Source of the DNA: Falsiruegeria mediterranea M17
Lineage (GTDB): Bacteria > Pseudomonadota > Alphaproteobacteria > Rhodobacterales > Rhodobacteraceae
Assembly (NCBI RefSeq): GCF_900302455.1
Contig: NZ_ONZG01000004.1
Location: 310,001-374,000 of the forward strand
DNA: 64,000 bases
Direction: 5' to 3'
The notes below the pieces were generated by a model. It ran no database searches and was not told where the DNA came from. It saw only the letters and a list, made by a program, of their open reading frames with translations. The translations under genes were made by a program, and so were the position numbers. This document shows, one piece after another, positions 1 through 64,000 of the stretch (positions within the stretch are counted from its first letter, which is position 1; every line of letters begins with the position of its first letter).

Positions 1-220
1 GTTTGGCATCCTTGTTCGCACTTGGCCGCGAGCTCCACCAAAACAAGGAGGGGCAGTAGGGTTTTGTGCTCGCGTAGACGCTCTTCACGTTCTTGCTCTT
101 CATGTACGAGAGATACTCTTCAATGAATTCAGAGTTCTTGGCCAGAGTGTTCAGCTGTTGCGCAAGGGTGGGAGCAGCTGAGAGTGCGAGTGTGGCGCAC
201 AAGATAATTCGGAAAAACAA
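1..220 (-). CDS. Secreted protein of unknown function, N-terminal part only
   Basis: An open minus-strand frame runs off the left edge of the window. It begins at a TTG codon (218-220) and encodes a clear Sec signal peptide: MFFR, a hydrophobic stretch (IILCATLALSAAPT), then a likely signal peptidase I site at LAQ-QL. The mature part begins QLNTLAKNSEFIEEYLS and is lysine- and serine-rich, with a single Cys in YCPS. An in-frame stop lies just upstream of the TTG, so the start must fall in this short stretch, although no ATG is available and the ribosome site is weak. I do not recognise the family. It lies downstream of the oligopeptide transporter operon, beyond a strong inverted repeat, so it is probably a separate transcription unit. 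Confidence 0.6.
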   Translation of the reverse strand, partial: MFFRIILCATLALSAAPTLAQQLNTLAKNSEFIEEYLSYMKSKNVKSVYASTKPYCPSLFWWSSRPSANKDAK

Positions 221-260
221 CTGTAGGATCCATTACATTCGCAATACACTTTAAAATAAT

Positions 261-296
261 ATTGGCGCATTTTGTATTCAAGCAAAATGCGCCAAT
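261..296 (-). terminator. Perfect inverted repeat, probable terminator of the peptide ABC operon
   Basis: ATTGGCGCATTTTG (261-274) and CAAAATGCGCCAAT (283-296) form a perfect 14-bp stem with an 8-base loop. Read on the minus strand it follows the ATPase stop at 336 and is followed by an AT-rich run (ATTATTTTAAA). It can therefore work as a rho-independent terminator between the transporter operon and the secreted-protein gene. Confidence 0.65.
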
Positions 297-335
297 TTCA
301 GTGCACTTTCCCAATTTGGGGGTATCGGCTCTGGA

Positions 336-1973
336 TCAGTTGCCGGCACTCTCCATCTTGCGGTTGGCGACCACCTCTTCCAGCCAGCCCAGGCGCATCT
401 CGGGAACCGAGCTGAGCAGGAGGTCGGTGTAGTCGTCGAACGGCGGGCTGAGCACCTCGGACTTTGACCCATAGCGCGCAACACGGCCCTGATACATCAC
501 CGCGATGCTGTCGCTGATCGCGCGGACCGTCGCCAGATCGTGAGTGATGAACAGATAGGCCACATTCTCGATCTTCTGCAAATCCAGCAGCAGCTTGAGA
601 ATGCCGTCCGCCACCAGCGGGTCGAGCGCCGATGTCACCTCGTCACAAATGATCATCTTGGGCTTGGCCGCCAATGAGCGCGCGATACAGACACGCTGTT
701 TCTGCCCTCCTGACAGCTCCGCCGGATAGCGATCCATGAACTTTTCGCCCAGTTCGATCTCGTCCAGAAGATCAATAAGCCGCTTGCGCTTTTCTTCTCC
801 CCGCAGGCCGAAGTAGAACTCCAGCGGACGCCCGATGATGGTGCCAACCGTCTGGCGCGGGTTCATCGCCGTGTCCGCCATCTGATAGATCATCTGCAAT
901 TCACGCAGATCTTCCAGCGAACGGCCAGCCAGATCATTACTGAGCGTGCGCCCGGCAAAGTCGATCTGCCCGTCGCGCGGTGGCAACAGGCCGGTGATGA
1001 CGCGGGCAAGTGTCGATTTGCCTGACCCGGATTCGCCCACCACGGCTAGGGTCTGACCGGGGTGCAAATCGACGTTGACGTTGTGCAGAACGTCAAAGTT
1101 GGTCCCTTTGTAGCGTGCAGTGATATTCTTGACGCTCAGCACCGGTTCCGGGGTCGGGGCCTTCTCCTCGTGCTCGATCGACCGAACTGAGACCAGCGCC
1201 TGCGTGTATTCATCCTGCGGGCGGTTGATGATCTGGTCGGTGTCCCCGTATTCGATGGTGTTGCCCATTCGCAGAACCATGATGTCGTCGCTTACCTGCG
1301 CCACAACCGCCAGGTCGTGGGTGATGTAGAGCGCGGCAACACCGGTGTCTGCGATGGCCTCTTTGATCGCCATCAGAACGTCGATTTGCGTGGTCACGTC
1401 CAGAGCCGTTGTCGGCTCGTCAAACACCACCAGATCAGGCTCGGGGCAGAGCGCAAGAGCGGTCATGCAACGTTGCAACTGACCACCGGATACCTGGTGC
1501 GGATACCGCTCTCCGATGTTGTCCGGATCGGGCAGACCCAGCTTGGCAAAAAGCGTGCGTGCACGCTGTTCGGCGTCCTTGCGGCTGAACTTCTTCTGTT
1601 CTACTGCCGCTTCAATCACCTGATCCATGATCTTCTTGGCAGGGTTGAACGAGGCCGCCGCCGACTGCGACACGTATGTCACTTCGGCGCCGCGCAGCTT
1701 GCGGATGTCCTTGATCCCGGTTTTCAGGATGTCACGGCCATTGACCCAAACCTCGCCTCCGGTGATCTTCACACCGCCCCGGCCATAAGCCATCGAGGCC
1801 AGACCGATGGTGGATTTACCAGCCCCGGATTCCCCGATCAGACCCAGCACCTTGCCGCGCTCGAGGTCGAAGTCGACCCCGTGCACGATGTCGATGTCAT
1901 GAGGCTTTTCGCCCGGCGGATAGACCGTCGCACCGATCTTGAGGCCGCGTACTTTCAGCAGAGTGTCGCTCAT
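336..1973 (-). CDS. Oligopeptide/dipeptide ABC transporter, double ATPase subunit
   Basis: This 545-residue protein powers uptake of peptides or related solutes and acts on the cytoplasmic face. It fuses two complete ABC domains. The first has Walker A GESGAGKS (residues 47-54), signature VSGGQLQR and Walker B LVVFDEP. The second has Walker A GESGSGKS, signature LSGGQKQR and Walker B MIICDEV. The double-domain layout is that of GsiA/YejF-type proteins, which replace separate DppD and DppF subunits. It is the last gene of a four-gene operon, and its ATG overlaps the stop of the upstream permease by 4 bases. The substrate cannot be read from sequence; peptides are inferred from the subunit family. 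Confidence 0.93.
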   Translation of the reverse strand: MSDTLLKVRGLKIGATVYPPGEKPHDIDIVHGVDFDLERGKVLGLIGESGAGKSTIGLASMAYGRGGVKITGGEVWVNGRDILKTGIKDIRKLRGAEVTYVSQSAAASFNPAKKIMDQVIEAAVEQKKFSRKDAEQRARTLFAKLGLPDPDNIGERYPHQVSGGQLQRCMTALALCPEPDLVVFDEPTTALDVTTQIDVLMAIKEAIADTGVAALYITHDLAVVAQVSDDIMVLRMGNTIEYGDTDQIINRPQDEYTQALVSVRSIEHEEKAPTPEPVLSVKNITARYKGTNFDVLHNVNVDLHPGQTLAVVGESGSGKSTLARVITGLLPPRDGQIDFAGRTLSNDLAGRSLEDLRELQMIYQMADTAMNPRQTVGTIIGRPLEFYFGLRGEEKRKRLIDLLDEIELGEKFMDRYPAELSGGQKQRVCIARSLAAKPKMIICDEVTSALDPLVADGILKLLLDLQKIENVAYLFITHDLATVRAISDSIAVMYQGRVARYGSKSEVLSPPFDDYTDLLLSSVPEMRLGWLEEVVANRKMESAGN

Positions 1974-2788
1974 CCGCGGCCTCCTTTCAGAGATGTGGTC
2001 CGGTTCAGAACCCAGTCAGCCACCAGGTTGACCGAGATCGCCAGCGTGGCGATGGCCACGGCAGGGTAGAGCGCCGCACCGATACCAAAGTTGATACCTT
2101 CCTTGTTCTCTTTCACAATGCCACCCCAATCTGCGAGCGGCGGCTGAACGCCAACACCCAGGAATGACAGGGTCGAGATGAACAGAACCATGAAGATGAA
2201 CCGCAGGCCCAGTTCTGCCACCAGCGGCGACAGGGCGTTCGGCAGGATCTCACGGAAGATGATCCACTTGAGCTTTTCACCCCGCAGACGCGCGGCTTCG
2301 ACATAGTCCATGACCGAGATGTCTACGGCGACCGCACGGGCCAAGCGATAAACACGAGTCGAGTCGAGCAGGCCCATGAGCACGATCAGGGTCACAACCG
2401 TGGCCTCGATCGATGACAGGATAACCAGCGCCAGGATCAGCGACGGGATCGACATGAACAGGTCAACCAGACGCGACAGCGCCATGTCGACCCAACCGCC
2501 CATGACGGCCGCAAAGAAGCCCAAGGTGGACCCGGTCGCAAAGCTCAAGATCGTCGCCAGGGTCGCGATCCAGATGGTGGTGCGCCCGCCGTAGATCATG
2601 CGGCTCAGCAGGTCGCGACCAATCTGGTCGGTGCCCAGCAGGTGCTCCGCTGACGAGGGTTCCCAAACGTCGCCCACAACCTCGGCCATGCCATAGGGGG
2701 CAATGACGGGGGCCAGGGCGGCAGCGATGAAATAGGTTGCCGTGATCACCAATCCGATCAGGGCTGAGAGAGGGATATTCTTCATCAT
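1970..2788 (-). CDS. Peptide ABC transporter permease (DppC-like)
   Basis: A 272-residue inner-membrane permease of the OppC/DppC family. It opens with MMKNIPLSALIGLVITATYF, has about six membrane spans, and carries the coupling (EAA) loop in the form EAARLRGEKLKWIIFREILP. The start at 2788 gives a 4-base ATGA overlap with the stop of the upstream permease. A longer frame reaching back to 2881 would read through the upstream gene and adds a Cys/His-rich stretch unlike the family, so I reject it. It partners the DppB-like subunit to form the transport channel. Confidence 0.92.
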   Translation of the reverse strand: MMKNIPLSALIGLVITATYFIAAALAPVIAPYGMAEVVGDVWEPSSAEHLLGTDQIGRDLLSRMIYGGRTTIWIATLATILSFATGSTLGFFAAVMGGWVDMALSRLVDLFMSIPSLILALVILSSIEATVVTLIVLMGLLDSTRVYRLARAVAVDISVMDYVEAARLRGEKLKWIIFREILPNALSPLVAELGLRFIFMVLFISTLSFLGVGVQPPLADWGGIVKENKEGINFGIGAALYPAVAIATLAISVNLVADWVLNRTTSLKGGRG

Positions 2789-3741
2789 TTTGGATGCCTC
2801 AGCCTTGGGTTGGTGAGAATGGACACGACATCGGCAAAGATGTTGAGCAGGATGTAGACCGCGGCAAAGATCACACCGCACGCCAGAACAACCGGCACAT
2901 CACGTTTCACCACTGCGTCCACCAGATACTGTCCCATGCCGGGATAGGCGAACACCACCTCAACCACGACGACGCCCACAACCAGATAGGCCATGTTGAT
3001 CATCACAACGTTGACGATCGGAGCAATGGCGTTCGGGAAGGCGTGACGCGCGATGACCTGGAAGCCGGTCAAACCCTTGAGCTCAGCGGTCTCGATATAG
3101 GCCGACTGCATCACGTTCAGGATCGCGGCGCGGGTCATGCGCATCATGTGCGCGAGAACCACCATCACCAGAACGGCCACGGGCAGAGCAATCGCGTGCA
3201 GCTTGTCCAGCAGGTCCATCGACGGCGAGATATTCGCAAATGACGGCGCCCAGAACAGCTTCACGGCGAAGAAGAAGATCAGGATATAGGCGATCATGAA
3301 TTCCGGCAGCGAGATCGAGGCGAGCGTGACACCCGAAATCGCCTTGTCCGGCCAGCGGTTCTGATAGCGTACGGCAATCAGCCCAAGGAGAATGGCCAGC
3401 GGCACCGAGATCAACGCAGCCCAGAAGGCCAGGAACAGTGTGTTCGACATACGCGAAGCAACACTGGTTGCGATATCCAGTTTATTGGTAAGAGCGACAC
3501 CCATGTCGCCAGTCAAAATTCCACCCAGCCATTCGAAATAGCGGGTCAGTGCGGGTCGGTTCAGACCCATCTCCTCGCGCAGGTTGGCAAGGGATTCAGC
3601 GGTTGCGGCTTGTCCCAGGATGGCTTGCGCTGCATCTCCGGGAAGGGCTTCGGTCAATCCAAAGATCAAGGCCGAAGCGGCGAGGAGCAGTAGGGCGCCC
3701 AACGCTAAGCGTTGAGCGACCAGTTTTACAATCGGATGCAT
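2785..3741 (-). CDS. Peptide ABC transporter permease (DppB-like)
   Basis: A 318-residue inner-membrane permease of the OppB/DppB family. The N-terminal span starts LVAQRLALGALLLLAASALI, followed by the periplasmic segment typical of DppB (LPGDAAQAILGQ). The EAA loop reads AELKGLTGFQVIARHAFPNA, and there are about six spans. It lies 12 bases after the binding-protein gene and overlaps the next permease by 4 bases, so the order is binding protein, DppB-like, DppC-like, double ATPase. Confidence 0.93.
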   Translation of the reverse strand: MHPIVKLVAQRLALGALLLLAASALIFGLTEALPGDAAQAILGQAATAESLANLREEMGLNRPALTRYFEWLGGILTGDMGVALTNKLDIATSVASRMSNTLFLAFWAALISVPLAILLGLIAVRYQNRWPDKAISGVTLASISLPEFMIAYILIFFFAVKLFWAPSFANISPSMDLLDKLHAIALPVAVLVMVVLAHMMRMTRAAILNVMQSAYIETAELKGLTGFQVIARHAFPNAIAPIVNVVMINMAYLVVGVVVVEVVFAYPGMGQYLVDAVVKRDVPVVLACGVIFAAVYILLNIFADVVSILTNPRLRHPK

Positions 3742-3753
3742 CCGTTCTGGACC

Positions 3754-5343
3754 TTAGGCTTTCCAGGTCTTCTTGGACGCATACCAGTTCATGACCGGGC
3801 CGTTCGGATCGGGCTCATAACCTTGAACCGAATTCGAAACCGCGTCGATGAAGTCATTGAACATCGGCAGGATCAGGCCGCCTTCGTTGCGCAGCATCTG
3901 ACCCATTTGCGAGTAGGTCTCTTTGCGCTTGGCTTCATCCAGCTCGGCACGTGCGGACAGGAGCATCTCGTCAAAGGCCGGGACCTTCCAACGGGTGTCG
4001 TTCCAATCTGCGCTCGACAGATAGGCTGTCGAATACATCTGGTCCTGCACCGGACGACCACCCCAGTACGAGCAGCAGAAGGGCTGCTTGTTCCAGACTT
4101 CCGACCAGTAGCCATCGTTAGGCTCACGCTTGATTTCCAGCGGAATGCCAGCGGCTTGCGCCGACTGCTGGAACAGAGCGGCCGCGTCCACAGCACCCGG
4201 GAAGGCGCCGTCTGCGGTGCGCAGGATGATCGGTGAACCGTCGTGGCCCGACTTCTCATAGTGCTCTTTGGCTTTTGCCAGATCGTGCTCACGCTGCGGG
4301 ATCGTTTCGTCGAACAGCGGGTAGGCCGCGTTGATCGGCATGTCGTTGCCAACACCGCCATAGCCGCGCAGGATCTTTTCGACCATCTCTTCGCGGTTCA
4401 CGGCATATTTCAGCGCCAGGCGCAGCTCGTTGACGTCGAACGGTGCCGTGTCCACGTGCATGATGAACACATAGTGGCCGCGACCCGACACGTTGCGAAC
4501 CGCCAGGTTCGGCGCGCGATCGAGCAGCTGAGCGATCTTGGGTTCAACGCGGTTGATGATGTCGACCTGACCCGACTGCAACGCCGCGGTCCGCGCGGTC
4601 GCGTCGTTCAGAGTGATGACTTCAACACCGTCATAGTGCGCGACAGCGTCGCCGCCCCAGTAGTTCGGGTTGCGCTTGAACGTCATGCGCACGCCCGGCT
4701 CATCGCTTTCCAGCGTGTAAGGGCCGGTAGAAACCGCTTCGGTCGGGTTGTCGAAACCGCCGTTGGGCTGGATTGCCAGGTGATAGTCACCGATCAGGTA
4801 CGGCATGTCAGCATTGCCGACGCCCAGTTTCAGTTCGAAGACGTCGCCGTCTGCACGCATCGACTCGATGCCTTTGACGATGCCCAGGGCACCCGACTGC
4901 GAATCTTCGTTGGTGTGACGCTCCATCGTGCGCATCACATCTTCGGCGGTTACAGATTTGCCGTTCGAGAATTCGATGCCCTGACGGATCTTGAAGCGCC
5001 AGGTCTTGGCGTCGGCTGAGCCTTCCCAGCTTTCCGCGACCAGACCTTCGAGGCTGCCGTCGGGGCCGACCTCGACCAGGGTTTCGGCCCAGTTGCGGCC
5101 GCCTGCGATCGGAACATCCGATGCCCAGAGTGCGGGGTCTTGCGAGTTGGTGGATTCACCGCCCTGAACACCCATCTTCAGAACACCGCCCTTGACCGGG
5201 CTGGCCGCCTTGGCGGCGTCGGCAAACATCGAGCTGGCGACAGCAGCTGAAACGCCCAGTGCCGCAGCTTTGCCCATGAACTCGCGACGGGTCATTTTCC
5301 CGGCCGTCACGTTCTGAGCCATATAGTCGAGTTGATCTTTCAT
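3754..5343 (-). CDS. Extracellular solute-binding protein, family 5 (peptide)
   Basis: A 529-residue periplasmic binding protein of the DppA/OppA family. The N-terminus has a twin-arginine signal (TRREFM at about residues 17-22, then a moderately hydrophobic AAALGVSAAVASSMFADA and cleavage near AKA), so it is probably exported folded by Tat. Family features include WRFKIRQGIEFSNGKSVTAE and FKRNPNYWGG. It is the first gene of the transporter operon; a 118-bp gap containing a stem-loop separates it from the CocE-type hydrolase upstream on the same strand. The ligand is unknown. Proximity to a peptidase-like hydrolase favours a peptide or acylated amino acid (inference). Confidence 0.93.
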   Translation of the reverse strand: MKDQLDYMAQNVTAGKMTRREFMGKAAALGVSAAVASSMFADAAKAASPVKGGVLKMGVQGGESTNSQDPALWASDVPIAGGRNWAETLVEVGPDGSLEGLVAESWEGSADAKTWRFKIRQGIEFSNGKSVTAEDVMRTMERHTNEDSQSGALGIVKGIESMRADGDVFELKLGVGNADMPYLIGDYHLAIQPNGGFDNPTEAVSTGPYTLESDEPGVRMTFKRNPNYWGGDAVAHYDGVEVITLNDATARTAALQSGQVDIINRVEPKIAQLLDRAPNLAVRNVSGRGHYVFIMHVDTAPFDVNELRLALKYAVNREEMVEKILRGYGGVGNDMPINAAYPLFDETIPQREHDLAKAKEHYEKSGHDGSPIILRTADGAFPGAVDAAALFQQSAQAAGIPLEIKREPNDGYWSEVWNKQPFCCSYWGGRPVQDQMYSTAYLSSADWNDTRWKVPAFDEMLLSARAELDEAKRKETYSQMGQMLRNEGGLILPMFNDFIDAVSNSVQGYEPDPNGPVMNWYASKKTWKA

Positions 5344-5423
5344 TGATTACTCCCGTTGAGTGGTCGCGCGGTTTGCGCTGTTTTTGTTGATTGGTGAGTC
5401 AAGGTTTGCGTATTTCCCCCCAT

Positions 5424-5453
5424 CGGGCAAGCCTCAATGCAGGGGTTTGCCCG
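5424..5453 (-). terminator. Stem-loop between hydrolase gene and transporter operon
   Basis: CGGGCAAGCC (5424-5433) pairs with GGTTTGCCCG (5444-5453) with one G-U pair and a 10-base loop. It sits directly after the hydrolase stop and about 80 bases before the binding-protein start. No T-run follows, so it could be a weak terminator, a processing site or an mRNA-stabilising hairpin. Confidence 0.4.
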
Positions 5454-5461
5454 GACCGAAG

Positions 5462-7456
5462 TTACATTTCGGTTCTTGGAATTTTATCACTCAGGTCGCG
5501 TTTGTACACAAGGGTGTCGCTTTCATAGGCAAACAAGCTGGCTTTGAGGTGGAAATCCGCGTGATCGGCCCACATTTCACAATGCGTTTCGGTTCGAATA
5601 TTCCAGTCGCCTCGTCCCATTTCATCGGTCCAATGGCAGGTTCCGCGTGCAGAAAGCGGGTCATCGGGGTGAATCACCCATGTCTCGCGCGCGACACTGG
5701 CGGTCATCAAACCGTGGTCGTCGTCTATGGTTCGTCCGTTGTCGTCTTCGATGATCAAGCGCACGTCGCCGGTGGCCTCATCGATCTCGGTGCGACGCGT
5801 GTTGGAGCCGTCTTTCAGAACCGTTATCTTCCACGGCTCGTCCGCGTCTGCCAGAGGAAAGGTCCATTCGTCTTTGGAGCCGGCGGGGCGCATCGGCAGA
5901 TCAATCTGGCCTTGGGTAAGCGTCAGTGTGGGCCGCTCGGGCGAAGGCCAGATCATCGGCCAGTAGCTGGTCGAGACCGCAATCCGCAAACGGTGACCCC
6001 TTGGCACGCGGTATGCGATGTGATCCAGGTCGAGTGTGATGTCATAGCTTTCGCCGGGTTTCAGCGGCGTGGGATCGCTGTGGCTGTTGCGATGGGTCAG
6101 GTTCAGAACGCCATAGGTGATCCGAGCCGAGGTGCCATCGGGCAGCACGTGGTTCAGCCGCACCGCAATCTGAGCCTGCGGCTTGTCCGAGGTGAGCGAC
6201 AGCCGGATGCGCGGCGCGCCAACGATATCCAGATCTGCATCCAGGGGGTCACTGTCAAGGCAGCACGACAAGGCGTCATCCATGCGCTGATCGCCAGGCA
6301 GCTCTGGTCCGGCCCAGAAGCTTCCGTATTCACCGCATTCCATCCCGCAATGCAGCGGGGTGTTGATTTGCCTGTCCAGCGGCCCTTCTGCCCCCAGCCC
6401 GTGATCACTCAGGTGCCAGGTTTCGATGGGCAGATGAGATGTCGCCCCTTCGGCTTCGGCGATCCAGCGTCCGTCGCGGTGTTCGGACCGGCGTTCCGGG
6501 ACTATTCCGTCCATCACATAGGCGCGGTAATCCGGATCATCCTCGGCCCCGTTCTCGATGCCTTTCAGCCAGCGATCCCACCAGCGCAGCGCCTCTTGCA
6601 AGAAGCCGATGCGCGGGCCAGGGATGGCGAAATGAGGGTACTTGTGGATCCACGGTCCGTTGATGCCTTTGGTTGGCACCGACAGGTTTTCCACCAGCAG
6701 GGGGACCGTGTTCATGTAACTGTCGCCCCAGCCGCTGAAGGTCAGCACCGGCGTGCGGATGGCCGAATAGTCCTCGCAGATCGAGCCGTGCTGCCAATAG
6801 GCGTCACGAGTCTGATGACGCAGCCACACCGTCGGCAGGAATGGTTCGTTCTCCAGCCGTTCCATCCACATGTCGCGCCAGGCTTCGCCCACCAGCGCCG
6901 GGTCAGGTGCCCGAGAGGAAAACGACCACATGGTCGCGCCCCAGCCCAGGTTCTCGTTCAGCAGGCAACCGCCCTTGTAGTGGATGTCGTCGGCGTAGCG
7001 ATCCGCTGTTGAACACAGCGATACAACCGCCTTGAGCGGTTCTGGCTGCATCGCCGCCACCTGTAGCGCGTTGAACCCGCCCCAGCTGATCCCCATCATA
7101 CCGATGGACCCGCTGCACCAGTCCTGCGCGGCCAGCCAGTTGATCACGTCGACCGCATCGTCGAGCTCTTGCTGAGTGTATTCATCCTCCATCAGCCCCT
7201 GGCTGTCGCCATTGCCCCGGATGTCGACCCGGACACAGGCATACCCGCGTTTGGCCATGTACGGGTGGGTCAGCGCATCGCGGGCGCAAGTGCCGTCGCG
7301 TTTGCGATAGGGCAGGTATTCAAGGATGGCTGGCACGGGTGCAGTGCCAGCGTTCTTGGGGCGCCAGATGCGGGCCGACAGGCGGCAGCCGTCTGACAGG
7401 GTGATTCCGACGTCGGGAAGCTCTTCGATGTCCAGCAGGGTATTCGGGCTTTTCAT
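5462..7456 (-). CDS. CocE/NonD family hydrolase (X-Pro dipeptidyl-peptidase type)
   Basis: A 664-residue serine hydrolase. The alpha/beta-hydrolase core occupies about residues 15-310, with oxyanion-loop sequence LEYLPYRKRD and nucleophile elbow GISWGG (Ser124). The C-terminal part is a jelly-roll domain typical of the PepX/CocE C-terminus. The family hydrolyses esters or amides, including cocaine esterase, glutaryl-7-ACA acylase and X-prolyl dipeptidyl-peptidase. I start it at ATG 7456 (MKSPNTLLDIEELPD); a TTG 36 bases upstream gives an arginine-rich extension with no support. It is cytoplasmic, as no signal peptide is seen. Its place just upstream of the peptide transporter suggests a role in cleaving the imported substrate (inference). 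Confidence 0.88.
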   Translation of the reverse strand: MKSPNTLLDIEELPDVGITLSDGCRLSARIWRPKNAGTAPVPAILEYLPYRKRDGTCARDALTHPYMAKRGYACVRVDIRGNGDSQGLMEDEYTQQELDDAVDVINWLAAQDWCSGSIGMMGISWGGFNALQVAAMQPEPLKAVVSLCSTADRYADDIHYKGGCLLNENLGWGATMWSFSSRAPDPALVGEAWRDMWMERLENEPFLPTVWLRHQTRDAYWQHGSICEDYSAIRTPVLTFSGWGDSYMNTVPLLVENLSVPTKGINGPWIHKYPHFAIPGPRIGFLQEALRWWDRWLKGIENGAEDDPDYRAYVMDGIVPERRSEHRDGRWIAEAEGATSHLPIETWHLSDHGLGAEGPLDRQINTPLHCGMECGEYGSFWAGPELPGDQRMDDALSCCLDSDPLDADLDIVGAPRIRLSLTSDKPQAQIAVRLNHVLPDGTSARITYGVLNLTHRNSHSDPTPLKPGESYDITLDLDHIAYRVPRGHRLRIAVSTSYWPMIWPSPERPTLTLTQGQIDLPMRPAGSKDEWTFPLADADEPWKITVLKDGSNTRRTEIDEATGDVRLIIEDDNGRTIDDDHGLMTASVARETWVIHPDDPLSARGTCHWTDEMGRGDWNIRTETHCEMWADHADFHLKASLFAYESDTLVYKRDLSDKIPRTEM

Positions 7457-7545
7457 GCCCCTGACTGTCCCGGGCGACAAGCGACACGTCAAGCACTGGA
7501 AGCGACCGGCAAAATGCCATTCACGACAGTAGAACGTGCGACGGC

Positions 7546-8649
7546 TTAAGTGCGGATGGCGACAAGTAGGTCCATGACATTGGTGCCGGTGGGGCCTGTC
7601 ATCAGCAAAGCGTTCTTCTGCGCCAGAAAAGACCCGCTGTCGGCAGCGGTCAAAAACGACTCTGCTGCGATGGTCCAGGTCGTCCCATCGACGATGCCAC
7701 CGGCGGCATCTGTCGGCCCGTCGGTGCCATCGGTTCCGCCGACCAGAACGGTAAGTTCGGCCTCGCCATCGATCTCTTTGGCCAGTGCCAGAGCCAGCGC
7801 CTGGTTGCGGCCACCTTGGCCGGGGTTCTCAGGCAGAACGACGGTCGGCTCCCCACCCAGAATCAACACACCGCGCGGCATATTGCGGAGCTGCGCCCCC
7901 ACCTGTGTTGCTAATGTGGGCAAGTCTTGATGAAGCGCTTCTGAATTGGCTACGATGTCCAATCCCAGCTCCGCGGCCTTGTTAGCCGCGGATGCGCGGG
8001 CATGTGCGTTGCTGGCAATGATGCGCGCCTGTGCCTGAAAATCATGGTGGTCCGGCAAGGCCCCAATGCCTGAGCCAATAACCATCAGGTCATCCCCCGG
8101 CACATCAGAAATCGCCAAAACGTCAACATGTGCGCCTTTGAAACCTGCCAGCAGATTGCCGCCCTTCACGTGCGAAATCTTGCGCCGTTCCGCGTTCATG
8201 GCTGTGATGTCCAACCCTTCGGCCAACAGGCGCGTGTTCAGTGCGGTCAGGTCGTCCAGGTCATGACCATCGACCAGATCCTCGGCCAGGGACGAGGCAC
8301 CACCAGACACCAGCAACAAAAGCGAACTGTCCTTGGACATCGTTTCAATCGCTTGACACAACGCGCGCCCACCGGCCAGGCTGCGGGCGTCGGGCACAGG
8401 GTGGGCGGCTTCGATCAGTTCTATATCTTCGGGTAGGCCATCACCGTGGCCGTCCTTGGTCACCACCAGACAGGGCGTGCCGGGAAATCGATCCATTGCG
8501 GCCCGCGCCATCGCGGCTGCGGCTTTTCCCACGGCCAGAATGCGATCAGGGCGCGCGCTGTCCCTTAGCGCCAGTTCGGTTGCCGCGTAGCCGCCAACGG
8601 CATCCACACCTGCCTGCCAGATCGCGCGAGCTTGGTCCTGCGGGGTCAT
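7546..8649 (-). CDS. Glycerate 2-kinase (GckA/MOFRL family)
   Basis: A 367-residue member of the DUF4147-MOFRL family, which phosphorylates D-glycerate at C2 using ATP. The N-terminal part has [12 protein letters not shown] and the loop SGGASSL; the C-terminal MOFRL domain shows [23 protein letters not shown] in two adjoining segments and [15 protein letters not shown]. It is somewhat shorter than the usual 410-430 residues but both domains are present. Older annotations call this family hydroxypyruvate reductase (TtuD). Its ATG overlaps the stop of dtd by 4 bases, so it is the last gene of a coupled four-gene set. Confidence 0.9.
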
Positions 8650-9086
8650 TCGGTGTCCATCCAGATCGTGACGGGACCATCGTTGAGCAAATCCACCGCC
8701 ATGTCCGCGCCGAACTTGCCGGTGGCCAGCGGGATGCCCAGACCTGCGAGGCGGTCGGCAAAGTCGAGATACAGACGCTCTCCCTCATCGGGTCGCGCAG
8801 CCGTTGAAAAACCGGGCCGATTCCCGCGTGAGGTATCAGCCGCCAACGTGAATTGGCTGACGATCAGGGCCGAGCCGTCGATATCTTTGAGCGAACGGTT
8901 CATCTTGCCCGCCTCATCTTTGAAGATCCGCAGTTTCGAGATTTTGTTGGTCAGTTGCTCGGACTGCGCTTGGGTATCGCCCTGCATGGCGCAGATCAGG
9001 ATCAGCAGACCTTGGCCGATCTCGCCGATAACCTCGCCCTCAACCGTGACCGAGGCGCGCGAAACACGTTGTATCAAAGCTCTCAT
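8646..9086 (-). CDS. dtd: D-aminoacyl-tRNA deacylase
   Basis: A 146-residue protein of full family length that removes D-amino acids (and glycine mischarged on tRNA-Ala) from tRNA. It shows both active-site signatures: SQFTLAAD near residue 78 and, near the C-terminus, [12 protein letters not shown] in place of the common NDGPVT(L/I)xxDS. The N-terminus [19 protein letters not shown] is typical. It overlaps the PfkB kinase stop and the glycerate kinase start by 4 bases each, so its translation is coupled to both neighbours although their functions look unrelated. Confidence 0.96.
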
Positions 9087-9976
9087 TCGATGTCTTTCCG
9101 AGTGGGGGCATGTGCCCCGGGGTAACTGACGCTGTACGATGCCGCGCGGACGCCATAGGCGATGGCCTGGGCCAATGTGGGTTTGTCGATCTCTGCAATG
9201 GGTCCTAGCATATCTGCATGGGCCAGTGATGCGAGAACTCCGGCATTGAATGTGTCACCTGCGCCAACGGTGTCCTGCACCGTGACCTTGGGGGCAGGGG
9301 TCCTGTGCCGCCAATTCCCCATCCGCGCCTCGACCCCATCTGCGCCGCGTGTGTGCAACATCAGCTGATCGGGGCGCAGATCGGGCAGGGGGCCGAACCA
9401 CGCCAGATCTTCGTCCGAGACCTTGATGATCGAAGCCCGGCGGATCAGCCGCCCCAGACGCGCGCGATAGCTTTCTGCGTCGCGGATCACGGATGGGCGA
9501 ATGTTCAGGTCCAGCCACGTCAATCGATCCTTGGCGCACGCCATCAGCCGCTCAAACGCATCGGCTGCGGGCGCATGCACCAGGCTGATACCGCCAAAAA
9601 TCAGGGCCTTTACCGTTTCTGAAAGTACGGGCAACTGGTCTGGCGTCAGGGACCGTCCGGCGCTGTTTTCATCATAAAGATCAAAGTGGATGCCACCCGG
9701 CTTTACCTGAGCAATTGCCAAAGACGAAGGTCTGTCGCTGCGGCGGGCCAGCGAGACATCGACCCCCTCGCGCCGCAAATGCTCGGACATGCGCTGGCCC
9801 ATGGCATCCGTGGATAAAACCCCAACAAAGCCCACTGGCACCTCAAGGCGCGACAAGGCAACTGCGCAATTGACCGCCGCGCCCCCCACGACAGGAAGCA
9901 GAGCATCCGAGGTGTCGGCCTGCGGGACGAGATCCATCACAGCCTCGCCACAACATAAGATATGGGCGGGGTTCAT
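9083..9976 (-). CDS. PfkB family carbohydrate kinase (fructokinase-like)
   Basis: A ribokinase-fold kinase of about 297 residues. The N-terminal substrate motif is GEAVMDLVP with [15 protein letters not shown], and the C-terminal PfkB signature is [12 protein letters not shown] with the catalytic Asp. The pattern is closest to fructokinases but other hexoses or pentoses are possible. I choose ATG 9976 because it makes the same 4-base ATGA overlap with the nitroreductase gene seen at the other junctions in this operon; ATG 9985 would overlap by 13 bases. Confidence 0.88.
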
Positions 9977-10641
9977 CCCTGCCATGTCACCGTTTCATCC
10001 AGGCTTGCCCGTTGGGTTCTGAACCCATTGGCCGGGTGGTCCGTATCAGAATACCCAAAGGAAATGGCGCAGAGGATCAGCCGATCTTCGGGGATGTCGA
10101 AATAGCGGTGCAGGAACGGCCCGTATGAGGCAACAGCCGCCTGCGGGATCGTTGCAACGCCAAGCGCTTGGGCCGCCAAAGTAAAGGCCGCCACATAACC
10201 GCCGGTGTCCATCGCCCCATATGGGCCCAGATCCGCAGGGCTGTGCAAGATGGCGCAGTGCGGCGCGCCAAACAGGGCAAAGTTCTGCATCATCTGTTGC
10301 GCGGATCCCGCGCGGTCCCCTTTTTCGACCCCGACCGCTTCATACAGTGCCCAGCCACAGGTGCGGCGTCGATCTTGATAGACGCCGGTGTAGGCGGACG
10401 GGAACGGCAAGTCGGGCTTGGGGGCACCAGTTGCCACCTCGTTCTGCAAAGCTTCGCGAAAACTGTCGGTCTCGGCGCCGCTGGTGATCAGAACCTGCCA
10501 AGGCTGCGCGTTGCACCAGCTTGGCACGCGTTGCGCCGCTGTCAGGATCTGCTCGATCACGGCACGTGGCACCGGATCGGGGCGGAACGCGCGGCAAGAG
10601 TGGCGGCTGCTCAGCAGATCGTTCAAGGCGTCATAGGACAT
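9973..10641 (-). CDS. Nitroreductase family protein
   Basis: A 222-residue FMN-dependent oxidoreductase of the nitroreductase superfamily. The FMN phosphate-binding RHSCRAF motif lies near residues 13-19, followed by VPSWCNAQPWQV, and the C-terminal portion has AAQALGVATIPQAA. Members reduce nitro compounds, quinones or other conjugated substrates with NAD(P)H; the physiological substrate here is unknown. It is the first gene of the four-gene coupled set ending in glycerate kinase, and lies divergent from the guanidine riboswitch module with about 125 bp before that promoter. Confidence 0.9.
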   Translation of the reverse strand: MSYDALNDLLSSRHSCRAFRPDPVPRAVIEQILTAAQRVPSWCNAQPWQVLITSGAETDSFREALQNEVATGAPKPDLPFPSAYTGVYQDRRRTCGWALYEAVGVEKGDRAGSAQQMMQNFALFGAPHCAILHSPADLGPYGAMDTGGYVAAFTLAAQALGVATIPQAAVASYGPFLHRYFDIPEDRLILCAISFGYSDTDHPANGFRTQRASLDETVTWQG

Positions 10642-10766
10642 GGGCGGTTCTCCTCTTGGGCCGCACCTTGGCGGGGCAACCCGGCAGGTTCAAGCCCCGA
10701 GATGTGAAACCGGCGCGGGCGATCGGAATTTGCCGATACGTGGTCATACGCGGGATAAGCATGGAA

Positions 10767-10795
10767 TTGACAGGCTGCAGCCACATCAATATCAA
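10767..10795 (+). promoter_or_regulatory. Sigma-70 type promoter of the guanidine module
   Basis: A perfect -35 box TTGACA (10767-10772) is followed by a 17-base spacer and a -10 box TATCAA (10790-10795, 4 of 6 matches). The expected transcription start near 10802 falls a few bases before the first riboswitch hairpin, which fits a leader made almost entirely of the aptamer. Confidence 0.65.
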
Positions 10796-10809
10796 ACCCT
10801 CATCCGCCT

Positions 10810-10856
10810 GCCGGGACGACCCGGCCTTTCCCGGGCTAATGTCAGGACGACCTGCC
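10810..10856 (+). promoter_or_regulatory. Guanidine-II riboswitch (mini-ykkC)
   Basis: Two small hairpins, both capped by an ACGA loop, lie in tandem just before the Gdx start. P1 is GCCGGG-ACGA-CCCGGC (10810-10825, 6 perfect pairs). P2 is CAGG-ACGA-CCTG (10843-10854), extended by a G10841-C10856 pair around one mismatch. Two stems with ACGR loops are the defining signature of the mini-ykkC/guanidine-II class, in which each loop helps bind one guanidinium ion and loop-loop docking exposes the ribosome site. The likely ribosome site (GGTGG, 10863-10867) follows P2 directly, consistent with translational control. Confidence 0.88.
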
Positions 10857-10872
10857 AAATTCGGTGGTCAAC

Positions 10873-11190
10873 ATGGCGTGGATTTTTCTACTGACAGCAG
10901 GCGCGTTGGAGGTTGCTTGGGCAACAGGGCTCAAGAAGCTTGCATCGGGTTTTTCGTGGACGCTTGGCGTGGTGACAGTTGTCGCCATGATTGCAAGCCT
11001 GATTGCGCTTTATGCGGCGATGTCGCGGCTTCCTTTGGGTATTGCCTATCCGATCTGGACGGGCATTGGCTCGGTCGGGGCGGTTGCCCTTGGCGTCCTG
11101 GCTTTTGGCCAACCCTTAACCGCAACCACCCTTCTCGGCGTGGCCTTCTTGCTTGTCGGGATGCTGATATTGGGCGCGGACGCGCATTGA
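10873..11190 (+). CDS. gdx: Guanidinium exporter Gdx (SugE subfamily of SMR)
   Basis: A 105-residue four-helix small multidrug resistance protein. The key central glutamate is Glu13 in ALEVAWATGLK, the Gdx/SugE version of helix 1, and IAYPIWTGIGSVGA matches the conserved helix-3 motif. These proteins act as antiparallel dimers that exchange guanidinium for two protons at the inner membrane. I choose ATG 10873, five bases after GGTGG, rather than the GTG at 10864 that would overlap the ribosome site. The guanidine-II riboswitch immediately upstream supports the Gdx assignment over a generic drug exporter. Confidence 0.93.
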   Translation: MAWIFLLTAGALEVAWATGLKKLASGFSWTLGVVTVVAMIASLIALYAAMSRLPLGIAYPIWTGIGSVGAVALGVLAFGQPLTATTLLGVAFLLVGMLILGADAH

Positions 11191-11208
11191 GAACAAAGGA
11201 GCTTAAAA

Positions 11209-11829
11209 ATGACCAGCAAAGCGAAACAGGCCCGCAACCTGATCGAGGGCAAGCCCGCCCTGATCGTCATCGACATTCAGAAAAGCACGTTCATCGATGA
11301 CAGTGAAGTGCGCTCCATCGACAACATGCCCGGCTACAAGGATCGGATGATCGCGGCGCGGGATCTGGTCGATGCAGCCCATGACAATGATATCCCGGTG
11401 ATCTTCATCCAAGAGGTTCACCGCCCCGATCTGATCGATTTCGGGCGCGAGCTGGACGGGGATGAGGACGTGCATTGCCTCGAAGGGGACCCGCGCACCG
11501 AAGTGGCCAAGGAAGAGATGGGATTTCGGCCCGGCGACTATGTGATTCCGAAACGACGATACTCGGCCTTTTTTGGCACGGATTTCGAGATCTTGCTCAG
11601 GGGGCTGAAGGCCGACACGCTGATCCTGTGCGGTGGCCTGACGGACGTCTGCGTGCACTACACATTTGTTGACGGGCACCAATCCGACTACTTCTGCCGC
11701 GTGGTCGAAGACTGCGTTGGCGGGTCCTCGATCCAAGCGCATGAGGCCGCGCTAAGGGCAATGGAATACCTGCAGACCGGGGCGGTGCAATCGCGTGCGA
11801 CGGTGATCCAGGCCATGTCGGCTGCCTAG
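11209..11829 (+). CDS. Cysteine hydrolase of the isochorismatase family
   Basis: A 206-residue hydrolase with the full catalytic triad of the family: Asp22 (VIDIQ), Lys115 (VIPKRRYSAF) and Cys148 (GGLTDVCVHYT). The family contains isochorismatases, nicotinamidases, ureidoacrylate hydrolase RutB and biuret hydrolase, all acting on amide or related C-N bonds. It lies 18 bases after gdx with a strong ribosome site (AAAGGAG), so it is almost certainly on the same riboswitch-controlled transcript. An amide or ureido substrate linked to guanidine breakdown is inferred from that context; a general role cannot be excluded. Confidence 0.87.
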   Translation: MTSKAKQARNLIEGKPALIVIDIQKSTFIDDSEVRSIDNMPGYKDRMIAARDLVDAAHDNDIPVIFIQEVHRPDLIDFGRELDGDEDVHCLEGDPRTEVAKEEMGFRPGDYVIPKRRYSAFFGTDFEILLRGLKADTLILCGGLTDVCVHYTFVDGHQSDYFCRVVEDCVGGSSIQAHEAALRAMEYLQTGAVQSRATVIQAMSAA

Positions 11830-11842
11830 GCCCGAATGCGTG

Positions 11843-12979
11843 TCACTGGTTCGTGGCCACCAAATAGCCTAGGCCCGCGGCTGCTAGCAGACCCAGGGTC
11901 ACGGCGATAGTGATCTTGATCGCTGACCAGGGGCGTTCGCCTTGCACCCGGCCCGTACGTCCATTGACAACAAAGCGATAGGTTTTGCCGCGATACTTAT
12001 ACGCGGCCAGCCAGACCGGCAGCAGAATATGCTTGAACGTCACATCCGAGATCGTGGTGTCGATGTCATGGATACGCTGTTGATCCCCACCGATGTCAAA
12101 GCGCACATCACGCTCGATCACGCGAGCCATGTGGCCGCGCGCCTCGGTGTAGCCGTCTTTCAGCTCGACGGTATAAGCCTCGGCCCGGAACCCGGCCAAG
12201 TATTGCGGCTGATAGGGCTCTAGCGCGGGCAAGTCCCAAGGTTCCAACGCGTCGGTGTAGGACTTTGGAAGGCTGGTCGAGGCCAAAACCAGCACATCGT
12301 CAAAGAACCGGGCGACACGGCCGGATTTGGGTGACCAACGGATCTTGGGTACCTGTTCGGTAACCTGCTTGCCGTCGCGCATGACGGTGCGCGTCTCATA
12401 ATAAACGGTGCCGCGCTCGCCGCGATAGCTGGATTTGGTGTCGGCATCAAAGGTCCAGTAGGGGACATAGATGCCCTGCATCTTGCGGCCCTTGCGGGCG
12501 TATTCCTTCAGGCCATTCGGCGCGAACCACAGCGCACCCAGCCAATCGCTCATAGCCCCATGGGCTGAGCGTTCGTCCAAGGCAAACGGCAGCACTCCGC
12601 GTGGTTTTATGTGTCGATTGACTCCGGTGCCCGTGACAACGGGCGTTGCGCAAAACGGGCATTCGGCAGCGTGGGTGTCGGGATCGAACTCGACTTGAGC
12701 GGCGCAGTTTGGGCAGCTCAGGACGCGGGTTTCCTCGATCTCGGCCTCGGGCAGGTCTTGTGCCATGGCGGCGTCGAAATCCAGCTCACGCAGCGTTGCA
12801 CCTTTCCACGGGCCTGCCTTGATCTCGCGGGAATGACCGCAATGGTCACAGCTCAGCGTGCCGTCAGTTGGATTGAACCGATAGTCTGCACCACAATTGT
12901 CGCAGGGAAAGCGATGTTCGTCCTTTGCCTGTTTCTGCGGGACGATGTCAGATGGAGGGGGCGGGGGCACAGGTGTCAT
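11843..12979 (-). CDS. Zinc-ribbon membrane protein of an SPFH-linked cluster
   Basis: A 378-residue protein with a proline-rich start (MTPVPPPPPSDI) and two zinc ribbons: CDNCGADY...CDHCGH at about residues 26-48 and CPNCAAQVEF...CPFCAT at about 89-112. A long middle domain follows, and one C-terminal membrane span (IKITIAVTLGLLAAAGLGYLVA) anchors it with the ribbons probably in the cytoplasm. Older databases describe such proteins as TFIIB-zinc-ribbon or PriA-like because of the ribbons. Similar proteins (YdjG type) occur beside SPFH proteins in Firmicutes, matching the SPFH gene two genes upstream here. It is the last gene of the cluster, seven bases after the 80-residue orphan. The molecular function is unknown. 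Confidence 0.8.
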   Translation of the reverse strand: MTPVPPPPPSDIVPQKQAKDEHRFPCDNCGADYRFNPTDGTLSCDHCGHSREIKAGPWKGATLRELDFDAAMAQDLPEAEIEETRVLSCPNCAAQVEFDPDTHAAECPFCATPVVTGTGVNRHIKPRGVLPFALDERSAHGAMSDWLGALWFAPNGLKEYARKGRKMQGIYVPYWTFDADTKSSYRGERGTVYYETRTVMRDGKQVTEQVPKIRWSPKSGRVARFFDDVLVLASTSLPKSYTDALEPWDLPALEPYQPQYLAGFRAEAYTVELKDGYTEARGHMARVIERDVRFDIGGDQQRIHDIDTTISDVTFKHILLPVWLAAYKYRGKTYRFVVNGRTGRVQGERPWSAIKITIAVTLGLLAAAGLGYLVATNQ

Positions 12980-12986
12980 CGGTGGC

Positions 12987-13229
12987 TCACTCGTCGCGTT
13001 GCAGATGGCAGAAGGCAGAACGTTTGTCCGTCGCCAGAACGTTTTTCATCATCGCGGCCACGCAGGCTCCGATGCGGTGAAAACTGGGACGTGCGTGGCG
13101 CAGAGGCAGGTTGCGCGCATAGGGACGTTGCCTGGGCGTCATGTGTTGTCGGCGCGGCGGAGGGCTGTGTTCGGACGAAGCCCAATTGTCCGGGCCACCC
13201 GTTCGGGGCTTGTCCACAGGCAGGGTCAT
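12987..13229 (-). CDS. Small orphan protein, 80 residues
   Basis: A short frame fills the gap between the cytochrome b561-like gene and the zinc-ribbon gene almost exactly, with 12 bases before it and 7 after it. Its ATG (13229) has a good GGAG ribosome site seven bases upstream that overlaps the stop region of the preceding gene, which argues for a real translated gene. The product is basic and rich in Arg, Pro and His (MTPRQRPYARNLPLRHAR), with no signal peptide, no membrane span and no Cys pair. I do not recognise it. A longer frame in another phase across the same region lacks this fit. Confidence 0.55.
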   Translation of the reverse strand: MTLPVDKPRTGGPDNWASSEHSPPPRRQHMTPRQRPYARNLPLRHARPSFHRIGACVAAMMKNVLATDKRSAFCHLQRDE

Positions 13230-13241
13230 CCAATCGCTCCG

Positions 13242-13769
13242 TCAAAGGTATTTGTGCCGAATTCGCGGAACCATGATACGCAGGGCGTTGTCCTTTAGCC
13301 AGAGGTGCCGCCACAGGTGAAAGCCGATATGGGCAACCACCACAAGGATGAGCGCGTCAAAGGCAAGCTCGTGAACGTCTTGCGCCAGGTCATGGATGGT
13401 TTTGCTGCCGAAGCCCGGGTTGATCTGGAGCCAACCAAAGGCGCGAATGGCAAAAGGCGCGGCAAGGCCGGCCATGGCACCAGTGGCGACAACAATCGGC
13501 ATGCCCCATTGCAGGGCCTTGTGGGACAGCGGATGAAGGCGCTTGGTAACGCCCGGCAATTTTGGGCCAGGACGGCCTGCCAATCCTTTTCGCAGATAGA
13601 TCAGGGTCCAAATGCCGACAACGATGGCCAGCAAAAGCCCCATGCCTGCATGGGTGCTGAGGCCAGCGCCGGGATCAGCGGGTACTTCATCGGGTTCGAC
13701 CAGAAAGAAATATCCGATCAGCCCGGCGGACAGCCAGTGCATCCATTTCAGAACAGAACGTCGATTCAT
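13242..13769 (-). CDS. Cytochrome b561-like membrane protein
   Basis: A 175-residue protein with four predicted spans and the histidines expected to hold haem b: His11 (KWMHWLSAG), the STHAGMG histidine near residue 40, and the C-terminal VHELAFDALILVVVAHIGFH region with a His pair spaced for haem ligation. It resembles the bacterial cytochrome b561 / Ni-Fe hydrogenase b-subunit superfamily, which moves electrons from quinol to a partner. It sits three bases downstream of the SPFH gene and just before the orphan and zinc-ribbon genes, an unusual partner set. The electron donor and acceptor are unknown. Confidence 0.83.
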   Translation of the reverse strand: MNRRSVLKWMHWLSAGLIGYFFLVEPDEVPADPGAGLSTHAGMGLLLAIVVGIWTLIYLRKGLAGRPGPKLPGVTKRLHPLSHKALQWGMPIVVATGAMAGLAAPFAIRAFGWLQINPGFGSKTIHDLAQDVHELAFDALILVVVAHIGFHLWRHLWLKDNALRIMVPRIRHKYL

Positions 13770-13772
13770 CGG

Positions 13773-14918
13773 TTACGCACCAGGCGGCGGTGGCGGCAGA
13801 ATGGTGAAAAGCTGCGCCAGTTCCTGCACGTCTTCGGCGCGTTTCCATCCGTCTTGCCCGGCAGTCCAGACATAGGTTTCGCGTGTGATCTCTCCGCCTG
13901 TGGCCATGCGCCCCAACTTGGCTTTCGAGAAGGGACCGGATGTGACCCCATCCACCGCGATATGCCAGACATGCTCGACCGGCGGTGGCGGCGGCGGTGC
14001 AACAGGCGATGCCCCATGCGGCGCAGCGGGGGCGGGGCGGGTGCCCCATGGACCAGAGGGTTGACCCGCTGCCATCTGTCCCATTTGCTGGGCCATTGCC
14101 ATGCCCATTCCCATGCCAAGGCCCGCGCCCATACCGCTGTTGGGGGTGCTGGCGGCGGCGGTCATTGCTTCGGCTGCCGAATACTGCGTGAACTTGCCCA
14201 GATCTCCTGCCAGTCCCATCGAGGTGCGCTTGTCCAGTGCCGCCTCGACGGCAGGGGGCAGTGAGATGTTTTCGATGTAAAACTCCGGCATCTCCAACCC
14301 ATATCCTTCCAGCACGGGCGAGACTTCGGCTGCAATCAGCTTGCCCAGATCGGCGGTGTTGGCGGCCATGTCCAGAACCGGGATGCCCGAACCGGCAATG
14401 ATGCGGGAAAACTCCTGCACGATGATATTGCGCACCTGGAACGAGATTTCGTCCATGGTGAATTCACCGTCCGTGCCCACGATCTCGATCAGGAAACGGG
14501 CTGGGTCCTTGACACGCACGGTGTAGGTGCCAAAGGCACGGATGCGGGTGGGGCCGAACTCGGGGTCGCGCAGCATGATCGGGTTCTTGGTGCCCCATTT
14601 GAGATCATTGAATCGCGTGGTGTTGACGAAGTAGATCTCGGACTTGAAAGGCGATTTGAACCCGTGATCCCAATGCTGCAGCGTCGTCATGATCGGCATG
14701 TTGTTGGTTTCGAGCATGTAGAGACCGGGCGTGAACACGTCCGCCAGCTGCCCCTCATGTACAAAAACCGCCGCTTGCCCTTCGCGCACAGTCAGCTTGG
14801 CTCCGTACTTGATCTCATGCCCTTCACGCTCGAACCGCCAGACCATCGTGTCCCGCGTATCATCGACCCAATGAATGACGTCGATGAACTGTCCCGAGAG
14901 AAAATCGAAAATACCCAT
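13773..14918 (-). CDS. SPFH (band 7) protein with C-terminal GYF_2 domain
   Basis: A 381-residue protein. The SPFH/virion-core-like domain covers about residues 20-240 (KYGAKLTVREGQAAVFVHEG...FTPGLYMLETNNMPIMT), followed by a Gly/Met/Ala-rich linker (MGAGLGMGMGMAMAQQMG), a proline run and a GYF_2-type domain (VWHIAVDGVTSGPFSKAKL). It belongs to the YdjI subgroup, often paired with zinc-ribbon proteins. SPFH proteins form membrane-associated scaffolds. ATG 14918 has GGGAG ten bases upstream; the longer frame to 15011 has no support. In the same operon: the cytochrome b561-like gene (3 bp away), the orphan and the zinc-ribbon protein. Confidence 0.88.
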   Translation of the reverse strand: MGIFDFLSGQFIDVIHWVDDTRDTMVWRFEREGHEIKYGAKLTVREGQAAVFVHEGQLADVFTPGLYMLETNNMPIMTTLQHWDHGFKSPFKSEIYFVNTTRFNDLKWGTKNPIMLRDPEFGPTRIRAFGTYTVRVKDPARFLIEIVGTDGEFTMDEISFQVRNIIVQEFSRIIAGSGIPVLDMAANTADLGKLIAAEVSPVLEGYGLEMPEFYIENISLPPAVEAALDKRTSMGLAGDLGKFTQYSAAEAMTAAASTPNSGMGAGLGMGMGMAMAQQMGQMAAGQPSGPWGTRPAPAAPHGASPVAPPPPPPVEHVWHIAVDGVTSGPFSKAKLGRMATGGEITRETYVWTAGQDGWKRAEDVQELAQLFTILPPPPPGA

Positions 14919-15075
14919 GATCTGCAGCTCCCATGTCAATTGAGCGGAACTATACCGGTTCCGCCGGGCAAATCTATGCAAGACTGGTGTCCGTCGAAAG
15001 GGAGAAAGCACCTGAAATCATCCCCGTAGGCAGAAGTCGATGTTGTTTCAGGTCGGTGAAAATCAGCTCGGAGGG

Positions 15076-15147
15076 CTCCCGCCCTCGCATCATGCCCTGA
15101 CGGGCCCTTGCTCCGTTGGGCCGCGCGCCTCGCCTGCGGCTCGGCGC
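15076..15147 (+). repeat. Structured intergenic repeat, copy A
   Basis: First of three related elements: box 1 CTCCCGCCC (15076-15084), a variable middle with CATGCCCTGACGGGC, box 2 CTCC-GTTGGGCC (15111-15122, one base short) and a GC-rich stem-loop (GCGCC at 15125-15129 with GGCGC at 15143-15147). It lies in a gene-free stretch of about 300 bp (14919-15221) between the SPFH start and the DUF2927 stop, that is, just downstream of the DUF2927 gene. I see nothing else coding in that stretch. Confidence 0.7.
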
Positions 15148-15221
15148 AGCACTGACAGACGCAACCCTATGCTTCTGTCCAACACCGGAAGGAGAAGGCC
15201 TTACCGCTTGAACAAAACGAC

Positions 15222-16184
15222 CTAGAGCGACTGCCCCATCGCTTCGCGTGCCAGAATGTTCACCACCGGGCGGGCCTCTTCCGCGGTGATGCCCTGTTTC
15301 AGCCGAGGATCGTAGAGCATCATCAACAGCTTCTCGTCATGGCTGGTCAGCAGCGCAAACTCATCGTCGTCGTTGAAGATCGAGGGCCGCGCGCGGGGGC
15401 TATCATTGGGTAGGCCCAGACCTTGGGCGATTTCCTCATGCACGCAGGACAGACGCACCAGGTCCGGATGCTCGGCCCGGATCAGCGCCACTGCGCGGGT
15501 GTAGTTGTAGGGCGTGCCGTTGCCTGAAACCGCCACCACCAGGCAATAGAACGACTGCGGCAGATCGCGGAAGATCGCCAGCTCTTCGCGGCTGATCGAG
15601 GGGATCAGCTGTTTCAGCCGCGCTTGCAGGAAATCGCTGTCGTCTTCTCCGGCGACAAAGACATGAAAATTCGCGTTCTTTGATGTCGTGCTGATCGGAT
15701 GCCCCGTAATCCGGGCCAGTCGCGCCACATAGCCATCCACGCTGGCCCGGTCCGTAGCGCGCTGGTCCAGCGGAACAGAGGCGCCGAATTCGGTGTTCAC
15801 CCGGACTGGCCCGCTCCATCGGCTGAGCTGGCCGCTTGATCCGCGACCCGAAGAGGTCAGCCCGCCAGGACGGTATTCGTCAAAGAATGCGATTGTTTCA
15901 AAGTTCCTGGCCAGATCGTTTGCGTCATAGGGCGTGTCCGGCCCGCCGCCATCGGTGCGCAGCAGGCCGCGCGTCAGCAGATCGTTCTGAACTTTCTCAT
16001 AGTAGCGGGCCAGATCCTGGCTTGCCGCCGATTGGGGCGTCACCTCGTCCCCGACAGGGGCCAGCCCGGCTGGTCTGTTCTGGGGGAAGGGGGTCGTGCG
16101 CGGTGTCGGGTCACAGGCCGACAACGCCGCAAGGGCGGCCAATGCCGCCCCCATACGCCCGCCTATGCGACCCGTGAACCGCAC
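15222..16184 (-). CDS. DUF2927 lipoprotein
   Basis: A 320-residue predicted outer-envelope lipoprotein: hydrophobic signal (MGAALAALAALSAC) with the lipobox LSAC at its end, a Pro-rich linker, and a DUF2927 domain (NTEFGASVPLDQRATDRASV; HPISTTSKNANFHVFVAGED). The segment SCVHEEIAQGLGLPND near residue 255 contains an HExxxxLG-like pattern reminiscent of zinc metallopeptidases, which I note without claiming activity. It starts at GTG 16184, three bases after telA, or possibly at ATG 16154 where the signal peptide proper begins. The function is unknown; the context is the XpaC-TelA group. Confidence 0.82.
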   Translation of the reverse strand: MRFTGRIGGRMGAALAALAALSACDPTPRTTPFPQNRPAGLAPVGDEVTPQSAASQDLARYYEKVQNDLLTRGLLRTDGGGPDTPYDANDLARNFETIAFFDEYRPGGLTSSGRGSSGQLSRWSGPVRVNTEFGASVPLDQRATDRASVDGYVARLARITGHPISTTSKNANFHVFVAGEDDSDFLQARLKQLIPSISREELAIFRDLPQSFYCLVVAVSGNGTPYNYTRAVALIRAEHPDLVRLSCVHEEIAQGLGLPNDSPRARPSIFNDDDEFALLTSHDEKLLMMLYDPRLKQGITAEEARPVVNILAREAMGQSL

Positions 16185-16187
16185 CGA

Positions 16188-17378
16188 TCAGTTCGGCACG
16201 GCTGTGCCAGAGTTGTCGCCGATCCCATCCTTGCGCGCTTTGGCAGCCGCCAGGGTATCGCGCAATTCGGCCTCCATTTTCTTGAGGTCTTCCTCGGCTG
16301 CGGCCCGTTTGGCCTTGCCTTCATCCGCGATCTGCAGGCTTTCCTGAATGGTGCCGATCAGATCTGCATTGGCCTGTTTTACCGCTTCGATGTCAAAGAC
16401 GCCACGCTCCATTTCCTGTCGGATCATCTTGTTGCTCTCGCGCAGGTTCGCCGCATTCGACGTCAACAGTTCGTTGGTCAGGTCATTGGCGTCACGCACT
16501 GCCGCCGCAGCTTCGGCCGAGCGTTGGATGGTGACGGCCTGCGCCAGCTGCGTCTCCCACAGCGGTACGGTGTTGACGAGCGTCGAGTTGATCTTGGTCA
16601 CCAGCGACTTGTCGTTTTCCTGCACCAGGCGGATCGAGGGCAGGGATTGCATGGTCACTTGGCGGGTCAGTTTCAGGTCATGCACCCGGCGTTCCAGATC
16701 GTCCCGCGCGGCCCGCAGGTCGCGCAGCTCCTGCGCCTCCATCACCTGTTCATCTTCGGGTGCAGCCTGAACTTCGGCTTCTTTGGCAGGGATCACGGTG
16801 CTGTCGAGTTCGGTCAGCTTTTCCTCGCCCGCCGCGATGTATAGCGCCAGTTCGTCGTAGAAATTCAGCGTCTTGTCATAGAGCAGGTCGAGGGATTTGA
16901 TGTCCTTGAGCAGGGTGTGTTCATGCCCCAACAGATCATCTGTGATCCGATCGATCTGGCCTTGGACCTGCTCGTACTGCGCGGTGAACTTGGCAAAGGG
17001 TGCAGCTTTGCCCAGCAGTTTCTCCCACCAGCTACGCTCGCGACGCACATCCAACTCGCTGACCGAAAAGCCGCGAATGGTGGTGACGATATTGCGCAGG
17101 CTGTCGCCCGCTGGTCCTACATCCTTGTTGCGCACATCGGCCAACATCGCTTGGCTGATCTCTTGCAATTCCGCCTGCGCACCCGAGCCGAACGCCACGA
17201 TCGAGTTGGTGTTACCCATGTCGATCTCGTTCATACGCTTGCGGATCTCGGCGCCCACCGGTTCATCGGCCTCTTGCATTGATACCACCTCGGCCTGCGG
17301 TTCGGGCAGAACAACGGCTGTTACTTCCTCAACCGCGGTTGTGGCCTCAGCGGCCTTTTGACGAACTGTGTCGGACAT
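16188..17378 (-). CDS. Toxic anion resistance protein, TelA family
   Basis: A 396-residue, highly charged, coiled-coil-rich protein of the TelA/KlaA family. Typical segments are RSWWEKLLGKAAPFAKF, LLKDIKSLDLLYDKTLNFYD and the AVTIQRSAEAAAAVRDANDL region leading to long C-terminal helices. The family was named for tellurite resistance, but most chromosomal members work in envelope stress or unknown processes. It lies 41 bases after the XpaC-like gene and three bases before the DUF2927 lipoprotein, matching the recurrent xpaC-telA pairing seen in Firmicutes (xpaC-yaaN). Ter-type tellurite genes are absent here. Confidence 0.9.
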   Translation of the reverse strand: MSDTVRQKAAEATTAVEEVTAVVLPEPQAEVVSMQEADEPVGAEIRKRMNEIDMGNTNSIVAFGSGAQAELQEISQAMLADVRNKDVGPAGDSLRNIVTTIRGFSVSELDVRRERSWWEKLLGKAAPFAKFTAQYEQVQGQIDRITDDLLGHEHTLLKDIKSLDLLYDKTLNFYDELALYIAAGEEKLTELDSTVIPAKEAEVQAAPEDEQVMEAQELRDLRAARDDLERRVHDLKLTRQVTMQSLPSIRLVQENDKSLVTKINSTLVNTVPLWETQLAQAVTIQRSAEAAAAVRDANDLTNELLTSNAANLRESNKMIRQEMERGVFDIEAVKQANADLIGTIQESLQIADEGKAKRAAAEEDLKKMEAELRDTLAAAKARKDGIGDNSGTAVPN

Positions 17379-17419
17379 TTTGGGGTTCCTCGTTACGTTT
17401 GGGCCACGTTAATGGGCGG

Positions 17420-18331
17420 TCAATCCAACCGGACACCTTCGCGCTGCAAACGGTCGCGCAGCACGTCGATTTCCACGGTCAGGTCGCTGCGGTCGTCCAG
17501 CAGCATCTTTTGGGTTCGGGCAGCAAAGTTCTGTTCCAGGTCGTCCAGAAGGGCGACATAATCCGCGAGCGCCTTTTCATCGCGGCTGCGGCTGTAGAAG
17601 TCGGCAAATTTCACCGTCGCGTCGCGTGCACCGCGCAAGTAAACGGTCAGATACTTGCGCGCGCCGCTCAGGTCGCGGGGGTCTTCTTCGACCGTACGAA
17701 AGAGGTCGCGGGCGGTGGTTTGAAACCGCTCGACACGCGCCTCGACTTGGCGGTTCTTGGCGCGTTTGACGGCTTCGGTCATGGCATCCAGATAGGCTTC
17801 GGCCTCGTCCACCACGCGGGCGACGCGATCCTGTTGAAAGGTGTCGACACCTTCCATCCCTTTGTTCGACATCGGGTCGATGCCAAAGGCAAGCGCGTGC
17901 AAGGCTGTTCCGGCAGCACCGAACAGTACAGGTGCGATCAGGCTGACCTGACCGGCGACCTCGGCGTCCAGGTAATCATTGCGAAACGCCGCAATACCGA
18001 CACCGATGCCTGTCAGCAGGCTGGCCGCCATTTTGCGTGGAAAGGCTGGGCGGCGCGCCACTTTGCGAGCATTGAACGCCGCTTCGGCGCGCAGTCCTTC
18101 GCGCAGCAGCAGGGCTGCACCGGTCAGCAGGCCTGCCGCGACCAGCCCCAGAGACATGCCAATGGCGCCGTCATTGATGGACATGAACACCAACGGGATC
18201 GCCGGGACAAACATCACATTTGCCCTTGCGCCTGCGGGTTCTACCCGTGCGCCGTCAAAAGTGCCGCGGGGCTTGGCGGCCTCGTCTGAGTTGCCGTCGG
18301 GGCTGTATTTTCCGCCATATCGTTGCGCCAT
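17420..18331 (-). CDS. XpaC-like (5-bromo-4-chloroindolyl phosphate hydrolysis) protein
   Basis: A 303-residue membrane protein starting MAQRYGGKYSPDG. Two hydrophobic hairpins (FVPAIPLVFMSINDG and IGMSLGLVAAGLLTGAALLL) are followed by a further span and a long charged helical tail of about 150 residues (FQQDRVARVVDEAEAYLDAM). This is the layout of XpaC proteins, whose name comes from a phosphatase-like screening phenotype and not from a proven enzyme activity. The start at 18331 lies four bases after a 29-residue peptide gene whose 3' end supplies the G-run ribosome site, so the two are translationally coupled. It is followed by telA. Confidence 0.8.
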   Translation of the reverse strand: MAQRYGGKYSPDGNSDEAAKPRGTFDGARVEPAGARANVMFVPAIPLVFMSINDGAIGMSLGLVAAGLLTGAALLLREGLRAEAAFNARKVARRPAFPRKMAASLLTGIGVGIAAFRNDYLDAEVAGQVSLIAPVLFGAAGTALHALAFGIDPMSNKGMEGVDTFQQDRVARVVDEAEAYLDAMTEAVKRAKNRQVEARVERFQTTARDLFRTVEEDPRDLSGARKYLTVYLRGARDATVKFADFYSRSRDEKALADYVALLDDLEQNFAARTQKMLLDDRSDLTVEIDVLRDRLQREGVRLD

Positions 18332-18335
18332 GGGT

Positions 18336-18425
18336 TCAGAGCCCCCCCAGCCATCCGGTGCAGACACCAAACAGCAGGACGATAAGGGCCCCATAGGCCA
18401 GTTTCTGAACTCCGGTCTGAGACAT
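18336..18425 (-). CDS. 29-residue single-span membrane peptide
   Basis: A tiny frame precedes the XpaC-like gene: MSQTGVQK, then one hydrophobic helix (LAYGALIVLLFGVCTGWLGG) and Leu before the stop. Three things support it: a very strong ribosome site (GAGGGGGG, six bases before ATG 18425), the end of the frame lying just four bases before the next start, and the fact that its last codons (GGGGGG) provide the next ribosome site. It would be inserted in the inner membrane with a short cytoplasmic head. I know no family; it may be a small subunit or stabiliser of the XpaC-TelA assembly (inference). Confidence 0.6.
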   Translation of the reverse strand: MSQTGVQKLAYGALIVLLFGVCTGWLGGL

Positions 18426-18507
18426 GCCGCCCCCCTCGATGAGCCGTTGCCCATGAAACTAGGCGATGGCGCGCCGCCTTGCTAGGGGGAAGTCTGCGCT
18501 AAATCGC

Positions 18508-19464
18508 TCAGTCCCGGCGCTTTTTCGCCGGGGGCTTGCCTTTGGGGCCTCCGGCACGTGGGCCGGGTTTGCCTGTCGGTTTAGGTCCTGATTTGCCCGC
18601 AGGCTTGCCGGGGCGACGCTGACTTTTGCTTGGATCGCTTACGCCGGGTTTTCCAGCGGGGCCACGTCGGCGCTGCGGGCGTGCGGGGGCTTTGGTGTCC
18701 TCGTCCTGCGGATTGCCTTCGGCATCCAAGCCAAGTTGGTCGCGCAGAACGCGGCGGCGGATCTCTTCGACTTCACCGGCCTTGAGCTGGCCCAACTGAA
18801 ACGGGCCATAAGAGACACGCAGCAGGCGGTTCACCGACAGGCCGATCTCTTCCATCGCGCGGCGGATTTCGCGGTTCTTGCCTTCGCGGATCGCCACCGT
18901 CAGCCAGGCGTTTGCCCCCTGTTGCCTGTCCAGCGAGACGGTCATCGGCTGGAACCGTTCCCCATCGATCACCAACCCCTTGCGCAGTGGGGCAAAATCT
19001 TCCTCTTTCGGGCGGCCGTTCACCCGGACACGGTACTTGCGCACCCATCCCGTCGAAGGCAGCTCGAGCTTGCGTTTGACGCCGCCGTCATTGGTCAGCA
19101 GCAAGAGGCCTTCGGAGTTCAGGTCGAGCCGACCAACGCTCATCACGCGGGGCATGTCCTCGGGCAGTTCGTCATAGATCGTGGCGCGCCCCTTTTCATC
19201 GCGGTCCGTGGTCACCAGGCCCGTGGGTTTGTGGTAAAGCCACAGGCGCGCCGGTTCGGGCGCCTTGATCGGCTTGCCTTCGACCGTGATCTTGTCATTG
19301 TCGGTGACGTTCAACGCCGGAGAGGTGATGGTCTTGCCATTCACCGTGACCAGCCCGGCCTGGATCAGCCGTTCGGAGTCCCTGCGCGAGGCGACGCCTG
19401 CGCGGGCCAGAACCTTGGCGATACGGTCGCCTTTTGGCGTCTCGGAAGTTGGGGTTTTGCTCAT
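18508..19464 (-). CDS. rluB: 23S rRNA pseudouridine synthase, RluB/RsuA family
   Basis: A 318-residue enzyme. An S4 RNA-binding domain (RIAKVLARAGVASRRDSERL, about residues 14-60) is followed by the RsuA-type catalytic domain with the active-site Asp in SVGRLDLNSEGLLLLTNDG and the family motif REGKNREIRRAMEEIGL. The last 70 residues are a basic Pro/Lys/Arg/Gly tail, common in alphaproteobacterial RluB and probably disordered RNA-binding. ATG 19464 (MSKTPTSETPKGD) is the proper start; an extended frame to 19899 runs antisense through tadA. It is divergent from tadA with a 63-bp shared promoter region. Confidence 0.92.
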   Translation of the reverse strand: MSKTPTSETPKGDRIAKVLARAGVASRRDSERLIQAGLVTVNGKTITSPALNVTDNDKITVEGKPIKAPEPARLWLYHKPTGLVTTDRDEKGRATIYDELPEDMPRVMSVGRLDLNSEGLLLLTNDGGVKRKLELPSTGWVRKYRVRVNGRPKEEDFAPLRKGLVIDGERFQPMTVSLDRQQGANAWLTVAIREGKNREIRRAMEEIGLSVNRLLRVSYGPFQLGQLKAGEVEEIRRRVLRDQLGLDAEGNPQDEDTKAPARPQRRRGPAGKPGVSDPSKSQRRPGKPAGKSGPKPTGKPGPRAGGPKGKPPAKKRRD

Positions 19465-19527
19465 GGATTGGGGCTTTAGCCCATTCCGGTCGCTTGCGAA
19501 AGCACCCATTCTTGGGCAGTTTATGGT

Positions 19528-20001
19528 ATGACATTCAAATCCCATATGAATCAGGCACTTGCCGAGGCCCGCGCCGCCGCAGACCGCGGCGAGGTGCCCG
19601 TGGGTGCCGTCATCGTCTCGCCTCAGGGTGACGTTGTGGCCGCGGCCGGAAATCGCACACGGGAATGGAATGACCCTACTGCGCACGCCGAGATCGTCGC
19701 CCTGCGTGCGGCCTGTGCCGAGGCGGGGACGGAACGGCTGGTGGGCTATGACCTTTACGTCACGCTGGAGCCCTGTGCGATGTGTGCCGCCGCCCTGGCC
19801 GCCGCGCGGATTGGGCGGATCTACTATGGCGCGTCCGACCCGAAATCGGGCGGCGTGGCCCATGGCGCGCGGGTGTTTTCCCATCCCCAGGCGCATCATC
19901 GGCCTGAGGTCTATGACGGTATTGCGGCGCAGGAATGTGAGCAGGTGTTAAAAGAATTCTTCGCGCTGCGACGCGGCGCAACTAAAAGCGGCGAGAGCTA
20001 G
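19528..20001 (+). CDS. tadA: tRNA adenosine(34) deaminase TadA
   Basis: A 157-residue zinc deaminase that converts A34 to inosine in the anticodon of tRNA-Arg(ACG). The catalytic signature is present: HAE (PTAHAEIVAL, with Glu as the proton shuttle) and PCAMC (LEPCAMCAAAL), giving the His-Cys-Cys zinc site. GVAHGARVFSHPQAHHRPEVY is typical for TadA and separates it from guanine deaminases of the same fold. It is divergent from the RluB-type synthase, a frequent pairing in alphaproteobacteria. Confidence 0.95.
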   Translation: MTFKSHMNQALAEARAAADRGEVPVGAVIVSPQGDVVAAAGNRTREWNDPTAHAEIVALRAACAEAGTERLVGYDLYVTLEPCAMCAAALAAARIGRIYYGASDPKSGGVAHGARVFSHPQAHHRPEVYDGIAAQECEQVLKEFFALRRGATKSGES

Positions 20002-20154
20002 ATTTCAGCCTATGATATCCGTGCACTATGCGTGCACCAAGCGTGCACCGCTGTGTGCTGCTGTGGTGCGGCACGTGAATATGGAATTTGGTAAGACACC
20101 TTTCGGAACAGTGAATGAAGTTCTGACCGTGTTACGTTTGGGTCGAGCCGCGCG

Positions 20155-20174
20155 GCCATCATCTGATGGCTTTT
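20155..20174 (+). terminator. Possible terminator after tadA
   Basis: GCCATC-ATCT-GATGGC (20155-20170) forms a six-pair stem with a four-base loop followed by TTTT. It lies about 150 bases after the tadA stop, close to the 3' end of the convergent DMT transporter gene. The intervening stretch (20002-20154) has three short GTGCAC-containing direct repeats (near 20020-20050) but no gene I can support. Confidence 0.45.
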
Positions 20175-20202
20175 GCTCGTCGCCAAACATCAGGGCCAGG
20201 CT

Positions 20203-21120
20203 TCATTTTCGGTTGGTCAAAAAAACACCGGCGATCACCAGAGCACCCCCCGCCAGCATCGCGGCCTCCAAAGGTTCGTGCAGAATGGCTGCCCCGAGCC
20301 CAACCCCAAAGACTGGCACAAGATTGGTGAACACCGCTGTCCGTTCGGGCCCAAGCTCGCGCACGCCAAGATAGAACCAGACGAATGGCACCACTGTTCC
20401 TCCGATGGCCAGATACAGGATGGCCAGGGTGCAGGTGAGAGTGGGCAGTTGCAGGGGCTGTGTCGGCCCGGCGATCAGCAATCCCATTGCCAGAAATACA
20501 AATCCGAACAGCGCCGCCCATGTTGTTGCGGCCAAGGGCGATATGCTGCCAAGTGCTGTGCGACCGAGAAGCGTGTAGCCGACCCAGCTGCCGACAGCGG
20601 CGAGCATGAACAGCTCGCCGCGCCCAAATCCGGCCCCAACGTCAATCAACAGCCCGGCAATGTCGCCCCCGCTGATCACGATCACGGCCCCAATCAGAGC
20701 CACGCAAATCCCGGCGGTCTGATCGATTGGAAGCAACCGTTGTGCTGTCAGAGCCCCGATCAGCGCGACCGCTATCGGGTTGAAGGCCACAAAAAGGGCT
20801 GTGCGCGACGCAGGCATCTCGGCCAAAGCGGCAAAGAAAAACAGGTTGTAGAGGCAAACGCCAGACAGGCCGAGCAGTGCCATCAGGCCGCTTTGCCGCC
20901 AGGTGAGGCGTGGCAGACCGCCTTCTTCTTTCCTCACGAGCCAAAGGAGGAGAAGCGCGGCCAGGCCGAACCGGGCCATTGCGGCGACAAGGGGGGGCAT
21001 TTCGGCCGACACCAGGCGGCCAGCGACAAAAGTGCCGCCCCAAAGAAAGGCCATCATCGACAGAGAGGCATAGAGCCGGATGTTTTGTGAGGGGACGAGA
21101 CGCGGCGCGACATGAGGCAT
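20203..21120 (-). CDS. EamA/DMT family transporter
   Basis: A 305-residue inner-membrane protein with ten predicted spans in two EamA repeats. The first repeat begins LYASLSMMAFLWGGTFVAGR and the second FMLAAVGSWVGYTLLGRTAL; the Pro-containing motif AFNPIAVALIGALTAQRLL is typical of the RhaT/EamA type. The family exports amino acids, metabolites or drugs; the substrate here is unknown. It is transcribed divergently from a LysR regulator with only 75 bp between the starts, so that regulator is its likely controller. Confidence 0.9.
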   Translation of the reverse strand: MPHVAPRLVPSQNIRLYASLSMMAFLWGGTFVAGRLVSAEMPPLVAAMARFGLAALLLLWLVRKEEGGLPRLTWRQSGLMALLGLSGVCLYNLFFFAALAEMPASRTALFVAFNPIAVALIGALTAQRLLPIDQTAGICVALIGAVIVISGGDIAGLLIDVGAGFGRGELFMLAAVGSWVGYTLLGRTALGSISPLAATTWAALFGFVFLAMGLLIAGPTQPLQLPTLTCTLAILYLAIGGTVVPFVWFYLGVRELGPERTAVFTNLVPVFGVGLGAAILHEPLEAAMLAGGALVIAGVFLTNRK

Positions 21121-21195
21121 TGGGGCACCTAAAAGTTCAGTTTGCCCACATCGAATTTCAGTTATATTGAGTTATAGTCAAATGAGAGTTTGCTT

Positions 21196-22074
21196 ATGAC
21201 TTTTGGTCAACTTGAAATCTTTGCCACGCTTGCTGAAACCCGTGGGTTTACGGCGGCTGCCTTGCGTTTGGGGGTCAGTCAGCCCGCGGTGTCCCATGCT
21301 CTCAAGACCCTTGAAACCGAGCTTGGCGTGGCTCTTTTCGACCGCACGGTTTCCCCAATCGAATTGACGCCCGTAGGAGAGCGTCTGTTGGCGCGCGCTC
21401 GCGAAATACTGGGGTTGGCTGACGCCATTCATCAGGAAGCTCTTGAGTATCGCGGCGTACAGTCCGGCAGGCTGCGCATCGGGTCATTCGGGGCCACCTC
21501 TTCGCTGCAATTGCTTCCGCGTCTTTTGGAGAGGTTTCATAAAGAACACCCGGGTATCGAAGTGATGGTTGAAGAGGCCCCCGACGATGAGATCATCCGG
21601 TGGATCGAGGATCGGCGCATCGACCTGGGGTTTGTTGTCTTGCCGGATGACCGCTTTCGGACATGGCCCATCGCACAGGATCAGTTTGTGGCGCTGGTGG
21701 CGGCTGACAGCGCATTGGCGGATCAGCCCTCGGTCCGGCTGGAGCAACTGTGCGAGCGGCCATTCATCATGCCCGAATCCGGGTCCGCAGGGATTATCCG
21801 GCGGCTGTTCACGCAGTCCCGCCTCAGCCCAAACGTGCGCTATCGCACGTCGCAGATTCTCAGCACGTTGACGATGGTGTCACGCAACCAGGGCGTTTCC
21901 GTTGTGGCCGAGATGGCGTTGCCAAAGGTAAACGGGGGTGAGGGGTGGGTGAGCAAGCCGCTGGACCCGGTCAGGACGAGAAAGATTGGGTTGGCCATGC
22001 ATTCGCAGGCCAACCCGTCGCCTGCAGCAGCGGCTTTCGTCGGTGTCGTGGAAAAGACGAGACCGGCGTTCTGA
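21196..22074 (+). CDS. LysR family transcriptional regulator
   Basis: A 292-residue regulator with an N-terminal winged helix-turn-helix (TAAALRLGVSQPAVSHALKT, about residues 18-37) and the LysR substrate domain starting GRLRIGSFGATSSLQLLPRL. ATG 21196 (MTFGQLEIFATLAETRGF) fits the family start better than the TTG six bases upstream. It is divergent from the DMT exporter gene; the short AT-rich gap (near 21160-21180: TTATATTGAGTTATAGT) probably holds the operator. The inducer is unknown. Confidence 0.92.
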   Translation: MTFGQLEIFATLAETRGFTAAALRLGVSQPAVSHALKTLETELGVALFDRTVSPIELTPVGERLLARAREILGLADAIHQEALEYRGVQSGRLRIGSFGATSSLQLLPRLLERFHKEHPGIEVMVEEAPDDEIIRWIEDRRIDLGFVVLPDDRFRTWPIAQDQFVALVAADSALADQPSVRLEQLCERPFIMPESGSAGIIRRLFTQSRLSPNVRYRTSQILSTLTMVSRNQGVSVVAEMALPKVNGGEGWVSKPLDPVRTRKIGLAMHSQANPSPAAAAFVGVVEKTRPAF

Positions 22075-22097
22075 TGGCATCTTTTTTAAGGCCACCC

Positions 22098-22165
22098 GCC
22101 GAGCGCAGCGAGGCTGGGCCCAACGGGAGGGTGTGCATCTTTGATGCGTGCCCGACGGGCGGGAG
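22098..22165 (-). repeat. Structured intergenic repeat, copy B
   Basis: On the minus strand it reads box 1 CTCCCGCCC (22157-22165), a variable middle that can fold (GCATCAAAGATGC), box 2 CTCCCGTTGGGCC (22117-22129) and a GC stem-loop (GCCTCGCTGCGCTCGGC, 22098-22114). It occupies nearly all of the space between two convergent genes, the LysR regulator and the ectoine-hydrolase-like gene, so it may act as a bidirectional terminator. Confidence 0.7.
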
Positions 22166-22173
22166 CACCCCCG

Positions 22174-23346
22174 TCAGCTTTTCACCACAAGGGCACGGGG
22201 AATGTCAGCGAGGGGCTGGGCACCGTCTGGGGTGACCACAAAGCTCTCGGTGATGGCGACGCCCCAATCCGGGGTCCAGAGGCCGGGCATCAGGTGGAAG
22301 GTCATGTTCTCCTGTAACGGCGTGGTGTCACCAGGGCGCAGGCTCATGGTGCGTTCGCCCCAGTCGGGCGGGTAGCTTAGGCCGATCGGGTATCCGGTGC
22401 GGTTGGCTTTGACGTAACCGGCGCGGGCAAAGCTGTCATAGACGCAAGCCGCGACCTCTTCGCAGGCCACGCCGGGGCGGGCGGCGGCAAAGGTGTCTTC
22501 GATGGCTTGCAGCACCGCCTCTTCCGCGCGGCGGATGTCGGACGGCACCTCGCCCAGGAACAGCGTCCGGCTGGCGGGGCAGTGGTAGCGGTGGTAGCAG
22601 CCCGATACCTCGAAATAGGTGGCCTCGCCGCGCACCAAGGGGCGGTCATTCCAGGTGATGTGTGAGGCCGAGGCCTCGAGGCCCGAGGGCGCGATTGGGG
22701 CAATGGCGGGGTAGTCACCCGCCAGTCCCGGCAGACCGGCGACGCCGGCCGCCTGCACCTCAGCCACCAGCTCATTCTTGGGCCGCCCCTCGCGGAACCC
22801 CTCGCGCAGGGTGGCGTGCATGTGCGCGGTCAACTGGCCCGCTTTGCGCATCATCGCCAGTTCCGCCTCGCTTTTGACCGCGCGCTGCCAGTTCACCAAC
22901 CCGGTGACATCGGCGATGGCGTCGCGCCCAAAGGCAGTTTCCAGGATGCGGTGGGACGCGGCGGAATAGTAGTAGTTGTCCATCTCGACCCCAAGCGCGC
23001 GGGTCCAGCCGCGTTCACGCAGGAGTGTGATCAACGCATCATACGGGTGGTGGTCGGGGTGCTGGACGTGCTCTTCGGGCCAATCAAAGAGGTTGTCGTC
23101 CCCGATCCAGGTGGTCTGCGCCGCACCTGCCTTGTCCTGCGTGCGGCCCCACCAGAGCGGGGTGCCTGAGCTCGGGACGATGACCACTTGGGGCACGTAG
23201 AAGCTCCACCCGTCATAGCCCGTCAGCCAGGCCATGTTCGACGGATCGGCAACGATCAGTGTTTCAATCCCCTGCGTGGCCATTGCGGAGCGGGTCTTGG
23301 TCAGGCGGGCGTCGTACTCGGATTGCGAGAAATCTGTGGCGGGCAC
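22174..23346 (-). CDS. doeA: M24-fold hydrolase, ectoine hydrolase-like (DoeA/EutD)
   Basis: A 390-residue creatinase/prolidase-fold protein. The N-terminal domain opens SEYDARLTKTRSAMATQGIE and has the segment NMAWLTGYDGWSFYVPQ, which closely matches what I recall of ectoine hydrolases. The C-terminal pita-bread domain lacks the usual metal Asp pair: where M24 enzymes have DxG...D it has YFEVSGCYHRYHCPASRT. Metal-independent EutD uses a catalytic Glu in this region, and Glu246 here is the probable equivalent. Such an enzyme opens the ectoine ring to N-acetyl-diaminobutyrate. The usual partners (doeB, doeC, asnC) are absent; instead it ends a five-cyclase operon, 15 bases after the last cyclase. 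Another cyclic amidine or amide substrate is possible. Confidence 0.72.
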   Translation of the reverse strand: MPATDFSQSEYDARLTKTRSAMATQGIETLIVADPSNMAWLTGYDGWSFYVPQVVIVPSSGTPLWWGRTQDKAGAAQTTWIGDDNLFDWPEEHVQHPDHHPYDALITLLRERGWTRALGVEMDNYYYSAASHRILETAFGRDAIADVTGLVNWQRAVKSEAELAMMRKAGQLTAHMHATLREGFREGRPKNELVAEVQAAGVAGLPGLAGDYPAIAPIAPSGLEASASHITWNDRPLVRGEATYFEVSGCYHRYHCPASRTLFLGEVPSDIRRAEEAVLQAIEDTFAAARPGVACEEVAACVYDSFARAGYVKANRTGYPIGLSYPPDWGERTMSLRPGDTTPLQENMTFHLMPGLWTPDWGVAITESFVVTPDGAQPLADIPRALVVKS

Positions 23347-23361
23347 GGTTGTCCTTTCTTC

Positions 23362-24339
23362 TCAGTCAGGCGGGGCAGACCGCCAGGTCAAAAGATGCGT
23401 CGTATGGGTTCCAGAAAACCCCCGCAGGGGGCCTGCTGTCTGGTCTGAAAACGAAAATTCGGGGTCGGTTCCGATCATCAAACGGGTGGCGTCGGAAATA
23501 CGGATCTCGTCCGGACCGGCCAGAGCCGCGACGCGGGCGGCCTTGTTCACGACGGTGCCAAAGAAATCCTCGCCGGTGTCGATGACCTCGCCGGTGTGCA
23601 GGCCGACGCGGATCTGGATGCGGGGTTCAGTAGACGTCTTTTGCATGCCGCGTTGCAGCTCTTGCGCGCAGACCATGGCAGCGCGGGCCGAGGTGAAGGT
23701 GCACATGGTGCCATCGCCGAGGGATTTGATCATGCGGCCACCGTTGGCTTCGACGCAGGCTTTGACCGCCTCGATGTGCTCGCCCACGCATCGGCTCCAT
23801 GTGACGTCTCCCACGGCTTGGGCAATCACCGATGAGCCCACGATATCGGTGAACATGACCGTGGCGACGCCGCTTTGGCCCTGCATCACGTTATCGGCGC
23901 GGGCGGCTTCGATCAGATCGTCCAGCGCGTGATGGTCGGCGCCCATCTTGTCCATGTTGGGCAGCGGGTTCGAGACATGCAGTTGCACCATGCGCCAATT
24001 GCCTTCCTCCAGATGTAGGACAAAGGTGAAGCGATGCAGGAATTGGCTGGCGGTGTTGGGAAACGTCAAGGTTGCCAGACAATGCGCCCAGGCCACGTCG
24101 CCGCATTCGAACGCTTCCAGCGCGTGCTCCTCCCAATCATAGTCGGGAATTTCCCGCACATGCTCGCCAAAACCCTGCCGAAACAACTGCCCCGACCAGC
24201 TTTCTCCTTCGGCCGAGCCCTGATAGCGAAGGTGTTCGGATCGCGAGAGCATGTTGGTCAATGTGGCCCCATCCTTGCGATGAACCGCATCGTTCCACCT
24301 GCGGACAACGGCGAGCACTTCTTGAGAGGGGCGGATCAT
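23362..24339 (-). CDS. NTF2-adenylate cyclase, array gene 1 (last transcribed)
   Basis: A 325-residue soluble protein with an N-terminal NTF2/SnoaL-like domain (about residues 1-135, RRWNDAVHRKDGATLTNML) and a C-terminal class III cyclase domain. All catalytic positions are kept: metal Asp in MFTDIVGS, Lys and the second metal Asp in MIKSLGDG, adenine-specifying Asp in EDFFGTVVN, and transition-state Asn and Arg in VNKAARV. It should therefore make cAMP. It differs from its four siblings at the C-terminus: the conserved EWQ end is replaced by LLTWRSAPPD. The ATG overlaps the previous stop by 4 bases, with GGAG eight bases upstream; a GTG nine bases earlier is an alternative. Confidence 0.9.
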   Translation of the reverse strand: MIRPSQEVLAVVRRWNDAVHRKDGATLTNMLSRSEHLRYQGSAEGESWSGQLFRQGFGEHVREIPDYDWEEHALEAFECGDVAWAHCLATLTFPNTASQFLHRFTFVLHLEEGNWRMVQLHVSNPLPNMDKMGADHHALDDLIEAARADNVMQGQSGVATVMFTDIVGSSVIAQAVGDVTWSRCVGEHIEAVKACVEANGGRMIKSLGDGTMCTFTSARAAMVCAQELQRGMQKTSTEPRIQIRVGLHTGEVIDTGEDFFGTVVNKAARVAALAGPDEIRISDATRLMIGTDPEFSFSDQTAGPLRGFSGTHTTHLLTWRSAPPD

Positions 24340-25310
24340 GTCTGCCACTCCAACTTGTGGATCATGTGTTCGCCATCCAGCCCTTTGAGGGGAACTGAAA
24401 GGGGCTCGGTAAAGGTGAATTTGGCAGTTCCCACCATGGTGCGGGTGGCGTGAGAGACACGGATTTCATCCGGGCCGCTGATCGCGGCCACTCTGGCAGT
24501 TTTGTTGACAACGGTGCCAAAGAAATCCTTGCCGGAATGAACAACATCACCTGTATGCACGCCGATGCGGACGCTCAGTCGAGGTTCTTGATGACCCCGG
24601 GCAAGTGTTTGCTGGATCGACATTGCGGCCTGCAAAGCCTCGGTGGCTGATGGGAAGACCGACATCGTACCGTCGCCCAGAGATTTGACAAGCTGGCCGC
24701 TGTGCTTGGTGACGCAACCCTCGATCATGGTCAAATGGCGTTGAACAATCTCTGTCCAGCGGCGGTCGCCCAGTGTCGCGGCAAGGGTGGTTGAATCGGT
24801 GATGTCGGTGAACAGGACCGTGACGATATCGGTGTGGGTTTCCGGCAGGTCCGAGGTCGAAGCCAAGGCGGCTAATTCATCCAGCGCCCGGTGTTCAACG
24901 CCATGCGTGTCGGCGTTAGGTTTGCCGACCGAGGCATGGCGGTGGAGGATTTTCCAGGCGCCGTCTTCCATCGTGAAGATCAGGGTGAAGCGAAAATCGA
25001 CGGGGATGGGATTGCCTTGCAACTCGATGCTGCGTTCGAATATGGCCCAGCCGATGTCGCCCGCCTCGAAGGCTTCACCGTGGGTTTCCTCGTCCACCAG
25101 AAAGGCAGGGGCTTCGTTGAAATGTGCCTCAAGCCCGTCGCGCAGGGAATTGCCGCTCCACCGCTCGTTCGGGGCTGTGCCGATGAACCGCAATTTGGCC
25201 GAGCGCGACAACAGGTTGCGCATCGCCTTGCCATCGCGTTGGCGGACCGCACGAAAGAAGCGCCGGGCCACGGCTTCGAGTTCGGGCGAGGGGGTGAAGG
25301 GGTCGCTCAT
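24336..25310 (-). CDS. NTF2-adenylate cyclase, array gene 2
   Basis: A 324-residue paralogue with the same design: NTF2/SnoaL-like domain (MSDPFTPSPELEAVARRFFR...) then a class III cyclase domain with LFTDITDS, LVKSLGDG, KDFFGTVVNKTARVA. The metal Asp pair, Lys, Asp, Asn and Arg are all present, so adenylate cyclase activity is expected. The N-terminal domain keeps a Trp/His-rich pattern (WKILHRHASVGKPN) shared with the others, which may form the ligand pocket. It overlaps both neighbours by 4 bases and ends LEWQT; the codons for Glu-Trp contain the GGAG that serves the next gene. Confidence 0.9.
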   Translation of the reverse strand: MSDPFTPSPELEAVARRFFRAVRQRDGKAMRNLLSRSAKLRFIGTAPNERWSGNSLRDGLEAHFNEAPAFLVDEETHGEAFEAGDIGWAIFERSIELQGNPIPVDFRFTLIFTMEDGAWKILHRHASVGKPNADTHGVEHRALDELAALASTSDLPETHTDIVTVLFTDITDSTTLAATLGDRRWTEIVQRHLTMIEGCVTKHSGQLVKSLGDGTMSVFPSATEALQAAMSIQQTLARGHQEPRLSVRIGVHTGDVVHSGKDFFGTVVNKTARVAAISGPDEIRVSHATRTMVGTAKFTFTEPLSVPLKGLDGEHMIHKLEWQT

Positions 25311-26281
25311 GTGCGCCAGTCCAGCTGATGGATCAGGTGTTCGCCTGCGAGGCCTTTCAGTTGAACCGATACGGGGTCGCCAAAGGCGAAGTCCGCATTG
25401 CCACCGACCATGGCGCGGGTGGGGTCCGAGACGCGGATTTCTTCGGGGGCGGCGGCTGCGGCCACGCGAGCGGCGGTGTTGACCACGGTGCCGATGTAAT
25501 CGCCATCTTTCTCAACAACGTCGCCGGTGTGGATGCCGACCCGGATCCTGAGGATCGGTTCCTGGGTTTGGCCTTGCATCCCTTGCTGAATGCGGGTGGC
25601 GGCATTCAGCGCGGCAGAGGCCGAGGCAAAGGATGACAAGGTGCCGTCGCCAAGCGATTTGACCAGCGTGCCGCCATGGGTTTCGACCGCGCCGGCAATG
25701 TCGGTCATGTGGGATTGGACGATATTGCTCCAGGCTGCGTCCCCGGTTGCGGCCGCCAAGGCAGTGCTGTCGACGATGTCGGTGAACATCACGGATGCGA
25801 TGCCGGTGTGGCCAAGATCCAGCGCCTCGGACTGCAGCGAGGCGGTCAGTTCCTCGATGCTGCGCGAGGTGTATCCCATCGCCTCCATGTTGGGTTTTGG
25901 GTTGGAATTGTGGATGTGCACGATGCGCCAGACGGCGTTTTCGAGGGCAAAGACGAAAGAGCAGCGGAAGGCCACGCTTTTGTCGGCGTCGGGCGCGATG
26001 ATGGTCATCGTCGCAAGCGCCCAGCCAAAGGACCCGGCCTCATATGCGGTGACTTCGAGGTTTTCGGGGACCAGAACCGCCTGGTCGTCGCAGAAGGCGG
26101 CAAAGGTCTTGTGAAAGTCGGGCTCGGTCAGCAGCTCGCCGTCATCGGAGCCGACATAGGTGATTGCAGCGGAGTGCGAGAACAGGTTGATCACCGGTTC
26201 GGTTTGGCGTGCCGCATAGGCGTGGAGCCAGCGTTTGGCGATGGCGGCCAGTTCCGGTGACAGTGTGAAGGGATCGCTCAT
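25307..26281 (-). CDS. NTF2-adenylate cyclase, array gene 3
   Basis: A 324-residue paralogue (MSDPFTLSPELAAIAKRWLH). The NTF2-like domain has AVWRIVHIHNSNPKPNMEAM; the cyclase domain has MFTDIVDS, LVKSLGDGTL, GDYIGTVVNTAARVA with the complete catalytic set. Its adenine-site loop reads DYIG while its siblings have DFFG or DMFG, and the N-terminal pocket residues differ, so ligand tuning between copies is plausible. The ATG at 26281 makes a 4-base overlap with gene 4; the GTG nine bases earlier is less likely. It ends LDWRT. Confidence 0.9.
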   Translation of the reverse strand: MSDPFTLSPELAAIAKRWLHAYAARQTEPVINLFSHSAAITYVGSDDGELLTEPDFHKTFAAFCDDQAVLVPENLEVTAYEAGSFGWALATMTIIAPDADKSVAFRCSFVFALENAVWRIVHIHNSNPKPNMEAMGYTSRSIEELTASLQSEALDLGHTGIASVMFTDIVDSTALAAATGDAAWSNIVQSHMTDIAGAVETHGGTLVKSLGDGTLSSFASASAALNAATRIQQGMQGQTQEPILRIRVGIHTGDVVEKDGDYIGTVVNTAARVAAAAAPEEIRVSDPTRAMVGGNADFAFGDPVSVQLKGLAGEHLIHQLDWRT

Positions 26282-27255
26282 GTCTGCCACTCCAACAGGT
26301 AGGTGGTATGCCGCCCTTCGAGCCCTTTGAGGTCAAAGTCTTTTGAGCCGGAAAAGACAAACCCCCCGGCGTTTCGGACGATCAGGCGGGTCGTGTCGGA
26401 TACTCGGATTTCCTGCGCCTGCGCGGTGGACGCGATCCGGGCTGCCTTGTTGACGACGGTGCCGAAGAAATCGTCGTGGGCCTGCATAACCTCGCCGGTG
26501 TGGATGCCGATGCGGACGGAAAGGTGGGGGTCTTGGGTGTTGTTGGCCAGGTTGGTTTGAATGGCACTGGCTGCCTCCAAACAGGTGCGGGCAGAGGGGA
26601 AAGAGGACATGGTGCCGTCGCCCAGAGACTTGACGAACTGGCCGTCATGTTCGGCGACGATGGCTTGGATCATGTTGAAATGGGCCGCGATGATGGGCGA
26701 CCAGGCGCGGTCACCAAGGGCCGAGGCGAGCGCCGATGACCCCACGATGTCGGTGAACATGATCGAGGCGAGGCCTTCGGTTTGATCCAATGCAAACCCA
26801 TCCTTTGCAGCCGCAACCAGATCGGCGATTGCGGTCTGATCCCGGCCGGTGAACTCTTCGTTTGGAGTGGGGACCGAACCATGGCGGTGGACGATCTTCC
26901 ATGCGCCGTCTTCGAGCGTAAGGATCAGGGTGGAGCGAACCAGGAACGAGCGGTCGGGATGGGGCTCGAACGCGATCTCGTGTGTGAAGCAAGCCCAGCC
27001 GGTGTCGCCGTTCTCATAGGCCTCGGCAAAGTGTTCGATGTGCGTCGTCACCGGTGGGATGACGCCAAAGAACGCACCGACGCCGTCGCGTACGGCTTGG
27101 CCGGACCAGACCTCATCCTCGCCGGTGCCGAAAAACAGCAGGTGGTCCGCATCCGTCATCAGGTTGCTCAGGTCGTTGGGTCGCCGGTTCGGGATCGCGT
27201 CGATCCAGCGCCGCGCGATGGCCAGGATTTCTGGCGAGGGGCGGATATCGCTCAT
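26278..27255 (-). CDS. NTF2-adenylate cyclase, array gene 4
   Basis: A 325-residue paralogue (MSDIRPSPEILAIARRWIDA). The NTF2-like domain includes DGAWKIVHRHGSVPTPNEEF; the cyclase domain includes MFTDIVGS, FVKSLGDGTM, DDFFGTVVNKAARIA, with all catalytic residues kept. Linker sequence GRDQTAIADLVAAAKDGFAL connects the domains at about residues 140-160. ATG 27255 overlaps the stop of gene 5 by 4 bases, with GGAG in the last codons of gene 5 as ribosome site. It ends LEWQT. Confidence 0.9.
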   Translation of the reverse strand: MSDIRPSPEILAIARRWIDAIPNRRPNDLSNLMTDADHLLFFGTGEDEVWSGQAVRDGVGAFFGVIPPVTTHIEHFAEAYENGDTGWACFTHEIAFEPHPDRSFLVRSTLILTLEDGAWKIVHRHGSVPTPNEEFTGRDQTAIADLVAAAKDGFALDQTEGLASIMFTDIVGSSALASALGDRAWSPIIAAHFNMIQAIVAEHDGQFVKSLGDGTMSSFPSARTCLEAASAIQTNLANNTQDPHLSVRIGIHTGEVMQAHDDFFGTVVNKAARIASTAQAQEIRVSDTTRLIVRNAGGFVFSGSKDFDLKGLEGRHTTYLLEWQT

Positions 27256-28223
27256 CCCTGCCACTCCAGCCGATAGGTTGTATGTTGGCCCTCCAGCCCT
27301 TTTAGGTTGATTTTGGCGGGTTCAGAGAAACGGAACTGCGGCGCTCCGCCGACCATGATGTGAGTGGCGTCTGACAGGCAGATTTGGCCCGGTGCCGTGA
27401 TCGACGCGATACGGGCGGCTTTGTTGACTACGGTGCCGAACATGTCGCCGTCGTGTTCCACGAGATCGCCGGTGTGCAAGCCAATGCGGATTTGCAGGCG
27501 CGGCTCAGCGGTGCTGTCTGAGATGATTTGCTGGAGTTCGGAGGCAGCGGTCAAGGCAGCCGTGGCCGAGGGGAACGCCGACATGGTGCCATCGCCCAGA
27601 GTTTTGACCAGCGTGCCGCCATGACCCTCGAGGACGTCGCCCACCTGCTTCATATGTGCCTGCACTGCGGCGGACCAGCGGGCATCGCCGAGCGTTTCTG
27701 CCAGCGCCGAGCTGCCCGCGATGTCGGTGAACATGATCGTTGCCATGCCCGTGTGCGCCAGATCAACCGGCGTGGCCAAGGCGGCCTTAAGCAGGTCTTC
27801 GACGCCTCGGGATTGGTAGCCTAGCGCCTCCATGTTTGAGACAGGATTCGAGTTGTGGACATGGACGATGCGCCAGACGCCCCGTTCCAGATGCAGTACA
27901 AAGGTCGAGCGAAAGGTGATTTCCTTGCCGTTTTCCAGCGATACCCGCCCGCCGAACCATTCTACCCAACCCAGTTTCCCGCATTCAAAGCCGCGGAAAT
28001 CGTCCTTATCCCATGAGAATTTTGGGATATCCTCCATATACCCACCCATGCCCCGGCGCAGGGTATCGTCACGCCAGATCTCGTCATGGGATGAGCCGAT
28101 GTAGCCTAAGGAGGAGTCTTCGGAGAAGAGGTTGAGCACCGCCTCTTTGTCCCCCGCCGCATAAGAGCGGAGCCAGCGGCGAACGATGGCTCCAAGCTCG
28201 GGGGAGGGGGTGATGTCGCTCAT
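27252..28223 (-). CDS. NTF2-adenylate cyclase, array gene 5 (first transcribed)
   Basis: A 323-residue paralogue, first of the five to be translated. NTF2/SnoaL-like domain at about residues 5-128 (GVWRIVHVHNSNPVSNMEAL), linker to 158, cyclase domain 159-290. Catalytic positions: Asp167 (MFTDIAGS) and Asp211 (LVKTLGDG) for metals, Lys207 and Asp260 (GDMFG) for adenine recognition, Asn267 and Arg271 (VNKAARIA) for the transition state. No membrane span, so it is cytosolic. It begins 16 bases after the UPF0173-type hydrolase gene with only a weak ribosome site, unlike its followers, and ends LEWQG overlapping gene 4. Confidence 0.9.
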   Translation of the reverse strand: MSDITPSPELGAIVRRWLRSYAAGDKEAVLNLFSEDSSLGYIGSSHDEIWRDDTLRRGMGGYMEDIPKFSWDKDDFRGFECGKLGWVEWFGGRVSLENGKEITFRSTFVLHLERGVWRIVHVHNSNPVSNMEALGYQSRGVEDLLKAALATPVDLAHTGMATIMFTDIAGSSALAETLGDARWSAAVQAHMKQVGDVLEGHGGTLVKTLGDGTMSAFPSATAALTAASELQQIISDSTAEPRLQIRIGLHTGDLVEHDGDMFGTVVNKAARIASITAPGQICLSDATHIMVGGAPQFRFSEPAKINLKGLEGQHTTYRLEWQG

Positions 28224-28239
28224 GGCATCGCTCAGGACA

Positions 28240-28932
28240 TCAAAGCGTGATGGCCTGCATCACCTGCGGTTCGATCACGTCCACGCCCGGAAGGCCTGCA
28301 CGGAGGTCATCGGCGCTCTGTTCCAGGATCGGAAAGGTGCCATAGTGGCAGGGGATCACGGTCTTGAAGGCGAAGTACCGCTTGGCGGCATAGGCTGCGC
28401 CCTTCATGTCCATGGTGAAATGACCGCCCGCTGACAGGATGCCGATGTCAGGTTTGTAGTAATCCCCCATCCAGTCCATATCGGCCATGATGTCGGTGTC
28501 GCCCGAGACGTAGAGCATCTTGCCCTCAGACGCGATCATGAACCCAACCTCGGTCCCGCCAGTGCGGATGCCTTCGGGCGTGTTGAAGGTCGAGGAATGC
28601 GAGGCCGGAACCATCGAGACTTTGACGCCGTTCAGATCCACGGTGCCGCCCTTGTTGAAGCCGACGGTTTCGATGCCCTCGGTCTCGCCCCAGTGGCCCA
28701 TCAGGTCGTATTGGCCCACAACCGGTACGCCCAGCTTCTTGGCCAGTGGCAGGACATCGACAACGTGGTCGAAATGCACATGGGTCAGCAGGATGTGGGT
28801 GGCGCCCGCGACGGCGGCGTCGTGTTGATCCTCGGGCAGGGCGGGATTGCCGGTCAGCCAGGGGTCGATCAATATAACCTGTCCTGCGGTTTCAATGCGA
28901 AAGCTGCCGTGTCCCAGCCAGATAATATCCAT
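28240..28932 (-). CDS. Metallo-beta-lactamase-fold hydrolase (UPF0173 family)
   Basis: A 230-residue MBL-fold protein, MDIIWLGHGSFRIETAGQVI at the start, with the metal motif HVHFDH (residues about 53-58), the later Asp in VSGDTD and a C-terminal His in IPCHYGTFPIL. These give a full two-metal site. UPF0173 proteins are uncharacterised metal-dependent hydrolases. ATG 28932 has GGAG eight bases upstream; the longer frame to 28989 overlaps the divergent gene. It is the first gene of the seven-gene cyclase operon, so a cyclic-nucleotide phosphodiesterase role is worth testing (inference only, since class II phosphodiesterases share the fold). Confidence 0.87.
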   Translation of the reverse strand: MDIIWLGHGSFRIETAGQVILIDPWLTGNPALPEDQHDAAVAGATHILLTHVHFDHVVDVLPLAKKLGVPVVGQYDLMGHWGETEGIETVGFNKGGTVDLNGVKVSMVPASHSSTFNTPEGIRTGGTEVGFMIASEGKMLYVSGDTDIMADMDWMGDYYKPDIGILSAGGHFTMDMKGAAYAAKRYFAFKTVIPCHYGTFPILEQSADDLRAGLPGVDVIEPQVMQAITL

Positions 28933-28987
28933 GAATGAATCTCCGTTTCCTGTTGGCACGAGCCTAACACCGGTTACATAGAAATCC

Positions 28988-29653
28988 ATGGATTGGTTGC
29001 GCGAAATTGATGGCTACTGTGAGCGATTGGGGCCTGAATACTGGGCCGAGCCGATCAATGCAGTGACAAATGCGGCCTTTTTGGTGGCCGCGTTGATCAT
29101 GTGGCGGCGGACCAAAGGGATTGCGATTGCCCGTGTGCTGGCGGTGATCCTGGCGAGCATCGGTGTGGGCAGCTATCTGTTTCACACCCATGCCCAAGTC
29201 TGGGCTGCGATTGCAGATGTGACACCGATCCTGGGGTACATTCTGGTCTATATCTATGCGGTGAACCGTCATGTCTGGGGGCTGCGGGTGCTGCCTGCGC
29301 TGGGCCTGACGGGGCTGTTCTTTCCCTATGTCGCAGCGACTTTGCCGTTGTTTCAGATGGTGCCGGGGGTGGGGGATTCCGCCGGGTATGCGCCGGTGCC
29401 CTTGCTCATTTACATCTACGCGGTCCTGCTGCGTCACCGCGCGCCGGACACGGCGCGGGGGTTGGCCATCGGGGCCACGATCCTGGTCGCCTCGATCACG
29501 TTTCGGGCTTTGGACGAGCCGGTTTGTGGCGCGATCCTGATGGGCACGCATTTCATGTGGCATATCTTGAACGGGATCATGTTGGGCTGGATGATCGAGG
29601 TTCTGAGGCGTCACATGCTGGGGCTGACTAGGGTATCTCAAACCCCTGAATGA
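28988..29653 (+). CDS. Alkaline ceramidase-like membrane hydrolase (CREST superfamily)
   Basis: A 221-residue protein with seven predicted spans. Motifs match alkaline ceramidases: YCERLGPEYWAEPINAVTNA at the N-terminus (Glu and Asn), GSYLFHTHAQVWAAIADVTP in the middle (Ser, His, Asp) and GTHFMWHILNG at the end (two His). These hold a zinc ion in the characterised enzymes. It is divergent from the cyclase operon with 55 bp between the starts, and overlaps the convergent TetR gene by 26 bases at the 3' end. Ceramides are uncommon in this group, so the true substrate may be another aminolipid or amide lipid (inference). Confidence 0.8.
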   Translation: MDWLREIDGYCERLGPEYWAEPINAVTNAAFLVAALIMWRRTKGIAIARVLAVILASIGVGSYLFHTHAQVWAAIADVTPILGYILVYIYAVNRHVWGLRVLPALGLTGLFFPYVAATLPLFQMVPGVGDSAGYAPVPLLIYIYAVLLRHRAPDTARGLAIGATILVASITFRALDEPVCGAILMGTHFMWHILNGIMLGWMIEVLRRHMLGLTRVSQTPE

Positions 29654-30212
29654 CCTTTCGAAAGTCGTCCGTCAGGGCGCCCTGAACCTTGTCAAAGGAG
29701 GTCTTGCCGTACATGCCGGACAACGTGGGCGCAGAGATTGCGAAATACTGTATTGCACCGATTAGCTGATAAAGACCGGCCAGCGCCTCTTCGCGGCTTG
29801 CGCTCTGCCAGCGTGGCGTTTGAAGTGCCAGCTCTGTGAGCCTGTCGAGATAGGGTTTCAATGGCCAGCTACGCGCCTGCGCGTCGCTGTCCAGCAGCGC
29901 GCGGACCACAAGGCGCGCGTCCTCGGGGTTTGCGATGGCGCTTGCGGCATAAGCGTTGAAGTAGGCGATCAGGCGCTGTGCGGGCGTGGGGGCGAGGGTG
30001 GCGTCAATCTCGGCCAGCAGCCGCAGGGCGAGGCGGTTGAGCACCTCGGCATAGAGCCGTTCCTTGGAGCGGAAATAATGCAGGACGGCCTGTTTGGTAA
30101 CACCTGCATCCTTGGCCACAAGTGCGAGTGACACCCCGTGAAACCCAAGCTCGGAAAAGCGCGTGGTCGCAAGGTCCAGGTATCGCTCGGCGGGGTCGAG
30201 TTTGGGGGACAT
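29628..30212 (-). CDS. TetR family regulator, likely repressor of the Rieske oxygenase
   Basis: A 194-residue regulator. The N-terminal helix-turn-helix lies at about residues 24-50 (GVSLALVAKDAGVTKQAVLHYF), with the usual RSKERLYAEVL after it; the C-terminal half is a helical ligand domain (LRLLAEIDATLAPTPAQRLI) of FadR/AcrR type. It is divergent from the Rieske oxygenase gene, and the 107-bp gap contains two identical-type palindromes that fit a TetR dimer each. Autoregulation and repression of the oxygenase are expected. Confidence 0.9.
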   Translation of the reverse strand: MSPKLDPAERYLDLATTRFSELGFHGVSLALVAKDAGVTKQAVLHYFRSKERLYAEVLNRLALRLLAEIDATLAPTPAQRLIAYFNAYAASAIANPEDARLVVRALLDSDAQARSWPLKPYLDRLTELALQTPRWQSASREEALAGLYQLIGAIQYFAISAPTLSGMYGKTSFDKVQGALTDDFRKVIQGFEIP

Positions 30213-30253
30213 GGGGGCTCCTTCATAGGGACCCTATACCAAACACTTGACGG

Positions 30254-30288
30254 CTTACCAGTTGGTAAGTTACTTACCGATTGGTAAG
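30254..30288. promoter_or_regulatory. Double palindromic operator for the TetR regulator
   Basis: Two 16-base palindromes stand in tandem: CTTACCAGTTGGTAAG (30254-30269) and CTTACCGATTGGTAAG (30273-30288). Their arms CTTACC/GGTAAG are identical and their centres are 19 bases apart, placing them on nearly the same DNA face. A -35-like TTGACG (30247-30252) lies directly upstream, so binding would cover the oxygenase promoter. Confidence 0.8.
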
Positions 30289-30319
30289 TGATCCGTGCTA
30301 GCCGAGGGAGGGAGCCATC

Positions 30320-31468
30320 ATGGAGCGCAGCGAAGAGATTGGATTGATCCGCGAAATCATCGGCCTGGCCGAACAGAAATCTGCCTATCTGGACGATACG
30401 ATCAGCCATTCCCCGATTTCGCGCTATGCCAGCCCGGAACGGTTCGCGCGCGAAGAGGTGGCGCTGTTTCGGCGCAAGCCGGTGGTGGCGGCGCATTCGG
30501 GCGAGTTGGACGGGCCGTCGAGCTTTCTTACCCGCTCGGTCATTGGGCTGCCGGTGCTGCTGGTACGAGACGCAGAGGGCCAGGCGCGGGCCTTTTTGAA
30601 CGTCTGTCGCCATCGCGGGGCCACTTTGGAACGCGAGGGGGCGGGGTGCAAACGGGTCTTTACCTGCCCCTATCATGGCTGGAGTTGGACAAATCAGGGT
30701 GAGTTGCGCGCGGTGCCGCAGGAAAAGCAGGGCTTTCCGGATTTGCCGCGCGCCGAGCGGGGCCTGCGGCGGTTGCCGGTGGCCGAGGCGCACGGGTTCA
30801 TCTGGATCATCGCCAATCCCGAGATGAACGAGCCGCTGAACATCGAGGGCTGGCTGGGGCCGATTGCCGATGATTTCCGCTGGCTGGATCTGGCAAACCA
30901 CAAGATCGCCATGGAAAACACGATCGAGGTCAAGGCCAATTGGAAGGTGCTGGTCGAGGGCGGGATCGAGGCCTATCACTTCCGCGTTGCGCATGCCAAC
31001 ACCATCGCGCCGCATTTCCCCGACAACCTGTCGACCTATCGGTGTTTTGGCCCGCACATTCGGTCAGTTCTGCCGCGCACCAGCATGAAAACGCTGACCG
31101 ATACGCCCGAAGAGAAGTGGTCGATCCGGGCGGATGCCAATGTGCTTTATACTCTGATGCCCACCACGCAACTGTTGGTGCAGCAGGATCACGTGGTCTG
31201 GATCAATGCACAGCCCCAATCCGAAGGGCACACCACATTGCGCATTGTCACACTGGTCCCGGCCGACAAGATCGAGGGCGACGAGATGCAGGCGCACTGG
31301 AAGCTGAACCAGAAGATCACCATGGCCACGCTGGCCGAGGATTTTGAGCTGGGGGAGGAGATTCAATCGGGCTTTGCTTCGCGCGGGAACCACAGCCACC
31401 TGTTCGGACGGTTCGAAGGGGCGCTGAACCGGTTCAATCTGGCGGTCGAGGAGCTGATTGCGGGCTGA
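30320..31468 (+). CDS. Rieske non-haem iron oxygenase, alpha subunit
   Basis: A 382-residue ring-hydroxylating-type oxygenase. The Rieske [2Fe-2S] ligands are Cys96-x-His98 and Cys116-x2-His119 (CRHRG...CPYHGWSW). The catalytic domain has the iron histidines His220 and His225 in EGGIEAYHFRVAHANT. No ferredoxin or reductase gene is nearby, so electrons must come from partners elsewhere. The substrate is unknown; relatives hydroxylate aromatics or N-methylated amines. Ribosome site GAGGGAG precedes the ATG. Control by the adjacent TetR through the double operator is likely. Confidence 0.9.
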   Translation: MERSEEIGLIREIIGLAEQKSAYLDDTISHSPISRYASPERFAREEVALFRRKPVVAAHSGELDGPSSFLTRSVIGLPVLLVRDAEGQARAFLNVCRHRGATLEREGAGCKRVFTCPYHGWSWTNQGELRAVPQEKQGFPDLPRAERGLRRLPVAEAHGFIWIIANPEMNEPLNIEGWLGPIADDFRWLDLANHKIAMENTIEVKANWKVLVEGGIEAYHFRVAHANTIAPHFPDNLSTYRCFGPHIRSVLPRTSMKTLTDTPEEKWSIRADANVLYTLMPTTQLLVQQDHVVWINAQPQSEGHTTLRIVTLVPADKIEGDEMQAHWKLNQKITMATLAEDFELGEEIQSGFASRGNHSHLFGRFEGALNRFNLAVEELIAG

Positions 31469-31570
31469 AACAGCCGATCATTTTCGCGAATTTCCGGGGA
31501 TATTGCCCAAATTCAAACACAAACGCCCTCTATCCATGGTTGCATTCCAACCTGGCAGAGGTGCGTTCCC

Positions 31571-32095
31571 GTGTCTTATTCCTATGATTTCGATATGTTT
31601 TCGGTCATGCCCGATGAGGTCCAGCAAGAGTTTCAGGGCTTTCTGAACGAGATTGGCATGGCCCATACGGCGACCCAACAAGTGGCCCTGTTTCGCGATC
31701 CCGGACTGGCTGAGGCGCTGCGCAGTGCGGATGAAGAAATCAAGCAGATGTTTCTGGATTCGGGCTTTGGCTTCAACGTCTGTCACAGCGGCGCGCCTGA
31801 GGGCCGTTTCCCGGCCCGGGACGAGAACGCCCGGAACGCCTGTGTCAGCCGCTTGGCCAAGAACATGGGGAAGGTCGAAAACCTCAAGGATCGGGACTGG
31901 GGCGGCTTCGACATTGTGGCGTTTCTGGACTACTTCCAATCCGCCGAGCCGATGGACGAGGTTGAAATCACCGCCCTTCATCAGGACCTGGCCCGGCAAG
32001 CCCGAAAATACAAAATGCGCCGTCGCATGGCTCAGGTGGGTCTGGCGTTGGGCTGCACCATGGTCGTGGGCGCCGCGGCTGCGATGGTGCTCTGA
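31571..32095 (+). CDS. Hypothetical protein with C-terminal membrane anchor
   Basis: A 174-residue acidic protein starting at GTG (MSYSYDFDMFSVMPDEVQQE), with AGAGG as ribosome site. The body is mainly helical and contains two Cys (FNVCHSG, NACVSR); the C-terminus is a tail anchor, KMRRRMAQVGLALGCTMVVG followed by AAAAMVL. The soluble part would face the cytoplasm. I do not recognise a family. A strong terminator follows, so it ends its transcription unit. Confidence 0.65.
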   Translation: MSYSYDFDMFSVMPDEVQQEFQGFLNEIGMAHTATQQVALFRDPGLAEALRSADEEIKQMFLDSGFGFNVCHSGAPEGRFPARDENARNACVSRLAKNMGKVENLKDRDWGGFDIVAFLDYFQSAEPMDEVEITALHQDLARQARKYKMRRRMAQVGLALGCTMVVGAAAAMVL

Positions 32096-32108
32096 GCCCG
32101 ATGGAACA

Positions 32109-32135
32109 ACACCGCCCCACGGGGCGGTGTGTTTT
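32109..32135 (+). terminator. Rho-independent terminator
   Basis: ACACCGCCC and GGGCGGTGT (32109-32117, 32122-32130) form a nine-pair GC-rich stem with a four-base loop, followed by G and TTTT. It starts 14 bases after the stop of the tail-anchored protein. Confidence 0.85.
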
Positions 32136-32149
32136 CGGCTCTTTGCGGG

Positions 32150-32563
32150 TCAGGCCCAGCCAAGCTGTTTCAGCGAGTGTACATCGTTCCAGATCTTGGT
32201 CATCCGGGTGATCTTGTCGTCTTTGAACTCCATCACATAGGCGTATTCCGCAGCCACCGTATTTCCGGTGGGCGGTACGGGGCCACCTTCGCCCGTTTGG
32301 GTACCCTTGAACACCGAAGTTGCAACCACGATGCCGCGTTCGTGGTCGGTGGAAAAGGATTTCAGATCATAATGGCCGTCCGGAACCGGGGTCAGTAGGC
32401 CGGCAGTCCAACCGGTGTACCCTTCGAGCGTGTCAATGTCGGCCAGAGCATCGGCCTGACAGGAAAAGCCCGCGCCGTCGTGGCAATAGGATTTGCACAC
32501 TTCCCAACCCTTACCGGTTTCACACGCATCGAAGAATGCCATTGCTGTCTCGGATATTGTCAT
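32150..32563 (-). CDS. Free-standing SnoaL/NTF2-like protein
   Basis: A 137-residue protein of the SnoaL-like polyketide cyclase/NTF2 superfamily: MTISETAMAFFDACETGKGW, then VCKSYCHDGAGFSCQADALA, TLEGYTGWTAGLLTPVPDG and a C-terminal strand region EYAYVMEFKDDKITRMTKIW. The fold forms a small-molecule pocket; activity is unknown. ATG 32563 has a GGGAGG ribosome site eight bases upstream. It is the same broad fold as the N-terminal domains of the five cyclases 4 kb away, though sequence similarity looks distant. The TetR gene upstream and the AT-rich palindrome between them suggest its regulation. Confidence 0.82.
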   Translation of the reverse strand: MTISETAMAFFDACETGKGWEVCKSYCHDGAGFSCQADALADIDTLEGYTGWTAGLLTPVPDGHYDLKSFSTDHERGIVVATSVFKGTQTGEGGPVPPTGNTVAAEYAYVMEFKDDKITRMTKIWNDVHSLKQLGWA

Positions 32564-32646
32564 GGTGTTGCCTCCCAAAAGTTGTTTTGCAGGAACCGGC
32601 CTTACGCATCGAAGTCGGGCGGCCGGTGCAGGCAATATAAAATAAA

Positions 32647-32674
32647 CATTTTAAAAAATATATTTTAAAATATG
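32647..32674. promoter_or_regulatory. AT-rich palindromic region, candidate TetR operator
   Basis: The stretch holds ATTTTAAAA (32648-32656) repeated at 32662-32670 around AATAT, giving overlapping direct and inverted symmetry in an otherwise GC-rich region. It lies between the TetR stop and the SnoaL start, in the place expected for the SnoaL promoter. Confidence 0.4.
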
Positions 32675-32687
32675 GAGGACCTTTCGG

Positions 32688-33266
32688 CTACCGATGTAAC
32701 ACGCCCATGATCATGTCATAAAAATCTGGAATGACGTCTTTTTTTGCGTCGTGGCGCCCATAAAGAACAGTGCCATGCACACAAAATACGATGAAGCTTG
32801 CAAGTTGCCTGGCATCTTTTTCCGGTCCGATGTCACCATCGGATTGAGCGTTTAGCAAGGCGGTTTCGATCAACGATTCGACCTCGGCGCAGAAGGCACC
32901 GACCTGCATTGCCGCATCTGCGCTGATCAGATGTCTCTGAGCCAGATGGTTCATCATCAGGCAGCCCTTGTACTCCGTTCTTGCGGCACCCGTCATGACG
33001 TTCCTCAGGAACATCTCGACCCCCGCAAGGTTCGGGTTTTCGATCAGGATCTGATACCGAGGGCCGATGACATGGCCGCGGTAGTATTCAAGTGCTTCGA
33101 CAAACAGGCCGTCCTTGTCGCCGAATTCCTTGTACATGCTGGCCGTGTTCAACCCGGTCTCGCGCACCAGATCGCTGATCGAGGTCGCCATGTATCCGTT
33201 CCGCCAGAAGACGCTCATGGCGGTTTCGATCACCGCATCGCGGGAGTATGTTCTTGGTCTGCCCAT
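32688..33266 (-). CDS. TetR family regulator (second)
   Basis: A 192-residue regulator. The N-terminus MGRPRTYSRDAVIETAMSVF and helix-turn-helix SISDLVRETGLNTASMYKEF are characteristic of the AcrR/YxaF-like group often controlling small stress operons. The C-terminal domain contains EYKGCLMMNHLAQRHLI, where a conserved Cys is frequent in this subgroup. It lies upstream of the SnoaL gene on the same strand and may regulate it together with itself. Confidence 0.88.
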   Translation of the reverse strand: MGRPRTYSRDAVIETAMSVFWRNGYMATSISDLVRETGLNTASMYKEFGDKDGLFVEALEYYRGHVIGPRYQILIENPNLAGVEMFLRNVMTGAARTEYKGCLMMNHLAQRHLISADAAMQVGAFCAEVESLIETALLNAQSDGDIGPEKDARQLASFIVFCVHGTVLYGRHDAKKDVIPDFYDMIMGVLHR

Positions 33267-33504
33267 GGGGGAGTATTAAAACGTTCGATTGAAAATGACA
33301 ATGAACCTCAACAAGCTGTGATCAAAGGTCATGAACTGGCTTCCGACCCATATGCTACTTCAGTGGTTCCGGAAATGCTCTATCCGGGCTTTCCCAAAAG
33401 CGAGACAGGGATGGCGGCAATGCGACCGGATGGCTTGAAGGGTGCCCATATGAAGAAGATAGACTATAAGTACTCTTATTTGGGGCATGCTGCGGGAGAA
33501 TTTG

Positions 33505-35064
33505 ATGGATCAATTCGGGCGATTTCTTTTGGCGCGGCCCTATTGGTTAATCGTGGTTGTTTTAATAGCGTTAGTCGGCCTTCCCGCCGCGATTTGGCTG
33601 GACCTGCGCAATCTCTCTGATGAAACGTTGCGTCGGCAGGCTACCAGCCTGAACAGTATTATCACATCAGTGCGGACCTACTACGCAACAAATGTCGTAT
33701 CTCGGGTGGTCAACTCCAATACGGAAACGCAGGCGTTGCACAACTACCTTGACGTTAACGGCGCGATCCCGATCCCGGCGACACTGTCGCTTGAACTGGG
33801 AGAGAAGATCGGGGCAGTGGAAGGCGACGTTGAGTATCGCTTTGTCTCTGATTATACCTTCGCAAACCGGCCTCCCCATAAGCTTGACGAATTTGAACGC
33901 AATGCGTTGATCAAGTTTCGAACTGATCCTATGGATCATGATTTTTTTGTGAATTCGACCGGGAATGTGTGGAACCGCGAGATTACCTTGGCTACGCCGG
34001 TGGTCATGGCAGGAGGGTGTGTCCGTTGTCACAATTCCCATGCCGAAAGCCCAAAGAAGGATTGGAAGGTTGGTGACGTTCGTGCGCTGCAGACGGTTAC
34101 CGTTCGTCAGCCCGTCGCTCTCAACCTGTGGTCCTTCAAGTGGTTGCTGCTCTACTTTACCGCTGCTGGAACCATGGGCTTTTTCTTTGCTGTCATGCAG
34201 TACAAGCTTGCTGCCAGTTTCAGCCGGATGAATGACGAATTGACCGCGAACAACGAGTTTCTGGCAGGCATATCGTTGAAGATTTCCAAGTATCTTTCCC
34301 CACAAGTCTACAGATCAATTTTTTCTGGAGAGAAAGACGTTCATATCTCGACCGAGCGAAAGAAGCTGACGGTCTTCTTTTCCGACATTAAGGATTTCAC
34401 AGCGACGACCGAGCGCATGCAGCCAGAAGAATTGACGGCTCTTTTGAACGAGTACTTTACAGAAATGTCCCTCATCGCCGAGGCTCATGGCGCAACAATC
34501 GATAAGTTCATCGGCGATGCCATCGTTGCTTTTTTTGGTGATCCTGAGACCAGAGGTGCCGCCGAAGACGCGCGGGCGTGTGTACGTATGGCTCTGGATA
34601 TGCAGCTGCGGCTGGCCGAATTGGCCGAAGTCTGGAACCAAAAAGGGTTGGAGCACCCGTTCAAAGCCCGAATGGGGATCAACACTGGGTATTGCAATGT
34701 TGGAAACTTCGGGTCTGACGATCGGATGGATTACACGATAATTGGAGCTGAGGCGAACTTGGCCGCGCGACTCGAGAGCATCGCGGAGCCCGGTGGCATT
34801 GTAATGAGTTACGAGACCTACGCCCACGTTCGTGACATCGTCCAGGCGGTGCCGTCCGAAGCTGTTCATTTTAAGGGAATTGCACGTGAAATTACCCCTT
34901 ACCACATTACGAATATTCCGGTTTCGGATAACAAAGGGACAAGCTTTTCGCCGAGAGAAGAAGACGGCAAATTGACAGTGGATTTGGCGGCCCTGGATGA
35001 ACCTGCGCGGGCGCGGGTTCGCACGGCCATTCGCGAAGCTCTGGGCAAGGCTCAGGCATCTTAA
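33505..35064 (+). CDS. Adenylate cyclase with DUF3365-type haem-c sensor domain
   Basis: A 519-residue membrane cyclase. Span 1 (about residues 12-32), a periplasmic DUF3365/Tll0287-like domain (about 40-205) with a CxxCH haem-c motif (CVRCH, Cys172-His176), span 2 (about 212-232), then a short linker and a class III cyclase domain. Catalytic residues are complete: Asp294 (FFSDIKDF), Lys334 and Asp338 (DKFIGD), Asp409, Asn418, Arg422. It should make cAMP in response to a redox or gas signal at the haem (inference). ATG 33505 has GGGAG upstream; ATG 33487 is possible. The gap 33267-33504 holds its promoter but no clear gene. Confidence 0.88.
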   Translation: MDQFGRFLLARPYWLIVVVLIALVGLPAAIWLDLRNLSDETLRRQATSLNSIITSVRTYYATNVVSRVVNSNTETQALHNYLDVNGAIPIPATLSLELGEKIGAVEGDVEYRFVSDYTFANRPPHKLDEFERNALIKFRTDPMDHDFFVNSTGNVWNREITLATPVVMAGGCVRCHNSHAESPKKDWKVGDVRALQTVTVRQPVALNLWSFKWLLLYFTAAGTMGFFFAVMQYKLAASFSRMNDELTANNEFLAGISLKISKYLSPQVYRSIFSGEKDVHISTERKKLTVFFSDIKDFTATTERMQPEELTALLNEYFTEMSLIAEAHGATIDKFIGDAIVAFFGDPETRGAAEDARACVRMALDMQLRLAELAEVWNQKGLEHPFKARMGINTGYCNVGNFGSDDRMDYTIIGAEANLAARLESIAEPGGIVMSYETYAHVRDIVQAVPSEAVHFKGIAREITPYHITNIPVSDNKGTSFSPREEDGKLTVDLAALDEPARARVRTAIREALGKAQAS

Positions 35065-35211
35065 GCGGTTGGGTCGTGATATGAGGTGTCGCTTGGCGCA
35101 GGGCCCCCCGTGTTTTCTTGGGTCGTGGCCGGAGCCTCTTGTGTACATGCGACCTTGCAGCCCATGGGCGAGGGCGGTAAATGCCTGTCTGACGCGATAT
35201 TGAGGGTTCCC

Positions 35212-35499
35212 ATGTCGATTGACCAAAGCACCGCCGCCAAGGTGGCCAAACTGGCCCGGATCAAGGTCGAGGACGACGCGCTGCCGGCGCTGGCCTCGGA
35301 ATTCAACACGATCCTTGGATTCATCGAACAGCTGAACGAAGTGGACGTGGATGGGGTCGAACCGATGACCTCGGTCACGCCCCAGCGCCTGAAGCGCCGT
35401 GAAGATGTGGTGAATGATGGCAGTCAGCAGGACAAAGTGCTGGCCAACGCGCCCGACGCCCGCGAGGGCTTTTTTGCGGTTCCCAAGGTGGTGGAGTAA
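35212..35499 (+). CDS. gatC: Asp/Glu-tRNA amidotransferase subunit C
   Basis: A 95-residue GatC, the small subunit that clamps GatA and GatB together. [20 protein letters not shown] at the start and [20 protein letters not shown] then RREDVVNDG are the family hallmarks. ATG 35212 has GAGGG six bases upstream; the frame extending to 35086 has no ribosome site and unrelated residues. It is followed three bases later by gatA. gatB is not in the window. Confidence 0.95.
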
Positions 35500-35502
35500 G
35501 CC

Positions 35503-36990
35503 ATGTCTGATCTGAACAAACTGGGCCTGGCCGAGGCCCGCGACCTGCTGCGCAAGGGCGAGACCAACTCTGTCGAGCTGACCGAGAGCTGTCTGAAGGC
35601 GATTGATGCCGCCGATGCGCTGAACGCTTTTGTCCACAAGACGCCCGAGATCGCGCTGGAGCGTGCCAAGGCCGCTGACGCGCGCATCGCGACAGGCGAC
35701 GCGCCCGCGATGTGTGGTCTGCCGATCGGCATCAAGGATCTGTTCTGCACCAAAGGTGTCGACAGCCAGGCGGCCAGCCGCATCCTGAAAGGGTTCAAGC
35801 CCGAATACGAATCCACCGTCAGCCAGAACCTGGTCGACGCAGGCGCCGTCATGTTGGGCAAGCTCAACATGGATGAATTTGCCATGGGTTCGTCAAACGA
35901 AACCTCGGTTTATGGCAACGTGGTCAGTCCCTGGCGTCGTGAAGGCGACACCGCCGAGCTGACCCCGGGCGGCTCGTCGGGTGGCTCGGCTTCGGCTGTG
36001 GCGGCTGACCTCTGTCTGGCCGCGACCGGCACCGACACCGGTGGCTCGATCCGCCAGCCTGCGGCCTTCACCGGCATCACCGGCATCAAACCCACCTATG
36101 GCCGCTGCTCACGCTGGGGTGTGGTGGCCTTTGCCAGCTCGCTGGATCAGGCCGGTCCGATGACCAAGAACGTGCGCGACGCCGCCATCATGCTCGAGGC
36201 GATGTGCAGCCACGACCCGAAAGACAGCACCAGTGCCGATCTGGCCGTGCCGAATTTCGAGGCGATGCTGACCGGCGACATCAAGGGCAAGAAGATCGGT
36301 ATCCCGAAAGAGTACCGTATGGACGGTATGCCAGGTGAGATCGAAAAGCTGTGGTCCGATGGCGCGGAGATGCTGAAGGCAGCCGGAGCCGAGATCGTCG
36401 ATATCAGCCTGCCGCACACCAAGTACGCGCTGCCTGCGTATTACGTTATCGCACCGGCTGAGGCCTCGTCGAACCTGGCGCGCTATGACGGGGTGCGCTA
36501 TGGCCACCGCGCCACGCTGGCGCAGGGTGATGGCATCACCGAGATGTACGAAAAGACCCGCGCCGAAGGGTTTGGACCAGAAGTGCAGCGCCGCGTCATG
36601 ATCGGGACCTATGTGCTCTCGGCTGGTTTCTATGACGCCTATTACAACCGCGCGCGCCGCGTCCGTACGCTGATCAAGAAAGACTTTGAGGATGTGTTTG
36701 CCGCTGGTATCGACGCGATCCTGACGCCCGCCACGCCTTCGGCGGCTTTTGGGCTGGGGGAAATGACGGATGCGGATCCGGTGCAGATGTACCTGAATGA
36801 CGTCTTTACCGTCACTGTGAACCTGGCCGGTCTGCCCGGTATCGCCGTGCCCGCAGGCGTGGACAAACAGGGCTTGCCCCTGGGGCTGCAGCTGATCGGG
36901 CGTCCGTGGGAAGAGGGCGATCTGCTCAATACCGCCTATGCGCTCGAGGATGCGGCGGGCTTTGTAGCCAAACCGGCAAAATGGTGGTAA
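35503..36990 (+). CDS. gatA: Asp/Glu-tRNA amidotransferase subunit A
   Basis: A 495-residue amidase-signature enzyme that releases ammonia from glutamine for conversion of Glu-tRNA(Gln) and Asp-tRNA(Asn). The Ser-cisSer-Lys triad is visible: Lys in [10 protein letters not shown], the cis-Ser in [10 protein letters not shown] and the nucleophile Ser in [10 protein letters not shown]. Length and ends ([16 protein letters not shown] to VAKPAKWW) are full. It is three bases after gatC, forming an operon. Confidence 0.97.
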
Positions 36991-37033
36991 AGCTGCCGCT
37001 CAAGTAAGAGCAAAAACCGGCAGGACAGCAGCC

Positions 37034-37867
37034 ATGCGCCCATATCTTTTGATCCCCGTTATGGGGGTTCTTGCAGCATGTAGCCCCCAGATACCCGACT
37101 CCGCCGCTGGTGTCGGGTTCAACACCTCGCCTGAACAGGCCGCTCGTGAGGCGGCTCTGTCCGGGGAAACGGTGAATGGTGATCCTTTGATCCCGGCCTC
37201 GGCCGTCTCAAGCGAAACCCTGCCTGCGGGCAGCTCGCAAGTGGGCATCCCTGCTCAGGAGCAGGGGTTGTTCACCAATGCGACAACAACGGCGGCCCCA
37301 ACTACTGTGGCTGCAACCACGCCTGCGTCGACGGTTGCGGCCAGTAGCGCGACGTTGACAGCACAAGACATCGCCAACGAAACGCAGGCCGCGCTGACGG
37401 CTGCGTCGCAGAATTCCGGTGTGGCGCCTTTGCAGGCCAGCCCGTCGAACCCGGCGCCTCAGGTGCTTAACAACCCCTCGATCTCGGACGAACAGGACTT
37501 TGCCGCCGTATCCAGCCGACAGTCGATCGAAAGCGACGCCGACCGGATTGCGCGCAACAAGGAGCAGTACCAGTTGGTCACGCCGACAGCGATCCCGGAA
37601 CGGGACAGTGCCGCCCAGCCCAACATCGTCAGTTATGCGCTTCGCACCACCAATCCGAAGGGCGTGCAGATCTACAGCCGGGCGGGCTTCAACCTGCAGG
37701 CCAAGTCGCAGCGCAATTGCGCAGGCTTTGCATCGTCCGATCAGGCTCAGATCGAGTTTCTGGCCAATGGCGGGCCCGAACGCGACCGCAAGAGTCTGGA
37801 CCCGGATGGGGATGGCTATGCCTGCGCTTGGGATCCCGCCCCGTTCCGCCGTGCCGTCCAGAACTGA
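37034..37867 (+). CDS. Lipoprotein with C-terminal Excalibur-like domain
   Basis: A 277-residue lipoprotein: short signal with lipobox VLAAC near residue 16, a long low-complexity Thr/Ala/Ser region (ATTTAAPTTVAATTPASTVA), and a C-terminal Excalibur-type segment with one Cys pair (RNCAGFAS...GYACAWDPAPFR) and the DPDGDGYAC calcium-type loop. Excalibur domains occur in extracellular calcium-dependent proteins. It follows gatA by 43 bases and overlaps the amidase gene, so a cell-wall role with that enzyme is plausible. Confidence 0.82.
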   Translation: MRPYLLIPVMGVLAACSPQIPDSAAGVGFNTSPEQAAREAALSGETVNGDPLIPASAVSSETLPAGSSQVGIPAQEQGLFTNATTTAAPTTVAATTPASTVAASSATLTAQDIANETQAALTAASQNSGVAPLQASPSNPAPQVLNNPSISDEQDFAAVSSRQSIESDADRIARNKEQYQLVTPTAIPERDSAAQPNIVSYALRTTNPKGVQIYSRAGFNLQAKSQRNCAGFASSDQAQIEFLANGGPERDRKSLDPDGDGYACAWDPAPFRRAVQN

Positions 37868-38549
37868 AGCATCGGTTGATGCGACAGGGGCCATCTGGCA
37901 TCCGTCGCCGAATTTTGGCCCTCGCCGGGATGATTTGACGCCTTATCTGGTAGTGATTCACTACACCGCGATGGAGGGGGCTGTGTCGGCGTTGGAGCGG
38001 CTGTGTGATCCGATGGCCGAGGTGTCAGCGCATTACCTGATCGGACAGGATGGAACGCTGTGGCAGATGGTGCGCGAGGCGGATCGCGCCTGGCATGCTG
38101 GGGCAGGGGAATGGCACGGGCAGAGTGACATCAATTCGCGGTCCGTGGGCATTGAGTTGGACAATCGCGGAGATCATCCGTTTGCCGAGCCGCAGATGGC
38201 GGCACTGGAACGCTTGCTGCCGCAGATATTGTCGCGATGGGATATTGCGCCGAAGGGTGTGATCGGACATTCCGACATGGCGCCGGGGCGTAAATTTGAT
38301 CCCGGCCCAAGGTTCGATTGGTTGAGGTTGGAGCAACAAGGTCTGGCAGGTGGGCGAGGCAATGACAACGGCCCGCAAGACGCGGCATGGACGACTTTCC
38401 GTGCTTTGGCCGAAGAGGCCGGATTCACCGCGGATGTTGATGATGCGACGCTGCTGACTGCGGTGCGGCTGCGGTATCGCCCTTGGGGCCACGGGGCGTT
38501 GGCACCGGAGGATTTTTCTCCGCTTGGGCACACGTCGCTTTGGACGTGA
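37851..38549 (+). CDS. N-acetylmuramoyl-L-alanine amidase (amidase_2, AmiD-like)
   Basis: An amidase_2 zinc enzyme of about 232 residues that cleaves the bond between muramic acid and the L-Ala of peptidoglycan stems, here probably in cytoplasmic recycling because no signal peptide is present. The zinc ligands are seen as VVIHYTAM (first His), RAWHAG and the C-terminal GHSDMAPGRKFDPG (second His, Asp). SRSVGIELDN is the conserved core. The start is uncertain: GTG 37851 overlaps the upstream gene by 17 bases, ATG 37818 by 50 bases; both lie shortly before the family start WHPSPNFGPR. Confidence 0.87.
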   Translation: MPSRTEASVDATGAIWHPSPNFGPRRDDLTPYLVVIHYTAMEGAVSALERLCDPMAEVSAHYLIGQDGTLWQMVREADRAWHAGAGEWHGQSDINSRSVGIELDNRGDHPFAEPQMAALERLLPQILSRWDIAPKGVIGHSDMAPGRKFDPGPRFDWLRLEQQGLAGGRGNDNGPQDAAWTTFRALAEEAGFTADVDDATLLTAVRLRYRPWGHGALAPEDFSPLGHTSLWT

Positions 38550-38579
38550 TGTCCATGAGAATGAGCAACTCTGGTAGCA

Positions 38580-38654
38580 CTCCCGCCCGTCGTCAGATTT
38601 TCTGACGAAAATCCGTCTCCCGTTGGGCCGGGCCGCCGCGCTTTGCGCGGCGGC
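38580..38654 (+). repeat. Structured intergenic repeat, copy C
   Basis: The clearest of the three copies: box 1 CTCCCGCCC (38580-38588), a hairpin CGTCAGA-TTT-TCTGACG (38591-38607), box 2 CTCCCGTTGGGCC (38617-38629) and a perfect ten-pair stem GCCGCCGCGC-TTT-GCGCGGCGGC (38632-38654). It lies 31 bases after the amidase stop, in a gene-free stretch (38550-38849) that ends at rnpB. The rest of that stretch must hold the rnpB promoter; I see no gene in it. Confidence 0.75.
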
Positions 38655-38849
38655 GGGCGCTGCATCGCACCCGCTGAGAATTGATACGCTCCCTTGGCTA
38701 CAGGCGGGACTGCGCCGCGCCACAGGCGCGGCGCCGGGCCCAAGGCCGATAGCAGAGCTGACGCAGTCAGGTCTGCTCGGGCGCGGGAGGCCCCCGTCGT
38801 GCGCCATCGCCTCTTGACGCCCTCTCTGTCACCGCATACCCCACCGCTT

Positions 38850-39250
38850 GCGCGGAGGGCCGGATGGCCGCGCGTGGGGCTCGCCCCACGCGAGGAAAGT
38901 CCGGACTCCATGAAGCAACGGTGCCGGGTAACGCCCGGGCGGGGAAACCCGACGGAGAGCGCCACAGAAATAAAACCGCCGCGCCTGTCGCGGTAAGGAT
39001 GAAACGGTGGGGTAAGAGCCCACCGCGCCCCTGGCAACAGGGGTGGCACGGCAAGCCCCACCTGGAGCAATGCCAAATAGGACCCCCGCGCGGGCCTGTG
39101 TCGGCCCTGGTCGATACCGCCGCTAGGCGCGCTTCAGCCGAGAGGGGTCGGGTTGGCAGCTCGAGCCGCGCAGCAATGCGTGGCCTAGATGAATGGTCAT
39201 CAAAGGGGGCAACCCCTGAACAGAATCCGGCTTACAGGCCCTCCGCGCGC
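38850..39250 (+). ncRNA. rnpB: RNase P RNA, bacterial class A
   Basis: The catalytic RNA that matures tRNA 5' ends. The universal core signature GAGGAAAGTCCGGACTCC begins near 38891, and GCCACAGAAATAA with the following conserved block lies near 38959. The 3' part has AACAGAATCCGGCTTACAGG near 39219. The ends pair as helix P1: CGCGGAGGGCC (38851-38861) with GGCCCTCCGCG (39237-39247). Length of about 400 bases fits alphaproteobacteria. The 3' end is close to the convergent GYD gene (stop at 39266). Confidence 0.96.
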
Positions 39251-39265
39251 TCACTCGACAGGGGC

Positions 39266-39598
39266 TTACCCACCCGGCGGGGTATAGCCCGAGGTCAACG
39301 ACGCGGCCTTGCTGGCGATGTCGCCAAATTCGGCGCTGGTCCAGGCCCGCACCGTTTCGACGTCCTGAACAGCACCTGAGGCGGCAACCGCCATGCCCAA
39401 GGCAACGGTGTCGGTGCCATCGGCGGCTTCGCTGATCATGACAACGTCATTGGATCCGGTCGTGAAGTAAAGCGCGACGACCTTTGCCCCGACTTTGTCC
39501 ATAAGTGCCTGAATGGCGACCCCGCGATCTTCGGGTTTTGACAGCAGGCCTTGCAGACCAGATGTCGAGTACGACGCATAGGTGATAAATAGTGGCAT
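39266..39598 (-). CDS. GYD domain protein
   Basis: A 110-residue small cytosolic protein of the GYD family, a ferredoxin-like dimeric barrel of unknown function. It begins MPLFITYASYSTSGLQGLLS and has VGAKVVALYFTTGSNDVVMI and the C-terminal RAWTSAEFGDIASKAASL. The ribosome site is GGGAGG just upstream of ATG 39598 (reading minus). It is followed convergently by rnpB and lies 58 bases downstream of the DUF2182 gene, with which it may share a transcript. Confidence 0.85.
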   Translation of the reverse strand: MPLFITYASYSTSGLQGLLSKPEDRGVAIQALMDKVGAKVVALYFTTGSNDVVMISEAADGTDTVALGMAVAASGAVQDVETVRAWTSAEFGDIASKAASLTSGYTPPGG

Positions 39599-39656
39599 GG
39601 TTCCCTCCTTTGGGATTGGTGGTTTTTGATACGTTTTCTGTCGAATCGGGCGACCG

Positions 39657-40499
39657 TCACGTCGCTGAAATCACGGCAGTTGCGCTCAGGTAGAGGCCGC
39701 TGCAAACAAGTGCGCCCCCGGTGACAAATGACAGCCAGCGGCCCTTCGGAGCGATCTTTTCAAGGGCTACGTAGATCGCGATTCCCGCAATCCAGTAGAG
39801 ATTCATAACCCCGCCGACAAAGAGCAGGGCCATCAGGGCCCAGCAACAGCCAAGGCAATACAGCCCGTGATCCGCGCCAGTGGCAAAGGCCCCCAAAAGG
39901 CCGGGGCGATGATGCTCGGCTAGAAAATGGGCAGGAGAGCGGCAGTGACGCAGGCACGCATCCTTGAAGGCCGAGAGTTGGTAGAGACCAGCAGCCAGCA
40001 GCAGCACTCCGGCGGCGCCCTTGGATTTGAGCGTCATCATTGGGCCATCCGATAGTCCGGCGGCCTCAAGACCCCATTGCGCCCCGGTCGCGCCCAGGCT
40101 GAAGATCCCCCAGGTCAAAAGATACCCAACCAGGAACAGAGCGGTGAAGGCGCCCGACCTGGGGGCGTCGGGCCCCATTTTCTTGATGGCAGCAAACAAC
40201 AACACGGTGGGTGCGGCGCTTGGGGTCATCATGGCGATCATCATGACCCACCACATCAGGAATATGAGCACCGCATGAAGCGCAGTCCACGGCGCGGCAG
40301 AACCCATTTGCATGGGCTCTCCGACCGGGCGAGCCATGCGCGTCATCTCAACAGCCGACATGTTCATGCCGACCCCGAACACGGTGTATGTGGCCGCCAG
40401 AACAACAACCAGCGTGAGGCTGATCAGAACGATTGCCCTGTCGCGCCTGAGCAATTGCTCAACGCGCTCAGACGCGGCAGCGCCAGTGTTTCGTGTCAT
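39657..40499 (-). CDS. DUF2182 predicted metal-binding membrane protein
   Basis: A 280-residue protein with seven or more spans. Family features are the Met/Trp-rich helix HAVLIFLMWWVMMIAMMTPS and a cytosolic or periplasmic loop LSAFKDACLRHCRSPAHFLA with Cys and His, followed by GADHGLYCLGCCWALMALLF. The pattern of Met, Cys and His inside and next to membrane helices suggests copper or another soft metal (inference). It is paired with a DUF1326 gene 12 bases upstream, a combination that recurs in bacteria. Confidence 0.85.
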   Translation of the reverse strand: MTRNTGAAASERVEQLLRRDRAIVLISLTLVVVLAATYTVFGVGMNMSAVEMTRMARPVGEPMQMGSAAPWTALHAVLIFLMWWVMMIAMMTPSAAPTVLLFAAIKKMGPDAPRSGAFTALFLVGYLLTWGIFSLGATGAQWGLEAAGLSDGPMMTLKSKGAAGVLLLAAGLYQLSAFKDACLRHCRSPAHFLAEHHRPGLLGAFATGADHGLYCLGCCWALMALLFVGGVMNLYWIAGIAIYVALEKIAPKGRWLSFVTGGALVCSGLYLSATAVISAT

Positions 40500-40511
40500 G
40501 ATCGGGTCCCG

Positions 40512-41150
40512 TCAGGCGCGTACGACGCCGTCTCCACTCAGATGCAGCCTGGCAAAATGAGCGTGGGTGCCGGTGTTCTTCAGCAAAGACAGAGCTCCAC
40601 CCATGGTTCTGGTTCGGCCCTGTGCGGCCTCGGCCTGAGCAAACTCAAATCCATTGGGCAAATCAAAGCGCACCCGGTGAGGTTCCCCCGAGACAACATT
40701 GGCCAGTGGCTGTCCTTCAACTTCGAAAACGCCATCAACGGTGGCCTTTCCGACTCGGTTTTCTCTGTCGAGTTCAACCGAAATCGTTGCTGTCAGGGTT
40801 TCATGCTTGGTTGGGCACATGGCACCGAACACAAACCACATGGTCGCCATTTCCTCGGTGTCACCCCCCGTCATGATTGTCTCCAGTGCCGCCTTTTGCG
40901 CAGCACTCGCGGTGGCGTCGATGATCAGCTGCATCTCGCCGTTGCCTTCGTGAATAGGGCCGGGCCATTTGTAGACCGACGCCGCCTTAACCCCGCTCAG
41001 GTCGACATCACCGTGATGTCCGCTTTCAATATCGTAGACCACAGCAGCTTCGCAGGTTCCGTCTGTCGGCAGGACGCTAAATTGACACGGACACCCAAAA
41101 TTGCAGTTGCAGTTGGCCATTTCTTCGCCACTGATCATCCAATTCGTCAT
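40512..41150 (-). CDS. DUF1326 domain protein
   Basis: A 212-residue cytosolic protein with the family's Cys cluster near the N-terminus: GEEMANCNCNFGCPCQF (Cys at the CNCNFGCPC positions), a likely metal site. The rest is a beta-rich domain (KWPGPIHEGNGEMQLIIDAT, ETIMTGGDTEEMATMWFVFG). ATG 41150 has GGGGGA eight bases upstream. It is first in a set with DUF2182 and probably GYD. Upstream lies a palindrome (41272-41287) that could control it. Soft-metal handling is suspected, not shown. Confidence 0.85.
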   Translation of the reverse strand: MTNWMISGEEMANCNCNFGCPCQFSVLPTDGTCEAAVVYDIESGHHGDVDLSGVKAASVYKWPGPIHEGNGEMQLIIDATASAAQKAALETIMTGGDTEEMATMWFVFGAMCPTKHETLTATISVELDRENRVGKATVDGVFEVEGQPLANVVSGEPHRVRFDLPNGFEFAQAEAAQGRTRTMGGALSLLKNTGTHAHFARLHLSGDGVVRA

Positions 41151-41271
41151 AGTAAATTCCCCCAATAGGACGCGGCACAATCGCCGCTACTGCTCGCACT
41201 TTCGTTGCCTGAAGCGCGGCCTCGTGCCGTTTTTCGGTTCGGCTTGATGTATTGGGTCTTGGGCGGATCGT

Positions 41272-41287
41272 ATCACAGATCCGTGAT
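41272..41287. promoter_or_regulatory. Near-perfect palindrome, candidate operator of the DUF1326 set
   Basis: ATCACAGATCCGTGAT is symmetric except for one position pair. It lies in the 306-bp gap (41151-41456) between the divergent DUF1326 and rpmG genes, about 120 bases from the DUF1326 start, where an operator for a dimeric regulator would be expected. No regulator gene is adjacent. Apart from this and the rpmG promoter I see nothing else in the gap. Confidence 0.4.
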
Positions 41288-41369
41288 CTAGTCTAATTCA
41301 GCCAGGATCGGTGCGGGGCAGACGTTGGCAGGAAATGCAATTTGCGGTGCCAAGACTTCGATTCTGGTG

Positions 41370-41397
41370 TTGACTCGCGGGCCGGGACAGGTAAAAG
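41370..41397 (+). promoter_or_regulatory. Candidate promoter of rpmG
   Basis: TTGACT (41370-41375) and TAAAAG (41392-41397) are separated by 16 bases, about 60 bases upstream of the rpmG start. The -35 matches 5 of 6 consensus positions and the -10 is modest. Confidence 0.4.
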
Positions 41398-41456
41398 CGC
41401 ACGCTCATAGGAATTCAACCGAAAGGCCCGCGCCTTTTGGGCTCAGGAGAGAACTC

Positions 41457-41624
41457 ATGGCGAAGCCGACGACCATCAAGATCCGTCTGAACTCGACCGC
41501 AGGCACCGGCCACTTCTACGTGACCAAGAAAAATGCCCGCACCATGACCGAAAAAATGGTTGTGCGTAAGTACGACCCGGTCGCGCGCAAGCACGTCGAG
41601 TACAAGGAAGGCAAGATCAAGTAA
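41457..41624 (+). CDS. rpmG: 50S ribosomal protein L33
   Basis: A 55-residue L33 of the zinc-independent (C-minus) type: [34 protein letters not shown], then [20 protein letters not shown]. No Cys pairs are present. ATG 41457 has the strong ribosome site CAGGAGAG; the frame reaching back to 41325 is not coding. A strong terminator follows, so it is monocistronic. Confidence 0.97.
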
Positions 41625-41649
41625 GTCTTGCTGATCTGGACCAATCCCG

Positions 41650-41686
41650 AAAAAGGGTCACGTTAAGGCGTGACCCTTTTTCTTTT
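41650..41686 (+). terminator. Rho-independent terminator of rpmG
   Basis: AAAAAGGGTCACG (41650-41662) and CGTGACCCTTTTT (41669-41681) form a perfect 13-pair stem with a six-base loop, followed by CTTTT. It begins 26 bases after the rpmG stop. Confidence 0.92.
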
Positions 41687-41720
41687 GTCTGGACCTCTTT
41701 GTCCAAACCCGGGAGCGCGC

Positions 41721-42203
41721 ATGCATGTCAGGGCCACCACCCGCGATGATTTGGCCGTTGTCGACGCGCTGTTGGCGCGGTCCTATCCCAAATTGCTCAA
41801 AAAGGATTACCCGCCTTCGGTTCTGGTGACGGCGTTGCCGCTGATCTCGCGCGCACAGCCTGCGTTGTTGAGCAGCGGCACCTACTATCTGGTCGAAACG
41901 GACGGGCACCGCATTCTGGGGGCAGGGGGGTGGAGCCGGGACAGGCAGGCGCGCACTGTGGGTCATATCCGCCATGTGGTGACGGATGCGACCGCCACGC
42001 GGCGCGGGGTGGGGCGGCTGTTGCTGGGCCATGTATTGGAGCAGGCGCGCGTCCAGGGCGTCACCCAGATGGAGTGCTGGTCCACCTTCACCGCCGAGCC
42101 ATTTTACCGTGAGATGGGGTTTGAAACGCTAGGGCCGATTGATGTGCCGTTGCAACCCGGAATAACCTTCCCCGCGATCCGAATGAAACAGCGCTTGCTA
42201 TGA
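41721..42203 (+). CDS. GNAT family N-acetyltransferase
   Basis: A 160-residue acetyltransferase of GCN5 fold. MHVRATTRDDLAVVDALLAR opens beta-1/alpha-1, and the acetyl-CoA loop is VVTDATATRRGVGRLLLGHV (R/Q-x-x-G-x-G/A pattern as RRGVGR). The C-terminal strand FYREMGFETLGPIDV is also typical. The substrate is unknown. ATG 41721 has GGGAG six bases upstream. It is 35 bases after the rpmG terminator and forms its own unit. Confidence 0.88.
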   Translation: MHVRATTRDDLAVVDALLARSYPKLLKKDYPPSVLVTALPLISRAQPALLSSGTYYLVETDGHRILGAGGWSRDRQARTVGHIRHVVTDATATRRGVGRLLLGHVLEQARVQGVTQMECWSTFTAEPFYREMGFETLGPIDVPLQPGITFPAIRMKQRLL

Positions 42204-42267
42204 GGGGGCAGCACCCGCTAGCCTATGGGCGTCTGCCACACAATTCTGCTGCAAAGTTCTGACGCCC

Positions 42268-42783
42268 ATGAAAAAAATCCTGCTGCCCGCTTGTCTTGCC
42301 GTTCTGTCGCTGTCTGCTTGCGCAGATTTTTTTGTGCGCGAAGGCGTTGGGTTTACCGGGATCGACGGGGAGCCGAAGACCTTTAGCGAGGCCAAGGGAT
42401 CCGCCGATTACGTCACCCGGCAGTCCTCGGTGCCCGCGCGGTTGGCCACACTGCCGCCGGTGCGTCTGCGCACTGACAGCGCGGATGTTTCGGCCCTCGC
42501 CGGTGCTGCGCTGGAGGCTGGGGGCCGCACGCCCGCCAATGCAGCCGAAGTGGGTGGAACCGACCGCACGCTGTATCTGAGCACGGTTGAGGTCAACGGT
42601 GTGCTGTTTGCCGTGCTGCGCACGCGCGAAGGGGACACCACCCGAATGGCGAGCGGAGCCGGAGATACATTCCTGGCCTCGGTCCCGCGTCTGACCGGGT
42701 GTCTGGCCAGTGGTCCGGCCTATCAAAACGGCAAGGCCGGGCGCCGCACGACCGCTTATGCCGTGCCGCTCAATTGCAGTTGA
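42268..42783 (+). CDS. Hypothetical lipoprotein
   Basis: A 171-residue lipoprotein: signal MKKILLPACLAVLSLSAC with lipobox LSAC, then a mature domain ADFFVREGVGFTGIDGEPKT...VRLRTDSADVSALAGAALEA, and a C-terminal half with GDTFLASVPRLTGCLASG and a final Cys (PLNCS) that probably forms a disulphide with GCL. I do not recognise a family. It is convergent with a second GNAT gene, two bases between the stops. Confidence 0.72.
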   Translation: MKKILLPACLAVLSLSACADFFVREGVGFTGIDGEPKTFSEAKGSADYVTRQSSVPARLATLPPVRLRTDSADVSALAGAALEAGGRTPANAAEVGGTDRTLYLSTVEVNGVLFAVLRTREGDTTRMASGAGDTFLASVPRLTGCLASGPAYQNGKAGRRTTAYAVPLNCS

Positions 42784-42785
42784 GC

Positions 42786-43256
42786 CTACTCTCGCCATTC
42801 CGCATAGACCGTTTTGGGCAGTAGCCCCGCCTGCGCCATCAGCCGGGCTGAGGCGTCGTTGAAGCTGGCGTATGTGGTGGCGATGATCCTGATGCCATCC
42901 TTGGCCAGTTGCGCTTTCATGGTGTCAATCAGCGCGCGACCGATGCCTTGTCTCCTGTGATCTGCATCGACCGAGATATGATGCAGCATGCCGCGTGTTT
43001 CAGCGTGACGGACAGGTATCGCGGGACGGTGCTCGATCTCGTAGATCGCATAGCCGCAGAGCGCGCCTTTGGTTTCGGCAACTAGGGTGTGCATGGCCTT
43101 GCCCTGCAGCCAGCCTGTGAGCCAAGCGAGTGTCTCTTCCTCGGCTGGTAGGGGCGGATAGCGTTCAGGTTGATGCGTGACATGCAGCGCGTGGACCTGA
43201 TGGAGCAACGGCAGTAGACGATGTGCCTCGTCCAGGAGCAAGGGGCGAATGAGCAT
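42786..43256 (-). CDS. GNAT family N-acetyltransferase
   Basis: A 156-residue acetyltransferase. MLIRPLLLDEAHRLLPLLHQ at the start, the acetyl-CoA loop HISVDADHRRQGIGRALIDT, and the tail TTYASFNDASARLMAQAGLL which is characteristic of this GNAT subgroup. The start at 43256 is preferred; a frame to 43292 adds residues before the first strand. The substrate is unknown. The terminator of the BI-1 gene lies just upstream, so it has its own promoter or depends on readthrough. Confidence 0.87.
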   Translation of the reverse strand: MLIRPLLLDEAHRLLPLLHQVHALHVTHQPERYPPLPAEEETLAWLTGWLQGKAMHTLVAETKGALCGYAIYEIEHRPAIPVRHAETRGMLHHISVDADHRRQGIGRALIDTMKAQLAKDGIRIIATTYASFNDASARLMAQAGLLPKTVYAEWRE

Positions 43257-43295
43257 TGGAATATCCGTTTTCGAGAAATGGTGGCTGAACAAAGA

Positions 43296-43328
43296 AAAAG
43301 GGCGGGATCGATGTGATCCCGCCCTTTT
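43296..43328 (-). terminator. Rho-independent terminator of the BI-1 gene
   Basis: AAAAGGGCGGGATC (43296-43309) and GATCCCGCCCTTTT (43315-43328) form a perfect 14-pair stem with a five-base loop. On the minus strand it is followed by TCTTT, 24 bases after the BI-1 stop. Confidence 0.92.
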
Positions 43329-43352
43329 GGAATTTGGTTTGTTGGGGTGCGC

Positions 43353-44129
43353 TTATTCGCGGTTTCCAAACAGCTGGAGCAGGAACATGAACATGTTGAT
43401 GAAGTCCAGGTAGAGGCTCAGCGCGCCCATGATGGCGGCCTTGCCCAGCCACTCCTGGTCGCCCGCGTGGGCCATCTGCAGGTATGTGTTCTTGATCTGC
43501 TGGGTGTCATAGGCGGTCAGACCGGCAAAGATCAGAACACCGATGGCCGAGATTGCGAAAGCAACTGCAGGCGAACCCAGGAAGATGTTGACGATGGACG
43601 CCACGATCAGGCCGATCACCCCCATGATCAGGAAGGTGCCCATGGCCGACAGGTCTTTTTTCGTGGTGTAGCCCACCAGCGACAGACCGGCGAAGGCGAT
43701 CGCGGTGATCAGGAAGACCTGGATGATCGACTGACCGGTGAAGACCAGGAAGATCGAGCTGATCGACAGGCCCATGACGGCAGCGAATACATAGAATACC
43801 AGCTGTGCAGCAGAGGCCGACAGGCGGTTGATGCCCGCGCTAAAGCCAAAGATGAACAGCAGGGGGGCGAACATGATCACGTACTTCAGGGGCGAGCCAT
43901 AGATCGAATAGCCAAACGATGTCAGGTATTTGTCCGCGCTCAGCTGAGCAACGGCTGCCGAGGGATCGGCAGTAACGGCCAGGCCGGAAATGGCCCAAGC
44001 AGCAGCAAAGGTGATGAGCATGCCCACGGACATGGTGCCGTAGACTTTGTTCATGTGGGCGCGCAGGCCCGCGTCAATCTCGGCCGTGCGCGCGCCTGCG
44101 GCCGTCCGGATTGTGTCGAATTGTGCCAT
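43353..44129 (-). CDS. BAX inhibitor-1 family membrane protein (YccA/YbhL type)
   Basis: A 258-residue protein with seven predicted spans, starting MAQFDTIRTAAGARTAEIDA. Family signals are HMNKVYGTMSVGMLITFAAA, the central GYTTKKDLSAMGTFLIMGVI and the C-terminal LTAYDTQQIKNTYLQ with the conserved Asp pair region, thought to control a cation leak in bacterial homologues. ATG 44129 has GGAGACC upstream. It has its own terminator and follows the DUF1127 gene on the same strand after a hairpin. Confidence 0.92.
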   Translation of the reverse strand: MAQFDTIRTAAGARTAEIDAGLRAHMNKVYGTMSVGMLITFAAAWAISGLAVTADPSAAVAQLSADKYLTSFGYSIYGSPLKYVIMFAPLLFIFGFSAGINRLSASAAQLVFYVFAAVMGLSISSIFLVFTGQSIIQVFLITAIAFAGLSLVGYTTKKDLSAMGTFLIMGVIGLIVASIVNIFLGSPAVAFAISAIGVLIFAGLTAYDTQQIKNTYLQMAHAGDQEWLGKAAIMGALSLYLDFINMFMFLLQLFGNRE

Positions 44130-44256
44130 ATAGGGTCTCCATTCCATAAACTTGTGGCCGTTCGGCAGAAACCGTCGGCTTTCTATGTGAATATCGGAGA
44201 GGTTGGCTGAAAATTCAAGTATTTCCGGTGCAGGATTTGCACGGAAAACCGGTCAA

Positions 44257-44287
44257 ATCGGCGGCGTTTGATGTGGGCGCCGCCGAT
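44257..44287 (-). terminator. Stem-loop after the DUF1127 gene
   Basis: ATCGGCGGCG (44257-44266) and CGCCGCCGAT (44278-44287) form a perfect ten-pair stem with an 11-base loop, 21 bases after the DUF1127 stop on the minus strand. Only TT follows, so termination strength is uncertain. Confidence 0.6.
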
Positions 44288-44308
44288 CTATTGTGCATTG
44301 TTCATGGC

Positions 44309-44518
44309 TTAGCAACGCCATGTTTCCGGAGCATCCCAGATCGGGCGGCTTGCTTCGCGATGCGCTTGGGCACGCGATACGCCAATATCGTCCAGGGCAG
44401 TATCGTCCATGCGGGCAAGGGCCTTGCGCTGGCGGTGTACGGCGACCAGATGCGTGATGGTCTTCAGGATCGAGGCGCGGCGGCGGCGGTGGGCAATCGA
44501 GGTGTTGATCAGGGTCAT
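44309..44518 (-). CDS. DUF1127 small protein
   Basis: A 69-residue protein with the DUF1127 core: HRQRKALARMDDTALDDIGV followed by SRAQAHREASRPIWD. The N-terminal part is very basic (IAHRRRRASILK). DUF1127 proteins in alphaproteobacteria affect RNA maintenance, phosphate or carbon uptake and are RNA-binding in studied cases. ATG 44518 follows a AAAGGAAAA ribosome site. It is divergent from a LysR gene, a common arrangement suggesting that regulator controls it. Confidence 0.9.
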   Translation of the reverse strand: MTLINTSIAHRRRRASILKTITHLVAVHRQRKALARMDDTALDDIGVSRAQAHREASRPIWDAPETWRC

Positions 44519-44643
44519 GGCCTTTTCCTTTCGCAGGTGTTGATGATTCACGTTAGTTAGATCAATTTCCTTGATGTATATGGCGTATTGTGTTTGATTA
44601 TGAAAACGAATGTTTTTGATCGAATACATCAAGGATTGTGATA

Positions 44644-45522
44644 ATGCGAAATCTCGACATCACCACGCTCAGATCTTTTGTAGCCGTTGCCGACAGCGGT
44701 GGGGTGACCAAGGCGGCCGGTTTCCTGAACTTGACGCAATCAGCCGTGTCGATGCAGCTGAAACGGCTGGAAGAGCTTTTGGGGCTCGACCTGCTGGACC
44801 GCTCGGGGCGGGGTATTGCGCTGACGGCCTCGGGCGAGCAGTTGCTGGCTTATGCGCGGCGCATGGTTGCCCTCAATGACGAGGTGATCGGGCGTCTCAC
44901 CGATCAGGCGTTCGAGGGCGAGGTCGTTCTGGGCGTGCCCCATGATATCGTTTATCCGGCGATCCCACGTGTTCTGAAACAGTTCAGCACGGTTTTCCCA
45001 CGGATGAAGGTGCAGCTGTTGTCGTCTCATTCGATGCTGTTGAAAGAACAGTTCGCGCGCGGCGAGTGCGATGTGATCCTGACCACCGAAGTGGACGCAG
45101 GTCCCGATTGCGAAACCATCGCAGAGTTGCCCTTGCGATGGGTGGGGGCGCCGGACGGTTCTGCCTGGCGTCAACGCCCGCTGCGGGTGGCCATGGGGCG
45201 GCGGTGCCTGTTCCGACCCAAGGTTCTGGCCGCGCTGGATCAGGCCGGGGTGACCTGGGATCTGGCGGTGGAAACCGACAATGACCGCACCATCGAAGCG
45301 ACGGTTAGCGCAGATCTGGCGGTGCACGCGATGCTCGAGGGAACAGAACCGCGTCATCTGGTGCAGATCGAAAGCGGTGGTGCGTTGCCCGAGCTGCCGG
45401 TTCACAAGATCAACCTGTATGGCGCGTCAGGCAACAAAGGTCCTGTGGTGGATGAGCTGTTGTCGCTCGTGCGCCAGAGCTTTGTGAATCTTGGTGGTAC
45501 GCATCTGAAGGCGGTAGGGTGA
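44644..45522 (+). CDS. LysR family transcriptional regulator
   Basis: A 292-residue regulator: MRNLDITTLRSFVAVADSGG, helix-turn-helix VTKAAGFLNLTQSAVSMQLK (about residues 21-40), and substrate domain from EGEVVLGVPHDIVYPAIPRV. AAGGA eight bases before ATG 44644 sets the start; the GTG six bases upstream is less likely. It is divergent from the DUF1127 gene with 125 bp between the starts (AT-rich, with GTATTGTGTTTGATTA), the probable operator. Confidence 0.92.
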   Translation: MRNLDITTLRSFVAVADSGGVTKAAGFLNLTQSAVSMQLKRLEELLGLDLLDRSGRGIALTASGEQLLAYARRMVALNDEVIGRLTDQAFEGEVVLGVPHDIVYPAIPRVLKQFSTVFPRMKVQLLSSHSMLLKEQFARGECDVILTTEVDAGPDCETIAELPLRWVGAPDGSAWRQRPLRVAMGRRCLFRPKVLAALDQAGVTWDLAVETDNDRTIEATVSADLAVHAMLEGTEPRHLVQIESGGALPELPVHKINLYGASGNKGPVVDELLSLVRQSFVNLGGTHLKAVG

Positions 45523-45945
45523 GGGGGGGAACCCAAAACCGGCGACAGGCATGAAACGTCACTCACGCAAAATGATTGGGTCATAGAAACACACTGGTCA
45601 CAGCGCTTCGGCGCCTCTTCGCGGTCTTGGGTTCCCAAGATCAGCCGTATCCCAATTGGCCTAGCAAGAGATCCGCACACAACCACAACCACTCACTATG
45701 CATCTGTGAAATAAGGATCTTTGCCAAACTGACGTGCCTTAGCATCGGTTAGCCGAACGCCTGTTTTTCTGCCAACAGTTTTCAGCCGCTTTGGACGCGG
45801 TGCATGGTTTTTCGGACGGATTGCAAAGTTTTCCGGCTTTTCCGGCCCGTATCTTGTCGTTCAAGACAAGCCGTCTAAGCTGTGAATTTCGACAGCCTGG
45901 GTGCGTCGTAGGGGTCAAGGGCGTGATTGTAACGAGAGGTGGTGA
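45523..45945. other. Gene-free stretch with one clear palindrome
   Basis: Between the LysR stop and the broken AraC gene no frame looks coding. CTTGTC-GTTCAA-GACAAG (45853-45870) is a perfect inverted repeat with a six-base spacer, about 75 bases before the AraC frame, and could be an old operator. A weaker pair (GGAACCCAA near 45532 and TTGGGTTCC near 45637) brackets the first 100 bases. Confidence 0.5.
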
Positions 45946-46775
45946 ATGTCAGATACAGAAGGGGCAATTGATGACACCTCTTCCGCATCGCTGGCCCATA
46001 GCCACTTTTCCGTAAGCAGCCTGCCCAGGCGACATCGGTTCGAAGAGTGGCGCGAGAGCATATCCTGTGTATTCGAGGTCGAGGCCTCATCAGACGTCAG
46101 GCAGGACAATTTCAAGGCCAGCGTGGACGGGCATCTGCTGGACGGTGTGATGCTGGCTCAAACCAGTTCGCGGCAGCAGACCTGGCATCGCTCATCGCAG
46201 CGCATCGCGGCGGATGGCATGGATCACTACATGGTTCAGCTGTTTTCCAGCGGCAACATGGCGACGGATCAGGGCCCGACCGGGGGCGTTGCGCCGAAAG
46301 ATGGTCTGGTGGTGTTTGATCTGTCGCGCAAGGCAAAGTCGGCGGCCAATAACTTCATCAATGTCTCGTTGATCCTGCCGCGCGAGATGGTGGCACCGTT
46401 TTTGCAGGCCCCAGATGATCAGCATCTGCGGTATTTGTCCTCCGAAGAGCCACTTGTGCGTTTGCTGCACAATCAGATCGCAACGCTGCGCAGCATCGCG
46501 CCGGACATGACCACGGCCCAAGCGATCGAGGTTGTGCCTCATGCCGGCGGGCTGTTGCGCGTCAGTTGGCCGATCCGGCCCTGGCCCATTGCCCGATTTA
46601 TGATGTGGCCCTGTCGTGCGGGTTCGAAAATGCCGCTGCCTTTGCGCGCGCGTTTCGGGCAGATTTTGACCAATCCCCGCGCGAATACCGCGAAAACGCC
46701 AAGACCTTGCGCCGTGTCGATCTGAGCCGACGCGACACGGCGGAAAGTTATGAGGCCTGGCTGCATCAGCTTTGA
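45946..46775 (+). pseudogene. AraC family regulator with internal deletion and frameshift
   Basis: The first reading frame (to about 46530) encodes an AraC-type sensor domain: FSVSSLPRRHRFEEWRESIS, then GMDHYMVQLFSSGNMATDQG and VSLILPREMVAPFL. After EVVP the phase changes, and in another frame the sequence resumes as RRAVARQLADPALAHCPIYD VALSCGFENAAAFARAFRAD FDQSPREYR, which is the second DNA-binding helix-turn-helix of AraC proteins. The first helix-turn-helix and the linker, roughly 70 residues by comparison with intact relatives, are missing. A simple sequencing slip cannot explain this, so it is a real deletion. The first frame alone would read on to 46725 with a meaningless tail. Confidence 0.82.
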
Positions 46776-46786
46776 GAGGCGGGCAC

Positions 46787-47743
46787 CTAGGGGGTGATCA
46801 CCACCTTGCCGGTCGACTTTCGCTCTTTCAGCAGGGTCATGCCTTCGGCAGCCCGATCCAATGGCAGGACGTGGCTGATATGGGGTTTGATGCGGCCCTG
46901 TGCGTGCCAATCGAACAAGGTGGCAAAGCTGTCATGCACCACTTGTGGCCGAAATTTCAGATAGCCTCCAATGTAGAAGCCGATGACGGTCAGGTTCTTG
47001 ACCAGCAGATGGTTGGCCGGGATCTGAGGCACATCACCCCCGGCAAAGCCTATGGGCAACAAGCGCCCCTCGGGGTTGGTGGCGCGAAAGGCGGCCTTGA
47101 ACACCTCCCCGCCGATGGCGTCATAGACCACATCCGCCCCGCCCAAGTCCTTGACGCGGGCGCGCAGGTCTTCGGCATCGTCGATCAGGATGTCGGCACC
47201 CGCCTGACGCGCGACCTCAAGCTTGTCGGCCCCGCGGGCGTGGGCGATGACGCGCGCGCCCATCAACTTGCCGATCTCGACCGCGGTCAGGCCGACACCG
47301 CCGGCGGCGCCGGTCACCAAGAGCGTCTCGCCGGGTTGCAGACGCGCGCGGTGGTCCAGGGCCATGTGGCTGGTGCCATAGGCGATCTGGATGGCGGCGG
47401 CGTCCTCAAAACTCATGGTGTCGGGCAGTTTCACCGCGCGATCCGCGTCAAAGACGCCGTATTCGGCCAGGCCGCCGTGGCCTGAGTAAACCGCCACGCG
47501 ATCGCCCGGGGCCAGGTCCGTGACGCCTTTGCCAACAGAATCGACCTCGCCTGCCACCTCGAGACCCAGGGTGAACGGAGTAGGGGGGATATCCTGGTAC
47601 GTGCCCTTCTGCATCAACAGGTCGGCAAAATTCAGCCCGCAGGCGCGAATGCGTAGTCGGATCTGACCGGGCCCGGGATTTGGCACATCGACTTGGACAA
47701 ATGCGGCGTGCTCGCCTTTGGATCGAATTTGATAAGCAAGCAT
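46787..47743 (-). CDS. NADPH:quinone oxidoreductase, zinc-free MDR family
   Basis: A 318-residue medium-chain dehydrogenase of the quinone oxidoreductase (QOR) branch. GroES-like N-domain (VPNPGPGQIRLRIRACGLNF), Rossmann nucleotide motif GAAGGVGLTAVEIGKLMGAR, and the catalytic zinc ligands absent as expected for QOR. ATG 47743 (MLAYQIRSKGEHAAFV) has AAGGAA upstream. It reduces quinones or enones with NADPH. The divergent XRE gene and the palindrome at 47920-47941 in the 348-bp gap may regulate it. Confidence 0.92.
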   Translation of the reverse strand: MLAYQIRSKGEHAAFVQVDVPNPGPGQIRLRIRACGLNFADLLMQKGTYQDIPPTPFTLGLEVAGEVDSVGKGVTDLAPGDRVAVYSGHGGLAEYGVFDADRAVKLPDTMSFEDAAAIQIAYGTSHMALDHRARLQPGETLLVTGAAGGVGLTAVEIGKLMGARVIAHARGADKLEVARQAGADILIDDAEDLRARVKDLGGADVVYDAIGGEVFKAAFRATNPEGRLLPIGFAGGDVPQIPANHLLVKNLTVIGFYIGGYLKFRPQVVHDSFATLFDWHAQGRIKPHISHVLPLDRAAEGMTLLKERKSTGKVVITP

Positions 47744-48091
47744 CCCACTTTCCTTGTTTTCTTGCCCCATCGAAAGGCTGCCAAGTTGTTTCTGCCCGGT
47801 TTTTTGGGGGCAAACGATGGGCGCTGCAACCCCATGGACCAACAGGTGCGACGGTTTGCTCTCGTCAATTTCACCAATTCTTGAGCATCATACTTAAACT
47901 TGTGTTCGCTTCAGGAGAATCAACCGGGTTGAATTCAACCCAAAACTTCGTCATATTTTCAGACGTGGTGCGGTTCGGGTCGCATTGGTGAAATTAGGGA
48001 TATGTTAAACGGCACGCCTAAATGTGGGATGAGCGCCGCGCCCTGTTGTCGAAACCCGGACGGTTGTCAGTGAAACAGAGGAGATACCCTA
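47744..48091. promoter_or_regulatory. Divergent promoter region with overlapping palindromes
   Basis: The gap between the quinone oxidoreductase and the XRE regulator holds no gene. At 47926-47941 GGGTTGAATTCAACCC is a perfect 16-base palindrome; together with the preceding TCAACC (47920-47925) three alternating half-sites TCAACC/GGTTGA fill 47920-47941. This fits a dimeric regulator that can bind in two overlapping registers. The rest is AT-rich promoter-like sequence. Confidence 0.5.
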
Positions 48092-48463
48092 ATGACCCAT
48101 CCCGTTGATGTACATGTGGGAAAACGCGTAAGACACCGTCGCTGGTTGATCGGCATGACCCAGCAACAGCTGGCAGAGCAAGTCGGCATCAAATTCCAAC
48201 AGATTCAGAAGTATGAAACCGGTGCCAACCGGATCAGCGCCTCGCGTCTGTGGGATATCGCGGATGCTTTGGACGTTCCCGTCAGCTTCTTCTTCGAAGG
48301 CCTGGACGACGCGCACAAGAGCACCCCAGAGAAACCCAACGTTCCTGCGGATCTGATGGGCGACAAGGAAGCGCTGGACCTGGTGCGGTCCTACTACGCG
48401 ATCCCCGAAAACCAGCGCCGTCGCCTGTTCGAACTGGCACGTGTCCTGAGCGACGTTGCTTAA
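48092..48463 (+). CDS. XRE family helix-turn-helix regulator
   Basis: A 123-residue regulator with the Cro/CI-type domain at about residues 10-65: VGKRVRHRRWLIGMTQQQLA, then EQVGIKFQQIQKYETGANRI. A C-terminal extension (EALDLVRSYYAIPENQRRRL) is conserved in alphaproteobacterial members. These are widespread housekeeping-type regulators of uncertain regulon. The ribosome site is GAGGAG, nine bases before the ATG. It is followed by hisN, 57 bases later. Confidence 0.92.
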   Translation: MTHPVDVHVGKRVRHRRWLIGMTQQQLAEQVGIKFQQIQKYETGANRISASRLWDIADALDVPVSFFFEGLDDAHKSTPEKPNVPADLMGDKEALDLVRSYYAIPENQRRRLFELARVLSDVA

Positions 48464-48520
48464 CACTTCGGCTGACAACTGAGGCTTGCATTTGAAGGGC
48501 GTGAATGTCACTCGTGACGC

Positions 48521-49312
48521 ATGACTTTTGACGCGCTTACAGACCTGCAAGTGGCACATGAAATGGCAGACGCTGCACGCGCAGCGATTCTGCCATTTTT
48601 TCGTCGTGCCGACCTGACTGCTGAAAACAAGCTGACCGAGGGGTTCGACCCGGTCACAGCTGCCGACCGCGCCGCCGAGCAGGCCATGCGCGAGGTGCTG
48701 GGGCGGCATCGTCCCGACGATGGTATCTGGGGCGAGGAATTCGGCCAGAGCGCGGGCCAATCCGGGCGGCAATGGGTTCTGGATCCGATCGACGGAACGC
48801 GCGGTTTTATCAGCGGGACCCCGACCTGGGGCGTCTTGATTGCGCTGTCTACAGAAGATGGGCCGATCTTGGGGATCGTCGATCAACCCTATATCGGTGA
48901 ACGCTTCGTTGGGTCACCCGAGGGCGCGGTGATGACCGGACCACATGGCGTGGCCGAGCTGAAAACCCGGGATACACAGTCACTTGCGGACGCCGTGCTG
49001 TTCACCACTTTCCCCGAGGTCGGAAGCCCGGACGAGCGTGCCGGGTTCGAGGCGGTGGCCCGTAAGGTGCGGCTTACGCGATACGGGATGGATTGTTATG
49101 CCTATGCCCTGCTGGCTGCGGGGCAGGTCGATCTGGTGATCGAAGCCGGGCTCAATGCCTATGACATCCAAGGGCCCATCGGCGTGATCGAGGCGGCAGG
49201 CGGCATCGTTACCGACTGGCAGGGCGGCCCGGCTCATAACGGTGGGCGCGTTTTGGCCGCAGCCAATGCCGACATTCACGCCGCGGCGCTGAACATTCTC
49301 AAATCAAAATAG
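48521..49312 (+). CDS. hisN: Histidinol-phosphatase, HisN type
   Basis: A 263-residue inositol-monophosphatase-fold enzyme that removes phosphate from L-histidinol phosphate. Metal-binding motifs are GFDPVTAADRAAE, IWGEEFG and WVLDPIDGTRGFISGTPTWG; the C-terminal motif NAYDIQGPIGVIEAAGG supplies the last Asp. ISGTPTWGVLIA separates HisN from plain inositol phosphatases. A perfect palindrome GTCAC-TC-GTGAC (48507-48518) abuts the start codon and may hamper or control initiation. Confidence 0.9.
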   Translation: MTFDALTDLQVAHEMADAARAAILPFFRRADLTAENKLTEGFDPVTAADRAAEQAMREVLGRHRPDDGIWGEEFGQSAGQSGRQWVLDPIDGTRGFISGTPTWGVLIALSTEDGPILGIVDQPYIGERFVGSPEGAVMTGPHGVAELKTRDTQSLADAVLFTTFPEVGSPDERAGFEAVARKVRLTRYGMDCYAYALLAAGQVDLVIEAGLNAYDIQGPIGVIEAAGGIVTDWQGGPAHNGGRVLAAANADIHAAALNILKSK

Positions 49313-49434
49313 TCTGTTCTTGAGAGCCTGGCGTTTTGGCGCTAGGCTCGCTGTCGCACTGGTTCTTCAGCCCACTTTCCATCGGTGCGTTTCACACTTC
49401 GACCTGAGGTGGGCGGACGAACGGAGTGTGCGAT

Positions 49435-50769
49435 ATGCAAGAATTTCTGATCAAAGACGCTGATGTCATCCTGACGATGGATGATCAGCGGCAAGAGCTG
49501 TCCGGCGCTGATATTCTGGTGCGGGACGGGGTGATTGCCCAGGTCGGGCAGGGGTTGGAAGCGACAGGTGAGACAGTTTTGGCCAAAGGGTGTGTTGTCA
49601 CGCCTGGCCTGGTGAACACACACCATCACCTGTATCAAAGCCTGACGCGTGCAGTGCCTGGCGGGCAGGATGCGCTGCTCTTTGGCTGGCTGCAGACGCT
49701 CTATCCGATCTGGTCACGCTTTGGGCCGGAAGAGATGTTCGTCTCGGCGCAAGTGGGATTGGCTGAATTGGCGCTGTCGGGCTGCACGCTCAGCTCGGAC
49801 CACCTGTACCTCTATCCCAACGGGTCGCGTCTAGACGACACCATTGCCGCCGCGGCCGAGATCGGGATTCGGTTTCACCCTACGCGTGGGGCCATGAGCA
49901 TCGGTGAAAGCGACGGGGGCCTGCCGCCGGACAGTCTGGTCGAGAAAGAAGCCGCCATTCTAAAGGATTCGATCCGCGTGATTGACGCCTTCCATGACCC
50001 CAGCGAGGGTGCGATGGTGCGAGTGGGGCTGGCGCCTTGTTCCCCGTTTTCGGTCAGCCGCGATCTGATGCGTGACGCGGCCATCCTGGCGCGCGACAAG
50101 GGCGTGATGCTGCATACCCATCTGGCGGAAAATGACGAGGATATCGCCTATAGCCTTGCCAACTTTGGGTGTCGACCGGGGCAATATGCCGAGGATCTGG
50201 GCTGGACTGGGGATGACGTCTGGCACGCCCATTGCGTGAAGCTGGACGGGCAAGAGATTGATCTGTTTGCGCGCTCAAAAACTGGCGTCGCGCACTGCCC
50301 CTGTTCGAATTGTCGTCTTGGCAGTGGCATCGCTCCGGTGCGCGCCATGCGCGATGCGGGCGTGAACGTGGGTTTGGGTGTCGACGGCTCGGCCAGCAAC
50401 GACAGTGGCAACCTGATCGCCGAGGCGCGCCAATCGATGCTGTTGCAGCGAGTCGCCAATGGCGCGGACGCCATGTCGGCCCGCGAGGCGCTGGAGATCG
50501 CGACGCGGGGTGGTGCGGATGTGCTGAACCGCCCTGACTGCGGGCGGCTTGCGCCGGGCAAGCGTGCGGACATCGCGATCTGGGATGTGTCAGGTGTTGA
50601 AAGTGCAGGCAGCTGGGATCCGGCGGCGCTGCTGCTGGCGGGGCCGACGCAGGTGAAACACCTCTTTGTCGAAGGTCGCCAAGTGGTCCGCGAGGGCCAT
50701 GTCACCACCGTCGACCTGCCACGGGTGATCGAACGCCAGAACCAGTTGGCCTGTGCACTTCAGGCGTAG
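49435..50769 (+). CDS. 8-oxoguanine deaminase-like amidohydrolase
   Basis: A 444-residue amidohydrolase of the cytosine-deaminase-like (type III) group. The metal site motif is VNTHHHLYQSLTRAVPG; SSDHLYLYPNGSRLDDTI is the stretch I associate with 8-oxoguanine deaminase; further ligands are LHTHLAEN and VDGSASNDSGN. It would convert 8-oxoguanine to urate. ATG 49435 follows GGAG; the longer start adds only three residues. It is convergent with guanine deaminase, which points to purine breakdown in this area. Confidence 0.85.
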   Translation: MQEFLIKDADVILTMDDQRQELSGADILVRDGVIAQVGQGLEATGETVLAKGCVVTPGLVNTHHHLYQSLTRAVPGGQDALLFGWLQTLYPIWSRFGPEEMFVSAQVGLAELALSGCTLSSDHLYLYPNGSRLDDTIAAAAEIGIRFHPTRGAMSIGESDGGLPPDSLVEKEAAILKDSIRVIDAFHDPSEGAMVRVGLAPCSPFSVSRDLMRDAAILARDKGVMLHTHLAENDEDIAYSLANFGCRPGQYAEDLGWTGDDVWHAHCVKLDGQEIDLFARSKTGVAHCPCSNCRLGSGIAPVRAMRDAGVNVGLGVDGSASNDSGNLIAEARQSMLLQRVANGADAMSAREALEIATRGGADVLNRPDCGRLAPGKRADIAIWDVSGVESAGSWDPAALLLAGPTQVKHLFVEGRQVVREGHVTTVDLPRVIERQNQLACALQA

Positions 50770-50810
50770 TCCCTGAGTTTCACCCTTTCAAAACTACTCC
50801 CACCGGAGGC

Positions 50811-50887
50811 TCGCACCCCTCACTTTAGCGCGCAATTTGACCCGAAAACCGGATTCCACTTTTCGGATTGCGCTTTGGGGGGTGCGA
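50811..50887. terminator. Long nested hairpin between convergent deaminase genes
   Basis: Outer arms TCGCACCCC (50811-50819) and GGGGTGCGA (50879-50887) pair perfectly; inner arms AGCGCGCAAT (50827-50836) and ATTGCGCT (50867-50874) pair with a small bulge, and the centre has CCGAAAACCGG with CCACTTTTCGG. The whole 77 bases lie exactly between the two deaminase stops. The central sequence resembles a common alphaproteobacterial intergenic element. It is probably a bidirectional terminator. Confidence 0.65.
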
Positions 50888-52171
50888 TCAGCGCCGCTGG
50901 CCGTTGATCCAGACCTCGGCGATGGCGCGGTCGTCGCCCATCATGATGGTAGGGAACACCGCCTCCCACAGGTCATCCGCCACGGCAGAGCGTTGCGAAA
51001 TCGCAGGCGTCGAGGCGAGATCGAGCACGATCAGGTCCGCCTCCATCCCCGGGGCCAGGTTGCCGATCTTGTCGTCCATCCGCAGGCTGCGGGCTGATCC
51101 AATGGTCGCGAGCCACAGCAATTGAGCCGCATGGAGCGGCACGCCGCGCAGCTGGCCGATCTCATAAGCCGCTGCCATGGTGCGGAGCATCGAAAAGCTC
51201 GACCCGCCGCCGGTGTCTGTCGCCAAACCAATCCGCTGCCCCTCGGCCATCAAGCCCGCCATGTCAAACAGGCCAGACCCGATGAAGGTGTTCGAGGTTG
51301 GGCAATGCACCAGCGCTGCGCCGTGTTCGCGCAACTGATCGCGTTCGCGTGGCTCCAGATGGATCGCGTGCCCATACAGGCCACGCCCGCCGAGCAGGCC
51401 AAAACTCTCATAGGTATCCAGATAGTCGCGCGCGTCGGGGAACAGGCCGCGCACCCATTCAATTTCATCCGTCTGCTCGCTTAGATGCGTCTGCATAAGG
51501 CAGTCGGGGTGTTCCGCCCAAAGCCTTCCCATGGCTTCGAGTTGTTCGGGCGTCGAAGTGGGTGAGAACCGCGGCGTGATCGCGTATTCCAGCCGGTCGA
51601 CACCATGCCAGCGCTCTAGCAGGGCCTTGGATTGGTCGTATGCGGTTTGCGCGGTGTCCCGCAGCCCCTCGGGGGCGTTGCGGTCCATGCAGGTCTTGCC
51701 GGTGACCACGCGCTGACCACGTGCCTGAGCCGCCGAGAAAAACGCGTCCACGCTTTCAGGATGGATGGTGGCAAAGCTGCACATGGTCGTGGTGCCATGG
51801 GCCGTTGTCAGGTCCAGATATCGGCCAGCGATGTTGTCTGCATAGGCGCGGTTGGCGAACTTCATCTCCTCAGGGAAGGTATAGGTATTCAGCCAGTCGA
51901 TCAGCCGTTTGCCCCAGCTCGCGATCATGGCGGTCTGCGGGTAATGCACATGGGCATCGACAAAACCCGCCATGATCACCTTGTCGCCGTGATGAACGAC
52001 ATCGGCCTCGGGGTAGGCGGCCCGCAACTGGTCCAGATCACCCAAAGCCGCAATATGCTGCCCCGACACGGCGACGGCCTCATGTACCTGCACGGCATCG
52101 CCGGGCTCGCCCTCAAACGGGCTGCCGGTAAAGGACAGAACACGTCCCTGCAGGATGGTTTGGCTGGCCAT
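50888..52171 (-). CDS. guaD: Guanine deaminase
   Basis: A 427-residue zinc amidohydrolase that converts guanine to xanthine. VDAHVHYPQTAMIASWG holds the first metal His pair, LMQTHLSEQTDEIEWV the third, and ALVHCPTSNTFIGSGLFD with LATDTGGGSS the catalytic loop; these match GuaD. ATG 52171 (MASQTILQGRV) has GAGGAG ten bases upstream; longer starts add unrelated residues. It is divergent from mgtE with a 147-bp promoter region. Confidence 0.94.
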   Translation of the reverse strand: MASQTILQGRVLSFTGSPFEGEPGDAVQVHEAVAVSGQHIAALGDLDQLRAAYPEADVVHHGDKVIMAGFVDAHVHYPQTAMIASWGKRLIDWLNTYTFPEEMKFANRAYADNIAGRYLDLTTAHGTTTMCSFATIHPESVDAFFSAAQARGQRVVTGKTCMDRNAPEGLRDTAQTAYDQSKALLERWHGVDRLEYAITPRFSPTSTPEQLEAMGRLWAEHPDCLMQTHLSEQTDEIEWVRGLFPDARDYLDTYESFGLLGGRGLYGHAIHLEPRERDQLREHGAALVHCPTSNTFIGSGLFDMAGLMAEGQRIGLATDTGGGSSFSMLRTMAAAYEIGQLRGVPLHAAQLLWLATIGSARSLRMDDKIGNLAPGMEADLIVLDLASTPAISQRSAVADDLWEAVFPTIMMGDDRAIAEVWINGQRR

Positions 52172-52318
52172 TTCTTTGTGCTCCTCGTGCCGTCTGAACG
52201 TCGTCATATTCCGGCACACAGGATAGAGGCCCCATTGATTTCGGTAAATTACGCTATTGTCATTGTTTTCCGGTAGCAGCTTCTTCTATTTTGCGGCCAA
52301 TCCAGAAGGGAGCGGAAT

Positions 52319-53713
52319 ATGACGACAGGCAACACTCCCATTGATCTTGATACTACATCCGATGAAGACGCCTATGAGCTGGACCGCAAGCAGGTTGCAG
52401 CGATCCTGTATGCGGTGGACGTCGAGGATCGCGAAAAGCTGACCGAGCTGATGGAGCCGCTTCATGCGGCGGACATCGCCGACCTGTTGGAGCAGATCAA
52501 TCCGTTCGATCGGTCGCGTCTGATCCGCCTGTATGATCGCGAGTTCGATGGTGAGATCCTGTCCGAACTCGACGAATCGGTGCGCGAAGAAGTCATCGCG
52601 GTCCTGAAGCCCGACGTGCTGGCCGAGGCTGTGCGTGAGCTGGAAAGCGATGATGTGGTCGATCTGGTCGAGGACCTGGAAGAGCCGCAGCAAGAGGCCA
52701 TCCTGGACGCGCTGGAAGACGCTGACCGGATCGCGGTGGAACAGGCGCTGGCTTACCCAGAGAATTCCGCTGGCCGTCTGATGCAGCGCGAGGTCGTGAT
52801 GGCGCCCGAGCATTGGACAGTGGGCCAGGCCATCGACTTCATGCGCGACAGCGACGATCTGCCGGAACAGTTCTATCACCTGATCCTGGTCGACCCGCGC
52901 CTGCATCCCATTGGCTATGTCACCCTTGGCAAGCTGATGGGCACCAAGCGCGAGGTGCCGCTGAGCGAGATTGCCGAAGAGGAATTCCAGACCATCCCCG
53001 TCGATCAGGACGAAGAGGATGTGGCCTATGCCTTCAACCAGTACCACCTCATTTCGGCGCCGGTAACCGACGATGACGGGCGGTTGGTGGGCGTGATCAC
53101 CATCGACGATGCGATGGCCGTGCTGGACGAAGAACATGAAGAGGACATCCTGCGCCTGGCCGGTGTGGCCGAGGAAAGCTCGCTGTCGGACAGCGTGGCC
53201 GACACCAGCAAGCGGCGTTTGCCGTGGCTGGGGGTGAACCTGTTTACCGCCATCTGCGCCTCGCTGGTGATCTCGCAATTCGAGGATTCGATTTCGCAGC
53301 TGGTGTCACTGGCGATCCTGATGCCTATCGTGGCTTCGATGGGCGGTAACGCGGGCACGCAGTCGCTGACGGTGGCCGTGCGGGCGCTGGCCACGCGCGA
53401 CCTGACCTCGTCGAACATGTGGCGAGTGATCCGGCGCGAGGTGATGGTGGGCGTGCTCAACGGGCTTTGTTTTGCGCTGGTGCTTGGGACCATTGGGTTG
53501 ATGTGGTTCGGCTCTCCGATGCTGGGGGTCGTGATCGGGTCTGCTTTGGTCGTGAACATGATCATCGCGGGCTTTGCAGGTACGGTAGTACCCATCGTGC
53601 TGGACAAGCTGGGCGTGGACCCGGCGCTGGCATCGGGAACCTTTGTTACGACCACCACGGACGTCATGGGGTTCTTCATCTTTTTGGGACTGGCGACGGT
53701 GGTGTTGTTATGA
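52319..53713 (+). CDS. mgtE: Magnesium transporter MgtE
   Basis: A 464-residue Mg2+ channel of standard build: acidic MgtE N-domain (residues about 35-135), two CBS domains (about 140-265, APEHWTVGQAIDFMRDSDDL and APVTDDDGRLVGVITIDDAM), a connecting helix, and five spans with the conserved MGGNAGTQSL and TTTTDVMGFFIFLGLA. The N and CBS domains close the pore when Mg2+ is plentiful. Its stop overlaps the folate cyclo-ligase start by 4 bases. Confidence 0.96.
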   Translation: MTTGNTPIDLDTTSDEDAYELDRKQVAAILYAVDVEDREKLTELMEPLHAADIADLLEQINPFDRSRLIRLYDREFDGEILSELDESVREEVIAVLKPDVLAEAVRELESDDVVDLVEDLEEPQQEAILDALEDADRIAVEQALAYPENSAGRLMQREVVMAPEHWTVGQAIDFMRDSDDLPEQFYHLILVDPRLHPIGYVTLGKLMGTKREVPLSEIAEEEFQTIPVDQDEEDVAYAFNQYHLISAPVTDDDGRLVGVITIDDAMAVLDEEHEEDILRLAGVAEESSLSDSVADTSKRRLPWLGVNLFTAICASLVISQFEDSISQLVSLAILMPIVASMGGNAGTQSLTVAVRALATRDLTSSNMWRVIRREVMVGVLNGLCFALVLGTIGLMWFGSPMLGVVIGSALVVNMIIAGFAGTVVPIVLDKLGVDPALASGTFVTTTTDVMGFFIFLGLATVVLL

Positions 53714-54267
53714 GCGATCTGGCTGCAATCAAGGCAGAGGCACGAAAAGCGGGCTTTGCCCGGCGCAAGGCGGCGTTTGACGCGCGCCTGCCCGGCGCGG
53801 CGGGGCGGCTGTCCGAGGTCCTGGCAGGCCACCGCGGTGTGGCCCTATCAGGTTACATGCCGATCCGGACCGAAATTGACCCGCTGGCAGCCATGGCCGA
53901 GGCGTCGGCTTATGGCCCCGTTGGCGTGCCGGTGATTCAGGGCGAGGGGCAGGCGCTCAAGTTCTCGCGCTGGACACCCGAGGGCGCGTTGCGCGATGGC
54001 CCGTTTGGGGCCAAGGTGCCCGAGGTTGACGATTATTTCGAACCCGAGATCCTGATCGTGCCGCTGGTGGCCTTTGATGCCAATGGCGGACGGCTGGGAT
54101 ACGGCGGCGGCTTTTACGATCGCACGCTCGAGGGGCTTCGTGCCAAACGTCCGACGCTGGCCATCGGCTTTGCCTTTGACGCGCAAGAGGCACAGGACCT
54201 GCCACTGGAACCCACGGACCAGCCGCTCAACATGCTGATCACCGAAAGCCGGGTTCTGACGTTCTAG
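53710..54267 (+). CDS. 5-formyltetrahydrofolate cyclo-ligase
   Basis: A 185-residue enzyme that converts 5-formyl-THF to 5,10-methenyl-THF with ATP and Mg2+. LVAFDANGGRLGYGGGFYDR is the family signature with the ATP loop (residues about 121-140); IRTEIDPLA and FAFDAQE are also typical. I start it at ATG 53710, overlapping mgtE by 4 bases; a longer frame runs through mgtE in another phase. The Mg2+-dependence gives a loose functional link to the transporter. Confidence 0.93.
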   Translation: MSDLAAIKAEARKAGFARRKAAFDARLPGAAGRLSEVLAGHRGVALSGYMPIRTEIDPLAAMAEASAYGPVGVPVIQGEGQALKFSRWTPEGALRDGPFGAKVPEVDDYFEPEILIVPLVAFDANGGRLGYGGGFYDRTLEGLRAKRPTLAIGFAFDAQEAQDLPLEPTDQPLNMLITESRVLTF

Positions 54268-54268
54268 G

Positions 54269-54496
54269 TCAGTCCTTGAAATGCGCCCGGATGTAGTCCC
54301 AGGCGTCAACTTTCGAGCCATCGGCCAGAATGCAGATACCAACGGCGTTGCCGCTTTCATCCTTGCTCAGCTGATAGGTGCCGCCGTTTTCGATGCAGAA
54401 GGTGGCGGCGGGGTTGGCGAGCGTGGTTTTGGTGTCGCTGGCCGAGGCCGCAGAAGCTGCAGCAAGAACAATCACAGTCGTCAGTACGGATTTCAT
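54269..54496 (-). CDS. DUF333-type secreted small protein
   Basis: A 75-residue protein with a signal peptide (MKSVLTTVIVLAAASAASAS) and a mature DUF333 domain: ANPAATFCIENGGTYQLSKD then GICILADGSKVDAWDYIRAH. Two Cys likely form a disulphide. DUF333 proteins are periplasmic or surface proteins of unknown role, sometimes called hemolysin-like. ATG 54496 has GAGAGGA upstream; a longer frame to 54757 crosses the divergent phosphoesterase start. Its stop adjoins the cyclo-ligase stop. Confidence 0.88.
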   Translation of the reverse strand: MKSVLTTVIVLAAASAASASDTKTTLANPAATFCIENGGTYQLSKDESGNAVGICILADGSKVDAWDYIRAHFKD

Positions 54497-54647
54497 GCGG
54501 TCCTCTCTCGTTTTGCATTTAACGGGAAAGGTTGCATTGCGCGCCCGAGTTTTCAACCTGCGCTTACGCGGGGAAAATTCGCGCCAAGACAGCACAGGGG
54601 TGTGTTTGATCTTGTCCGAACGGGCAGGGCAGCCTAGGACACAGAGC

Positions 54648-55466
54648 ATGAGATGCTTGTTTCTAGGTGATGTGATGGGCCGCGCCGGGCGCGCGGCGGT
54701 TCGGGACAACCTGCCTCGTCTGCGCGACGAATGGCGGTTGGATTTTGTCGTGGTCAATGGCGAGAACGCGTCGAACGGAATGGGTTTGAGCGGGGATCAT
54801 GCCAAGATCCTGCTGGATGCCGGGGCTGATTGCGTCACGCTGGGGGACCATGCGTTTGACCAAAAGGACATGTTGCAGTTCATCGAAAAGGAACCGCGCA
54901 TCATCCGTCCGCTGAATTTTGCCAAAGGCGCGCCGGGCAAGGGCTATCGTTTGTTCAATGCCCCGGGTGGCCGCAAGGTGCTGGTGTTACAGGTGCTGGG
55001 GCAGGTGTTCATGAAACGTGCCTTTGATGATCCGTTTTCCGCCGTAGAGATGGTGTTGAAGTCGCATCCGCGCGGCGGGCTGGCCGATGCCATCATCGTG
55101 GATGTGCATTGCGAGGCGACGTCCGAGAAGATGGCGATGGGGCATTTCTGCGACGGCAAGGCAAGCCTTGTCGTTGGGACGCATACCCATGTTCCGACCG
55201 CAGACGCCATGGTGCTGCCAAACGGCACCGGGTATCTGAGCGATGCAGGCATGTGCGGCGACTACAATTCCGTCATCGGCATGGAAAAGATGGAGCCGCT
55301 GCGCCGCTTTATCACCGGCATGCCCAAGGCGCGGTTTACCCCTGCGACCGAAGAGGCAACCCTGTCGGGTGTCTTTGTCGAAACCGATGATCGGACGGGC
55401 GCGGCCAAGTCGATTAACATGGTGCGCGTTGGTGGGCGGTTGCAGCAGGCTGGACCGAACGTCTGA
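54648..55466 (+). CDS. YmdB-type metallophosphoesterase (TIGR00282 family)
   Basis: A 272-residue calcineurin-like phosphoesterase. Metal-binding motifs in order: MRCLFLGDVMGRAGRAA (Asp), VVNGENASNGMG (Asn, Glu), VTLGDHAFD (Asp, His), DVHCEATSEK (His), and VVGTHTHVPTAD (two His). Bacillus YmdB cleaves 2',3'-cyclic nucleotides and influences biofilm decisions. ATG 54648 is chosen by motif position; no strong ribosome site is seen. The adjoining gene is a transporter 126 bases downstream. Confidence 0.92.
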   Translation: MRCLFLGDVMGRAGRAAVRDNLPRLRDEWRLDFVVVNGENASNGMGLSGDHAKILLDAGADCVTLGDHAFDQKDMLQFIEKEPRIIRPLNFAKGAPGKGYRLFNAPGGRKVLVLQVLGQVFMKRAFDDPFSAVEMVLKSHPRGGLADAIIVDVHCEATSEKMAMGHFCDGKASLVVGTHTHVPTADAMVLPNGTGYLSDAGMCGDYNSVIGMEKMEPLRRFITGMPKARFTPATEEATLSGVFVETDDRTGAAKSINMVRVGGRLQQAGPNV

Positions 55467-55592
55467 TATTCAGGCGCTTTCACCTGTTCCGGGGCCAAAA
55501 GCCGGGCTGCGCGCAATCGCAGACTTGCCCGGACCCCGGCAATCGGGGACAGTGGCCTTCGGTCTTTTCTTCTCCAAGGCACCAAGGGACAT

Positions 55593-57371
55593 ATGCAGCT
55601 TTTCCAGCTTTCCGACACCGGGTCTGCCATTCTGTCGCTGATTATCGTGGGCGTCATGTTCGTGCTTTTCCTGCGCGAGGTGTTCCCGACCGAGGTAGTC
55701 GCCATCGCGGGCGTCTCGCTGATGCTGGTGACGGGCGTATTGCCCTATGACGTAGCCCTGCCGGTGCTGGCCAACCCCGCGCCTTGGACCATTGCGGCAA
55801 TGTTCATCATCATGGGGGCGCTGGTCCGAACCGGGGCTTTGGATGCGTTTACGTCCATCGCGCGCAAACAGACCGAGGTGAACCCCAAGTTTGCCATCGC
55901 GCTCTTGATGGCCTTTGTGGTGATTGCCTCTGCTTTCGTGTCCAATACGCCGGTTGTGGTCGTGATGATCCCGGTCTTTGTGCAGATCGCGCGGTCGCTG
56001 GATATGCCTGCTTCGAAGCTGCTGATCCCGCTCAGCTATGCTGCGATCATGGGCGGCACGCTGACCTTGATCGGGACCTCGACCAACCTGCTGGTGGATG
56101 GTGTAGCACGCGCCCAGGGGATGGAGCCGTTTTCGATTTTCGAGGTCACGCCGCTTGGCCTGGCGGTGGTGACCTATGGCATGGTCTATCTGCGCTTCAT
56201 CGCGCCCAAGCTGCTGCCCGAGCGTGACAGCATGGCGACGCTGTTGTCGGACAAGTCCAAGATGAAATTCTTTACCGAGGCCGTGATCCCGCCTGATAGC
56301 AACCTGATCGGGCGAGAGGTGACAGGGGTGCAGCTGTTCAAGCGCCCGGGCGTGCGACTGATCGACGTGATCCGCGGCGATACCTCGCTGCGCCGTAACC
56401 TAAAGGGGGTTGAGCTGCAGGTGGGCGACCGTGTGGTGTTGCGCACCCGGATGACCGAATTGCTCAGCCTGCAAAGCAACAAGGAGCTCAAGCGGGTTGA
56501 TCAGGTGTCCGCGGTCGAAACCTCGACCGTTGAGGTGCTGATCACGCCGGGCTGCAAGATGGTGGGCCGATCGCTGGGCAACCTTCGTCTGCGGCGGCGG
56601 TATGGTGTCTATGTGCTGGCGGTGCATCGCCGCAATCAGAACATCGGGCGGCAACTGGACGAGCTTGTGGTGCGCGTGGGCGACACGCTGCTGCTCGAGG
56701 GTGCTCCAGCGGACATTCAGCGGCTGGCGGTCGATATGGACATGGTCGATGTTTCTCAGCCCTCGGACCGGGCCTATCGCCGCAGCCATGCGCCGATTGC
56801 CGTGGTCTCCTTGATCGGGATCGTAGCGCTTGCGGCTTTGGGTGTGGCGCCGATCCTGATGCTGTCGATTTTGGCGGTGGCGTTGGTTCTTGTGACCCGC
56901 TGCATTGACGCGGATGAGGCGTTTTCCTTTGTCGACGGGCGTCTGCTGGCGTTGATCTTTTCGATGCTGGCGATTGGGGCCGCACTGCAAAGCTCGGGCG
57001 CCGTCAGCCTGATTGTTGAGGCGATTGCGCCTTACCTGGGACAATTGCCGCCGTTCATGATCGTCTGGGCGATCTATCTGCTGACCTCTGTCCTGACCGA
57101 GCTGGTGTCGAACAACGCCGTCGCCGTGGTCGTGACCCCCATTGCCATCGGATTGGCGCAAACAATGGGGATCGATGCACGCCCCCTGGTGATTGCCGTC
57201 ATGGTCGCGGCCTCGGCGTCGTTTGCCACGCCCATTGGCTATCAGACCAACATGCTGGTCTATGGTCCGGGCGGTTATCGGTTCACCGACTTCATGAAGG
57301 TGGGCATTCCTCTGAACCTGACCGTGGGGCTGTTGGCCTCGGCTTTGATCCCGTTGATCTGGCCGCTTTAA
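55593..57371 (+). CDS. SLC13-type permease with two RCK_C (TrkA-C) domains
   Basis: A 592-residue membrane transporter of the anion/sulfate or dicarboxylate (DASS) type. N-terminal spans to about residue 195 include SNTPVVVVMIPVF and TLIGTSTNLLVDG (the substrate/sodium Ser-Asn-Thr motif). Two TrkA-C domains (about 205-290 and 300-385) interrupt it, then C-terminal spans with the second motif SNNAVAVVVTPIAIG and ASFATPIGYQTN. Sulfate or an organic anion is the usual substrate. A paralogue of the same design lies at the right edge of the window. Confidence 0.93.
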   Translation: MQLFQLSDTGSAILSLIIVGVMFVLFLREVFPTEVVAIAGVSLMLVTGVLPYDVALPVLANPAPWTIAAMFIIMGALVRTGALDAFTSIARKQTEVNPKFAIALLMAFVVIASAFVSNTPVVVVMIPVFVQIARSLDMPASKLLIPLSYAAIMGGTLTLIGTSTNLLVDGVARAQGMEPFSIFEVTPLGLAVVTYGMVYLRFIAPKLLPERDSMATLLSDKSKMKFFTEAVIPPDSNLIGREVTGVQLFKRPGVRLIDVIRGDTSLRRNLKGVELQVGDRVVLRTRMTELLSLQSNKELKRVDQVSAVETSTVEVLITPGCKMVGRSLGNLRLRRRYGVYVLAVHRRNQNIGRQLDELVVRVGDTLLLEGAPADIQRLAVDMDMVDVSQPSDRAYRRSHAPIAVVSLIGIVALAALGVAPILMLSILAVALVLVTRCIDADEAFSFVDGRLLALIFSMLAIGAALQSSGAVSLIVEAIAPYLGQLPPFMIVWAIYLLTSVLTELVSNNAVAVVVTPIAIGLAQTMGIDARPLVIAVMVAASASFATPIGYQTNMLVYGPGGYRFTDFMKVGIPLNLTVGLLASALIPLIWPL

Positions 57372-57376
57372 GGCTT

Positions 57377-57400
57377 GCGCGGAACGGTGTGTTTCCGCGC
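57377..57400 (+). terminator. Stem-loop after the SLC13 gene
   Basis: GCGCGGAA (57377-57384) and TTCCGCGC (57393-57400) form a perfect eight-pair stem with an eight-base loop, five bases after the stop. No T-run follows, so its strength as a terminator is uncertain. Confidence 0.55.
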
Positions 57401-57476
57401 ATCACTGATGTCTTGACTTGAAACGCCATTTTGCGCTCCGATCTGAGTATTCATGAATGAATTCGGATGGAATGTG

Positions 57477-58211
57477 ATGACGTTAGGTAAGATTTTTGCA
57501 AGCGCGGCACTCTGTGCCGCAATCGGGACAAGCGCCATGGCGGGTACCATCAATGGCTCGGCCACTTATCGCGAACGCATTGCCTTGCCGCCCGGCGCGG
57601 TGCTGGATGTGCAGCTGGTCGACATCTCGCGTCAGGACGTTGCGGCGACAGTTCTGTCAAGCAAGCGCTATGCGATGACCGGCGTGCCGACGGAGTTTTC
57701 GCTGGAGTATGACGACGCGTTGATTGACGAGCGGATGCGCTATGCGGTGCAAGCCAAGATCATGGTGGGCGACAAGCTGCTGTTCATCAACGACACGGTG
57801 CATCCGGTCTTGCAGGACGAAAATGACACGATGGCGATGATGATACTAAAAAAAGTGTCCGCTGATATTGGTCTGGGATTGGAAAACACCCACTGGAAAG
57901 TGACGCAACTGTCCGGCAAGGCGGTGGTAAGCGAGAGGGTGCCCGAGATCCAGTTTGCCGAAGGTGGCGCATTCGGCGCCAAAGGCGGCTGCAACAGCTA
58001 TCGGGGCGAGGCCAAGGTGTCTGATGGCCAGATCGCATTCCCCGACAACATGGCCGGAACCCTGATGGCCTGCCCGCCGCCGCTGGACAAGCTGGAAAAA
58101 GATTTCCTGACCGCTTTGGGACAGGTCACCGGCTATGTCCGCAATGGCGAGGTTTTGGCGCTGACCAATGACGCAGGTATCGCCGTCATGCGCCTGATGT
58201 TGGTGCCTTAA
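57477..58211 (+). CDS. Secreted YbaY-META (HslJ-like) protein
   Basis: A 244-residue secreted protein: signal peptide KIFASAALCAAIGTSAMA, an N-terminal YbaY/YscW-like beta domain (INGSATYRERIALPPGAVLD, residues about 25-125) and a C-terminal META/HslJ domain (NTHWKVTQLSGKAVVSERVP, GGCNSYRGEA, FPDNMAGTLMACPP). Such proteins are periplasmic or envelope-stress related. ATG 57477 is preferred over 57453 because it begins directly before the signal peptide. Confidence 0.88.
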   Translation: MTLGKIFASAALCAAIGTSAMAGTINGSATYRERIALPPGAVLDVQLVDISRQDVAATVLSSKRYAMTGVPTEFSLEYDDALIDERMRYAVQAKIMVGDKLLFINDTVHPVLQDENDTMAMMILKKVSADIGLGLENTHWKVTQLSGKAVVSERVPEIQFAEGGAFGAKGGCNSYRGEAKVSDGQIAFPDNMAGTLMACPPPLDKLEKDFLTALGQVTGYVRNGEVLALTNDAGIAVMRLMLVP

Positions 58212-58267
58212 CGGCTTTACCCCGCAGGAAAAACGCGGCTAGTCTCGGTCAAGAACAGGGGAGGCAC

Positions 58268-59452
58268 ATGACCAGTCGGGACTTTCGCGTTGCAATGATC
58301 ATCGTGGCCGCCGTCGTGTTTGTCGGCTGGGCGATTGGCTATGGCGTTGGGGTGCTGACGAAGCCGGCCACGGTGGTCGAACCCGCACCGCCGACGCAGC
58401 CGCTCAAGTCGGAACACCGCAAACGCCCGACCAAGATCATCACCGCGACGGGCGCTCAATTGCCCGGCTACAGCGATGTCTATGTGAACGACTATGTTGA
58501 CCTGCTGACCGATGAGGCTGAGGAGCGGATCCGAGCCAAGTTTATCGAGCTTTATGACCGCACCGGGGTCGAAATGACCCTGCTGACCATTCAGGATATG
58601 GGGTTTTACGGGCACTCCGGCGACATCCGGACCTTTGCCACCGCCACGTTCAACGAATGGGGCGTGGGCAATGCGACGCGCAACGATGGCGTGCTGATCT
58701 TGATCTCGCGCTATGACCGCGAGATGTGGATCGCGCTTGGCGATGGGTATGACAGCAGTTGGGACGCGCGGATGCAGCGGGTCGTCGACAACGGGTTCCT
58801 GCCGTGGTTCCGGGCTGATCAGTACGATGCGGGACTGGAGAAGGGCACGGATGAGACCGTGCGAGAGGTGTCGGGTGTCTATCCCGGACAATGGGACGCG
58901 GGATCGTTTCAGCAGGGCATCAGCTGGCTGTGGCGCAAGATCCAAGCTGTTGGACACGGGCTGTTGGCGCTGGTGCTTGTCCCGATTGGTGGCTTTGTCT
59001 GGTGGCTGCGGAAATACATGCGCAACCGTCCGCGTCCTTGTACGCACTGCGGCGCGATGATGGAACGTGCAGGCGAACAGGCCGAGGATGCCCATCTGGA
59101 CGGGGGGCAGCAGCTTGAGGAATACCTGAAATCCGTCGACTACGACGTCTGGCACTGCCGGTCCTGTGGCCACATGGACATCAACCGCTATCGCAGCTGG
59201 TTCTCGGGTTATGGCGCCTGTCCTCAGTGCAACTATCGCACGCTATCCACCACCAGCACTGTTCTCAGTGCCGCGACCAAATCCAGCACCGGTCGCAAAC
59301 GGGTCGATTATGATTGCCAGCACTGCGGGTACCACGACAGCGAGGTTCGCACGATCCCGAAGCTGTCCGACAGCTCCGGCTCGGGCGGGTCCAGCCGGTC
59401 GAGTTTTGGCGGCGGCTCGTCCTCCGGCGGCGGGGCCGGAGGGAGCTGGTAG
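58268..59452 (+). CDS. TPM domain membrane protein with zinc ribbons
   Basis: A 394-residue protein. An N-terminal anchor span (FRVAMIIVAAVVFVGWAIGY) precedes a periplasmic TPM domain (about 70-205; DVYVNDYVDLLTDEAEERIR, NDGVLILISRYDREMWIALG). A second span (LLALVLVPIGGFVWWL) leads to a cytosolic region with three Cys pairs arranged as zinc ribbons (CTHCGAM, CRSCGHMD, CPQCNY, CQHCGY) and a Gly/Ser-rich end. TPM proteins (Psb32/YgcG type) are implicated in envelope or photosystem repair; some have acid phosphatase activity. The ribosome site is GGGGAGG. Confidence 0.9.
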   Translation: MTSRDFRVAMIIVAAVVFVGWAIGYGVGVLTKPATVVEPAPPTQPLKSEHRKRPTKIITATGAQLPGYSDVYVNDYVDLLTDEAEERIRAKFIELYDRTGVEMTLLTIQDMGFYGHSGDIRTFATATFNEWGVGNATRNDGVLILISRYDREMWIALGDGYDSSWDARMQRVVDNGFLPWFRADQYDAGLEKGTDETVREVSGVYPGQWDAGSFQQGISWLWRKIQAVGHGLLALVLVPIGGFVWWLRKYMRNRPRPCTHCGAMMERAGEQAEDAHLDGGQQLEEYLKSVDYDVWHCRSCGHMDINRYRSWFSGYGACPQCNYRTLSTTSTVLSAATKSSTGRKRVDYDCQHCGYHDSEVRTIPKLSDSSGSGGSSRSSFGGGSSSGGGAGGSW

Positions 59453-59454
59453 GG

Positions 59455-61116
59455 TCAAGCGATGGCGCGTGAGCGGCCTGCGTTTCTCCCTGAGAAGATG
59501 CAGCCGCCCAGGAAGGTGCCTTCCAAAGCGTTGTAGCCGTGGTAGCCGCCTCCGCCAAAACCTGCGACTTCGCCCGCCGCAAAGAGGCCCGGAACGACCT
59601 GGCCGTCGGCCCCCAGCATCTGACTGTCCAGATTGGTCTGCAAACCCCCCAAGGTCTTGCGGGTCAGGATGTGCAGTTTCACCGCAATGAGGGGGCCATT
59701 CGCGGGATCAAGGAACTTGTGCGGTTTGGCGGTGCGGATCAACCGGTCACCGCGATAGTTGCGGGCGGCATGAATGGCCATGATCTGCGCGTCCTTGGTG
59801 AACGGGTTGTCCATCTGTGAATCGCGCGCTTCGATCTGGGCGCGCAGGCGATCCTCGTCAATCAGGTTGCCACCCAGCTGGTTCATGCCGCGCACCAGAT
59901 CGCCTAGGGTGTTGGCGACAACAAAATCCTCGCCCTTTTCCTTGAACGCCTCGACCGGGGCGGTGGCGTTTTTGCCGGACAGGATGCGCTGGCGGATAAC
60001 CTCGGACCACTTGGCCGAGGTGAAGTCGGGGTTTTGTTCGGACCCGGACAGCGCAAATTCTTTCTTGATCACCTTCTGGGTCAGCACAAACCAGCTGTAT
60101 TCATATCCCGTCTTCAGGATCTCTTTGAGCGTGGTCAGCGTGTCAAAGCCCGGCAAGCAGGGGGGTTCCAACCGGTTGCCGGTGGCATCGAACCACATCG
60201 AGCTTGGGCCTGGCAGGATGCGGATGCCGTGGCTGGGCCAGATCGGGTCCCAGTTCTTGACCCCTTCGGTGTAATGCCACATGCGGTCGCCATTGATCAC
60301 GTGACCGCCGGCCTTTTCGCTGATTGCGATCATGCGGCCGTCGACGTGAAAGGGGACCCCTGCCACCATTTCCTTGGGTGGGCTTCCCAGACGGTCGCGC
60401 GGCCAGGATTTGCGGACCAGCTCGAAATTTCCACCGATGCCGCCCGAGGTGACGATGACCGAGGGGGCATAGACCTCGAACTCGCCGACCTCATCGCGGT
60501 TGGTTTTCTTGCCGCGTTCGGCGCCATCGGCGGACAGAACCTCGCCCGAAACACCGCTGGCTGCGCCGTTCTGCATGATGATGTGGCTGGCCTGATGGCG
60601 AAACCGCAGGTCGATCAGCCCGGCGCTCGCGTGCTCGCGCACGCGGCGCACGAAATGTTCGATCACGCCGGGACCTGTGCCCCAGGTGATGTGGAACCGC
60701 GGGACAGAGTTGCCGTGGCCGTTGGCATAAGACCCGCCGCGCTCGGCCCAACCCACGACCGGGAACCAGCGCAGCCCCATCTCATGCAGCCAGGGGCGCA
60801 TCTCTCCGGCGGCGAATTCCACATAAGCCTCGGCCCATTTGCGCGGCCACGCGTCTTCGGGCCGGTCAAACTGGGCGCTGCCCATCCAGTCCCGCAAGGC
60901 CAGATCGGCGGTGTCCTTGATGCCCATGCGGCGTTGCTCGGGCGTATCGACCATGAAAAGACCACCTAGGGACCAAAAGGCCTGTCCGCCCAGGAATTGC
61001 TCGGGCTCCTGGTCCAGCACGATGACCTTTTTGCCTCGGTCACCCAGTTCAGCAGCGGCGGCCAACCCGGCCAGCCCCCCGCCCACAATGATTGCATCTG
61101 CGGTGTTGGTGGTCAT
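59455..61116 (-). CDS. FAD-binding dehydrogenase (KstD/fumarate-reductase-like)
   Basis: A 553-residue flavoprotein. The N-terminal GGGLAGLAAAAELGDRGKKV is the FAD Rossmann motif; LGGQAFWSLGGLFMVDTPEQ, GGIGGNFELVRKSWP and the C-terminal LFAAGEVAGFGGGGYHGYNA, EGTFLGGCIFSGRNAG are typical of the succinate/steroid dehydrogenase superfamily, in particular the subgroup annotated as FAD-binding dehydrogenase. The substrate is unknown; related enzymes desaturate ketosteroids or acyl compounds. It follows the BASS transporter by 13 bases and probably acts on what that transporter imports (inference). Confidence 0.9.
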   Translation of the reverse strand: MTTNTADAIIVGGGLAGLAAAAELGDRGKKVIVLDQEPEQFLGGQAFWSLGGLFMVDTPEQRRMGIKDTADLALRDWMGSAQFDRPEDAWPRKWAEAYVEFAAGEMRPWLHEMGLRWFPVVGWAERGGSYANGHGNSVPRFHITWGTGPGVIEHFVRRVREHASAGLIDLRFRHQASHIIMQNGAASGVSGEVLSADGAERGKKTNRDEVGEFEVYAPSVIVTSGGIGGNFELVRKSWPRDRLGSPPKEMVAGVPFHVDGRMIAISEKAGGHVINGDRMWHYTEGVKNWDPIWPSHGIRILPGPSSMWFDATGNRLEPPCLPGFDTLTTLKEILKTGYEYSWFVLTQKVIKKEFALSGSEQNPDFTSAKWSEVIRQRILSGKNATAPVEAFKEKGEDFVVANTLGDLVRGMNQLGGNLIDEDRLRAQIEARDSQMDNPFTKDAQIMAIHAARNYRGDRLIRTAKPHKFLDPANGPLIAVKLHILTRKTLGGLQTNLDSQMLGADGQVVPGLFAAGEVAGFGGGGYHGYNALEGTFLGGCIFSGRNAGRSRAIA

Positions 61117-61129
61117 GGATCAGGCTCCT

Positions 61130-61987
61130 TCAGCGGCTGCGAAACCAGAAGATGAACGGAAGGGAGACGAAATACATCGTGATCCCATAGACGGCGGCGG
61201 GCAAGGCCAGCGGGCTGAGGCCCGTAGATGTGGCGGTGATCAGCGCGGCCAGCGTGATGCCAAGGGCCGAGTTTTGGATGCCGGTCTCGATCGCGATCGT
61301 CTTGGTTTCGGTCCAGCCAAGACCGGCGATGCGCGCCAGCCCAAAGCCCATCAGCAGCAGGATTACGTTGAGCGAGATCAGGCCGGTGCCCATGACGCCC
61401 AAATTGTCGATAAACAGCTGCCAGTTTCCGGCCAGTGCTGCGATCACGATCAGAACAAACAGAACGGTGGCGAGTTTCGACAGCGGACCGTCGATGGCCA
61501 TGGCTGCACCGCGAAAATAGTGCCGCACCGTGACACCGATGGCGACGGGCAGGGTGGTGATCAGGAACATGGCAATCGCCAAGCCGCTGATCGACACCTC
61601 GGGCGCGGCCTCGCCCAGGAAATGGGTGACGGACCAGGCCGCCAGCACTGGCACCGTCAGGATCGACAGCAGGCTGATGACGGCGGTCAGCGTGACGGAC
61701 AGCGCCACATCGCCGTTGGCCAGTTTCGACAGGATGTTGCTGGTGACCCCACCGGGACAAAAGCTGAGCAGCATGAAGCCCACCGCAATCTCGGGGGGAA
61801 AGGCAAAGGCAGTGACCAGGGCAAAGGTCACGATGGGCAGCAGGATCACCTGGCTGATGGCGCCGATGGCAAAGGGAAACCTGCGGGTCAGGACGCGCCT
61901 GAAATCCGCTGCTTCCAACCCAACGCCCAGTGACAGCATGATGATGGCCAGCGACAGCGGCAGCCCCACGTTGATCAGAAAATCCAA
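61130..61987 (-). CDS. BASS family transporter (bile acid:sodium symporter type)
   Basis: A 285-residue protein of about nine or ten spans in the BASS/SBF family, which moves bile acids, pantoate, ketoacids or similar organic anions with Na+. The conserved crossover motifs appear as GFMLLSFCPGGVTSNILSKL and TGIQNSALGITLAALI. It probably starts at TTG 61987 (MDFLINVGLPLSLAIIMLSL), which has GGGAGGGG six bases upstream; the longer start at 62002 is a TTG inside that ribosome site. It is first in a two-gene operon with the FAD dehydrogenase. Confidence 0.9.
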   Translation of the reverse strand: MDFLINVGLPLSLAIIMLSLGVGLEAADFRRVLTRRFPFAIGAISQVILLPIVTFALVTAFAFPPEIAVGFMLLSFCPGGVTSNILSKLANGDVALSVTLTAVISLLSILTVPVLAAWSVTHFLGEAAPEVSISGLAIAMFLITTLPVAIGVTVRHYFRGAAMAIDGPLSKLATVLFVLIVIAALAGNWQLFIDNLGVMGTGLISLNVILLLMGFGLARIAGLGWTETKTIAIETGIQNSALGITLAALITATSTGLSPLALPAAVYGITMYFVSLPFIFWFRSR

Positions 61988-62070
61988 AACCACCCCTCCC
62001 AAAGTCGTTTTGGCCAGCCTAAGCGGGGGAGGATGGTTTCGGCAATGGGGGATGCCGTTAGGTTATTTGA

Positions 62071-62805
62071 CTAACTGTAACGTTCAACGAACCGTTTCAG
62101 AATCTTGCCGGGCTCGGTCACATCGGCGTCGTGGCAGGCGGCGATCAGCGTCTCGGCGTCTTCGGGTGGGAAATAGCCATGGTTGCGGTAGATGTTGATG
62201 CGCTGTTCAAAGTCAGCCGCATCGGCCTCGGGGTGGAACTGCGTGGCATAGACATTCTGCCCCCAGCGAACCATCTGTATCGGACAGGGGGCCGAGGCCA
62301 CCAGGTGCACGCATCCCTCGGGCAGGCTCTGCACCGCTTCTTTGTGGCCGACGTAAGCGTCGAACACGTGCTTGAGCCCTGCGGTCAGGGGATCGGCCTC
62401 ACCCTCGGGTGTCAGGGAACAGAGCGACGGGCCAACCGGTTCGCCATACTGCGCCTTGGACACGTCGCCGTTCAGGTGGGTCGCCAGAATGCCCAGGCCG
62501 TAACAGCAGCCCATGAACGGATGATCCAGCGCGGTGATCTGCGGCATCAGCGACAGAGCCGCGGCCTCGACCCGTGCGTCCGGCGCGGATTTGGTGGCCG
62601 GATCGTCGCTGACACAGCCGGGACCGCCGCCGACAATGACACCGGCATAGTCGGTAACGTTCAGGTCCGCTGGCAGGTCTTCGCAATCCAGCCGAACGCG
62701 GACGGCGCGGTCAGGTGTCAGGCCGGTTTGTTTGAGGATCGAGTTGAACTCGGCATCCGAGGCATCGGTTTCAGGGCGAAGCTGCAGGATCAGGAAGGGT
62801 TTCAT
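62071..62805 (-). CDS. Class I glutamine amidotransferase-like protein
   Basis: A 244-residue single-domain GATase1 protein, GMP-synthase-like. The nucleophile is in GCCYGLG (Cys101) and the His-Glu pair in TQFHPEA (His191, Glu193); GGGPGCVSDDPA forms the oxyanion loop. Such free-standing amidotransferases act as hydrolases of gamma-glutamyl compounds or as partners of unknown synthetases. No synthase partner gene is next to it, so the reaction is open. Confidence 0.87.
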   Translation of the reverse strand: MKPFLILQLRPETDASDAEFNSILKQTGLTPDRAVRVRLDCEDLPADLNVTDYAGVIVGGGPGCVSDDPATKSAPDARVEAAALSLMPQITALDHPFMGCCYGLGILATHLNGDVSKAQYGEPVGPSLCSLTPEGEADPLTAGLKHVFDAYVGHKEAVQSLPEGCVHLVASAPCPIQMVRWGQNVYATQFHPEADAADFEQRINIYRNHGYFPPEDAETLIAACHDADVTEPGKILKRFVERYS

Positions 62806-62857
62806 GGGGTCGGATTACCCGTGCCGTGGGGAAGGGGCAAGCGGCCCCATTGCCGCG

Positions 62858-63328
62858 CTAAGGGTTCTTGATCGCTGAATGATCGACATAGTCCCATTCC
62901 AGCGCCTCGTTTCGGTAGATGCGCTTGCCCTTGTTGGGATAGTCTCCCACGTCATGCGCCAACCGCTGTCCGATCACCAGCACGCGCAGCAGGTCTGGCC
63001 CGTCGTTGCGCAATCCGTGCGCATGGCCGCCCTTGCGGTAACCAATGAAGTCGCCGGCGGTCACGGTCCGCTCTTCACTGTCGATGATCGAGACCGCCTG
63101 ACCGGACAGGATATAGACGCATTCATCCTCGAAATGATGCACGTGGTATTCGGTGGTGTCGCGGCCTGGCTCAACCTCGATGATGTGCACGCCGATACCC
63201 GTCAGGCCGGTGGCATCGCCCAGGGATTTGTTGATGCGCTGCGCGTTGGGGTTCAGGAAATGGGTCTTTGCTGTTCCTGCCATCGCAGCGATGGCTTGGG
63301 CGGTCAGCAGGTAACCGTCGTGACTCAT
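62858..63328 (-). CDS. Cupin domain protein
   Basis: A 156-residue single-cupin protein. Motif 1 shows EYHVHHFEDECVYILSGQAV (two His, one Glu for a metal) and motif 2 has GGHAHGLRNDGPDLLRVLV with a His. Such proteins bind sugars, metals or act as dioxygenases or isomerases; nothing more precise is supported. It lies 18 bases downstream of the SLC13-type permease and probably shares its transcript. Confidence 0.88.
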   Translation of the reverse strand: MSHDGYLLTAQAIAAMAGTAKTHFLNPNAQRINKSLGDATGLTGIGVHIIEVEPGRDTTEYHVHHFEDECVYILSGQAVSIIDSEERTVTAGDFIGYRKGGHAHGLRNDGPDLLRVLVIGQRLAHDVGDYPNKGKRIYRNEALEWDYVDHSAIKNP

Positions 63329-63346
63329 GAGGTTCCTTTCCGGGGG

Positions 63347-64000
63347 TTACATTGGCCAGAAGACCAGAATGGACGGGATGGACACGGCGACGATCAGCAC
63401 CTCAAGCGGCAGACCCATGCGCCAATAATCGCCAAAGCGATAGCCGCCGGGCCCCAGGATCAGCGTGTTGTTCTTGTGCCCGATGGGGGTGAGGAAGGCC
63501 GCCGAGGCGGCCACGGCAACCGCCATCAGGAACGGATCGGGTGAGACGCCAAGCGTGTTGGCCATCTGAATGCCCACGGGTGCCGCGACGATTGTGGTGG
63601 CGGTGTTGTTGAGCACATCCGACAGGGTCATGGTCACAACCATCAGCACGGTCAGGATCGCCCAGGCAGGCAGGCCGTTGGTGAGCGAGATCAGGCTGCC
63701 CGCAATCAACTCGGTCCCGCCCGAGCTTTCGAGTGCTGCGCCCAATGGGATCATCGATCCCAGCAGCACCACGACGGGCCATTCGATGTGGTCGTAAATC
63801 TCGGCAATGGGCAGGATCTTGGTCAGGACATAGCCCACCACCACCAACCCCAGAGCAATCGGCAGGTAGAGCAGCCCGACTGAGGCCGCAATCACGGCCG
63901 CCGCAAAAAGGCCGATGGCGAGCCAGACCTTTTCGTTGGCCGTCACGCTTAGCCCGCGTTCCGCCAGCGGCAGGCAGCTCAGCCATTCGGTCACGTCCGG
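63347..64000 (-). CDS. SLC13-type permease, C-terminal half (cut by window edge)
   Basis: The last 217 or so residues of a transporter whose N-terminus lies beyond 64000. About six spans carry SDVLNNTATTIVAAPVGIQM (the second Na+/substrate motif) and AFLTPIGHKNNTLILGPGGY. It matches the C-terminus of the complete SLC13-type protein at 55593-57371 ([20 protein letters not shown] there), so the two are paralogues. An internal GTG at 63994 is not a credible start, because the frame stays open to the edge. Confidence 0.9.
   Translation of the reverse strand, partial: PDVTEWLSCLPLAERGLSVTANEKVWLAIGLFAAAVIAASVGLLYLPIALGLVVVGYVLTKILPIAEIYDHIEWPVVVLLGSMIPLGAALESSGGTELIAGSLISLTNGLPAWAILTVLMVVTMTLSDVLNNTATTIVAAPVGIQMANTLGVSPDPFLMAVAVAASAAFLTPIGHKNNTLILGPGGYRFGDYWRMGLPLEVLIVAVSIPSILVFWPM

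Follow-up and report, generated by a model that had tools for sequence, protein, structure and literature searches.

The operon of five paralogous cyclase genes found in the window, i.e. the whole 64,000-nucleotide stretch of DNA that was analysed, is real and unusual, while class III cyclases, NTF2 folds and small cyclase operons are already known. On balance, we lean towards reading it as a rack of separate, homodimeric cytosolic sensor cyclases with different NTF2 inputs, all feeding one cAMP pool. Many bacteria harbour dozens of class III cyclases, and the redundancy of such sets is an open question; in the window, what appear to be old and separate input lineages with a common output are found one of each in one operon, with whole-gene exchange between species.

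Layout and domains of the five cyclases

Five intact paralogous ORFs lie head to tail on the minus strand between 28223 and 23362. With the starts placed by the conserved N-terminus (28223, 27255, 26281, 25310 and 24339, the codon being ATG in all five), the array comprises cyclase 1 (27252..28223, 323 aa, lineage A), cyclase 2 (26278..27255, 325 aa, lineage C), cyclase 3 (25307..26281, 324 aa, lineage B), cyclase 4 (24336..25310, 324 aa, lineage D) and cyclase 5 (23362..24339, 325 aa, lineage E), and a 4-base ATGA overlap is present at all four junctions between them. The first-pass annotation had described five head-to-tail paralogues of this length joined by ATGA, each with an NTF2/SnoaL domain followed by a class III cyclase domain with six key residues, and both descriptions hold for all five copies. 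Pairwise identity among the five is 39–47 %. The program-made ORF list begins copies 2, 3 and 5 at GTG codons further upstream, where the alignment favours ATG.

All five copies score above the curated cut-offs for SnoaL_3 (PF13474) and Guanylate_cyc (PF00211), the latter with 52–76 bits vs 21.9. Asp167, Asp211, Lys207, Asp260, Asn267 and Arg271 (copy 1 numbering) are invariant among them; presumably, the two Asp residues bind metal, Lys and the third Asp select adenine, and Asn and Arg serve the transition state. Across 94 distinct full-length relatives, five of these residues are kept in every protein and Asn in 93, i.e. all six in 93/94, the exception being L109. In Foldseek, the whole copy 1 model retrieved the cyclase domains of Ma1120 and Rv1900c as top-ranked, with a TM-score by target of 0.95 to Ma1120, and both were also the best PDB matches by profile. 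The five proteins can thus be assigned to the class III adenylate cyclases by PF00211, the six residues and the fold, the last taken from the copy 1 model, and each is probably able to make cAMP from ATP. Since all six residues are present on each of the five chains, they do not fit the pattern of an obligate heterodimer of the C1/C2 type, where such residues are divided over two different chains.

The full-length model of copy 1 (74-row alignment, mean pLDDT 84.9, pTM 0.53) contains two confident domains, joined by a linker with pLDDT below 50 at residues 143–156, and therefore the relative arrangement of the domains is not predicted. Modelled alone, the NTF2 domain reached a pLDDT of 93.9 and a pTM of 0.87 (68 rows) and matched NTF2-like proteins, AtzH, SgcJ, CatM and the CaMKII hub in Foldseek. 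Membership in the NTF2-like/SnoaL_3 superfamily is therefore indicated by the profile in all five copies and by the fold in copy 1.

In the window genome as a whole, Guanylate_cyc was found at 27 places, and a search with the two-domain profile returned nine places at E 1e-20, of which these five alone match over the full profile length. The genome also has ten places with a cNMP-binding domain, a family wider than Crp, as possible readers of cAMP.

Lineages, distribution and exchange

The array is present in 4/4 genomes compared from the genus (5, 5, 5 and 4 copies) and is therefore not a product of chance. In three overlapping samples, with up to five candidates scored per genome, relatives were found in 16/394 genomes of the family at E 1e-50 or better (1–5 matches each; 14 full length, G279 and G298 partial or broken), in 30/390 genomes of the order at 1e-40, all from the same family (G458 being cyclase-only, G451 and G497 broken), and in 4/398 genomes of the phylum, where the full-length matches were those of the window genome and of G058 from the same family, and the other two were cyclase-only. 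The best 80 of 566 matches include Tropicibacter, Ruegeria, Shimia, Seohaeicola, Cribrihabitans, Sulfitobacter and several metagenome-assembled genomes (MAGs), of which one each is labelled Spirochaetaceae, Rhizobiaceae-group and Acidimicrobiaceae; among these 80, the Acidimicrobiaceae-labelled L109 matches at full length with 29 % identity.

In a tree of 93 proteins (IQ-TREE, LG+G4, with a long-branch warning), the five slots of the window fall into five lineages, with bootstrap/SH-aLRT values of 99/91 for A, 96/99 for C, 100/100 for B, 99/94 for D and 99/96 for E. A search for arrays across the Rhodobacteraceae, as proposed in the first-pass annotation, yielded 12 tandem arrays with 48 genes. 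Writing x for a gene outside the six named lineages, their compositions are A-C-B-D-E in the window and in the congener G001, A-C-B-x-E in G002, A-C-D-E in Tropicibacter, A-B-C-F in G034 and Shimia, A-x-x-C-F in Ruegeria XHP0148, A-C-F in R. marina, C-D-E-x in S. saemankumensis, x-C-E in Cribrihabitans, x-x in S. zhoushanensis and A-C-x-F in G504. None of the 12 arrays (48 genes) holds two genes of one named lineage, vs a mean of 6.4 in 10,000 shuffles; the shuffle ignores kinship between arrays and counts each x as its own lineage, and therefore mainly shows the absence of recent tandem duplicates. The highest identity within one array was 57 % (11 arrays compared). The five window genes, at 39–47 % identity to one another, belong to old lineages.

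Separate trees of the two domains, likewise proposed at the outset, recovered 5/5 lineages for NTF2 and 0/5 for the cyclase domain alone. Whole-domain swapping between lineages was considered as an explanation and discarded: with the cyclase domain, not one of the five lineages is rejected by AU tests (p 0.275 for A, 0.361 for E, 0.493 for C, 0.631 for B and 0.704 for D), and for B and D the lineage-constrained tree was even better than the unconstrained one. Concerted evolution of the cyclase domains within an array was likewise dismissed, with no consistent effect over 10 lineage pairs.

Exchange of genes is most visible in the comparison with G001. Across 23851..25350, which takes in cyclase 4 and the initial portion of cyclase 5, ten 150-base bins have 93–100 % DNA identity to this congener, eight of them 98 % or more, vs 77–91 % for the cyclase genes outside the tract; dS is 0.02 for cyclase 4 and 0.30–0.78 for the other four. 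By these identities, the tract is a recent exchange between species. Slot 4 of G002, a second congener, is occupied by a gene of another lineage (53–65 %), with the break at the gene ends (at 150-base resolution), and in Tropicibacter sp. Alg240-R139 slot 3, i.e. cyclase 3 of the window, is missing as a whole gene. At this conserved site, copies thus come, go and are exchanged as entire genes. One clear conversion tract lies in the neighbouring copies of S. zhoushanensis, with 92–98 % DNA identity over codons about 201–270 and 43–68 % before; conversion is otherwise rare, a 60-base stretch of 90 % or more having been found in 1/103 paralogue pairs from the same genome and in 21/4084 pairs from different genomes.

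Input domains, dimers and alternative readings

The NTF2 domains have diverged more between lineages than the cyclase domains: the mean protein difference is 0.31 (NTF2) and 0.37 (cyclase) within lineages and 0.63 and 0.49, respectively, between them, a contrast with some circularity, since full-length trees defined the lineages. Alignment columns that are conserved within each of two lineages but carry different residues in the two number 105/298 for NTF2 and 36/374 for the cyclase domain in lineages A, B, C and E, lineage D being too small for this comparison. As a weak independent check, dN of NTF2 was below that of the cyclase domain in only 9/13 pairs of slot-defined orthologues. We read these sequence patterns as an old specialisation of the input domain, with the output kept in common.

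Each chain carries an N-terminal NTF2/SnoaL-type domain at about residues 8–125, which a short linker joins to the class III adenylate cyclase domain at about residues 157–319. Two chains, in the simplest case of the same kind, would dimerise, with the invariant Asp, Asp, Lys, Asp, Asn and Arg forming the catalytic sites, and a small ligand in the NTF2 pocket, differing by lineage, would move the dimer between states of lower and higher activity; we infer the dimer type, ligand binding and ligand control. The five genes would be co-translated from a single predicted message, and all five copies, as putatively active enzymes with cAMP as the probable product, would feed one cAMP pool. Over evolutionary time, the genes behave as cassettes, with whole-gene gain, loss and swap at a fixed chromosomal site.

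A class III cyclase requires a pair of chains, and it could be that the co-translated paralogues pair preferentially, or at least partly, as heterodimers, a single enzyme then integrating two ligands. The overlapping genes look translationally coupled, the cyclase domains differ less between lineages than the NTF2 domains do, and the conversion tract of S. zhoushanensis illustrates how two neighbours can come to have a cyclase core in common. However, a lineage A protein is the sole full-length NTF2-cyclase found in G030, and the same holds for B in G609 and G618, for C in G206 and G253, and for E in G230 and G612, while lineage D was seen only in arrays of four or five and never alone. Homodimers should therefore suffice, and since four of the five lineages occur somewhere as the sole such cyclase, the mixed dimers suggested in the first-pass annotation are disfavoured as an obligate form. 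Array composition also varies freely, so that no fixed partner exists. We consider preferential or partial pairing between paralogues rather unlikely. A wider scheme of plug-in sensors, in which cassettes swapped between species at one site, last codons that provide the next ribosome-binding site, mixed dimers and a combinatorial integration of metabolites via one cAMP pool all come together, is in our view unlikely.

The NTF2 domain might also be a dimerisation or hub domain only, as in CaMKII, the copies then differing in basal activity or protein partners rather than in ligand. A Foldseek search with the NTF2 model brings up structures of the CaMKII hub, and at E 1.7e-5 the best PDB profile match of the domain is a putative association domain of the CaMKII type from bacteria (3h51); because the hub is an oligomerisation domain, the NTF2 domain need not sense anything. 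The lineage-specific conserved residues, however, exceed what a mere dimer clamp would need, and the model also matches NTF2-like proteins and enzymes that have a pocket, e.g. CatM, which was solved with a substrate mimic. A pure hub role thus appears distinctly unlikely. Of the earlier idea that different pockets take different ligands, the lineage-specific columns and the one-of-each arrays speak indirectly in favour, while a possible hub role of NTF2 counts against it. As to whether the copies might be redundant and come and go without functions of their own, the first-pass annotation had named freely varying copy number and many degraded copies as signs of neutral amplification. By this yardstick the outcome is split. 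Copy number does vary between species (1–5), and five relatives are broken or truncated; but these are single or dispersed, i.e. the sole copy at the UPF0173 site described below in G279, G298 and G451, and elsewhere in G497 and the second gene of G545. Among the 48 genes of the 12 tandem arrays, neither a broken copy nor a fragment was seen; a badly decayed copy could be missed because arrays were recognised by their intact copies. A stop flagged inside an S. zhoushanensis copy (G139) proved to be the normal stop codon of the gene, which lies shortly before the match runs out, since the reading frame is open as far as profile position 320. Moreover, dN/dS is 0.07–0.18 in 12/13 orthologue pairs of the genus (in the thirteenth, slot 4 of G001, dS is too small at 0.02), i.e. 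the array genes are under purifying selection, and within-array identity leaves no room for recent duplicates. Neutral amplification is therefore very improbable, and what stands of the initial picture is a probable operon of five intact genes under selective constraint, the NTF2 domains of which have diverged strongly.

With regard to known systems, Ma1120 of M. avium and Rv1900c of M. tuberculosis provide the nearest solved cyclase domains, sharing the fold with the window genes, in which the six class III residues are present; their matches, however, come without the N-terminal NTF2/SnoaL_3 input domain, of which the window has five in an array. Rv1318c, Rv1319c and Rv1320c are HAMP-containing membrane cyclases. 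Rv1319c and Rv1320c of Mycobacterium tuberculosis are reported to comprise an operon, with Rv1318c as a neighbouring paralogue (PMC3961136), which resembles the window in having neighbouring cyclase paralogues but differs in having two operon genes and three paralogues without, instead of five with, an NTF2 domain. In Sinorhizobium meliloti, the paralogous class III cyclases CyaD1, CyaD2 and CyaK reportedly respond to one plant-borne stimulus and act on one cAMP regulator, Clr, with a phenotype that needs the triple mutant (PMC4222275); the use of several paralogues with one cAMP regulator is similar to the rack proposed here, whereas these cyclases are described in PMC13001267 as receptor-like with a CHASE2 domain instead of NTF2. 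The large class III family ESAG4/GRESAG4 of Trypanosoma brucei has proposed ligand-sensing N-terminal domains with dimerisation as the control step but, unlike the window cyclases, consists of eukaryotic membrane receptors with Venus-flytrap domains (PMC6027212). A sigma-factor system also fuses an NTF2/SnoaL-type domain to a signalling output that it regulates, as proposed here, although there a C-terminal SnoaL_2 is combined with a sigma factor and here an N-terminal SnoaL_3 with a cyclase.

Searches of the openly licensed literature yielded no paper joining SnoaL/NTF2 with class III cyclases and none, including work on Roseobacter and Ruegeria, with five diverged NTF2-cyclases in one swappable array; for bacterial heterodimeric cyclases, only eukaryotic guanylate cyclase work surfaced. 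As only openly licensed papers were searched, this is weak evidence of absence. The array offers a ready set of small, soluble candidate sensors, and a comparison of one-copy and five-copy species could show the target of each copy and any gain from mixed dimers.

Junctions, flanking genes and the chromosomal site

The tight spacing of the window genes is shared by the other arrays, with 34/36 junctions in the 12 arrays lying within −6 to +8 bases. A Shine-Dalgarno-like core occurs in the last codons of 26/34 genes preceding a cyclase vs 13/60 terminal or solitary genes (Fisher p 2.7e-7, kinship ignored); in the window, the core is present in slots 1, 2 and 4 and missing from slot 5, and slot 3 shows GGAC. 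The stretch that encodes the C-terminal Leu-Glu-Trp thus also acts as a ribosome-binding site, a dual use that may couple translation and help exchange.

Upstream of cyclase 1, at a distance of 16 bases and on the same strand, lies a gene for a UPF0173 metal-dependent hydrolase (28240..28989; NF001911, 223 bits, cut-off 144), the true start of which may be 28932. An M24/creatinase-type, DoeA-related gene (22174..23346; Pfam Peptidase_M24 and Creatinase_N) follows on the same strand 15 bases downstream of cyclase 5. Given this spacing, the probable operon has seven genes, with UPF0173 as the first and M24 as the last.

In relatives without the cyclases, tadA is found near UPF0173 in 18/27 loci (1.5 kb flanks, the remnant loci L173 and L174 left out), so the array fills a conserved site. 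In a further 37 loci, several of which are the same gene twice, a cyclase was found without UPF0173 in view. The M24 gene is present at 13/28 distinct cyclase-bearing UPF0173 sites vs 0/27 cyclase-free ones (Fisher p 4e-5, kinship ignored; raw counts 13/31 and 0/29 before removal of the repeats L228, L231 and L232 and of the same two remnant loci), and it might function together with the cyclases or simply be carried along. Its identification as the ectoine hydrolase DoeA was rejected, as it scores 506 bits against TIGR02993, below the cut-off of 613. Another gene of the window genome reaches 579 bits with this model, also below the cut-off.

Gene conversion, a possible transfer and a distant homologue

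In Seohaeicola zhoushanensis, two adjacent cyclases (L167:7297-9206) share a gene-conversion tract of around 70 codons, which covers the catalytic core of both and shows 92-98 % DNA identity. A dispersed NTF2-cyclase of Ruegeria marina (L081:6772-7737) and one of genome G377 (L169:7483-8448) encode near-identical proteins, with end branches of 0 and 0.006 in the tree; this near-identity suggests a recent transfer. A distant homologue, encoded by an Acidimicrobiaceae metagenome-assembled genome (L109:8004-8984), has the same two-domain layout as the array genes at 29 % identity, with a valine aligned at the position of the transition-state asparagine.

Genes flanking the array

The DoeA-like M24 gene downstream of cyclase 5 (22174-23346, minus strand) has counterparts at 13 of the 28 UPF0173 sites with a cyclase, versus none of the 27 without. 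A stronger DoeA candidate than this gene (579 versus 506 bits) lies elsewhere in the genome, likewise below the TIGR02993 cut-off of 613 bits. At the other end (28932-28989), the UPF0173 ORF as listed overlaps a divergent ceramidase-like gene by two bases; a UPF0173 start at 28932 instead would leave around 55 bases free for divergent promoters.

Further cyclases in the genome

The cyclic-nucleotide repertoire of the genome is large, with 27 Guanylate_cyc and 10 cNMP-binding places genome-wide. Around 5 kb from the array lies a further class III cyclase gene (33487-35064, plus strand), which carries a Tll0287-like N-terminal domain; in Tropicibacter a match with 87 % identity is also close to the array.
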